This document shows positions 1 through 35,335 of a stretch of DNA of 35,335 nt, piece by piece. Below the pieces are notes generated by a model. It did not search any database, was not told the origin of the DNA, and worked only from the letters and a program-made list of their open reading frames with translations. Within the stretch, counting starts at the first letter, position 1, and the number at the start of each line of letters is the position of its first letter. The position numbers and the translations under genes are program-made. Source of the stretch: Pirellulales bacterium (GTDB lineage: Bacteria; Planctomycetota; Planctomycetia; Pirellulales; JADZDJ01); assembly GCA_035499655.1 (NCBI GenBank), contig DATJYL010000207.1, positions 1 to 35,335 on the forward strand. The letters are read 5' to 3'.

Positions 1-2
1 TC

Positions 3-272
3 GCCGCCAGCATCGAAATCCAGAAATTAAATGAACGGCGCACGTTCCAGTCCGCCAACCGTCGGCTGCGATGCGTACTCATCGGAATCGCTGACAACCT
101 GGCTTGCCACTGCGATTATTACCCTGTCCAGACAGAACTAGGATCATCTGGTGGCTCTTGCTCGCCCAGGTCGAACCGACCGGCTGACCCAGATTACCAG
201 GCTTCTGTCACGCTCACCTTGGGCACTTTGGGAGCGAAAAACCGGAGAGAGGACTTTACCTCCCACCCGTGA
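3..272 (+). CDS. Possible 3' end of an unidentified gene cut by the left edge
   Basis: A reading frame is open from the first bases of the window to a TGA at 270-272, giving about 89 residues with no start inside the window. The first half (SIEIQKLNERR..., then a Cys/His-containing stretch) has protein-like composition. The second half is rich in Ser, Arg and Pro and looks less convincing. I do not recognise a family. It may be the tail of a real gene or chance open frame in a non-coding region; only sequence to the left can decide. Confidence 0.22.
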   Translation, partial: AASIEIQKLNERRTFQSANRRLRCVLIGIADNLACHCDYYPVQTELGSSGGSCSPRSNRPADPDYQASVTLTLGTLGAKNRREDFTSHP

Positions 273-543
273 GTGTACTGGATTTTGAGTCTTCGCTGAT
301 GATGTTGGGGATGATGTTGGGTTAGTGCGGCGTTGGGCGTGCGATTGTGTCGCAAGTCTTGCCTGGGTAACGGAAACGAACAAATCCACGTTGTGGTTGC
401 ATTGTAGTGCTGTGGCGACAGTGCGGGGCAATATGCTTCCCAATTTCTTCCCAATTCGGATCGCGGCGGCCGACATGACCGACGCGACTAAATTGCGATG
501 CGCTTTTGATATTGGATCCGAATCGAGCGACTTCTCAAAGTCA
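273..543. other. Non-coding stretch near the left edge
   Basis: Together with the doubtful fragment before it, this gives about 540 bases without a convincing gene. Several overlapping frames of 80-150 codons exist on both strands, but none shows a recognisable motif, a good ribosome binding site or a protein-like composition. I see no tRNA-like fold, no array and no clear terminator. Confidence 0.4.
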
Positions 544-759
544 TCAACGATTTATCAGTCGCAAACAGAAATATACGATCGAGGCGACAACGACCAACCC
601 GGCAATAATCCAATACCCGCCTGCAAACAAACCTGCCTTGGATGATAACGCTAAGCAATTGGCGCACGGCTCTGCTCGACCTGTATTCGGATTGACTAAA
701 ACAGGCGACCCACACTTTGGACATTGCCCCCAATTCTCATTTATATTTGCGGCCACCAT
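544..759 (-). CDS. Small zinc-ribbon protein with one C-terminal membrane helix
   Basis: This microprotein of about 71 residues has a double CxxC knuckle. CPKCG is followed 13 residues later by CANC, and the spacing suits a structural zinc ribbon. After it comes one strongly hydrophobic segment (YWIIAGLVVVASIVYFCL) ending in basic residues, so the ribbon probably sits in the cytoplasm on a single membrane anchor. The ATG at 759 has an AGGA 8 bases upstream and is preferred; a GTG at 825 would add 22 residues. Nothing flanks it closely on the same strand, so it is probably monocistronic. The molecular role is unknown. Confidence 0.6.
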   Translation of the reverse strand: MVAANINENWGQCPKCGSPVLVNPNTGRAEPCANCLALSSKAGLFAGGYWIIAGLVVVASIVYFCLRLINR

Positions 760-1083
760 GGTTGGATCCTGCGTTAGGAAAGCTTCAACGAACGAGCATT
801 TCCGTATCAGGTGCTCTTCACCCACTCGCGAGCTTTGTGAATGTCTTTACTCTCGAAGTAGCAAATTTTTGCTGTTGAAAGTGGCTGCAAAAATTCTACA
901 TTCCTTTCTCGATTTGCTCTCGCCAACGAGCCCCATTGCTGGAAAGTCCAGTGGATGAGAGGAAAGGCTCTTGAAAAGCTTGAGGATGTCTGCCTGCAGC
1001 GTAACGTCAGTGGAGACTTTTCAATCGACCCCCTGCAAGACGCTCACATAAAGATCCCCGACGCCTTCCGCAGCGTGGTAGTC

Positions 1084-1653
1084 CTACTTTTCATGCCGAT
1101 TCTTGCCGAACGAATCTTTCGCAGTGCCCTTGGCCTTCAGACGTCGGTTTGCCGAAATGGCAACTCCTCCCCGCAGTAGATCTCGCTTGACCGCTAACTT
1201 CCAGCACTTTTTTGCTTTCTCCAGATTTCCATTCTCAGCGAATAAATCCCCGAGTACAAGACAGAGCGTCGGGACACCTTCGAACTTTATTGCCAATTTG
1301 CTAGTGGCTCGGATCGCGTCGTCGCGAAAGCCAACTTTGTGAAAGACAAAGGCGGTATGCAGTTCCTCTGCAACTGGTTTTGATTCGCCGCTAAACGCCG
1401 CTTCAAGGATCTCGGAGCAAGCAGCGAAATGCTCCAAGCTTGCTTCACACTGGGCCAACATAATTTTCGCGCGGGGGCCACGATCAGTTGTCTTTGCCAG
1501 CGTCTCAAAAATGTGCCGAGCTTCGTGCAGCCGCCCAGCCTCAAATAACGCATCGCCCAAAGCAAAGGCGCGCGGAAAATCCAAGGTCAGCTTTTTGTCT
1601 CTGACCTCAAACGTATAACATTGAGTCGACTGATTCGGTTGTAAGTCACTCAT
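1084..1653 (-). CDS. TPR-like repeat protein
   Basis: A soluble protein of 189 residues with a largely helical pattern and repeated TPR-type signatures: ALGDALFEAGRLHEARHIFE near residue 31, then AKIMLAQCEASLEHFAACSEIL, then CLVLGDLFAENGNLEKAKKCW around residue 135. TPR units are protein-interaction scaffolds and do not indicate a reaction. There is no signal peptide or membrane segment. The start has a GAGG 5 bases upstream of the ATG. It lies only 13 bp downstream of the YbhB-like gene on the same strand, so the two probably share a transcript. The partner protein is not evident from the context. Confidence 0.75.
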   Translation of the reverse strand: MSDLQPNQSTQCYTFEVRDKKLTLDFPRAFALGDALFEAGRLHEARHIFETLAKTTDRGPRAKIMLAQCEASLEHFAACSEILEAAFSGESKPVAEELHTAFVFHKVGFRDDAIRATSKLAIKFEGVPTLCLVLGDLFAENGNLEKAKKCWKLAVKRDLLRGGVAISANRRLKAKGTAKDSFGKNRHEK

Positions 1654-1666
1654 GTCAGCCTCAGAC

Positions 1667-2140
1667 TTAGCGATGGCTGCGGGCGTGCCCGAAGCAGCCC
1701 ATTAACTCGGCGGTTCCTACGATGTGGGGTCGCATGGCACTTTCAACTTGTTTCCGACTGGCGCCTGCGGGAAGCTTGAGCGATTCTACGTCCAGGGCAA
1801 ACAGGTGGAAAAAGTAACGATGGCGACCCTGATTTTGAGGCGCGCGAGGTCCACTGTATCCCACGTTTTGAAAGTCATTGCTGCCAGCGATACCAATCGT
1901 GCGGTCATTAAAGGGGAGTTCGCGAACTTCGGCAGGAATATCGAACAAAATCCAATGAGTGAAATGTCCCTTGGCAATGTCAGGGTCATCCATGATGAGA
2001 GCGAAGCTTTGCGAACTTCCAGGCGGACAATGCCAAGCCAAAAATGGGGAATAATCGCTCCCCTCGCTCGTATTGATTGTGGGAATTAAATCGCCCTTTA
2101 CGAAAGCTGGACTGGAAAGGGTAAATTGCTCTCTGATCAT
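1667..2140 (-). CDS. YbhB/YbcL family Raf-kinase-inhibitor-like (PEBP) protein
   Basis: At 157 residues this is the usual size of bacterial YbhB/YbcL proteins. It shows the PEBP family signatures: LIMDDPDIAKGHFTHWI (the D-P-D and T-H-W ligand-pocket motif) near residues 48-64, and the GYSGPRAPQ...H-R-Y-F-F segment around residues 93-110. The family binds phosphate or phosphatidylethanolamine-like anions in a small pocket; its bacterial physiological role is poorly defined. No signal peptide is present, so it is probably cytoplasmic. It is the first gene of a likely two-gene unit with the TPR protein that follows at a 13-bp gap. Confidence 0.9.
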   Translation of the reverse strand: MIREQFTLSSPAFVKGDLIPTINTSEGSDYSPFLAWHCPPGSSQSFALIMDDPDIAKGHFTHWILFDIPAEVRELPFNDRTIGIAGSNDFQNVGYSGPRAPQNQGRHRYFFHLFALDVESLKLPAGASRKQVESAMRPHIVGTAELMGCFGHARSHR

Positions 2141-2237
2141 GATGGCCTAGGACCTTCTGCCCAACATAGTACGATTGCGTCGTGCAATCTAAAGGTTTAT
2201 TGAGGTCATGTGCCGTATGAACTTAATTCTGTTCCGG

Positions 2238-2580
2238 TTACTCCTCCGGTTCGTCCTGGAATGCCAAAACTCGACGACACTCATTAGCACAATTGTGGCA
2301 AGCGCTGACACAATTTCGAACCTGCATGGAATGGTACTGTTCGCACTCACTGGCACAGGCATCGCAGATTAGCGCACACAAACCGCAAACTTCCCGGGCA
2401 AACATTGAATCGCGTTTGACAAATCCAGCGGTCGTCCGGCAAAACTGAGCGCAATTGGCCGCTAATCGGCGACACATGGCTTGTTCCGGCATTATTCCGT
2501 TCGTCGGACGCTTGGTTCTCACTGCATGGCAAGCGTCTGCACAGCAATGGCAGGCTTCAACGCAAGATGTAAATTTCATG
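2238..2580 (-). CDS. Cys-rich four-helix-bundle copper-storage-like protein (Csp/DUF326)
   Basis: A protein of about 113 residues with 17 cysteines, arranged in repeated CxxxC and CxxC helical patterns (SCVEACHCCADACH, then CGLCALICDACASEC, then CVSACHNCANEC). This is the layout of Csp copper-storage proteins (DUF326), which line a four-helix bundle with thiolates holding many Cu(I) ions. There is no Tat or Sec signal, so it would be the cytosolic Csp3-like type. The ATG at 2580 has GGGGA 8 bases upstream; the in-frame GTG at 2585 is too close to that site. Its neighbours are stress-related genes, but no copper ATPase or chaperone is in the window. Confidence 0.88.
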
Positions 2581-2639
2581 ATCACGATCCCCGTAAACCA
2601 TTGCGACTCAATAAAACCGAAGCAGTTCCTTGCTTAAAT

Positions 2640-3200
2640 TTAATTGCTTTTGATTCTTTGCACTTTTGGCGCTGCGCTATTGTTATGTTTCTGCAATGTG
2701 TGTAATGCCGTTAACGCTGCGGGCGGAACCGACACTGCCGGCTCAAAACCGTTAAACAATGCCAACAGCGGCAATAGATATTCGCCTCCCATTCGATGAG
2801 CGAAGTGCGACAACACATGATGTGCACTATCTCGTACCCAAATGGAGTTGCCATGGGAAAGCAGCGCTAGCAAAGTCTGCTCCAACCCTTTCGCTCCCAG
2901 TCGAACGAGCCCTTGTGAGGCGACCCACCGGACATCATGATTCTCATCGTCCATGACTTCGGCGAGCGCGTTAGCCGCATTTACATCTCGAATTTGCGAC
3001 AGTGCTTTTGCAGCTTCCCACCGCGCGTGAACGATGGGAGACTTCAACTCACGGATCAGTGGGACTATTGCTTCCCGGCCGAGAATTGTCAGTTTATTTC
3101 GTGCTCGCTCACGTTCGAGAGGATTGTCGCTCCGCAATGCAACGAACAAATCTTGTATGTCTGGCGGACTGCCCTCAAGAACTTTCTCCACTGCACTCAT
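2640..3200 (-). CDS. HEAT-repeat protein
   Basis: A 186-residue protein with three to four HEAT or PBS-lyase-type helical repeats: LIRELKSPIVHARWEAAKAL near residue 50, ALAEVMDDENHDVRWVASQGL near residue 78, and LLALLSHGNSIWVRDSAHHVL near residue 110. The D-V-R-W-x-A consensus is typical of bacterial HEAT-like repeats. Such repeats form a protein-binding solenoid; no catalytic motif is present and there is no signal peptide. The AAGGAG 8 bases before the ATG supports the start. It lies 59 bp upstream of the Cys-rich protein on the same strand, so they may be co-transcribed. Confidence 0.82.
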   Translation of the reverse strand: MSAVEKVLEGSPPDIQDLFVALRSDNPLERERARNKLTILGREAIVPLIRELKSPIVHARWEAAKALSQIRDVNAANALAEVMDDENHDVRWVASQGLVRLGAKGLEQTLLALLSHGNSIWVRDSAHHVLSHFAHRMGGEYLLPLLALFNGFEPAVSVPPAALTALHTLQKHNNSAAPKVQRIKSN

Positions 3201-3526
3201 TTGAAGTCTCCTTCTAGGAGTTCATGACTCGTTTCACGGCCACTATTCTCTATACGCTCTAAGAGGCTGGTCAGGTCGTGAATCTGAACTTGGGACGCGA
3301 CGTTGATCACAATTCCAGTGGCATAGCGGACTATGTAAGAGATTCCCTGAATCTGACGTCAGAAATTATCCGCGATGGAAAAAATGGGTACACATTGTGA
3401 AAGAACTAAAGCAGGCTTTATTGACCGAGCCCGAATTATAAAACTTCAAGTCCATATAATTGTGTGGCTGGTCGTTAGCAAAACGCCAAAGCAGTTCTCT
3501 GCGTTGCAATCCAAGGGAGGTGTACC
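3201..3526. promoter_or_regulatory. Divergent intergenic region
   Basis: This stretch of 326 bases separates the minus-strand HEAT gene from the plus-strand SpoIIAA-like gene and must carry both promoters. It is more A+T-rich than the genes. I see TTGACC at 3421-3426, but no -10 hexamer at correct spacing, and no clear operator, riboswitch or terminator. A short open frame from 3375 has no recognisable features. Confidence 0.4.
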
Positions 3527-3910
3527 ATGTCAGTTGAAGTTTGCGAAATCAAGGAAGACAAAGCGATTGAGGTAGATTTAAGCGACAAGCTCACGAAGGA
3601 AGACTACGGTCATTTCCTTCCAGCTGTTGAGGCAGCGATCCAACGGCACGGCAAAATACGAATGCTAGTCGTGATGCGCGATTTTCACGGTTGGACGGCG
3701 GGCGCATTATGGGAAGACATTAAATTTGATTTTCGCCATTTCCGCGACATCGAGCGCTTGGCACTAGTCGGTCAAAATCGTTGGGAAGCGGGCATGGCCG
3801 TGTTTTGCAAACCATTTACCACTGCAAAGATCAAATATTTTGATCTCACGGCGATCGAAGAGGCAAAACAGTGGATTGGCGACGGCTTAAAGGCTTCGGT
3901 GACGCACTAA
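3527..3910 (+). CDS. SpoIIAA-like (STAS-superfamily) protein
   Basis: A 127-residue protein that fits the SpoIIAA-like family (PF11964). It has an N-terminal strand with the family-type phrase VDLSDKLTKEDYGHFLP, then a helix, then the strand IRMLVVMRDFHGWTAGALWEDIKFD around residues 44-68, and a final AKIKYFDLTAIEEAKQWI segment. Family members are small STAS-fold proteins of unclear role, sometimes linked to membranes or stress, without the serine phosphorylation loop of true anti-anti-sigma factors. The AGGGAGG 6 bases before the ATG is near ideal and fixes the start. It is convergent with the response-regulator gene that follows. Confidence 0.85.
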   Translation: MSVEVCEIKEDKAIEVDLSDKLTKEDYGHFLPAVEAAIQRHGKIRMLVVMRDFHGWTAGALWEDIKFDFRHFRDIERLALVGQNRWEAGMAVFCKPFTTAKIKYFDLTAIEEAKQWIGDGLKASVTH

Positions 3911-3918
3911 ACTTACGT

Positions 3919-4605
3919 CTAAGATATCGTCGAGCTACTTCGCTCTAAAACCCATCGGACCGCACGCTGGATCAACTCCGGAATGGTTTCCGTTCCGAGT
4001 TTTTCTTTGATGCGTGATCGGTATGTGTCGACGGTTTTGCGACTCACGTGCATTTTGTTAGCAATGGCATCGGTGGTGAGCCCTTGCCCCATTAATTCAA
4101 AAGCTTGTAGTTCTCGATTGGAAAGCTGCTCGATTGGCGATCGGCTTTTTACCTGGTCGCCAACGACGGCATGTAGAATCTCGTTCGCGACCTCGCCGCT
4201 GACGTAGACCTTGCCTGACAGTACCGTGCGAATTGCCTCCAATACATGTTGAGTTGGTTGTGCCTTATTTAGATAACCATGTGCGCCAGCCCGTAAAGCA
4301 CGCTCTGCATAGATATTCTCCGGGTACATCGACCACACAAGTATGCGCACGTCTGGATTTCGATGTTTAATACGCTGGATCAAATCGACGCCATTACAGT
4401 TCTTTAATGAAATATCGATAATCGCCACGTTCGGGTGAGTTGTCTCAAGCACGCTCAATGCGCCAGTGATATCTACCGCCTCGCCGCAGATCTCCAAATC
4501 AGGCTGCGTCGATATCTGGATCGCCAGACCTTCGCGGACAATGGGATGGTCATCCACGATCAAAATTCTCGCAGCCGCAGTGGCTGTGTTCTGCAGATTC
4601 GCCAT
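3919..4605 (-). CDS. NarL/FixJ-type response regulator (receiver + LuxR HTH)
   Basis: A 228-residue regulator. The N-terminal receiver has the acidic pair D18-D19 (ILIVDDHP), the phospho-acceptor D64 (VAIIDISL) and the conserved Lys in GYLNKAQP. The C-terminal LuxR-type helix-turn-helix reads LSNRELQAFELMGQGLTTDA...VSRKTVDTYRSRIKEKLG. Phosphorylation by the partner kinase would promote DNA binding. The ATG at 4605 has GAGG about 5 bases upstream; a GTG at 4611 is too close to that site. The gene begins inside the 3' end of the kinase gene (about 56 bp overlap in another frame), which indicates translational coupling and a cognate pair. The target genes are unknown. Confidence 0.95.
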   Translation of the reverse strand: MANLQNTATAAARILIVDDHPIVREGLAIQISTQPDLEICGEAVDITGALSVLETTHPNVAIIDISLKNCNGVDLIQRIKHRNPDVRILVWSMYPENIYAERALRAGAHGYLNKAQPTQHVLEAIRTVLSGKVYVSGEVANEILHAVVGDQVKSRSPIEQLSNRELQAFELMGQGLTTDAIANKMHVSRKTVDTYRSRIKEKLGTETIPELIQRAVRWVLERSSSTIS

Positions 4606-5968
4606 TGGCACCTCGCTTGTTTGTTAACGTACATGTCACGCATGCGCCACCCGCCGCAGATTGACAGACATTGAGGGTGGCGCCGATTTGCTGTGCACGG
4701 TATCGCATGATGTGCAGTCCCATGCCGTCTCCGGTCATGGATCGGTTCGGATCAAATCCCAGCCCATCGTCTTGAATGGTCAATGAAAGCCCCCTGTTGG
4801 TGCGATGGAGACCCAGTTTAATGCAGCTCGGATGTCCGTGACGTAAAGAATTGGTGAGTGCTTCTTGCGCGATTCGGTAAAGATGCGTTGCTGCCTCGCG
4901 CTCCAGTGGTTGCACTGGCTCTGGACAGTCAAAGCATATTTCGATGCCCGCGTGTTGTCTGGTGTTCGTTACTAGTTCATCCAGCGCAGACCACAGTCCC
5001 AAGGTTTCGACCTGAATTGGCTCGAGACCATGTGATAGATTCCGGACTTGCTGGCGAATCCGATTCAGCCCGGCTGTAAGCCTGGCAACAATGCGCTGTT
5101 GCACTGCCGTTTTAGGAAGACTTTGCTCCAATGCGTTTGCCATCAGGCCGAGGCCTGTCAATTCCTGCCCCACGCTGTCGTGTAATTCGTGGCTGATGCG
5201 CCGTTGTTCTTCGTCGGAAATTTCCAGCACTTCGCGCTCCAAATCCTTGCGGCGTGTAATGTCGAATGAAACACCGAGGAAGCGTAAGGCTCGGCCATCT
5301 GGGCCATACAAATACCGCCCGACCACCGCAAGCCAAGTCGTACTGCCGTTGTCGGCACGGTGAATGCGGTACTCGGTGCTGAACAGCGAACGATTTTGGC
5401 ATGCTTTGTCCTGCTCGTTCAGAACGCGCTCAACATCGTGGGGGTGCAGTAGGGACTGCCACATTTCCACGGAGGCTTCTCCGCCGACTTTTGGCTGATA
5501 CCCCAGCATTCTGAAATGCGTATCGGACCAAATCGTCTTATGGGTCTCCAGGTTTCGATCCCATGTTCCCATTCCCGCACCTTCCATAGCTAAACGGAGC
5601 CGCTCTTCACTTTCGGCAAGATGCAGGTTTTTCTGGGCAATTTCCTCGGCACGCTTAACAACGGTCACTCCGGCGAAAGCAGTCAACCAAAGCGCGGTCA
5701 GACCCATCGCCATATTGCCGAGGGCAAATAGAAATGGCGTGCGTGGATGTGGCAGCATTGCGTCGCCGACAATGAGGATCGAACACACGCCAGCAGTAAG
5801 GGTGACGAGACGCGCTGAGTTAAACCATACCGGCACAAGAATTACCGGTAAGTATAGAACCCATACGTCCAGCACCAGGGGCGTGGCAAAATCTGTCACG
5901 GCCACCGCACCAATGTAGGCTGCGGCAGCCGCCAGAATGAGGTTTCGCGGTTTATGCTTAACAGGCAT
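4550..5968 (-). CDS. PAS-domain sensor histidine kinase, HisKA_3 (NarX/DegS) type
   Basis: A membrane kinase. The N-terminus has about four hydrophobic segments (LILAAAAAYIGAVAV through MGLTALWLTAFAGVTVV). Next come a short coiled linker and a PAS domain with PAC ending (MGTWDRNLETH ... YGPDGRALRFLGVSFDITRR), a HisKA_3 dimerisation domain with the phospho-acceptor His in SHELHDSVGQ, and a HATPase_c domain with an N-box (AQEALTNSLRHG) and G-box (DDGLGFDP). It would autophosphorylate and pass phosphate to the overlapping response-regulator gene. The start is uncertain: the ATG at 5968 lies just before the first membrane helix, and a GTG at 6043 would add 25 residues; neither has a strong ribosome binding site. 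Confidence 0.93.
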   Translation of the reverse strand: MPVKHKPRNLILAAAAAYIGAVAVTDFATPLVLDVWVLYLPVILVPVWFNSARLVTLTAGVCSILIVGDAMLPHPRTPFLFALGNMAMGLTALWLTAFAGVTVVKRAEEIAQKNLHLAESEERLRLAMEGAGMGTWDRNLETHKTIWSDTHFRMLGYQPKVGGEASVEMWQSLLHPHDVERVLNEQDKACQNRSLFSTEYRIHRADNGSTTWLAVVGRYLYGPDGRALRFLGVSFDITRRKDLEREVLEISDEEQRRISHELHDSVGQELTGLGLMANALEQSLPKTAVQQRIVARLTAGLNRIRQQVRNLSHGLEPIQVETLGLWSALDELVTNTRQHAGIEICFDCPEPVQPLEREAATHLYRIAQEALTNSLRHGHPSCIKLGLHRTNRGLSLTIQDDGLGFDPNRSMTGDGMGLHIMRYRAQQIGATLNVCQSAAGGACVTCTLTNKRGANGESAEHSHCGCENFDRG

Positions 5969-6290
5969 CTTCGTGAGAACTGCCCCCACAATTGCTTGGT
6001 GATCAAAGGGGCGCAGGAAGGTCAGCGCAAACTTCTTCTGCACGAATTATAGCGAATTGTGCGCCAAAACTAATAACGGCGTCAGCATATCGCAGTAATC
6101 TCAGACTTTTCCCTACAAAGCTACTTTCGACGATTCTGACATAAGTTCGCGAATTCTTCCGATTGAGGCCATTCGCCGCCAACCTAACAATGATTTTGGC
6201 GGCCTGATGATGTTGAAGGAATCAATTTGGGTAGGCCAGGCGTTTGGCCTCCGTATCTGAGTGTTTACCAGGCTGCCAAGGAGGATTGAG

Positions 6291-6515
6291 ATGTTGGTTT
6301 TGACAAGAAAGGTCGGAGAAAAGATCGTCGTTGGAAATCGAATCGTCGTCGAGGTGCTTAGAACAAAAGGCGGGCGAGTGAGATTGGGCATTGACGCGCC
6401 ACGCGAAGTTTGTGTTTACCGAGATGAGATTCGCGATCGTTTTAAGGCAGCCCAGCCTCAAGCGAAACTAAATCCACGTCCCAACCGATCAAGATTTTTT
6501 CCAGAGTTTGCCTGA
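6291..6515 (+). CDS. csrA: Carbon storage regulator CsrA (RsmA)
   Basis: A 74-residue CsrA. The N-terminus MLVLTRKVGEKIVVGN is the family hallmark, and GGRVRLGIDAPREVCVYRDEI carries the conserved GIxAP and R-x-E positions. The core is about 50 residues; the remaining tail, rich in Pro, Arg and Asn, is longer than usual and probably disordered. CsrA dimers bind GGA motifs in mRNA leaders and repress or stabilise translation. AAGGAGG at 6278-6284 lies 6 bases before this ATG, so the GTG at 6261 is not the start. No fliW or flagellin gene is nearby; instead the next gene is a small heat-shock protein 59 bp downstream. Confidence 0.96.
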   Translation: MLVLTRKVGEKIVVGNRIVVEVLRTKGGRVRLGIDAPREVCVYRDEIRDRFKAAQPQAKLNPRPNRSRFFPEFA

Positions 6516-6574
6516 AATCCGGAATTGAAGATAGAGACCCACCAACTGCCTAGACAGAGAAAAGGAGCATTAAA

Positions 6575-7042
6575 ATGTCAACTGCAATCGCTGCACGCGA
6601 GCCTCGTCGTATTCGGCCATGGCTTCGACGAGGGCCACTGTTTTCATTGCGCGAAGAAATTGACGATCTATTCTCAAATTTCTTGAGCGAGGCCAGTGAT
6701 AGTTGGCCAAACGGGTCAGCACTGCCGCCGCTGGATTTAACCGAAACCGATTCAAGCGTCGAAGTCCGCCTCGATGTGCCGGGCATTAAACCCGGGGAAC
6801 TTGATATCCAGCTGACCGGCAACACACTCAGCATTAGCGGCGAAAGAAAAGAGGAGTTTGAAGACAAAGGCCGCACTGTGTACCGATCCGAACGGCGGAT
6901 CGGTTCATTCTCACGCTCGATTACTTTGCCATGTGCCGTAAAGGAAGATCATGTCGACGCTCAATACCGCGACGGTGTACTCACGATCACACTCCAAAAA
7001 ACCGAGGAATCCAAAACTCGTAAAATCAAAATTCGAACATAA
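6575..7042 (+). CDS. Small heat-shock protein, Hsp20 family
   Basis: A 155-residue ATP-independent chaperone that holds unfolding proteins. The N-terminal arm (residues 1-45) is Arg-rich. It is followed by an alpha-crystallin domain from about residue 48: PLDLTETDSSVEVRLDVPG, then LDIQLTGNTLSISGERKEE, then a C-terminal strand DAQYRDGVLTITLQK containing the conserved GVLTI motif. An I-K-I motif near the end (KIKIRT) suits oligomer contacts. The AAAGGAG at 6561-6567 supports the start. A hairpin just after the stop suggests the unit csrA-hsp20 ends here. Confidence 0.96.
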   Translation: MSTAIAAREPRRIRPWLRRGPLFSLREEIDDLFSNFLSEASDSWPNGSALPPLDLTETDSSVEVRLDVPGIKPGELDIQLTGNTLSISGERKEEFEDKGRTVYRSERRIGSFSRSITLPCAVKEDHVDAQYRDGVLTITLQKTEESKTRKIKIRT

Positions 7043-7070
7043 GACGGACTCAGTTATCCGTCATTTATTT
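7043..7070 (+). terminator. Probable rho-independent terminator after hsp20
   Basis: GACGGA (7043-7048) pairs with TCCGTC (7057-7062) around an 8-base loop and is followed by the T-rich tail ATTTATTT. The stem is only 6 bp, so strength is uncertain. Confidence 0.5.
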
Positions 7071-7280
7071 CAACCCAAGCCGCATCGACGACCGACAGAC
7101 TCTTCCTTATAGGAAGCATCTGCATCCTAAAACCCTTATTGCAATTTAGAAATTGGAGGTGTTGTCACGGCAAACATGACGGCAGAATCGGGGAAAATAA
7201 GAACGAGCGCAAATTATGTTTATCTTTCGCTCAGCGTGAGCAGAGAATTGAGGCTTGAAATTATGAAAGGAGACTTGGTC

Positions 7281-8123
7281 ATGCGACGGCAAATGATAAC
7301 TTTGTTGGCGGTCGCCGGGTTAGTCGGTGTGGTAGGAGTGATTCTTGCGGCTGACAAAAGTACGTCCAAAAGTACGCCGCCCTTAAAAATGGTGGCGGCG
7401 AACTCAACGATGAAAACGGGCGCCAAAACACAAGCCTATTTGGGAATCGGCGTTGCCTCTTTGCCGCAGGCACTCGTGAGCCAGCTGCCTAGCGTACTGG
7501 GAGAAGGATTTGGACTGCTCGTTGCTAGCGTAGCTCCTGGCTCTCCTGCGGAAAAGGCGGGATTGAAGGCAGACGATGTGCTCATCACGTATGACGACCA
7601 ACGGCTATATTCGCCTGAACAGTTCGTCAAATTGGTGCGGTACGATAAACCGGAACGGCAAGTCAAATTGGGCGTTGTGCACGATGGCAAATCGGAGGAC
7701 CTTAAAGTCGATTTAGGCGAGCACTCGCCCGAGGCTAGCGAATCGCCGCAATCAATGGGAATGCATTGGCCAATGTCGATGCATGCCCAGCGACCGATGA
7801 CGGCAGAAGATGAGGAAGCCAGTTGGAACAGCTTCGATTCTTTGTCGCTATCGCGCACTAGCAAGGATCAATTCAAAGCGGAAATCAAATACCGCGACGA
7901 TAAAGGTAAGCTCGAAACCAAAGACTTCCAAGGATCGCGTGAACAAATTCGCAAGGATATTGACGCCGAGAAGGATTTGCCTACCAACGAGCGCGATCAA
8001 TTGCTGCGGGCCATCTCCTTGGCGCGGAATCCCTGGGAAGCCGATTTTCCATATGTCGAATTCATCCCGAATAATGGAATCTTTTGGGATTTCTTCGAAC
8101 CGGCACAACAGTCCAACCACTGA
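7281..8123 (+). CDS. Secreted or periplasmic PDZ-domain protein
   Basis: A 280-residue protein with a signal peptide or N-terminal anchor (MRRQMITLLAVAGLVGVVGV, then ILAAD). A PDZ domain of HtrA type follows at about residues 50-145: AYLGIGVASLP, GLLVASVAPGSPAEKAGLKADD, and VLITYDDQRL. There is no protease domain. The C-terminal half is acidic and charged, with unknown fold. The ATG at 7281 with AAAGGAG at 7266-7272 precedes the signal sequence directly, so the longer frame from 7176 is not the likely start. It may sense or bind misfolded envelope proteins. The site-2-type metalloprotease encoded next is a plausible functional partner (inference from context only). Confidence 0.85.
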   Translation: MRRQMITLLAVAGLVGVVGVILAADKSTSKSTPPLKMVAANSTMKTGAKTQAYLGIGVASLPQALVSQLPSVLGEGFGLLVASVAPGSPAEKAGLKADDVLITYDDQRLYSPEQFVKLVRYDKPERQVKLGVVHDGKSEDLKVDLGEHSPEASESPQSMGMHWPMSMHAQRPMTAEDEEASWNSFDSLSLSRTSKDQFKAEIKYRDDKGKLETKDFQGSREQIRKDIDAEKDLPTNERDQLLRAISLARNPWEADFPYVEFIPNNGIFWDFFEPAQQSNH

Positions 8124-8130
8124 CGCGCGG

Positions 8131-8185
8131 GGCAGCCCCCGGTGGTTGGTACATCAACCGGGAACGTCTCCGGCCGGGGGCTGCC
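8131..8185. terminator. Strong inverted repeat between the PDZ and protease genes
   Basis: GGCAGCCCCCGG (8131-8142) and CCGGGGGCTGCC (8174-8185) are a perfect 12-bp inverted repeat, with a smaller GGTTG/CAACC pair inside. It starts 7 bases after the PDZ stop codon. No U-run follows, so it could be a terminator, an mRNA-stabilising hairpin or a dispersed palindromic repeat. Confidence 0.6.
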
Positions 8186-8256
8186 GTTTATACTCGATGA
8201 GCTTCAATCTTGAAAATCGACTAAATTGTTAGTGCGGGATCAAACACAGGTGAGCC

Positions 8257-9435
8257 ATGTCCGCCTACCGCTGGCGATTGTTCAAATTGTTTGGAATTCC
8301 CATCTCGGTAAACTTGAGTTGGGTCGTTATCCTCGCTCTCATCACACTGACGATATCTGCATCAATTCCCGCATGGACAAATGAATACTTTGGTGCCAGC
8401 GCTTCACAGCTTGTGCTGTGGCAGAGATGGCTTCTTGGATTGATTGCTGCATTGACCTTCTTTGCCTGTATCGTTCTTCATGAACTAGGCCACGCCTTAG
8501 TGGCCCGCTCCTGGGGTTTGCCAATTCAAGGCATCACGCTGTTTCTTTTCGGCGGAGTTTCGGAACTTAAAGGGGAGCCAACGTCGGCGGCGAGCGAGTT
8601 TTGGATGGCTGTTGCCGGTCCATTTGTGAGCCTACTCCTGGGACTGGTTTTTGGGTTATTGGCATGGTTGGGTTATCAGGCTGGCTGGTCTCCACCGATA
8701 GTCGTCGTGTTTGGTTATCTTGGCGCCATCAATCTTTTGCTGCTTGCGTTCAATATGGTTCCGGCATTTCCGTTGGATGGCGGTCGAGTGCTACGTTCCG
8801 CTTTGTGGGCGACTACGGGGAATTTGCGTCGGGCCACACACTGGGCGTCAGCTGCCGGGCAAGTTTTTGCCTGGCTGCTGATTGCCTGGGGTATCGTCCA
8901 ACTTTTTGCCGGAAATTGGTTAGGAGGCATTTGGTTGGGATTGATCGGTATGTTTCTCAATGATGCCGCGCAAAGCAGTTATCGGCAGGTCATAATTCGC
9001 AATGCCTTGAGGGGAGAGCCCGTACGGCGATTCATGAATTCTCAACCGATTGTGGTGCCACAGTCTCTCGATCTATCTCATTGGGTTGAAGATTACGTGT
9101 ACCGCTTCCATCACCGCGCATTTCCGGTAACGTCGAACGGACACTTGGAGGGATATATTAGCACACAAGAACATAGCAAAATGCCCCGCACCGAATGGAT
9201 TCGGCGCACAGTGGGCGAGGTCATGCAGAGAAATTTGGAACCCATCGAAATTACACCGGAGGCCGATGCACTGGCTGCTCTTGGAAAAATGCAGCGTAGC
9301 GGCTGCAGCCGTCTACTGGTGGTTGAGCACGAACAACTCCTGGGAATTATCAGTGTGAAAGATCTCTTGCAGTTTTTAGATTTAAAAATGGAATTAGAAT
9401 CGGGTGAAGACAACACCCTCGATCGGTGCACGTGA
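8257..9435 (+). CDS. Site-2-protease-like M50 metallopeptidase with CBS domains
   Basis: A polytopic membrane protease of 392 residues. Zinc ligands are in HELGH (residues 75-79), with the third ligand Asp in FPLDGG (D174). About six hydrophobic helices span residues 20-230, including WMAVAGPFVSLLLGLVFGLL. The last 130 residues form a CBS pair: PIVVPQSLDLSHWVEDYV ... HRAFPVT near 265-295, and VGEVMQRNLEPIEITPEADAL ... GIISVKDLLQFL near 325-375. This is the SpoIVFB/Rv2625c-type layout. Such proteases cut membrane-embedded anti-sigma factors or other regulators, and CBS domains usually sense adenine nucleotides. The substrate is not apparent. Only a weak AGGTGAG lies before the ATG. Confidence 0.93.
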   Translation: MSAYRWRLFKLFGIPISVNLSWVVILALITLTISASIPAWTNEYFGASASQLVLWQRWLLGLIAALTFFACIVLHELGHALVARSWGLPIQGITLFLFGGVSELKGEPTSAASEFWMAVAGPFVSLLLGLVFGLLAWLGYQAGWSPPIVVVFGYLGAINLLLLAFNMVPAFPLDGGRVLRSALWATTGNLRRATHWASAAGQVFAWLLIAWGIVQLFAGNWLGGIWLGLIGMFLNDAAQSSYRQVIIRNALRGEPVRRFMNSQPIVVPQSLDLSHWVEDYVYRFHHRAFPVTSNGHLEGYISTQEHSKMPRTEWIRRTVGEVMQRNLEPIEITPEADALAALGKMQRSGCSRLLVVEHEQLLGIISVKDLLQFLDLKMELESGEDNTLDRCT

Positions 9436-9490
9436 AAGAGCTTTCGGGCACTGATGAAGAATGGGCACCAGTAATAATATGGAGACCGCC

Positions 9491-9871
9491 ATGAATTCAC
9501 GGCTATTGGTGGCACATTCGGATGAGGAATTATTGAGTATCTATCAAAGCTTCTTTTGGGACAAAGGCTTCGAAGTCGAAGTCGCTGCGAACGTGGAGGA
9601 ATGTTTGGTGACATTGCCCGAATTTGAACCGGATCTTCTCTTAATCGAACACGAACTGCGCGGCGGCGGCAGTGACCGGGTGATTTCCTTTTTACGTGAC
9701 TACGAGCCAAAGTACGTTCCCTCAGTAGTACTTTTGTCCAATCATCGCCAACTAAGCGATCTAGAAATGTTCGTTAACCCGCCCATCTACGCTTGTTTAA
9801 AGATGCCCGTAAGCCATTACAAAGTCTTGGAGGCGGTTTGTAACCTGGGGGGTCTGCAGTTTGTTGAATAG
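9491..9871 (+). CDS. Receiver-like protein with a Glu at the phospho-acceptor position
   Basis: A stand-alone receiver-fold protein of 126 residues. It starts with the first receiver strand (RLLVAHSDEELLSIYQSFFW), continues through PDLLLIEHELRGGGSDRV, and has strand four VVLLSNH and a late Lys in CLKMPV. In canonical receivers the third strand ends with the phosphorylated Asp (LLLxD); here it reads LLLIE, so the residue appears to be Glu, which can mimic phosphorylation. The ATG at 9491 has GGAG 6 bases upstream; two earlier in-frame ATGs (9461, 9479) are less well placed. It follows the M50 protease gene by 55 bp and may be in its transcript. No output domain is present. Confidence 0.72.
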   Translation: MNSRLLVAHSDEELLSIYQSFFWDKGFEVEVAANVEECLVTLPEFEPDLLLIEHELRGGGSDRVISFLRDYEPKYVPSVVLLSNHRQLSDLEMFVNPPIYACLKMPVSHYKVLEAVCNLGGLQFVE

Positions 9872-10099
9872 GGGCTCTGTGTCAGTGCAATCCGTCGGGC
9901 CCGCAAAGGACAAGGCAAATACTGAAGTTGCATTAGCGTGTAACAATAGTTCGAGTTGACACAAAGTTGACACAGAATGGCTTACACAAGCTCACTATAA
10001 CTGCCGCGCAAGTAAGATAACAAAAACGGTTTAATATCTGGGATAAAATTAATAGAGGAAGCCGCTAGAGTTTTTGCTGGCGGGTTGTGAAGCAGAGTT
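9872..10099. other. Intergenic stretch with a short direct repeat
   Basis: No gene is seen. GTTGACACA occurs twice, 11 bp apart (TTGACA at 9956-9961 and 9967-9972). Both match the -35 consensus, but the nearest TATAAC lies at 9996-10001, which is too far for a standard promoter. The stretch ends at the truncated membrane-protein gene. Confidence 0.35.
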
Positions 10100-10348
10100 T
10101 CATGGCTTTTGGTTGCGTCTTTTCTGCCACCAGGCGTCGAGTGCTATACCAAATCCTAAGCTCACAATAATCCCTCTTCCAAGTTGCCGAGCGAAAAACC
10201 GATCTGATTCGTCGGTATAGGTCGGAAACGTGCAGATCACTGCGAATGCAGGAACACAAATGGCAATCCAAACAATTTTGTGAAAAAGTCGTACGGCATT
10301 CCCAGCGTCGGCTACTATTGCACTAGTGCGTTGTTGGCTACTGGGACC
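10100..10348 (-). pseudogene. 3' remnant of a small membrane-protein gene, cut at the IS boundary
   Basis: On the minus strand a frame runs from a stop at 10349-10351 to a TGA at 10100-10102 and encodes about 82 residues. It has two hydrophobic segments (IVWIAICVPAFAVICTF and GIIVSLGFGIALDAWW) and a basic tail (QKRRNQKP), which looks like real membrane-protein sequence. It contains no ATG, GTG or TTG early enough to start translation, and it begins exactly where the IS5 element ends. The simplest reading is that insertion or later rearrangement removed the 5' end. Joining the frame across the element to the far flank does not restore an open frame, so the lost part is not simply on the other side. 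No family was recognised. Confidence 0.5.
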
Positions 10349-10367
10349 TTAGAACCACCGGACAAAA

Positions 10368-10829
10368 CTAACTTTGATTGATCCAGGTACGATAACAGAT
10401 GACTGCTGCGGCGAGGGTCAGGAAGGCCTGATGGACAAGCGGGTTTCGGTCCCAACGGGTGCGGAGTCGTCGGAACTGATGCAACCAACTTAGCGTGCGT
10501 TCGATGAACCAACGCATCGTTCCTAGACCGGCCTGGCTTTGTCCTCGATGGGGGATCAGGGGTACGATGCCGAGCCAACGCAGTAGTTGTCGTAGCGATT
10601 TGCAGTCGAACGCCTTGTCGGCGACCAGCGCCGTCGGCTTTTGCTTCGGTCGGCCCGGCTTGCCCGCGACGGCAGGCATCTCGATGACCAACGGCAAGCA
10701 GGTATTCACGTCATGTTGATTAGCAGGTTGCAATTGGACTACCAGCGGAATTTGGTGGTTTTGCTGACCGAGAATACCGCGAGCATCAAGTTTGCGGACC
10801 ACCAGCTTATCTAACACCGCCGGTGCCAT
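10368..10829 (-). pseudogene. C-terminal part of an IS5-family DDE transposase
   Basis: About 150 residues matching the last half of IS5-type transposases. LVVQLQPANQHDVNTCLPLV resembles the strand before the second catalytic Asp, ALVADKAFD holds that Asp, and TMRWFIERTLSWLHQFRRLR is the very conserved C-terminal motif with the catalytic Glu. The region with the first Asp is absent, so it cannot be active. The in-frame ATG at 10829 is probably fortuitous: upstream of about 10760 the similarity to the family fades. The matching N-terminal scrap lies more than 1 kb away at 11843-11893. Confidence 0.85.
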
Positions 10830-10857
10830 CTGGGTTCACTGCTTTCGTCGCACCCAC

Positions 10858-10938
10858 GAATTTATACACAGCCCAGCGAATTTGTACTCAAAACGGATTT
10901 TGTACACAAAGCCCCCATCCGACTGTACTTTTGTATAG
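10858..10938 (+). promoter_or_regulatory. Repeated AT-rich elements upstream of the polymerase frame; possible LexA-type box
   Basis: Three near-copies of a 13-base element follow each other at 17-20 base spacing: GAATTTATACACA (10858), GAATTTGTACTCA (10878) and GGATTTTGTACACA (10895). After them TGTACTTTTGTATA (10924-10937) resembles the cyanobacterial-type LexA box (GTAC-N4-GTWC) in front of a Y-family polymerase, a gene class often under SOS control. The family role is established; assignment to LexA here is a guess. Confidence 0.3.
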
Positions 10939-10967
10939 TATCGCAATCCCCTATTCCGATAGGCCAC

Positions 10968-11942
10968 TTGGACGCCGATTGCTTCTACGTTTCCGCGGAG
11001 CGGGTACGCTACCCGTTTCTAATCGGTCAGCCCGTAGGCGTGTTGTCGAATCAAGGGGCCTGTGTAATTGCCCGGTCCTATGAATTGAAGGCTTACGAGG
11101 TCACCGTTGCGTTGCCAATCTGGGAAGCCCAGCCAAAATGCCCGCACGCGATTTACGTGAAGCGGGATTTTGAATGGTACGAGTGCTTGTCACGTCGGCT
11201 GCTAGGCATTTTGCAAACAGTCAGCCCAACAGTCGAATACTACAGCATCGACGAAATGTTTTTTGAGGCTGACGGCATTGACCCACGGCCATTGCAGCGA
11301 CGGATTCTCAATGAAGTTGGTATCCCTGTCACCATTGGTATTTCTAAAACGCGGTCTCTCGCCAAGCTGGCCTCGGACAACGCCAAGCCGTTCGGCTGCT
11401 GGACCGCAACCAGCGATGAACAGATTGCCGAGTTGCTGGTTGATCGGCCCGTGGATGAAATTACTGGGATTGCCAAACGTAGCAGCCGCAAGCTGGCTCC
11501 CTACGGCATTACGACGTGTGCCGACTTTGCCCGGGCCGACCGCCGTTTAATTCGCAAGCTACTCACCAAAACCGGCGAATCGTTGTGGTGGGAATTAAAC
11601 GGCCATCCTGTTACGCCAATCAGTACCACACGGCTACCGCACAAGATTCTTTCCCGTGGTGGGAGCGTCGGCAAAGCGACAGACGACCCAGCCCGCTGTG
11701 AGGCGTGGCTAGTCCGCAACGTGGAGCGGCTAATTGAGGCACTTGATTATCACCTGGTCTATACCGAGCAAATTGCCCTGGCGGTGGAGTACAAAGACGC
11801 CAGCGGCGACGGCCGCCCTTGCTCGATTCGGCCATCGGCGGCAAGTGGTTCGATCCGTTTCCATAATTCATCCGGTACCAGCAATTTGGCCATGACAATC
11901 CTCCTTGATCGGTCGTCTCTAAAACAAACGACATCAAGGTAA
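10968..11942 (+). CDS. Y-family DNA polymerase (DinB/UmuC superfamily), truncated
   Basis: A 324-residue frame similar to planctomycete Y-family polymerases. Catalytic carboxylates are intact: DADCFYVSAE at the N-terminus and EYYSIDEMFF near residue 92. GISKTRSLAKLASDNAKPFG and the HhH-like region DEITGIAKRSSRKLAPYGI are also conserved, followed by the start of the little-finger domain (RLIEALDYHLVYTEQIALAVEYKD). After about residue 280 the sequence stops resembling the family and runs antisense through the IS5 transposase start, so the natural C-terminus is lost. The start is also unclear: the TTG at 10968 is in the middle of the conserved first strand and no ATG precedes it in frame. It is therefore probably non-functional or reduced, trapped inside the IS element. 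Confidence 0.75.
   Translation: MDADCFYVSAERVRYPFLIGQPVGVLSNQGACVIARSYELKAYEVTVALPIWEAQPKCPHAIYVKRDFEWYECLSRRLLGILQTVSPTVEYYSIDEMFFEADGIDPRPLQRRILNEVGIPVTIGISKTRSLAKLASDNAKPFGCWTATSDEQIAELLVDRPVDEITGIAKRSSRKLAPYGITTCADFARADRRLIRKLLTKTGESLWWELNGHPVTPISTTRLPHKILSRGGSVGKATDDPARCEAWLVRNVERLIEALDYHLVYTEQIALAVEYKDASGDGRPCSIRPSAASGSIRFHNSSGTSNLAMTILLDRSSLKQTTSR
11843..11893 (-). pseudogene. N-terminal scrap of the IS5-family transposase
   Basis: From the ATG at 11893 the minus strand encodes MAKLLVPDELWKRIEPL, which is the standard opening of IS5-family transposases. AAGGAGG at 11900-11906 gives an excellent ribosome binding site. A neighbouring frame briefly continues with the expected LPP, then similarity ends where the polymerase coding sequence begins on the other strand. 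This scrap and the 10368-10829 fragment are the two ends of one interrupted gene. Confidence 0.7.
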
Positions 11943-12001
11943 CCACACGGCCAAAAATCAAAAATACGGTTTTGTTATAGCCTCCAAGCTAAAACTGACT
12001 C

Positions 12002-12406
12002 TTAATGCCGTTCAGTGAACGGTCCCGGTTGGCCATCCCACGTGAGATTGATAGTAATCGAATCGGTTGGCCCGGTGATTTCTTGGGTGAGTCCGGAAGA
12101 ATCGAAGTCAGCGTACTTTTTCGGCGCGTGCCATTTTAAGATTTCTGCGCCGATCGGTTCGTGCGAGACAACCGTTACCCGGTGTTTTCCGGTAACCGCT
12201 CCGTCGCCTGATTCAAAGCAACTAAGGACAAACTTGCCGTCCTTATCGAGTCCGCCGCTAGATGCCCGCGAGTCCTTTGGGGCGAAGGTTACGTATCCGT
12301 AGGCCAACGGCTTGCCGTCGATCAATACATGACCGGAAACCGGAACCCGCACGGGGCGTCCGTCACCGCAGCCCATGGTTGCAATGAGTGCGCAGCCGGC
12401 TGCCAT
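12002..12406 (-). CDS. Small carboxypeptidase-regulatory-like lipoprotein
   Basis: About 134 residues. A short hydrophobic N-terminus leads to a lipobox-like Cys (ALIATMGCGDG), then a beta-sandwich of the type common in planctomycetes: VRVPVSGHVLIDGKPLAYGYVTFAPKD, then GLDKDGKFVLS, then GKHRVTVV. The V-x-G-x-V-x-x-D-G-K-P-L pattern is typical. Its gene follows the DUF1559 protein by about 30 bp, a pairing seen repeatedly in planctomycete genomes, so the two probably act together at the envelope. The start is uncertain: ATG at 12406, or TTG at 12412 with two more residues. A much longer open frame extends upstream but is only the antisense-like shadow of the DUF1559 gene in another frame. Confidence 0.8.
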   Translation of the reverse strand: MAAGCALIATMGCGDGRPVRVPVSGHVLIDGKPLAYGYVTFAPKDSRASSGGLDKDGKFVLSCFESGDGAVTGKHRVTVVSHEPIGAEILKWHAPKKYADFDSSGLTQEITGPTDSITINLTWDGQPGPFTERH

Positions 12407-12437
12407 GCCCAACCATGACCGACCAAAAATCGTCCGA

Positions 12438-13541
12438 TCACTGGAGATTGAAAGAATCTCCCTTGCTGATGGTAGCCATCGCATTGTAGTTTTTGGAGTC
12501 GATGGTATCGGTGAAGAACCGCACGTGGCCGTCGGCGAAAAGGAAATTGCCGCCGCCCACGTGGTCGCTGCCGAACGCGCCAACAATGTAAACGCCGCTG
12601 TCATTCCAAATGGGAGGCGAGGGGGTGGAAGAACCGGGAATTGTATTGAGCGGCAATTCGGTTGTACGCAATGAATCGAGATGTCGATTAGCGACGCTCC
12701 AAATGTTGCTGCTGACCGCCGTGTTGCCAGCGCGAATTTCGCCCACCAAGGCGGTTTTGCTGAGGCCATCGGTAATGTCGATGAAGCGTTTGGTGAGCAG
12801 ATACACAAACGCGCCGGTGTTGTGGAGCTTTACCGGGTCGGCACTGTCGCCATTCGATGGGCCATTGGTGCCACTAACAAAGGCGTAGGTTCCCGTGGTG
12901 TAGAAGGGGCTAGCATTGGGGGCCTGGCCGTCGGGCGTAGGGAGTGTTTGGCTCGACGGGCAAACGTACACCGCTGGTCGTTGTGCCAGCCCATTCAGTT
13001 TGTTTGGATCCGTTTTCCAGGCCTGCATGGTGGGGTCTTCGGTGAGCAGTCGCTCCGAATCGAACGGGCTAAGCATGTTGTAGAGCAGTTGTTCTTCCAA
13101 ATAGGGCAAAATCAGCACGAAGCCGCTCATGTTGCAATAGTATTGGAGCTGAGTGTTCGCAATTGCACATTCCTCACCGCGATAGCCATCGCAACCGTAA
13201 CGGCCGGGGGGTAATCTTTTTTTGACGTTGACGTAGTTCTGGAGCGCCAAACCGATTTGTTTGAGATTGTTGGCGCATTGGCCGCGGTGGGCTGCTTCCC
13301 GCGCCGCCTGCACCGCCGGCAGCAGCAAGGCGATGAGAATGCCGATGATAGCAATCACCACCAGCAGTTCGACGAGCGTAAAGGCCGAGCTCCTTGTTCC
13401 CCTCGTGCCTCGCCGGCCAGTGTGGGGACTCGGCTCGAATAAGTTTTCCGTAATCAGACTTGTAAGCAAACTGTTACAGCTTGGCGACATTGGGATCAAT
13501 GTGCGCGCCAACACTCCCGGCCGTCGCGACAGAGGTTGCAT
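12438..13541 (-). CDS. DUF1559 protein with type-IV-pilin-like N-terminal segment
   Basis: A 367-residue planctomycete pseudopilin-like protein. The prepilin segment is at residues 54-80 ([20 protein letters not shown]) and is followed by the family motif [10 protein letters not shown]...[12 protein letters not shown]. Near the C-terminus [12 protein letters not shown] is the H-x9-DG signature. The residue before the Phe is Ala, where Gly is classical, and the leader is unusually long (53 residues). The ATG at 13541 has GGGAG 7 bases upstream; a later ATG (13490) would give a more normal leader but lacks a clear ribosome site. Its function is unknown; family members are numerous, envelope-associated and usually genetically linked to small lipoproteins like the next gene. 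Confidence 0.93.
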
Positions 13542-13777
13542 GCAACCGCTCCCAAGCAAGATAGAATCCCCAATAAACCGACCGATAAGCCCCTACAGTT
13601 ATCGCTGAGTACCATTGCGATTTACGAAAAAAAAGCGACTAGACCCAAAAATTGACATAAAAATAGGGAAATAGCCAAACGTTCGGAATTTGTCATTCCA
13701 GGCTGAACCGATGTCGGCTTAGAGGCCAGGTCTTCACGTAGCAATATAAGAATCAACCACCACAAACGCTCCGTGCG
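13542..13777. other. Intergenic region upstream of the DUF1559 gene
   Basis: It holds the promoter of the DUF1559 gene and the 3' flank of the beta-helix gene. An A-rich block lies at 13628-13680, with TTGACA at 13652 on the plus strand but no matching -10 at suitable spacing. No gene or clear terminator is seen. Confidence 0.35.
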
Positions 13778-15475
13778 CTAGTGTTTAACGCTCTTAGCAG
13801 GAAACATCTCCGCTGAGTTCGCTTCGTAGCCGATGTTCTGAAGCGCCTGCGGGCCTAGCCTTTCAGACAATTGCGCCAAATATAAACTTTGCGGCGAGAC
13901 CCGTTTGCCTGGCGAATCCATAATCCCCAGCGTTAACTTCGGTTCTTTATCGAACGGTCTTGCGGTGGGCACGTTCTCGCCAATGCATCCGATCATCCAA
14001 TTATCCACACCCGGCGGATTTTGGATGACAAACGACTTCGCGATGCAATTCCAGGCCACGGCCCAGCCCATCGTCCAACCGTGGCCAGTTCCCATTTCGC
14101 CACGATTCATGTAGTCGATTCCTCCGTTAGGCACCGTGCAATTATCTACCAGCATGCCCGTCGACCAGCGCATGTGCGGCTGGATGTGGCCATTGCCGTA
14201 AAAAGTGCAATTTAGCAGCACAATGGGTCCTGTTTGACCGCTTCCGGTCGCTGCATAAAACACCTCGTCCCCCTTGCCCGAACAACGGTCGAGCAGCAGT
14301 TGGCTGGCGTTGGTGCCGAAGTCAGCAGGCTTGGCCGCTCCCAACGTGTGCTTCTCGTGATTCACAACCACTTTCAGCAGCGTAATCCGTCGCCCTCCAA
14401 TTCCGACTGAGTTCACCGTGTTGTCCATGGTCACATCTTGAACCCAGCAATCTTCACCGACGATGTGTAGGCCCGAATACGTGGCAGCCGTCATCTCCAC
14501 AGCCTGGGGAGGCGAAGCGATGCGCAAATGCTCGATGCCAGCTTGCATCACCATCGCCGGCAGAATTACTTTTTCGACCGTCGCTCCCGGGGGGGGCAAG
14601 AATTTTGCATCGAAGCAGTCCGACAGCGGAATGTCGACCGTAATTGTATTCTTAGAGATGGCTACGATTTTCCGCAACGTTGTGATTGCACCCGTCACCC
14701 ACGTTTCGTGACGGCCGGACCGAACCAGGTTGTCCATTTGCATGAATTTAACCCACGCCTCGGTCACGGGGCGATTGATGGCGATGGTATCGCCCACTGC
14801 AAAGTGCGTAGCGTTGGCCACAGTGAAGGTTGCTGTTCCCGAAGGCACATAGGCATCGGTAATTGCTGTCGGAATGGCCTTCACGGTGTGGGTGGTGGAT
14901 TCGGGCATTTGCTCATCGGGATTTTGGTTCTCAATGTCGGCTGGCTTGACCCGACCTCGACCACCGCTAGTTCCTAAGGAGATAGCGGTGTGTTTGTCTC
15001 CCACCATTTTTATAATCGTGCCGGCCGCCCCACTGCCACTGCCGCGCAGCACGATACCAGTAGTCGAAATCGTGATCGGAGCAGAGCAGATGTATGTTCC
15101 CGGCTCCATGAGTACACTGCCGCGAAATCCGTTCTCCAGCGGCAGTTCCGAAACCGCATTGATTGCGCCCTGAATTGTGGCGGTGTCGTCCGCGCCGCCT
15201 GAAGGCTTCACCGTGGCTTTCACAGGAACATTCGGCAGCGCGACTCCGCCACCCATGTAGCCGGCTGTGGAAAAGTCCATAATTCGGTCTCCGGCCGGCG
15301 TTTTTTTGTACACCAATTTGCCGTCTGGGCCGGAATAAACCCATTCGCTCTTCGCTACTTTGTCTGCGCCTTGGGCGTGGGCAAAAGTTGAACCGTTGGC
15401 CAGCAACATGCATGCCAATAACTTAACGCAGGTTGCTTCGTACTTGTTCATCATGGCCATTGCAGGGCTTGCCAT
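13778..15475 (-). CDS. Secreted pectate-lyase-like right-handed beta-helix protein
   Basis: A 565-residue protein. The signal peptide has its hydrophobic core in CVKLLACMLLANG and a cut after FAHAQ. It continues with WVYSGPDGKLVYKKTPAGD and DFSTAGYMGGG, then a Pectate_lyase_3-type start (DDTATIQGAINAV, GSVLMEPGTYICSAPITI, GIVLRGSGSGAAGTII) and many short beta-helix coils. The same order of motifs occurs in the N-terminal 550 residues of the 1589-residue protein encoded from 28617, so the two are paralogues. This copy lacks the repeats, dockerin and PEP-CTERM tail, so it is probably freely exported. The ATG at 15475 has GGGAG about 10 bases upstream; 15451 and a GTG at 15520 are alternatives. 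The substrate is probably a uronate-containing polysaccharide (inference). Confidence 0.85.
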   Translation of the reverse strand: MASPAMAMMNKYEATCVKLLACMLLANGSTFAHAQGADKVAKSEWVYSGPDGKLVYKKTPAGDRIMDFSTAGYMGGGVALPNVPVKATVKPSGGADDTATIQGAINAVSELPLENGFRGSVLMEPGTYICSAPITISTTGIVLRGSGSGAAGTIIKMVGDKHTAISLGTSGGRGRVKPADIENQNPDEQMPESTTHTVKAIPTAITDAYVPSGTATFTVANATHFAVGDTIAINRPVTEAWVKFMQMDNLVRSGRHETWVTGAITTLRKIVAISKNTITVDIPLSDCFDAKFLPPPGATVEKVILPAMVMQAGIEHLRIASPPQAVEMTAATYSGLHIVGEDCWVQDVTMDNTVNSVGIGGRRITLLKVVVNHEKHTLGAAKPADFGTNASQLLLDRCSGKGDEVFYAATGSGQTGPIVLLNCTFYGNGHIQPHMRWSTGMLVDNCTVPNGGIDYMNRGEMGTGHGWTMGWAVAWNCIAKSFVIQNPPGVDNWMIGCIGENVPTARPFDKEPKLTLGIMDSPGKRVSPQSLYLAQLSERLGPQALQNIGYEANSAEMFPAKSVKH

Positions 15476-15726
15476 CTCACTATTTCTCCCACCGTAATTC
15501 GTATCTGTTTCACGATCCACATCTTGACGCTCGCGCTAAACTGAGGATTTCGCCGAATTGGGGACCGATAATCCGCTGCACAAGCGCCCTACGCCAAAAC
15601 CGTTCCCGTCTCAGATCCCGCGCGCCGAACATTGCTGGTGCTTAGCAAGGACGGTAACATCCCAGTTCGAATTTCTCGACATCGCTGTCTACATGTCGCC
15701 AACCAATACTAACAATGCCAAGCAAG

Positions 15727-16713
15727 TCATTTCGACGTGAATGTATTGAACGCCTTGGAATAATCGAACGGCTGCTGCTCCATACCGCTGGCCATGTTGC
15801 CGGTCCCCTCTTTGCTAGGCTTGCCGCTATCGCGGTTGACCGACCAGAACGACAAACTGCACACCCAAGGATGCTCGCTGGCCCAATCTCTTACGGCCTT
15901 GGCATCGTCGACGGTGAACACTTCCAACCCTTTGTCACCCCCTTTGCCAATCATAGGCGTGATGCCAATTTGAATTGCCGGTTCGATTTGTTGGCACTGC
16001 TCGTGCGCTTTTAGCACACTAGCAATGCACACATCGCTAAGCTTTTTGTCCTTGGTAAACCGCGGACCAAAATACATGGTCATTACGTTCGCCGATTTTA
16101 CATTCAATCCTTTCGCCTTGGCGTCGGTCAAAAGTTGTTGCGAATGTTTTGAAATGCCATTGGGATCGACCGGCAACGTGTAAGAAACCATCAGGCCCGG
16201 GTTTTTCGCCTGCAGTGCCGCCAGCGCAGTGTTACGGTGCTGATTAGCTTGGTCATCTTCAAGTTGCTTGCCTTCGATGTCGAAATCGAGCCAGGTGAAT
16301 TTGTACCGATCGATCACCGATTGATACTTGTCTTGCAGCTTTTCCACAGCGGGCTCCACCAGGGCCAAATCTTTGCCCGCCTCGCCGCCGAACGACACAA
16401 TCACGTCGCCGCCGCGCTGGCGGATGGCATTGATTTGATCGGCATACAAGTTCGTTTCCAGCGGAGTGCGGCCGTCCCAGGCCGGATTGTTCTCTTTGTC
16501 CGCAATAATAAACGCTAACGTGTAATACTTTAGCCCGCAGGCATCGTCGCAATCGGTCAACTTGAAGTGATCTCCTGAGCCCAAGTACATGTAGGGCGCA
16601 AACACGTGGGCGGGCCACTCGGCTCGAGCGGAACTCAGTGTGCAGATTGAAAAAGCACACATGACCGCAGCCTTGGGAAATGAAAAGGCATCATGTCGCA
16701 CAAACGGTTTCAT
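15727..16713 (-). CDS. Exported GH18-like glycosidase (chitinase/endo-hexosaminidase type)
   Basis: A 328-residue protein with a signal peptide (cut near SSARA). The TIM-barrel hallmarks of family GH18 are present: the SxGG motif (IVSFGGEAG, residues 106-113) and the catalytic DxDxE (LDFDIEG, D143, D145 and E147 as proton donor). A late strand WVCSLSFWSVNRDSG fits barrel strand 8. Its closest style is the compact bacterial chitinase group (ChiD-like). It would cleave beta-1,4-linked GlcNAc polymers by substrate-assisted retention. The ATG at 16713 has GAGG 8 bases upstream; the GTG at 16719 is too close. The stop of the upstream acyltransferase gene lies 15 bp away, so the two are one transcript. 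Confidence 0.88.
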   Translation of the reverse strand: MKPFVRHDAFSFPKAAVMCAFSICTLSSARAEWPAHVFAPYMYLGSGDHFKLTDCDDACGLKYYTLAFIIADKENNPAWDGRTPLETNLYADQINAIRQRGGDVIVSFGGEAGKDLALVEPAVEKLQDKYQSVIDRYKFTWLDFDIEGKQLEDDQANQHRNTALAALQAKNPGLMVSYTLPVDPNGISKHSQQLLTDAKAKGLNVKSANVMTMYFGPRFTKDKKLSDVCIASVLKAHEQCQQIEPAIQIGITPMIGKGGDKGLEVFTVDDAKAVRDWASEHPWVCSLSFWSVNRDSGKPSKEGTGNMASGMEQQPFDYSKAFNTFTSK

Positions 16714-16728
16714 AATCACTTCCTCGTT

Positions 16729-18030
16729 TTATAGTTTCAAACGGAATCCGATGCGATTCAACAGCGCGGTAAGGCACAAAATGAAGACCGCGCAACCCAC
16801 CGACCGACCAATGGCATTGGCCAAATGCGGCCCAGCCAGTCCCTCGTACCAATCATCCCAGCCTAAGAGATTAAAAACCGATTCCTGCATTTCGCTCAGC
16901 AAATACGCCAGCAGCACATTTTGGCCGGCGATTGACAGCGGTTTGGTAATAAACCGCACCCGCCACACATCGGCGATGAAGTAAAACAACAACCACAGAG
17001 CCGCCGTGATGGCGCTGGCCCATAAGCACCAGGCAGGCGTGGCATTGTTTTTGCTAATTCCCCAAAGCGGCGTAACTAGCATTGCCGCGACGACGAAGCC
17101 GGCAATAAACAATAACGTAAATCGACTGCGCGCAGCGTTGGTGTCGGTTTCGGGCGTCAGCAGTAGCGTGCCCAACAGCACTCCGGCCGTAGAAATGGAA
17201 GCCAGCGAGCCCAAGTCATCACCGATCCCCACAACACGGCTGAGCCAAAAGCCTTCGAATGCTCCCTTTTGATCCGCTGCAAACAGGCATAGCAGCAGAA
17301 AAACGCAGCCCAAAATCGCCGTTCGATTCGTGCGGAAGATGAGAAATACAATCGCTGCCACCAAATACGACCAGCCGATCAACCCCAGTATTCCGTACCA
17401 ACTGGAATGAATGGAAAACGGCTCCAGCGAAATGATCCGCGTTCCCTTGCCATTGCGATACACGCAGGCCGCCCAAATCAAGCCTGCCGCGCCCAGTGCG
17501 CGAAGAAACAGCGTCAGGCCGCGACAAAAAGTTTTGGCGATTGTGCCCGCTGCGCTTCTGCTGGGTGGCGAAATGGAACAAAACGCCAGCAGCGCCGAAG
17601 CAAACATCAACATCGTCCAAGTGTTTTTCGACAGGCCCATTTCTTTGGCGCTGGGATGTGATTCGCCGTTGACCATCAAAATCCCTATGATTAACAGCGA
17701 CACCGTGCGAACTATCACATGCAGTAACAGCTTCCAAACCGGTTCGCCTTTCGCCAAGCGGCCCGATAGGGCAATCGGAATCGACATCCCTACGATGAAC
17801 AGAAACGCGGGAAACACCAAATCGACAAACGTCATCCCACTGCCGCCATGATGACGGTCGCTAAAATGCACCATCCAGTCGGGCACGACCTTCCCGGCGC
17901 CGGCCAGATCGTTCACGAAAATCATCGTGAACATTACCAAGCCGCGCAGCGCATCGACCGATTGCACCCTCTGCGGTACGGCTATTGCCGGCGCAGCATT
18001 ATTGCCCATTGCCGAAAATATTGAGGCCAT
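16729..18030 (-). CDS. HGSNAT/NagX-like (DUF5009) membrane acyltransferase
   Basis: A 433-residue polytopic protein with about 10-11 hydrophobic helices. The N-terminal signature SVDALRGLVMFTMIFVND, then MTFVDLVFPAFLFIVGMSIPIAL, is characteristic of heparan-alpha-glucosaminide N-acetyltransferase-like proteins (DUF5009, related to YeiB/DUF1624). The C-terminal part (KPLSIAGQNVLLAYLLSEM) is also typical. The human homologue transfers acetyl groups across the membrane to glucosamine ends; bacterial members often accompany glycan-use genes. Its tight coupling to the GH18 gene suggests handling of released amino sugars (inference). The start is the ATG at 18030; an in-frame ATG at 18009 is possible. 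Confidence 0.9.
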   Translation of the reverse strand: MASIFSAMGNNAAPAIAVPQRVQSVDALRGLVMFTMIFVNDLAGAGKVVPDWMVHFSDRHHGGSGMTFVDLVFPAFLFIVGMSIPIALSGRLAKGEPVWKLLLHVIVRTVSLLIIGILMVNGESHPSAKEMGLSKNTWTMLMFASALLAFCSISPPSRSAAGTIAKTFCRGLTLFLRALGAAGLIWAACVYRNGKGTRIISLEPFSIHSSWYGILGLIGWSYLVAAIVFLIFRTNRTAILGCVFLLLCLFAADQKGAFEGFWLSRVVGIGDDLGSLASISTAGVLLGTLLLTPETDTNAARSRFTLLFIAGFVVAAMLVTPLWGISKNNATPAWCLWASAITAALWLLFYFIADVWRVRFITKPLSIAGQNVLLAYLLSEMQESVFNLLGWDDWYEGLAGPHLANAIGRSVGCAVFILCLTALLNRIGFRLKL

Positions 18031-18084
18031 GGTCCGTAGCGTACCGTCTCAGGCCTCCCCAGGCAAATAGATTAGGCGGCACAA

Positions 18085-18228
18085 TTATTCGACGCCGATC
18101 ATTGCCATCGCCCCAGCGATTGCCAACGCCGTATTCCATATCACCGGCCAGCGCATCCGCCAAATGCCAATACGACTTGCACCAACTGCCTGAATGACCG
18201 GCACTCGTGGTTGATGCGTGGGGTCCAC
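18085..18228 (-). CDS. Possible small membrane peptide
   Basis: A frame of 47 residues starting with GTG at 18228, 13 bp after the stop of the preceding membrane-protein gene. It contains one plausible hydrophobic segment (WPVIWNTALAIAGAMAMIGV). There is no strong ribosome binding site and no recognised family. It could be a real microprotein translated by coupling, or non-coding sequence. Confidence 0.22.
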   Translation of the reverse strand: MDPTHQPRVPVIQAVGASRIGIWRMRWPVIWNTALAIAGAMAMIGVE

Positions 18229-18240
18229 TGCAACATAAGG

Positions 18241-18756
18241 TCAGGCGGTTTGCCACGGGCGACGCGCCAACCGATCCGCGGCGGACGGTCCGGCGATCAG
18301 CCGCATCACCCCATGCCCCACGACTGTCATAATAACGTAGGTAGCGGCAATTGCGAGGACGGGCGCAATCCCCGGTGCGTAGGCGCCCCACTCCGGAAAA
18401 TGCCGCATGTACCAGTAGTCCCGCGGCGGACCAATCACCGCTAATACAACCAGGACCACGGCCAGCCCGTGCCACCCGAACCGGCGGGCAATCCGCCAGG
18501 TGATGAGGAAGATGAAGCCACAGAATGTGAAGCCGATCATCATCAAAATCAGGTAGTAGGGCTCCCAGCTGATTGTAAAATGCCACCAACCCGCGCGCTC
18601 ACCAAGACAGATGATGCCCAAGGCTACCACACCTAAAGATGCCCCCCCGGCCAATGCTCCCACAATGCGTAGGAGAGTTGCACGTGTCAGAATTGCCACG
18701 ACTATCAAGATGACCAAATACAGCGCGTTAAACAAGTATAGTTGCTGCGTGGTCAT
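18241..18756 (-). CDS. Integral membrane protein of unknown function
   Basis: A 171-residue hydrophobic protein with about five membrane helices: LYLFNALYLVILIVVAIL, IVGALAGGASLGVVALGIICL, YLILMMIGFTFCGFIFLITW, HGLAVVLVVLAVIG and APVLAIAATYVIMTVVG. Charged loops contain RRFGWHG and DYWYMRHFPEWG. No catalytic or transport signature is apparent and I do not recognise the family. The acyltransferase gene follows on the same strand after about 210 bp, so a shared transcript is possible but not obvious. Codon usage and frame are consistent with a real gene. Confidence 0.7.
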   Translation of the reverse strand: MTTQQLYLFNALYLVILIVVAILTRATLLRIVGALAGGASLGVVALGIICLGERAGWWHFTISWEPYYLILMMIGFTFCGFIFLITWRIARRFGWHGLAVVLVVLAVIGPPRDYWYMRHFPEWGAYAPGIAPVLAIAATYVIMTVVGHGVMRLIAGPSAADRLARRPWQTA

Positions 18757-18931
18757 TGATCACCAACCACTCGCCTAACCAAGTAAGAACGGCTGAACAC
18801 ACCATTGAATTGTTGCAAAGCCTCTCAATAGTATAGGAGCGTCGATCTTCGAGGAGCAAGCGATTCAACTCATAACCTGGCCCTCAAGTTTGATCTGCTT
18901 GGAATGAATGTTAACGCCGGACCAATGATTG

Positions 18932-18960
18932 TTGCTGCCCGCCTGTTGGATAGGTATTCT
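18932..18960 (+). promoter_or_regulatory. Candidate promoter of the DUF5696-like glycosidase gene
   Basis: TTGCTG (18932-18937) and TATTCT (18955-18960) are separated by 17 bp, 28 bp before the ATG at 18989. The match to the housekeeping consensus is moderate. It sits in a gap of 232 bases that otherwise shows nothing. Confidence 0.35.
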
Positions 18961-18988
18961 AAACGCGGTCTCAACTGAGGAGTAAACC

Positions 18989-21271
18989 ATGTTGCAACTC
19001 GCTGCAGGGTTATTCGGTCACTTATCCGTGGTCCTGTGCCTGTCAATGTCGGCTTGGGCCGACGATGCTCAGCCGCCCTTGGCCGGCGTCGACAACACGG
19101 CTCAAGCTCCGGCCGCTAATTCAGCAGGTGCTGCCGCCAAAGCTCCGACTCAGGAGGAAATGTTCCAATCGCAGGATCAGCATGTGAAGCCGAAAATGGA
19201 AGTCGATGCTTCGGGATTAACGCCGCAGCAGATTTCCGCGAAGAAATTTCCGCGGTCGGAGTGGGGAGCGCCGGAAGTGGCCGTTGCGCACGAGGCAGAT
19301 AATTGGATCCTGAAGGGGAAAAAACGCACCGTCACGCTCAACGCCAAAAACTTGGCAATGGAAATTTCCGCTGGGGCCAACGTTTGGAAAATGTTGCCCA
19401 GCCGCGCCGCAGATTTGCTAATCAAGGTGCAGGGCGTGGCTGATGCTCTGCATTTGGCCGATGCAGAGAACATCGACATTGTGCCGTACGACACCGGCTT
19501 CAAAACGGGCGTAAAAATCATCCTCAGCAACTGGAAAGGCACACATGGTCCTGTGGACCTGAAATTGTACTGCACAGTAGCGCTGGAGGGCGCCGACGAA
19601 GAATTGGTGTGCGAAGTAGCCGCCGACGAGCAGCAAGCCAAGATTTGGCAGTTGGATTGGCCTGGGGCGCTGGATGGCAGCGAGGTTGATTTTACGGTGC
19701 TGAGCAATGGTCGCGGGGCCTTGCTGCCGCGGAACTGGCCCAAGCCATATTTTCCCATTCGCGCCACCAACCCCGACGGCACCATCAAGCCAAGCGATAC
19801 CAGTGAGGTTCAAAGCAACGTGATTGAAAGCTGGTCGATGTCGTGGTGGGGCTTCCAGAAAGGGCCGGCTGCGATGATGGTCATCGTCCAAACCCCAGAC
19901 GACGCGGCCTATCAATTCGAGCATCCCGCTGGCGGACCCACGGTCATCGGTCCACGTTGGCGGGAGTGCTTGGGCCAGCTCACTTATCCCCGTAGCTGCC
20001 GATTTTGTTTTTTCGAAAAAGGCAATTACGTTGATCTGGCAAAGCGCTATCGCCGTTATGTGATGGATACGGGCCAGTTCGTGTCGCTAAAGGAAAAAAT
20101 TGCCCGACAACCGATCGTGAAGGAATTAATCGGCACGCCGCAAGCGCGGGTAGACATTTTGACGAACATCAAGTCGGACAGTTTGCGTTACAAAAAAGAT
20201 GATCCCAGCTTCAATCATCATGTCAATTCGTTCGACGATCGCGCCCAGGAGTTGCGCGGCTGGAAAGCGGAGGGAATTGACCACTTGCTGGTCGTTCTCA
20301 CTGGCTGGCCCCGGGAAGGCTACGACCGGCAGCATCCCGATGAATTGCCTCCCGCGCCGGAAGCCGGGGGCTGGGAAGGGATGAAACGGCTGGCGGAAAC
20401 ATGTCATGAGCTAGGCTATTTGCTCAGCCTGCACGATCAATATCGAGATTACTATACCGACGCTCCCTCCTACGATCCGCAGTTTGCGGTTCACGAGGCA
20501 GACGATTCGCTACCGGCCAAGGGCTTCCCCGGCTCGCGGTTTGGCACGTGGAAGGAAGGGCCGCTGCCCTTCATGAACAATTGGGATGGCGGCACGCAAA
20601 CGTATTTGAACAATCGGTTCATGCCGGGGCATTTGATCAAGACCTACCAGTGGCTCATCGGCCACGGCATTCATCCGCAGGGAGTTTATCTCGACGTTTT
20701 CGGCTACGTGCCTCCCGATGAAGATTTCAATCCGCAACATCCTTGCACGCGCACCGAAGCGATGCGGGCCCGGGCGCTATGCTTCAACTGGTCGCGGAAT
20801 CACCTAGGATTTGTGGGCACGGAAGCGGGCTGCGATTGGACCATTCCCTACGTGGATTGCGTTTCGTCCATGTCTGTGCCGACGGGCCGTTATATATCGG
20901 TGCCGCTATTCAATTTGGTGTATCATGACGCGGTCATGACTCCCTACGCAGTTGTCCAAGCGACGCGGTCCAATCAACGGCCGGCCGCTTCCGGCGAACC
21001 GCACAAGCTGGAGCTGCGCGGATTTCTCAACGGAGGAATGCCGCAACTGGGGCCCATCGAAAGCCTAACCCCAGACGAGTTGGCCGCGGCGCGCCGTCTG
21101 AGTGCGCTGCACCAACGGGTGGCGTTGCTGGAAATGGTAAATCACGAATTTTTGGACGATAAGTTTCGCAAGGAGCGAACCACCTTTGCCGACGGGACCA
21201 CGGTGACGGTCGACTGGGACGCCAATACCGTGAAAATTATGCCCGATTTGGACGAATCGAAAGCGCCCTAG
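18989..21271 (+). CDS. Exported glycoside-hydrolase-like protein (DUF5696-type)
   Basis: A 760-residue protein with a signal peptide (cut near SAWA|DDAQ) and an Ala/Pro-rich linker. A beta-rich N-terminal domain covers about residues 90-340 and leads into a TIM-barrel-like region from about residue 400. Barrel-type phrases include GIDHLLVVLTGWPREGYD, ELGYLLSLHDQYRDYY, GVYLDVFGYVPPDEDFNP and FVGTEAGCDWTIPYVD, and acidic residues in these strands (for example D in YLDVFG, E in GTEAG) are candidate catalytic positions. The layout resembles DUF5696/GH101-related glycosidases; the exact family is not certain. GAGGAG precedes the ATG. It ends 16 bp from the convergent GH97 gene. Confidence 0.75.
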   Translation: MLQLAAGLFGHLSVVLCLSMSAWADDAQPPLAGVDNTAQAPAANSAGAAAKAPTQEEMFQSQDQHVKPKMEVDASGLTPQQISAKKFPRSEWGAPEVAVAHEADNWILKGKKRTVTLNAKNLAMEISAGANVWKMLPSRAADLLIKVQGVADALHLADAENIDIVPYDTGFKTGVKIILSNWKGTHGPVDLKLYCTVALEGADEELVCEVAADEQQAKIWQLDWPGALDGSEVDFTVLSNGRGALLPRNWPKPYFPIRATNPDGTIKPSDTSEVQSNVIESWSMSWWGFQKGPAAMMVIVQTPDDAAYQFEHPAGGPTVIGPRWRECLGQLTYPRSCRFCFFEKGNYVDLAKRYRRYVMDTGQFVSLKEKIARQPIVKELIGTPQARVDILTNIKSDSLRYKKDDPSFNHHVNSFDDRAQELRGWKAEGIDHLLVVLTGWPREGYDRQHPDELPPAPEAGGWEGMKRLAETCHELGYLLSLHDQYRDYYTDAPSYDPQFAVHEADDSLPAKGFPGSRFGTWKEGPLPFMNNWDGGTQTYLNNRFMPGHLIKTYQWLIGHGIHPQGVYLDVFGYVPPDEDFNPQHPCTRTEAMRARALCFNWSRNHLGFVGTEAGCDWTIPYVDCVSSMSVPTGRYISVPLFNLVYHDAVMTPYAVVQATRSNQRPAASGEPHKLELRGFLNGGMPQLGPIESLTPDELAAARRLSALHQRVALLEMVNHEFLDDKFRKERTTFADGTTVTVDWDANTVKIMPDLDESKAP

Positions 21272-21287
21272 GCGCCTATGTTCCAGC

Positions 21288-23209
21288 TCAGCGATCTTTG
21301 GAAAATCGGGCGATGAAGCCTCCACCGGCGTTCATTTCAATCGACATTTGGTCGCCAGGTTTGACCGATCGCTCCTCGATTTGGAAATCGGCCGGCTGAT
21401 CGGCTTTGTCTTTGGCTAGGAACACGTGATAATCGGCCTGCGGAAGAAACGAAAGTGGAACTTGGATGGTGCGAGCCTCGGAGCCATTGAGGATGGCCAA
21501 GAACCAAGTATCGCCCCGGCGGCGTGCAAAGGCGGCGCACCGACCAATTTCGGACATCGGCAGCACGATGGTATTGTCCCACACCGGCGGAATGCTTTGA
21601 ATCAGCGGTAAGGCCGGGCTCTCCAGCAGCGTTTTCGGGTTGGACGCATAGGTGAGCAACGGCGCGGTGAACACGGCGGCCGTGGCCAGTTGATGGGTCC
21701 AGGTGGTGTTGCCCCGGCGCTCGGTAAACAGCACGGGCGTATAATCGGCGTGGCCGGCCAGAAAGCGGGTAAACGGAAGAGTGGTATCGTGGCCCGCGCG
21801 GTCTGGCACGCTGCGCGATTCCATGCCGCGAATGGCTTCCCGATTAATTTCGTTGGGCCAGGTGCGCGGTTCGCCGGTGGGCTTATTGCTCCCGTGGAAG
21901 TTCACCAGCAACTGATTTTCAGCCGATTCTTTGAGAATGGCCTGATACAGATCGATGACTTCTTTCGCCTCGTGGTCGAAGAAATCGATTTTCAGACCCG
22001 CAATGCCCAGCGTGTGACATTTTTTGAATAGCTCCTGTCGCACTTGTGGGTCGCGGAGGTCCTTGGAATGCACCCACACAAACAGCTCTACCCCTTGCTG
22101 TTTGCTGTATTCGACCAGTTCCTTGATTTGATCGTCCGTCCAACGATTCCAATAGCCTTCGATCACGTTGTATTCGAAGCCGAGCTGACCGGCCATGCGA
22201 GAGAATTCTTTGGCGTCTTTATAGTTATCATCGCCGTGGCCGTCGAGATAGCGCCACACGGCCCGGCCGGGTTTGATCCAATCCGTGGCGATGCCCTGGG
22301 GAAAAAGTAGTGGATCAGGCGGCGGACACAAATTGGAAACCAAGTCGCTGTTGACCAGCGCGTTCAAATCGTGGCCGACGATGACGGCCCGCCACGGCGT
22401 GGCAATGTTTCCACGCACGGTGGCCGGGGTTTGCACCCGCGCGATATCCGCTTTGTTATAGCGCAACTCGTAGGGATGGGAAATGGGATGCTATGGCCCA
22501 GGACGACGTGAAGCCCGCGGTGCCCATCGGCCTGAAGCGCCATGCCGGGATAATTGGACAGCGCAGCCTCGGTGACGACGGCGTATCCTGCGCCGCCGGG
22601 AAGCTGGCATGTTACAGGCGGGGCCAACCACTCGCCGGAGGTCAGCTCGTCCACGTCGTGTTTTTGATACGTGGCTTCGTAATGCCCTTCAAGAGCGTGA
22701 TGCCAAACGGTGCATCCGCCAGGAAGCATAAAGACACTGTCTTCATCTGGAACGCGGGCATCTTGTTTGTCCGTGGGAACAATAAAACGGAAAGCAATGC
22801 CGTCGTTGTATGCCCGCGCTTCCAGAGTGAACGGGGTATTGCTGGGTTGGTGCCTGAGCGACAGCGTGGCGCCCCGGCAATGATTGACGGCTTGCGAATG
22901 GACGCCCCGGTAAGGATAGGTGTCGTTAACTTCGTAGGGCTTGCTCTGGACCAGTTCAACATCGTCGGTGAGCTTGACGTTGTCGATGGTCATGACCAAT
23001 GCGGAGCGTTCGATCACCGGCTGGTTGTGGAAAGTGGCGGTGTAGATTAAATGTCCGGCATCCTGCAAAATCTGAAAGTGGACGGCATCGTCGGGACTTG
23101 CCAATTGCAACAACGGGTCGGCCCAGCCGGCTGTTGGACAGGCGTTGGCTATCAGCGCGGCAGCCACAGCCATACAGCCTGATGTAAATAGCTGCGCTGG
23201 TTTTCGCAT
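21288..23209 (-). pseudogene. GH97 alpha-glycosidase gene interrupted by a frameshift
   Basis: Two overlapping frames together make one GH97 enzyme of about 640 residues. The first (from ATG 23209) has a signal peptide (MRKPAQLFTSGCMAVAAALI...) and the GH97 N-terminal beta-sandwich (YEVNDTYPYRGVHS, LEARAYNDGIAFRFIVP). The second (from about 22490 down) carries the catalytic barrel (TPWRAVIVGHDLNALVNSDLV, GYWNRWTD, GIAGLKIDFFDHEAKEVIDLY, RFLAGHADYTPVLF) and the C-terminal domain to 21288. The frame changes between about 22495 and 22470, equivalent to loss of one base or gain of two. The Asp in KIDFFD fits the nucleophile of retaining (alpha-galactosidase-type) GH97 enzymes. Either it is a recent pseudogene or there is a sequencing error; both halves are otherwise well preserved. 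Confidence 0.85.
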
Positions 23210-23293
23210 GACCCTGGCCTTTCCCGAAAATGGAAACTGGTTGTTCGCGGGTCGATTATCCTTCCCGGCCGGAGGCATCGCAAGCGTGGCAGG

Positions 23294-23479
23294 GATTCCG
23301 GCACCCTCACCGGCACTGCGTTTGGCATAGTGAACAACCTGCCCGCCGGCTATACCCTTGGCTACAACTATCAGGGCAACAAAGACATTGCCCTGGTTGC
23401 TGTTCAAGAATTCGCGGCACTGGTGTTGGCGGCTTTGGCAGGCTTGGCTTGGCAATGTGCCGTCGGCGAAGGTAGGTGA
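23294..23479 (+). pseudogene. Decayed C-terminal end of a PEP-CTERM protein
   Basis: A plus-strand frame with no start codon reads DSGTLTGTAFGIVNNLPAGY and then NKDIALVAVQEFAALVLAAL, AGLAW. The order (beta-strand repeat end, V-A-V, a PEP-like position now QEF, a hydrophobic helix) matches the tail of an exoprotein of the kind encoded just downstream. A neighbouring frame ends AGLAMCRRRR, the expected basic tail, so at least one frameshift has occurred. It looks like the leftover 3' end of a deleted upstream paralogue. Confidence 0.45.
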
Positions 23480-23639
23480 TTGGACGGCATCGTGCTGGAT
23501 TGTTTTCTCATCGCTGTGCCATCATTCCTGACACTGCATCACCCGTCCGGCATTCGCTTGCCGCTTCACCCTGACCCTGGTTGTTGTTATAGTGGGTGAA
23601 GCATTAGGGGGGGCTTCTGGGAACAGCCCGGAGGTCAAG

Positions 23640-26600
23640 TTGTATCCGGCCAAGATTGTATCTGCCGCGGGCCCGGCATTGCGCTGGGGCTTTGTATTTA
23701 GCGGCATCGTTTTTGGTGCGTGGGGCTGGTTGGTGGCCCAAGCCGCTACGGTAGATGTTGCGGCAGGGAATTCCAGCGCTCTAAGCACTGCCGTGACCAA
23801 CGCCAAGCCCGGCGATACCATTGTGCTGCTGGGGGGCACCTACAACACCGGAATCACCACCCACACCGACGGCACGGCCGCCCTGCCGATTACGGTGATC
23901 GGCACCAACGGCGCGAAGCTGAATAGCTCGGTCACCACCACGGGCAGCGGTATTTCGTGCAGCAACGATTATTGGGTTTTTCAAAATATTGCGATCAACG
24001 GATTTCAAAAATCGGTCCGCATCGATAACGGTTCCCACGGAATTCTCAACGGATTGGTCTGCACTAATTCCGGCAATGAATCGATCAAACTGAAAAACTC
24101 CTCTCAGTATTGGCTGGTCGAAAACTGCTCGGTTTCCAATGCCGGAATGGAGGGTTTTTACTGCGGCGACGCCGACCAGAACTGGGAAGGGGGCGTGCCC
24201 GATCAAACCGGCTACGTAACCTTTTACCACGATACGGCCTTCCAAACGTATAATGATGGTTTCGATTCCAAAGAGGCGACCCACGACATTCGCATTATCG
24301 ATTGTTCGGTCGATTGGAATAACACGGTGCCCGGCGGAAACGACGAAGGGGACAGCGGCGTGTATGATCGCGCGAACGGGATTCAAATTGTCAACCTGAA
24401 TGCTAAGAACAACGGCTCGGTGGGAAATGGCGTTCGCGCGAACCGTCTGACGGCGATGAATGGCGTGGCTTACGGCAGCGGAGCGCAGATTTACGGCCTG
24501 GTGCTCAACAACATGCAAGGCACATTGCTGTCGACGAATCAATCAGATACCGCCTTGTACACGAACTATTCGATGACAAACGTGGCCGGCGGATTGGGTG
24601 ATTCCGGCCACACGCAGCCCAACCCCGCCACGTTTTCTTTGACCGGCTGGAATGACCCCAGCGGCAGTTTTCCCACCATCAACATGGTATGGGACAACAG
24701 CCAATCGGCCGTGGGAAATGGCACTACGTGGGATTACAACCAACAGAATTTCAACGATCCCGGCGTCAACGGCAACATTCCGGTCATTTTTTTCCAGGGC
24801 GTAAACGTCGTGTTCAACGACAGTAATAATGGCCATTACAATGTGAACATCGGCGCCAGCGTCAGCCCTGCAGTGGTTATCGTGAACAATAGCTCGGGCA
24901 ACTACGTCTTCAGCGGCAGCGGCGCGATTACGGGAGCTGCCACCCTGACCAAAAGCGGCACGGGAGCGCTCACCATTTCCAACGCCGATACATACAACGG
25001 CAATACCACCGTCAACGGCGGCACGCTGGTCGTCAACGGCAGCGTTTCCTCCAGCGCCTTCATCGTCAATTCAAGCGGCACGCTGCAGGGCTCGGGCAGC
25101 ATTGGCGGCAGCGTAACGATTGCCTCCGGAGGAACGCTCAAGCCGGGTAACTTTTTCGGCGCAACTTCGACCCCGGGTGCATTGCACCTTGATGGGGGCG
25201 TGACGTTCAGCAGCGGGTCCGATTTAAATATCGTTTTAATGGGTAACATTCCGGGCACGCAGTATTCACAGCTGCAGGTGCAAGGGCAAGAGAACTTTGG
25301 AGGAACGCTCGATGTTTCGCTGAGTGGTTTTTTGCCTCAAGAAAACAATTCATTCGATATCCTCGTGGGGGGTTCGCGCAGCGGCATGTTCAGTACCGTA
25401 AACCTGCCCACCATGAACGGCCGCATTATGTGGGATTCATCGCAGCTTTACACGACCGGCAATCTGACGGTGCTGAAAACGTATTACGCAGGTGATTTCA
25501 ACCGCGATGGATATGTGAACGCGGCCGATATTTCAGCCATGATGGCGGCCCTGCTCGATTTGCATGGCTACGAATCTGCCAAAGGGCTGACTGATCCGCA
25601 ATTGCTCCTCGTCGGCGACGTGAACGGCGACGGCAAAGTCAACAACGCCGACATTCAAGCCCTGCTCAATTTGCTGAAATCCGGCCGCGGCTCCACCGAT
25701 CCCGTCCCTGAACCCGGCACTTCCATCCTTTTGATCATCGGTCTGGCTGCATTTTTCCAATTTACTTCCAAGCGCCGTCCCATCGCGCTTGCTTTGTGCT
25801 TTCTGGCAGTCATTTGGCTTGCACCGCAGTGCGCTCGCGCCGCCACCCCGGTGGTGGTTCAGAACGAAGCCGGCTTCGAAGGCCTGGAAGAACCCACGGT
25901 CATTTATTTTCCCGACACCAACACCTTTGAGAACGATCCCACCAATTTTCAAAACCACATGGATGAAGGGGGCGGACTGTTCCGCGATATGCTCCGCAAC
26001 TATTACTCCACCTTAGGTTGGTGGGACGGCGACGGCGCCGATGCCGGCAACACCGATCGCCAGCGGGTCGAACCCAAGGGGATTGTCGGCCTGGGCCATC
26101 AGCAAGTCGAACAAACGTTTGAGTACTCATTCGATTTCCGCACCGACCCCACCTTTCAAGCCACCAGCGACTTCTGCCATATTTTCCAACTCAAAGCCAC
26201 CAACGGCGACGACAGCCCGCCGCTGGCCACCATCTCGCTTTATAAAAGCGGTTCCGGCATTCAGGGGCGAGTCGACGCATTTTCTGACGGCTCTACCGGC
26301 AACACCACGGAATCCATTCCGGTGACATTCTCTTACACCGCCGGCCAGTGGATTCACTTTGATATTCGCATTACCCCCTGCGCCGCCGGAGAAAGTACCG
26401 GCCAAATTCAACTTTCGGTCAACGGCGGCGCCTTCACCGGCATTACCAATGCCCCGGTAGACTTGACCGGCTCGACCGACTTCCGACCCAAATTCGGTTT
26501 TTACCGTGGCATTTCCACGACCGATGGCGTGCCTGCGGGCCTCTCGTGGGTCGAGCACGACGCCATCACCGGTTACATCGGCACCAACAACGTGCTGACG

Positions 26601-28463
26601 TGGAATGGCACGGCGACAACCAATACTTGGGATAACAATACGACGCTAAGCTTTTTAAACGGCGCCAGCGCCACATCGTTCGGCATCAACGATGAAATCA
26701 ATTTCACCGACGCCGCGGCCAACACGACGGTCAATATTTCAGGCAATGTCTTCCCCAACTACATTCGCTTCAATTCGTCGAAGGACTATACGATTTCTGG
26801 GACCGGCTCGATTGTCGGCGGCACGCTCCGGAAAGATGGCGCCGGCACGCTCACGCTGGCCACCACGAATTCGTATGACGGCTTGACCGATGTCACCGCC
26901 GGCACGTTATTTGTTACCGGCTCGATCGGCAATACCTCGCTGGTTTCCATCACCGGAGGCACGCTCAAAGCCGGTTCCACCGCAGCGCTGGGGACCAACT
27001 CCACCATCGGCACACAAATTGACGGCGGCACGCTCGACATCAACGGATTCAATCTGACTACGGAGCCGATTTCGGTCGATGGCACAGGCGCAGGCGGCGT
27101 GGGGGCGATTATCAACAGCGGCGCTCAGCAAACCAGCGCCCTGACCAACGTGACGCTCACCGGCGACACCACCTTCGGCGGCACCGGACGCTGGGATATT
27201 CGCGGCACCGGCGCGACGCTGAGCACCGGCGGCGGCAGTTACAATTTGACGAAAACGGGCACGAACCAGGTGTCGTTCGTCGGAACCAACGTCGATGCCG
27301 CGCTGGGCAACATCAGCATTAATCAAGGCGAGCTTTGCTTTCAGACCAGCACCACTTCCATGGGCGACCCCAATAAAACCGTCACCGTGGCATCGGGCGC
27401 GGTGCTGGGATTTTACAACACTTCCGCCGTCATGAGCAAGCTCTGCACGCTCAACGGCGGCACCATCTGGGGCGAGAGCGGCACCGGCACGCAAAATACT
27501 TTTTCCGGCGTTATTACGCTGGGCGCTTCCGGCGGCGTGTTCGATGCCGGCAGTGCGCTCACCGGCGGCACTCCTAACACTAACGCTGTCCTCACGCTCA
27601 GCGGAGCTATCGGCGGCATCGGCACGCTAACCAAAAACGGCCCCGGCACCGTCACAATTTCGGGAAGCACCAACACCTGGTCGGGCGGCACCAACGTCAA
27701 TGGCGGCACGCTCACCGACAGCGGAATGATTCCTGGCACGATCTTAGTGAACTCTACCGCCACACTTCAAGGCGCGGGAAGTGTTGCCGGTTTGGTTACC
27801 GTTGCCAGCGGTGGGACCATTTCGCCCGGCACCGGCGGCATTGGCACGATGTCAGTCGGATCGCTCACGCTGAACAGCGGCGCGACCGCCGTCTTCCAAT
27901 TGGGCGGCGCAACCAGCGTGCAATTCGACCAAATTCACTCCACGGGAAAAGTGATGCTCGGAGGCACGCTATCGGTTTCTCTCACGAATAATTTCCTGCC
28001 GTTTTGGGGAACCAGTTTCGACTTATTCAATTGGACTTCCGAGTCGGGCACATTCAGCGCGCTGAATCTTCCAACCGCCAACGGCCGAATCGCCTGGAAC
28101 ACCACGCAGCTTTATACCACGGGTGCTATTTCAGTAGCCGCTACTTATCTGGCCGGCGATTTCAACCGCGATGGATATGTGAACGCGGCCGACTTATCAG
28201 CCATGATGGCGGCCCTGCCCGATTTGCACGGCTACGAATTCGCCAAAGGGCTGACTGATCCACAATTGCTGCTCGTCGGCGATGTTAACGGCGATGGCAA
28301 AGTGACTAACGCGGATCTGCAAGCTTTGTTGAGTTATCTTAAATCCGGGGGCGGCTCTACCGACCCGGTCCCCGAGCCGGAGGGGATCGTGTTGCTATCT
28401 CTGGGCATTTTGGCACTGCTTTTCCAGCATCGGGGTGGGCTCGACCGTTTCCAGACCGAATAG
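23640..28463 (+). CDS. Giant fused exoprotein: beta-helix lyase + dockerin + PEP-CTERM joined to jelly-roll lyase + repeats + dockerin + PEP-CTERM
   Basis: About 1607 residues. Half one: signal peptide (GFVFSGIVFGAWGWLVAQA), PL6/PL9-like right-handed beta-helix (about 40-330; GDTIVLLGGTYN, YNDGFDSKEATHDIRIIDCS), autotransporter-associated strand repeats, a dockerin-like pair (DFNRDGYVNAADI and DVNGDGKVNNADI, from about 618), and a PEP-CTERM tail (P690-E-P, helix, SKRR). Without a stop it continues into a second signal-like segment (IALALCFLAVIWLAP...ARA, 715-734). Half two: a heparin-lyase-I-like jelly roll (about 735-985; FEYSFDFRTDP, HIFQLKA), further strand repeats, a second dockerin (about 1505-1575) and a final PEP-CTERM. 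The TTG at 23640 has GGAGG 5 bases upstream and is preferred to the GTG at 23592. It is probably exported and surface-sorted, and degrades an acidic polysaccharide (inference). Confidence 0.88.
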   Translation: MYPAKIVSAAGPALRWGFVFSGIVFGAWGWLVAQAATVDVAAGNSSALSTAVTNAKPGDTIVLLGGTYNTGITTHTDGTAALPITVIGTNGAKLNSSVTTTGSGISCSNDYWVFQNIAINGFQKSVRIDNGSHGILNGLVCTNSGNESIKLKNSSQYWLVENCSVSNAGMEGFYCGDADQNWEGGVPDQTGYVTFYHDTAFQTYNDGFDSKEATHDIRIIDCSVDWNNTVPGGNDEGDSGVYDRANGIQIVNLNAKNNGSVGNGVRANRLTAMNGVAYGSGAQIYGLVLNNMQGTLLSTNQSDTALYTNYSMTNVAGGLGDSGHTQPNPATFSLTGWNDPSGSFPTINMVWDNSQSAVGNGTTWDYNQQNFNDPGVNGNIPVIFFQGVNVVFNDSNNGHYNVNIGASVSPAVVIVNNSSGNYVFSGSGAITGAATLTKSGTGALTISNADTYNGNTTVNGGTLVVNGSVSSSAFIVNSSGTLQGSGSIGGSVTIASGGTLKPGNFFGATSTPGALHLDGGVTFSSGSDLNIVLMGNIPGTQYSQLQVQGQENFGGTLDVSLSGFLPQENNSFDILVGGSRSGMFSTVNLPTMNGRIMWDSSQLYTTGNLTVLKTYYAGDFNRDGYVNAADISAMMAALLDLHGYESAKGLTDPQLLLVGDVNGDGKVNNADIQALLNLLKSGRGSTDPVPEPGTSILLIIGLAAFFQFTSKRRPIALALCFLAVIWLAPQCARAATPVVVQNEAGFEGLEEPTVIYFPDTNTFENDPTNFQNHMDEGGGLFRDMLRNYYSTLGWWDGDGADAGNTDRQRVEPKGIVGLGHQQVEQTFEYSFDFRTDPTFQATSDFCHIFQLKATNGDDSPPLATISLYKSGSGIQGRVDAFSDGSTGNTTESIPVTFSYTAGQWIHFDIRITPCAAGESTGQIQLSVNGGAFTGITNAPVDLTGSTDFRPKFGFYRGISTTDGVPAGLSWVEHDAITGYIGTNNVLTWNGTATTNTWDNNTTLSFLNGASATSFGINDEINFTDAAANTTVNISGNVFPNYIRFNSSKDYTISGTGSIVGGTLRKDGAGTLTLATTNSYDGLTDVTAGTLFVTGSIGNTSLVSITGGTLKAGSTAALGTNSTIGTQIDGGTLDINGFNLTTEPISVDGTGAGGVGAIINSGAQQTSALTNVTLTGDTTFGGTGRWDIRGTGATLSTGGGSYNLTKTGTNQVSFVGTNVDAALGNISINQGELCFQTSTTSMGDPNKTVTVASGAVLGFYNTSAVMSKLCTLNGGTIWGESGTGTQNTFSGVITLGASGGVFDAGSALTGGTPNTNAVLTLSGAIGGIGTLTKNGPGTVTISGSTNTWSGGTNVNGGTLTDSGMIPGTILVNSTATLQGAGSVAGLVTVASGGTISPGTGGIGTMSVGSLTLNSGATAVFQLGGATSVQFDQIHSTGKVMLGGTLSVSLTNNFLPFWGTSFDLFNWTSESGTFSALNLPTANGRIAWNTTQLYTTGAISVAATYLAGDFNRDGYVNAADLSAMMAALPDLHGYEFAKGLTDPQLLLVGDVNGDGKVTNADLQALLSYLKSGGGSTDPVPEPEGIVLLSLGILALLFQHRGGLDRFQTE
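25491..25720 (+). repeat. Dockerin/PEP module, copy 1
   Basis: This segment encodes the first dockerin-like pair and runs to the PEP motif. It aligns colinearly with copy 2 at a constant offset of 2664 bases (25491 with 28155, 25704 with 28368) and is nearly identical over long runs, including the stretch around GCGGCC...ATGATGGCGGCCCTG. After the PEP motif the similarity stops. Confidence 0.85.
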
Positions 28464-28575
28464 TCTGGGCCCATGAAATCAGGTTATTGCGGGGTCTGAG
28501 TCTGCCGTTTTTAAAATTTTTTCGAAAAGTGCTGACGCGAAATGAATTCGTGGTTATACTGACGCTACGCCGGGT
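28155..28575 (+). repeat. Dockerin/PEP-CTERM module, copy 2, with downstream flank
   Basis: It aligns with copy 3 at a constant offset of 4923 bases: dockerin start 28155 with 33078, PEP codon 28368 with 33291, stop 28463 with 33386, promoter-like CTGACG 28532 with 33455. The matching region therefore includes the coding end and about 110 bases of non-coding sequence. Confidence 0.85.
28532..28560 (+). promoter_or_regulatory. Promoter-like site before the 1589-residue protein gene
   Basis: CTGACG (28532-28537) and TATACT (28555-28560) are separated by exactly 17 bp, 56 bp before the ATG at 28617. It is a good housekeeping-type match. It is also part of the duplicated segment; the second copy at 33455-33483 has a weaker GATACC. 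Confidence 0.55.
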
Positions 28576-28616
28576 TTCGGGGGGATTTTTTATCAGGTCC
28601 GGGGAAGAAGGCTGTG

Positions 28617-31600
28617 ATGGCCCGGCTCGGCGTTTCTTTGTTTGTTATTCTGCAGATGGCGGTTATTCTGCGGACTGCGCTTGCCGATGCGCCGCCGAGC
28701 AGTTGGGTTTTTTATGGCGCGGATGGCAAGCTGCAATATCAGGCCACGGCCGCCGGCGACACCATTCCTGATTTCTCCGGCGCCGGCTACATGGGTGGAA
28801 CCCAGAATATTCCATTAGTGCCCGTGGTGCTGACGCTGAATCCCAGCCCCACGCCGACGGACGATACGGCGCGCATTCAAGCGGCCATCAATCAGGTGTC
28901 CGCCATGCCTCTGGTCAACGGCGTCCGCGGAACGATTTTATTCACGGCCGGCACTTACGATATCAGCAGTACGCTAAACATTAACGCTTCGGGAGTTGTG
29001 TTGCGCGGGCAAGGGCAAGGTCCTACGGGCACGTTGTTTTATTCCACCGGCACAACGATGTACAACGTGATCGAGGCTGAGCCGACAGGGAGCGATTCGT
29101 TTCACGCTGTGAGCGGCACAACCTCCACGATCGTCGACAGCTATGTGCCAGTTGGGGCGACTTCGTTCAGCGTTTCTTCCGCCGACATCAGCACGTACCA
29201 CGTGGGTGACCAAATTGTGGTGAATCGTCCCTCTACCCAAGCGTGGATCACGGCCATCGGCATGGATGCTACGGGCTTGGGAACTGAAGCCTGGAGCCCC
29301 AACAGCAGTTTTATCCAGGCTGACCGCACCATCACGGCCATCAATGGGGACAAAATTACGGTGAATTTGCCGATCACTACCTCGTTGGATTCCACCAACG
29401 GCGACGCCTATGGCGGCGGCACGATTTTCAAGTACACGACCAGCCGCATTAGCAATGTGGGCGTGGAGAACATACGGTTCGACACTGTGTTTGCCTCCAC
29501 CAGCGACAACAATCACGCCAACCGCCCGATCGAATTCGACGGCGTATCGAACAGTTGGATCCGCAACACGACCACGCTGCACTACTACAATGGCCCGTAC
29601 TTTGGCGCCTACAGCGAGTTCGACACGATGCAAGACAACGTGTTTCTTGATGCGGTGGGGGATGCCCACACCGGGGGCTTTGCGCTGGGAGGGCAAACCG
29701 CCGTAATCCAGCGCAACTACACCGACAACACGCACGCGCCGTTTGTCACACAGGATTCCCATACGGTTGGCCCCAGTGCCTTTGTTTTCGATACGGCCAA
29801 GGATTCGCTGCAATCGGTGGGTCCCCATCAGCGCTGGGCCAGCGGCGTGTTGTGGGACAACATTAAAGTGACCAATGCTTCCAGCGGGAGCGGCGGCATC
29901 GAATTGGTCAATCGCGGCAATTTCGGCTCCGGGCAAGGCTGGGCTGGAGCGAATATGGTTACGTGGAACACGAATTCTCCCTGGATCGACGTGGAAAGCC
30001 CCCCTACGGCACAGAATTGGGCCATCGGCGCCATTTCGCCGGATCGCCGAGTAGATTTTACCGGGCCGGAGGGAATTTACGATTCCTTCGGCACGCCGGT
30101 TTCCCCCAACAGCCTGTACATAGCGCAACTGAAGCAGTCCTTGGGCACGCAGCCCACGGCCACGGCCACGCATCAATTCTCGGTCGGGCCGAACACCAAT
30201 TTCACCGGCCCGTCGGTCATGCCGTATATCGATCCGGACTGGCAGGCGCTGGTCCAGTCGAGCGACATGCCGGGGAGCGGCTCCGTAGTGGGCTTCGATA
30301 ATTCCACGCTTAACGCCCGCCGCGCTGCGACCATTCTGTATAGCCTGAAGCCGCAAGAAAAGGTTGTGTCCGGCACGCTCACGTTGAAGGTCGAGGCGCT
30401 GGCCAATTTGACGACAAACGATTCTTTCTTCTTGGGCAGCGCCGGCATGGAATTGGATTTTGACATGATGGGCCAACTCCCGTGGTCGAAAAATCAAATT
30501 CGCACGATCACGCTCGACCTATCAGATATTTACGGACCTCTGCTGGGGCCATTGCAGAACGATTCTCTCACCGCCGGCAAATTCAATTTGTTTTGGAATG
30601 GAAATGTGAGCATCGATTCTGCACAATTGACGTTGGGCACCATTGGATTTACTTCAGGGGTTTCCCGTACCTGGAATGGCGCTGGCGCCAACGCCAATTG
30701 GACCACCGGCGCCAATTGGGGTGGCACGGCCCCAGCCGCTGGCGACAGCCTGGTGTTCGATGGCACGCTTGGCCTGGTCAACACGAACAACCTGGCGGCC
30801 AACAGCCTGATCACCGGCCTTGCTTTCCAGAGCACGGCTGGCGCGTTTGTCATCAGCGGCAACGCCATTACCATGGGCGGCGACATCACCGATCAGTCCA
30901 CAGCGCTGCAAACGATTAACTTCGGGCTGGCCCTGGATACCACCCATACGGTGAACGTCACCGGCGGCGGCACGTTGGTTTTAGGCGGTGTTGTTTCCGG
31001 CAACGGCGCGGGCCTGACCAAGACCGGATTGGGCACTTTAAAGCTGATTGCCGCAAATGCTTACAGCGGGCCGACCACCGTGAACGGTGGAACGCTGATT
31101 TTGGATTTTGCGCCCGTCGCGCCTAGCTCCATCCTTAGTTCTTCTAGCACGGTTGCACTGGGGGGCGGGGCGTTGGCCGTCAACGGTGCGGCGGCCGGTT
31201 CCATCCAGACCGTGAGCAGTTTGACGCTGAATGCCGGCGCTTCGGCCCTTTCTGTTACGAGTAATGGTTCGGCAACGTCATTAAACTTGGGCGCCATCAC
31301 TCGGGCCGTAGGGGGTGCGGTGAACTTTACGCTTCCCACAGCCGGCAGCATCACCACCACGACCGCCAACGCCAATTTCTCCGGAGGCCAGCAATCCATC
31401 ATTGGCGGCTACGCCACCGTGGCCGGCGCCACCTGGGCAGTAAGCGCTTCCGATGGCAACACCCCCGGCGCGATCACTGGCCTGGCCAACTACGTCACCA
31501 ACGTTTTCACCGCAGGCAAAGATGTGGATTTAACCTCCAGTCAAACCAGCGCCTCCACTTTGACGATCAACTCCCTGCGATTGTCCGGCAACTCTTCCGG

Positions 31601-33386
31601 TCAAACGGTCACTCTCAGCAATCCGCTGACCGTGGCCACCGGCGGAATCTTGGTGACCAACCCCAATGACGAAACGCTGTCGGGCAGCAGCATCACCTCA
31701 GGCAATGGACAGGATGTGATTTTCCAAATCAAGAATTCCGATCACAACCTAACGTTGAGTTCGCAGATTACCGGCAGCGTGGGTCTGACGCTGATTGGCG
31801 GCCCTGATTCCGGCGGCATACCCAATCGTGGCCGGCTCAAACTGGAAAATTCCACCAACAATTTTGTGGGCAACATCACCATTGCTAGTGGGCGGCTCCA
31901 GCTTGATGCCGCAGCGCTAGGGGATCCCAGTAATTCCATTGTGATCATGGGCGGCCTCAATGGCGGCGGACAATTGTTCGACAATAACGTGGCCATTGCC
32001 GCCACGCACCAAATTTTGATTTCCGGGCTGGGTTTTGCCGAAGGATCAACGTCGGGCAGTTACGGCGCCATTCGTGTCCGAAACACCATTTCCAGCCCGA
32101 TTTTGCTGACCGGCGACGCCCGCATCGGCACCAGCAACAGCGGAATATTGGCCGGGCCGATTTCGGGCGATAATGAGTTGTCGTTGGCCGCAGATTCCGG
32201 TCAAACGCTCACCCTTTCTAGCGCTGCGAACGATTGGACAGGCGGCACGCGCATTGAGCGCGGCAAAATTGTGCTGGGAGTCGACAATGCTCTGCCCACC
32301 GATACGCTATTGACATTTGGCTCGACTATCGCCCCCGTCGGCCCGTGGAGTCCGCGAGGCAGTGCCACGCCCACACTGGAGCTGAACGGCCACAATCTGC
32401 AATTGGGTGGCTTCACGATTCAGTCGCCCCTGGACACAGGCTACAGCGGAACCCCCACGATCACCAACACCGGCAACACCGCGGACTTGCTCACGATTAA
32501 TAACACGGCTGATTTCAATTTCGCCGGCACCATCACCAACGGCGCCAATTCGCTTTCGGTAATGAAGCTTGGCGCGGGCACGCAAACCATATCGGGCACC
32601 AATAGCTACACGGGCACAACCACCATCAACGGCGGCGCTTTGGTCATAGGAGCCGCTGGCGCACTGCCCACGGGCGGTGCGGTCGTCAACAATGCTGCGT
32701 TTAACGTCGATGCCAATACATCGGCGGGCAGCGTGTCGGGCACGGGAACCACAACCGTAGCTGGCGGAGTTATCTTGAACGCCAGCAGTTTCGCGCAAGG
32801 TAAGTTGACAATGCAGCTGGCCGGTGCCGCAGCCTCAGCCAATGCCAAGCTAAATGTCTCCGGCACTTTGACGTTGGCAGGCAGCAGCTTAGAGGTGGTT
32901 GCGATCGGTGGCTTCACACCATTGTTGGGGAACAGCTTTGATCTGCTAGATTGGGGTAGCCGTAGTGGATTTTTTTCATCCGTGGAACTGCCCGCGCTGG
33001 GAAATTCGCTGGCCTGGAACACCACCCGGCTGTATACGGCGGGCATCCTCTCGGTAATTGACAGCAATTATTTGCCGGGAGATTTCAATCGCGATGGCGA
33101 AGTCAACGCCGCGGACGTTCTGGTCATGGAACAGGCGCTGACCAATTTGCCCGGATACCAAACCGCTAAAGACCTAACCAATGCACAATTGTTGGCAATC
33201 GGCGATGTTAACGGCGACGGCAAAGTCAACAATGCGGATCTGCAAGCCCTGCAGAGCTTTCTCGAATCCGGCGGCGGTTCCACCGACACCGTGCCCGAGC
33301 CGGCTGGGGCCGTGTTACTATCTCTGGGCACTTTAGCACTGCTTTTCCAGCGGCGGACTAGGGCTCGATCGTTTCCAGTCCAATAA
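28617..33386 (+). CDS. Giant beta-helix exoprotein with autotransporter-type repeats, dockerin and PEP-CTERM
   Basis: A 1589-residue protein. The signal peptide (MARLGVSLFVILQMAVILRT) is followed by WVFYGADGKLQYQATAAGD, then GYMGGT, and a Pectate_lyase_3-like beta-helix to about residue 560. This part is paralogous to the protein encoded at 13778-15475. Residues from about 680 (WNGAGANANWTTGANWG) to 1450 hold autotransporter-associated beta-strand repeats, with phrases such as GLTKTGLGTLKL and AYSGPTTVNGGTL. A dockerin-like pair begins near 1487 (DFNRDGEVNAADV, DVNGDGKVNNADL), and the PEP-CTERM tail follows from about 1560 (VPEPAG, hydrophobic helix, QRRTRAR). AAGG 5 bases before the ATG supports the start over the GTG at 28614. 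It is probably exosortase-sorted to the surface; no exosortase gene is in the window. Confidence 0.9.
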   Translation: MARLGVSLFVILQMAVILRTALADAPPSSWVFYGADGKLQYQATAAGDTIPDFSGAGYMGGTQNIPLVPVVLTLNPSPTPTDDTARIQAAINQVSAMPLVNGVRGTILFTAGTYDISSTLNINASGVVLRGQGQGPTGTLFYSTGTTMYNVIEAEPTGSDSFHAVSGTTSTIVDSYVPVGATSFSVSSADISTYHVGDQIVVNRPSTQAWITAIGMDATGLGTEAWSPNSSFIQADRTITAINGDKITVNLPITTSLDSTNGDAYGGGTIFKYTTSRISNVGVENIRFDTVFASTSDNNHANRPIEFDGVSNSWIRNTTTLHYYNGPYFGAYSEFDTMQDNVFLDAVGDAHTGGFALGGQTAVIQRNYTDNTHAPFVTQDSHTVGPSAFVFDTAKDSLQSVGPHQRWASGVLWDNIKVTNASSGSGGIELVNRGNFGSGQGWAGANMVTWNTNSPWIDVESPPTAQNWAIGAISPDRRVDFTGPEGIYDSFGTPVSPNSLYIAQLKQSLGTQPTATATHQFSVGPNTNFTGPSVMPYIDPDWQALVQSSDMPGSGSVVGFDNSTLNARRAATILYSLKPQEKVVSGTLTLKVEALANLTTNDSFFLGSAGMELDFDMMGQLPWSKNQIRTITLDLSDIYGPLLGPLQNDSLTAGKFNLFWNGNVSIDSAQLTLGTIGFTSGVSRTWNGAGANANWTTGANWGGTAPAAGDSLVFDGTLGLVNTNNLAANSLITGLAFQSTAGAFVISGNAITMGGDITDQSTALQTINFGLALDTTHTVNVTGGGTLVLGGVVSGNGAGLTKTGLGTLKLIAANAYSGPTTVNGGTLILDFAPVAPSSILSSSSTVALGGGALAVNGAAAGSIQTVSSLTLNAGASALSVTSNGSATSLNLGAITRAVGGAVNFTLPTAGSITTTTANANFSGGQQSIIGGYATVAGATWAVSASDGNTPGAITGLANYVTNVFTAGKDVDLTSSQTSASTLTINSLRLSGNSSGQTVTLSNPLTVATGGILVTNPNDETLSGSSITSGNGQDVIFQIKNSDHNLTLSSQITGSVGLTLIGGPDSGGIPNRGRLKLENSTNNFVGNITIASGRLQLDAAALGDPSNSIVIMGGLNGGGQLFDNNVAIAATHQILISGLGFAEGSTSGSYGAIRVRNTISSPILLTGDARIGTSNSGILAGPISGDNELSLAADSGQTLTLSSAANDWTGGTRIERGKIVLGVDNALPTDTLLTFGSTIAPVGPWSPRGSATPTLELNGHNLQLGGFTIQSPLDTGYSGTPTITNTGNTADLLTINNTADFNFAGTITNGANSLSVMKLGAGTQTISGTNSYTGTTTINGGALVIGAAGALPTGGAVVNNAAFNVDANTSAGSVSGTGTTTVAGGVILNASSFAQGKLTMQLAGAAASANAKLNVSGTLTLAGSSLEVVAIGGFTPLLGNSFDLLDWGSRSGFFSSVELPALGNSLAWNTTRLYTAGILSVIDSNYLPGDFNRDGEVNAADVLVMEQALTNLPGYQTAKDLTNAQLLAIGDVNGDGKVNNADLQALQSFLESGGGSTDTVPEPAGAVLLSLGTLALLFQRRTRARSFPVQ

Positions 33387-33497
33387 GCCTGGATTCATAA
33401 AATTAGGGCATGGCTGGTCCTGATTTCGCTGCGGGTTTTTTCTTGAGAAAACTGCTGACGCAAAAAGAATTCGTGGTGATACCAACGCTACGCCTGA
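33078..33497 (+). repeat. Dockerin/PEP-CTERM module, copy 3, with downstream flank
   Basis: This is the most diverged of the three modules but colinear with copy 2 over its whole length, including non-coding sequence after the stop. The flank carries CTGACG at 33455-33460 and GATACC at 33478-33483, again 17 bp apart, but no plus-strand gene follows. Confidence 0.8.
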
Positions 33498-33630
33498 ATT
33501 ACGCTCCCGCGCTTCATTATCGCACCCATGGGCGACATCTGGCATTCTCTCGACATCGCGCGGAGCAAGATCTTCGGTACTCATTTCAGATGGCGCCCAT
33601 GGGTGCCCGTTGCCGGACAAGATGAGCAGA

Positions 33631-35335
33631 TCATCGACCGGATTCGGGCGTTTTGGGCGTGCCAATTTTCAACATCAGGGCGCCGTGAAAGGGAATGGTG
33701 GATGTATACTCGCTGTCGAACTGGCCAAGGTTGCGCTGCCGCCATAAATCTCGCACGGCTTGCGGCCCACTTAACTGCAAGTCAGACCAGCGGACAGTAG
33801 CCTCGACGGGATCGGCCACTTTTTCGAGGGCTGCTTTCGCTTCTGCTTCCGTGTCGAATTCGGTGGATTGTTTCGATTCGAGATTTGTAAGTTTCCAAGC
33901 ACGTGATGATGGTGGCGGCTGCCCGGCTCGGGCGCGGGGTGGAGCTGTCAATTCGTACCGGCCGCAGTTAAACAACCCTACCGCGAGCGTGCCGTCGGCC
34001 AAAGGACGGGCCAAAATCTCGATATCCGACCGTTTCTCGTCTTTGATATGTGTGGCTTGTTTTCCCAAGGGATCTTGATTGACGGCCAATACTTCGTCGT
34101 TGGTTAATAACCCCAGAGTGAAGTCGTCCAGCTGCGTCATGTCACAGCCGATCAACAGTGGCGCTGCCAACAGACTCCACAGCGTGATGTGGGTGTATTG
34201 TTCGTCGGGGGTTAAACCTGTGGCATGAAGTTTAGGACCCCAACCCACCATACCGACCACCAACATATCAGGATCGTTCCAATGGCCGGGACCGGCGAAT
34301 TGTGCCCATTTATCTTCGCCAAATCCCTTGCTGCTCATCGACGTCCAGTTGTCGCGAATGTCGCCCGAAGTGCGCCAGGCGTTGGACAATCGAGCCCAAT
34401 CCGCCGCGCCGGAAAAAGGCGCGCTATTAGAAAGACTGAGTACAATGTCACGCTTACTTTTACGAATGGCGTTCAGCATTTCCTCGACTTGCGGCGGCTC
34501 AATCGGATTCCAGTCATATTTCAAATAATCGAAACCCCACTCCGCCCATTGCCGGGCGTCGTTGGCGGCAAACGGATACGGACCCACCGCCCACGGCAGG
34601 ATTTTTTTGTTGACCTGCTTAGGACCGGTTGGTTTTTCCCAAGTTCCCTCGGGGTCTTCCGCCGACCCGCCAGCATATCCAGCATAAGACGTGACCCAAG
34701 GCGTGGAGTAAATTCCCGGCTTCAAACCCAGCGCATGGATTTCGTCGCACAGCTTCTGCATATCTGGGAACTTCTGATTGCCTTGTAGGGCGTTGAACTT
34801 GCCGCCCCGTTTGCCTTGCCAGGTATCGTCAATATTGATGTACGTCCAACCGTGTTTGATCAGTCCCTTGTCGACCATGGCATGGGCGGCAGCCAGAACT
34901 TTCTCTTGATCGACCGCACCAGCAAAGCAATTCCAACTGTTCCAACCCATGGGCGGTGTGAGGCATATTGCATCGCCAATTTTGATCCGTAGTGGCTTGC
35001 TGTCGGATCCCAATGAATTTCGGGCCGTGAGTGTGACCAAGTATTCGCCTGGTTGGGTCAAGGTGCCGGTGATGCATCCGGTCTTGGAATTCAACGACAA
35101 ACCATCTGGTAATCCTTGAACGGCGTACGAAATCGGCTCTTCGCCGGTGGCGGGAATCGTGAACAAAACAGGACTTTCAGGCCGGGCCCCGAAAACACGT
35201 GCGCCATTGATTCGAGGCGTTGCCGGAGGGGCGGGCGTGAGAATTTCAGCGCCACATGCCTGGGTGTATTGCAGAGCAATTAACACCAACAGGACGATGA
35301 TGCTAACGGTTAACTGCTTTGTGATTGACGAGGTC
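33631..35335 (-). CDS. Exported GH27 alpha-galactosidase (5' end outside the window)
   Basis: At least 567 residues. The frame stays open to the right edge, and the last part inside the window (SIIVLLVLIALQYTQACGA) is the core of a signal peptide, so the true start lies beyond 35335. An Ig-like putative domain (EPISYAVQGLPDGLSLN, GTLTQPGEYLVTLTA) precedes the barrel. GH27 motifs are all present: TPPMGWNSWNCF, YINIDDTWQ, the nucleophile Asp in YLKYDWN, the acid/base Asp in SGDIRDNW, GHWNDPDMLVVG and APLLIGCDM. A C-terminal beta domain follows, possibly with an inserted segment. It would release terminal alpha-galactose. It is convergent with the large exoprotein gene, with about 245 bp between them that holds only the repeat copy. 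Confidence 0.95.
   Translation of the reverse strand, partial: TSSITKQLTVSIIVLLVLIALQYTQACGAEILTPAPPATPRINGARVFGARPESPVLFTIPATGEEPISYAVQGLPDGLSLNSKTGCITGTLTQPGEYLVTLTARNSLGSDSKPLRIKIGDAICLTPPMGWNSWNCFAGAVDQEKVLAAAHAMVDKGLIKHGWTYINIDDTWQGKRGGKFNALQGNQKFPDMQKLCDEIHALGLKPGIYSTPWVTSYAGYAGGSAEDPEGTWEKPTGPKQVNKKILPWAVGPYPFAANDARQWAEWGFDYLKYDWNPIEPPQVEEMLNAIRKSKRDIVLSLSNSAPFSGAADWARLSNAWRTSGDIRDNWTSMSSKGFGEDKWAQFAGPGHWNDPDMLVVGMVGWGPKLHATGLTPDEQYTHITLWSLLAAPLLIGCDMTQLDDFTLGLLTNDEVLAVNQDPLGKQATHIKDEKRSDIEILARPLADGTLAVGLFNCGRYELTAPPRARAGQPPPSSRAWKLTNLESKQSTEFDTEAEAKAALEKVADPVEATVRWSDLQLSGPQAVRDLWRQRNLGQFDSEYTSTIPFHGALMLKIGTPKTPESGR

Follow-up and report, generated by a model that had tools for sequence, protein, structure and literature searches.

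A truncated Y-family polymerase probably left between the remnants of two different IS5 elements in a Pirellulales genome

The window analysed here is the whole 35,335-nucleotide stretch of contig C207 (DATJYL010000207.1, assembly GCA_035499655.1) of a Pirellulales bacterium whose 4.54-Mb genome is assembled in 244 contigs. Within it, two pieces of transposase coding sequence lie in the same orientation, both on the minus strand, and a polymerase frame on the opposite (plus) strand fills the gap between them (IMS domain, E = 1e-32). A sequence-only reading of 10352–11919 had described this arrangement correctly, including the loss of the first catalytic Asp. The left and right pieces correspond to columns 125–261 and 1–30 of a 267-column profile of related transposases (nine translated sequences, two places entered twice, hence seven distinct); columns 31–124, about 94 codons that include the first catalytic Asp, are thus absent between them, and no DDE transposase with all three catalytic residues is found across 10352–11919. 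The features are as follows.

10352..10829, minus strand: 3′ remnant of an IS-A-type IS5 element, comprising the transposase C-terminal half and the outer end GAACCACCGGACAAAACT beside TTA (NF033580, profile, identity to IS-A left ends)
10830..10912, no strand: spacer with three imperfect repeats of ~18 nt around TTTGTACACAAA at 10857–10912 (repeat families D2/D9)
10913..10950, plus strand: 38-nt repeat of a tRNA-Ser(TGA) 3′ end and ~29 nt downstream of it, attachment-site-like (match to C203:3826–3863)
10953..~11812, plus strand: 5′ two thirds of a Y-family DNA polymerase, ~286 of 396 codons (IMS E = 1.2e-32, paralogue identity, codon alignment)
~11809..11892, minus strand: N-terminal codons ~1–30 assigned to a second, different IS5-family transposase (profile columns 1–30, similarity to other IS5 5′ ends)
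11893..11982, minus strand: probable 5′ leader of the second IS, with the candidate outer end GAGGCTATAACAAAACC (comparison with a related element)

The boundary between the polymerase and the right transposase piece falls somewhere in about 11806–11840.

The left piece (10368–10829, minus strand) matches the C-terminal part of the IS5-family transposase model NF033580 (transpos_IS5_3, positions 137–257, E = 9e-27). Over up to 142 nt it is 88–89% identical to six other left ends of an element that we term IS-A, and its comparison with the IS-A left end gave a local score of 203 against a shuffle mean of 15.7. A search of the whole genome with the pattern CCACCGGACAAAACT, allowing at most one mismatch, returned 15 places; apart from the one in the window, all lie at contig ends. 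These 14 comprise six left and eight right ends, which carry the same terminal repeat, GAGCCACCGGACAAAACTA, at both ends of IS-A. TNA precedes 13 of them and ATA the remaining one. Because the contigs stop within ~145 nt of these ends, the interiors of IS-A are missing from the assembly. The same end pattern gave 0 matches in viral contigs.

The right piece begins with an ATG at 11892 (minus strand) and matches profile positions 1–30 with 10 bits, a score that is weak alone. Its assignment as a transposase N terminus, less firmly confirmed than that of the left piece, draws support from the resemblance of its DNA to further IS5 5′ ends: the comparison scores were 46 (G051), 42 (L140), 38 (L141), 33 (L138) and 25 (L139), each reached by 0 of 300 shuffles. 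By contrast, comparison with the IS-A right end gave a score of 18, which 47 of 300 shuffles reached, and all eight known IS-A right ends differ from the right piece. A failed match is not proof by itself, since L143, a true IS5 5′ end, also scores only 18 against the right piece (56 of 300 shuffles). The TA-flanked inverted repeats that had been proposed to bound the unit did not hold up either. The best candidate for a right repeat at 11919 agrees with the 17-nt left repeat at 9 of 17 positions, which 230 of 300 shuffles equal, and matching terminal inverted repeats at both ends of 10352–11919 are accordingly absent. No short target duplication flanks this interval, which has TTA on the left and TAA after 11919, with only TA in common. 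Judged by eye, the outer end of the right IS would be better placed near 11982, where the candidate end GAGGCTATAACAAAACC has TTG beside it, than at 11919; in a related element the repeat lies ~95 nt upstream of the ATG.

These comparisons bear on the idea that there is just one IS5 element, whose core was replaced by a captured polymerase fragment through insertion and deletion and whose right end has since diverged. The shared orientation of the two pieces and the fact that they are complementary without overlap speak for such an element. However, the left end is 89% identical to IS-A and the right end has no above-chance match to the IS-A right end, no terminal repeat matches, and the divergence would need to have been confined to one end. 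We therefore consider this explanation improbable, and the earlier description of one IS5-type element with a replaced core is not borne out: the left piece is of the IS-A type and the right piece resembles other IS5 5′ ends.

The polymerase piece retains codons 1–286 of the 396 present in each of two intact paralogues on contigs C220 and C174, to which its DNA is 76% and 73% identical, respectively; it has ATT where the paralogues have ATG. The IMS domain is complete (positions 1–148 of 148), with the DADCFY and SIDE motifs present. A complete little-finger (IMS_C) domain is not found in the piece, which ends at about residue 286; the domain occupies residues 231–332 in a paralogue. The frame has no internal stop and stays open to 11942, running antisense to the right transposase piece. 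Among 91 columns that are invariant in 15 intact relatives, none is changed in the window polymerase, and its pairwise dN/dS against the paralogues of its own genome (0.085 and 0.090) is close to that between the paralogues (0.076), with synonymous change near saturation. Because there is no stop, no invariant column is changed and dN/dS is close to that of the intact pair, the break appears to be recent. These patterns suggest that the polymerase piece was functional until recently or may still be of consequence, which counts against a reading of plain decay.

The polymerase has an orthologue in a relative of the same genus (G001, contig C142; L133, 4029–4700). This copy is itself broken, in that a frameshifting deletion removes the SIDE motif and the flanking coding sequence remains; for this reason, the polymerase lineage seems to be decaying in the genus. 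Relatives of the polymerase lie mostly in Pirellulales, Isosphaeraceae, Gemmataceae or other Planctomycetota. Searches of plasmids and phages gave, among the matches listed, only distant Y-family polymerases, all below 60% identity, and no relative of the intact polymerase was confirmed in viral contigs.

Directly upstream of the polymerase ATG in both paralogues and in the G001 orthologue lies a perfect palindrome, TAGTGTAC-N5-TACACTA (L011, 4827–6038; L012, 1897–3106; L133, 3569–4694), which the window polymerase lacks. The pattern matched 7 of 182 loci, all of them copies of the C220, C174 and G001 places; the loci that contain the window were unmatched. The palindrome is a candidate operator, possibly for an SOS regulator. 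Next after the polymerase, C220 and G001 both have an MCLG ORF and then an SRAP or SRAP-like (MCGRF) gene, and C174 has an MCLG ORF and an MCGRF ORF that resembles the C220 SRAP gene. The C220 gene is the only one of the three that was scanned (Pfam SRAP, E = 9.8e-70). In G001 the cassette neighbours a Prim-Pol/D5_N primase, and primases of this kind occur on phages and plasmids. Palindrome, polymerase, MCLG ORF and SRAP or SRAP-like ORF together form a candidate damage-controlled cassette. Upstream palindromes and MCLG/MCGR ORFs were also sought in more distant polymerase loci (47 of 55 relative loci, the eight weakest or shortest being left out, plus L086); no shared operator was found there, and an MCLG ORF was present in four of the loci scanned (L048, L049, L060 and L070).

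Immediately upstream of the polymerase piece, positions 10913–10950 are identical at 34 of 38 nt to C203:3826–3863 (L017, 3826–3863; E between 1.4e-7 and 2e-6, according to the length of the query). A tRNA-Ser(TGA) gene lies at C203:3748–3836, and the repeat consists of the 9 nt that lead up to the end of its acceptor and the following ~29 nt. More tentatively, the 38-nt leader may come from an attachment site, as the two copies have the look of an attachment-site pair, and an origin of the cassette in an integrative element with a tRNA-Ser attachment site is plausible but unproven. With the tRNA-end repeat as the other boundary (34 of 38 nt), the element between the two repeats was not found. 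The 29 nt downstream of tRNA-Ser(TGA) are not conserved in two family members, and the pattern of the 38-nt core occurs in 0 stretches of viral contigs. The three ~18-nt repeats in the spacer adjoin the 38-nt core and might be arm-type or operator sites; a search of 20 genomes, its own included, found the spacer itself (10830..10912) nowhere else at E ≤ 0.05. As a separate observation, the halves of the G001 tRNA-Ser(TGA) gene lie on different contigs (L178, G001:C36:7534–7573; L177, G001:C168:50440–50491), split near the anticodon loop. ARAGORN reports no gene in either, and an insertion or an assembly break is possible.

Elsewhere in the window, a 289-nt repeat lies at 25481–25769, 28145–28433 and 33068–33356, inside very large ORFs (1,623 and 1,590 codons), its copies being 72–76% identical to the reference copy. 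A stretch at ~13200–13390, in the ORF at 12438–13559, has dozens of matches per genome in three genomes of the family and is probably part of a large paralogous family, which we take to be DUF1559-like. The window contains 0 tRNA genes, and an Rfam scan of 9800–12600 gave 0 matches. Conservation of the left flank (8200–10340) at the DNA level was considered and discarded, with no match in either of two family members. The right flank has a conserved counterpart in G001 (C158), but beyond window position 12001 nothing in that genome aligns with the IS and polymerase pieces of the window, and a clean empty site can therefore not be read there.

The 1,568-bp unit (10352–11919) occurs once in its genome; the remaining genomic matches are partial, namely the two polymerase paralogues, the six IS-A left ends and the 38 nt adjacent to the tRNA gene. 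IS-A breaks the assembly at 14 contig ends while the unit is assembled through, which indicates that it is single in the assembly. Across 196 genomes of the order, 30 had some match, and among the matches listed outside the window (two candidates scored per genome) none crosses a junction. The sequence-only reading had taken a single copy, with polymerase junctions differing in relatives, to mark scrap rather than a mobile element; of these two, the single copy is what we find. The junctions might instead be an assembly chimera, formed where IS copies confuse the assembler. The 244 contigs of the genome and the contig breaks at IS-A copies would fit this. However, the three parts lie inside one contig, and the left piece differs by 11% from IS-A and the polymerase by 24–27% from its paralogues, too much for either to be a collapsed repeat. 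We regard a chimera as very unlikely.

Taken together, the interval from 10352 to ~11982 is most probably a decayed mosaic, in which a deletion-trimmed relic of a polymerase cassette lies between the remnants of two IS5 elements, and not one element. We infer an order of events in which the polymerase–SRAP cassette would first have been resident at the locus, or been brought there. On one side of it would have lain an IS-A-type IS5 element; the other side would have held an IS5 element unrelated to the first. Deletions would then have removed, on the left, the central part of the IS as far as the polymerase leader and, on the right, the 3′ third of the polymerase, the genes downstream of it and most of the IS there. 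The earlier suggestion of a relic of insertion plus deletion thus survives in spirit, given the single copy and the broken genes; it fails in the form of one IS5 element, as the two ends come from different ones. Since its ends do not match as a pair and its catalytic centre is incomplete, the remnant is not expected to transpose, nor is the locus expected to yield a complete polymerase. It is highly unlikely that the open frame of 324–329 codons is still translated into a shortened polymerase that ends in a novel tail, encoded antisense to the transposase piece, and acts as an operator-free, constitutive mini-mutator born of IS decay.

Several of these features are known from other systems. 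Like members of the IS5 family (NF033580), the locus has the C-terminal half of a transposase, including the second Asp and the Glu region, and a TNA-type target beside the left end, as at 13 of the 14 other IS-A ends; unlike them, it has no complete transposase, matching second end or target duplication. Y-family polymerases near SRAP genes are known from SOS-linked gene neighbourhoods (Biol Direct 2013, PMC3765255). The C220 and G001 arrangements of polymerase, MCLG ORF and SRAP or MCGRF gene resemble these, and C174 is similar; the window differs in having only the 5′ part of the polymerase and in lacking both the SRAP gene and the operator. Rearrangements and adjacent deletions are known to leave IS remnants that have no target duplications (PMC11708052). 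There, as here, IS ends without target copies lie beside truncated genes; the two different IS5 elements set the window apart.

A limited literature search, from which we make no claim about print at large, found no paper on an IS5 element with polymerase cargo. The proposal that the unit is a non-autonomous element carrying a mutagenic polymerase, moved by the IS-A transposase, could point to the multicopy state of IS-A and the open cargo frame, but it is the least credible of the readings: the unit is single, only one end is recognizable as IS-A and the ends come from different IS5-family elements with no matching repeat pair, and the cargo is truncated and has neither the start codon nor the operator of the paralogues. 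The locus is thereby struck from the candidates for a novel type of cargo-carrying IS. More generally, finding complementary transposase pieces on both sides of a gene does not prove that they form one element, and the ends need to be checked against intact copies. The apparently mobile polymerase–SRAP cassette, with its shared palindromic candidate operator and its decay in two related genomes, may be modestly useful for the study of SOS genes in Planctomycetes.

Follow-up and report, generated by a model that had tools for sequence, protein, structure and literature searches.

Two PEP-CTERM exoproteins joined in one reading frame in Pirellulales: a probable polyprotein of secreted enzymes

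Polyproteins are usually thought of as viral. In the DNA analyzed here, a stretch of 35,335 nucleotides from a Pirellulales bacterium (hereafter the window), two complete exoproteins are joined without a stop codon. The locus raises the question of whether a bacterial gene can encode a single secreted precursor that is cut at the membrane into two enzymes.

The gene lies in a forward-strand frame (23592-28463) that encodes 1623 amino acids without a stop and in which GTG 23592 is the longer start. TTG 23640, with GGAGG upstream at 23630-23634, is the better start, and both are kept in a sister species; counted from this TTG, the internal motif is P690-E-P. An earlier note on this DNA had described an uninterrupted frame through two complete PEP-CTERM exoproteins, and its description of the join is borne out. 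The first half closes with a dockerin and a full PEP-CTERM signal (motif, helix and KRR) that scores above the cut-offs of both Pfam (23.2 against 20.7) and NCBIfam TIGR02595 (18.5 against 16). A signal-peptide-like segment ending in ARA, PIALALCFLAVIWLAPQCARA followed by A, then leads into a new lyase domain (Table 1). The n-region of this segment is the KRR of the preceding PEP-CTERM, and no start codon in the segment is accompanied by a ribosome site. The signal-peptide calls rest on hydropathy and A-x-A counts; by inspection and hydropathy, the signal peptide of unit 1 ends in LVAQA before A, and the internal segment of unit 2 in CARA before A. Recoded stop codons were considered and are unnecessary, since genetic code table 11 leaves the frames open.

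Table 1. Features of the fused gene, in window coordinates.
Feature	Position	Strand	Basis or remark
Fused two-exoprotein gene	23640..28463	+	1607 codons plus stop; frame also open in L010
N-terminal signal peptide, ending LVAQA before ATV	23640..23744	+	sequence
Unit 1 catalytic module, right-handed beta-helix, alginate lyase 6kfn-like	23739..24851	+	E 7e-13
PATR / beta-strand repeat, unit 1	24945..25034	+	domain profiles
Dockerin type I, unit 1	25488..25676	+	Dockerin_1, E 3e-10
Internal PEP-CTERM: VPEP 25704-25715, hydrophobic helix, KRR 25770-25778	25701..25778	+	28.0 bits, above cut-off; predicted exosortase site
Internal signal-peptide-like segment PIALALCFLAVIWLAPQCARA	25779..25841	+	aligned in L010; predicted signal peptidase I site after ARA
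Polysacc_lyase PF14099, unit 2	26100..26519	+	E 1e-7
PATR / beta-strand repeat region, unit 2	26826..27713	+	domain profiles
Dockerin type I, unit 2	28152..28340	+	84% identical in DNA to the dockerin region of unit 1
Terminal PEP-CTERM, unit 2	28365..28427	+	weak, 18.6 bits

The adjoining gene (28614-33386) encodes a third, separate large exoprotein with PATR repeats, Dockerin_1 and a PEP-like tail. It shows weak similarity to a hyaluronate-lyase family, and the region is likely a polysaccharide-degradation locus. An element of the form TTATA[GC]TG...GGGGGG..TT lies upstream of both window exoprotein genes (23587-23618 and 28554-28590); the genome has no other exact match to this pattern, which was drawn up after both had been seen. 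A similar element follows the fused gene in the sister species, and none is present at the fused join.

Both predicted proteases are encoded in the home genome. Its exosortase (PF09721, 210 bits, G000:C237) carries CSGLRML and the R and H motif residues; cysteine, arginine and histidine are the residues expected of an exosortase. Signal peptidase I is also encoded. The genome contains 67 PEP-CTERM matches, 57 of which were traced to a stop codon. Fifty-six of these stop within 38 residues (median 5), and the window gene, the only fused PEP-CTERM among the 57 checked, continues for 894. Its internal signal is therefore not at the extreme C-terminus, and unit 2 has a weak terminal signal of its own.

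The orthologue comparison proposed in the earlier note returned one fused gene. In another species of the genus (L010, G001:C145), the gene lies in a single frame with 80% amino acid identity over residues 5-1616. Between the two species, the whole gene has a dS of 1.16, with silent sites near saturation, and a dN/dS of 0.115 (Nei-Gojobori); the two catalytic modules have values of 0.03 and 0.05. One open frame, in which a complete PEP-CTERM is joined to a signal-peptide-like segment, is thus kept at silent-site saturation. Indels in the join are solely multiples of three. At the junction dN/dS is 0.33, compared with 0.58 for the N-terminal signal peptide, so the join evolves like a constrained signal peptide. 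The VPEP and ARAA columns are identical at 8 of 8 positions, as against 12 of 40 in the other join columns (hypergeometric p 3e-4), which indicates that both predicted cleavage motifs are what the join keeps. Searches of 397 Pirellulales genomes and 392 genomes of the phylum found no stand-alone relatives of the unit 2 enzyme (Polysacc_lyase). Because its relatives are confined to two members of the genus, they do not polarize split versus fused ancestry.

A join profile was searched over the 397 genomes of the order, and fetched loci were scanned in addition. The same type of join (VPEP, helix, RRR, second hydrophobic segment, A-x-A, new domain) links unrelated proteins in many fused frames, which occur in at least 18 Pirellulales genomes from seven families. 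One frame (L071, 1591-8874, minus strand, G046:C14) has seven units in 2427 amino acids, and another (L077, G029:C91) has ten units in 2531 amino acids, giving up to nine joins per gene. Complete chromosomes contain such frames as well, with three units in G150, three in the cultured Lacipirellula limnantheis I41 (G158, NZ_CP036339.1, around 2693200-2697500) and two in G081; the Pirellulales MAG SJ197 shares the three-unit frame of L. limnantheis I41. Of 38 junctions (18 frames, two from G029), 95% have a strongly hydrophobic segment after the basic cluster; the figure for control stretches is 0.8%. The polyprotein proposed in the earlier note gains support from this recurrence in many unrelated proteins, with up to ten units per frame, the cleavage itself being predicted.

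Further observations concern the reach and variety of these frames. A search over the phylum returned chiefly plain terminal PEP-CTERMs and one fused frame outside the order. This fused PEP-CTERM/signal-peptide junction (L092, minus strand, G555:C26), in a planctomycete, extends the architecture beyond Pirellulales. In L071, six modules resemble, by eye, tandem duplicates of one sulfatase-modifying-factor-like domain, and one differs; units can thus multiply through duplication inside the frame. At L015 (minus strand) and L084 4264-6930 (minus strand), G048:C15, the frame runs on from a PEP-CTERM into an N-terminus resembling that of type IV pseudopilins, which suggests a fusion that would be processed by exosortase and prepilin peptidase.

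The extreme case is the MAG G029, in which a scan of fetched contigs, alongside PF07589 matches, placed 77 PEP-CTERM units in 19 multi-unit frames on 15 contigs; most PEP-CTERM units of this genome sit in multi-unit frames. Within a frame, internal and terminal PEP-CTERMs look alike (VPEPSTALLLGLGLVGLVARRRR). A-x-A is present in the expected interval at 46 of 61 junctions and, over the 18 residues that follow, at 7 of 61; composition-matched shuffles predict about 35, a modest excess for the observed 46 that makes the A-x-A count supportive, not decisive. Three long junction linkers (L077 near 5906, L138 near 1242 and L141 near 4139) share a motif resembling RRWTxGRxWWTSxLKxEAxxGRD. The motif precedes a later signal peptide and is possibly a translated former leader or a conserved element.

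Taken together, these observations make it probable that the window gene encodes a secreted-enzyme polyprotein, with predicted cleavage by exosortase and signal peptidase I. It is the two-unit case of an architecture repeated up to ten times elsewhere in Pirellulales. The weak terminal PEP-CTERM, the status of the gene as the sole fused case among those traced in its home genome, the modest A-x-A excess in G029 and an earlier suggestion that long-tailed PEP-CTERM proteins may lack function count against this reading. Since genes of relatives carry up to nine copies of this join, these bacteria appear to make secreted proteins as polyproteins resembling those of viruses. On balance, the evidence leans towards a broader view in which some Planctomycetota make much of their exoproteome in this form, as a general expression strategy. 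Up to ten unrelated secreted proteins would share one chain, which exosortase and signal peptidase I would cut apart at the membrane; G029 would be the extreme and the window gene a two-unit member.

For the join, we infer an export route, a topology and cleavage, the last having a precedent in the processing of HVO_0405 by archaeosortase. The chain would leave via Sec. The first helix would halt translocation, with KRR staying in the cytoplasm, and the second would restart it as an internal signal peptide that takes the same cluster as its n-region. The arrangement is self-consistent: one basic cluster would play two roles, anchoring the PEP-CTERM helix on the cytoplasmic side and supplying the n-region for the signal peptide that follows. 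On the outer side of the membrane, exosortase would cleave at PEP and signal peptidase I after ARA (A-x-A). The predicted products are two separate surface-sorted polysaccharide lyases, with a small membrane hairpin left behind. A single start site would probably provide equal amounts and co-export of the exoproteins.

This topology would also work without cleavage, in which case the hairpin would be the permanent membrane anchor of an uncleaved bi-domain surface protein, holding both lyases with neither site cut. An anchor would be hydrophobic and quick to diverge, and the join is both. A permanent anchor has no need of a kept ARA before A, yet this motif and the PEP are both fully kept between the window and the sister species. 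Nor does it need a PEP before each internal helix, yet a scan that sought hairpins, not PEP, found PEP right before the first helix in 83 of 84 internal basic-loop hairpins (36 frames), a count that is not wholly unbiased because the multi-unit frames were picked for PEP motifs. The single hairpin without PEP is a scan artefact, caused by a false pairing within a dockerin encoded in the window. Both candidate proteases are encoded in the home genome, and ArtA, which is homologous to exosortase, cleaves its substrate centrally (PMC7157517). An uncleaved hairpin is possible yet less likely than a polyprotein, and we consider it improbable. It is more doubtful still that gene 1 lost its stop and that unit 2 is made mostly by internal initiation, the open join being tolerated read-through. 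The window gene itself starts with TTG, and TTG 25794 is the sole in-frame start codon at its join, with GTG codons near the same place in the sister species. However, neither species has a ribosome site at its internal codon, and a start at TTG 25794 would delete the basic n-region. In G029, a few junctions retain an ATG together with a ribosome site and could use internal initiation. Just 5 of 64 have any start with a ribosome-site-like sequence, whereas 43 of the 64 internal junctions lack an in-frame ATG, GTG or TTG from the basic cluster up to the new hydrophobic core.

The window derives from a 244-contig assembly, and its two dockerin ends are 84% alike, which would favor an assembly or sequencing artefact. 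The earlier note had named both an assembly error and a single recent mutation as grounds for abandoning the join. Both are rejected and carry next to no probability: an independent assembly, from a second species, contains the join at a dS of about 1.2, the same architecture occurs in complete genomes of other genera, and none of the relatives found has a stop between the halves. A different proposal is that fusion is selectively neutral, with processing making it harmless, so that stop losses between adjacent PEP-CTERM genes pile up without benefit. The long linkers of some G029 junctions, which resemble a translated former leader, speak for such a history, as does the minority share of fused PEP-CTERM genes in most genomes. 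In G029, however, most PEP-CTERM units sit in multi-unit frames, which is hard to reach via drift alone, and L. limnantheis, G150 and SJ197 all retain frames of three units. Neutral accumulation is accordingly a tentative explanation that we hold to be rather unlikely. It addresses a question of origin, namely how fusions may arise, and is compatible with polyprotein processing.

If the polyprotein reading is true, these genes would be a cellular counterpart of viral polyproteins, with up to ten secreted proteins per chain released via a reusable hairpin, and would represent a new way to organize secretion. Exosortase would act on internal sites, and translocation would stop and restart many times per chain. 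Exosortase cleavage is directly testable here because each cut should give two detectable products. Existing annotation probably records each multi-unit frame as one giant protein.

With the PEP-CTERM/exosortase (EpsH) system, the window gene shares the PEP motif, hydrophobic helix and basic cluster, dockerin-bearing exoproteins and an exosortase in the genome. In contrast to that system, its signal is internal and is followed by an in-frame signal peptide and an enzyme. By motif and enzyme the gene is a member of the system, whereas the internal signals lack the defining C-terminal position. Long-tailed PEP-CTERM proteins were described as very few and possibly non-functional (Haft 2006, PMC1569441), and such proteins have been set aside on that account. 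For the long-tailed frames described here, the evidence argues against this view. A literature search for polyproteins with PEP-CTERM or in planctomycetes returned no report; key subscription papers lay outside the search, so priority is uncertain.

HVO_0405 was reportedly described as an archaeosortase A substrate by Abdul Halim in 2017. Archaeosortase A (ArtA), an exosortase homologue, cuts this protein in vivo at a centrally located site (PMC7157517). Like the window gene, HVO_0405 is a domain fusion with a tripartite signal in mid-chain, in its case PGF-helix-basic. It differs in being archaeal and in having been described as a strain-specific fusion, and no internal signal peptide or repeated units are recorded for it in that source. 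An internal sorting tag in a fusion is also found in MXAN_5598, where an internal MYXO-CTERM in a probable two-gene fusion is proposed to be processed (PMC11980579). That protein is a single case with another tag and protease, and its second half is an outer-membrane barrel with OmpA domains. In the Bradyrhizobium FbcH cytochrome b/c1 polyprotein, cleavage of one bacterial precursor at an internal signal sequence yields two proteins. FbcH differs in yielding membrane respiratory proteins, in having no sorting-signal protease and in being limited to two units. What the frames described here add to the internal-tag fusions of the papers cited is an internal signal peptide that shares the basic cluster of the preceding sorting signal, and repetition to ten units.
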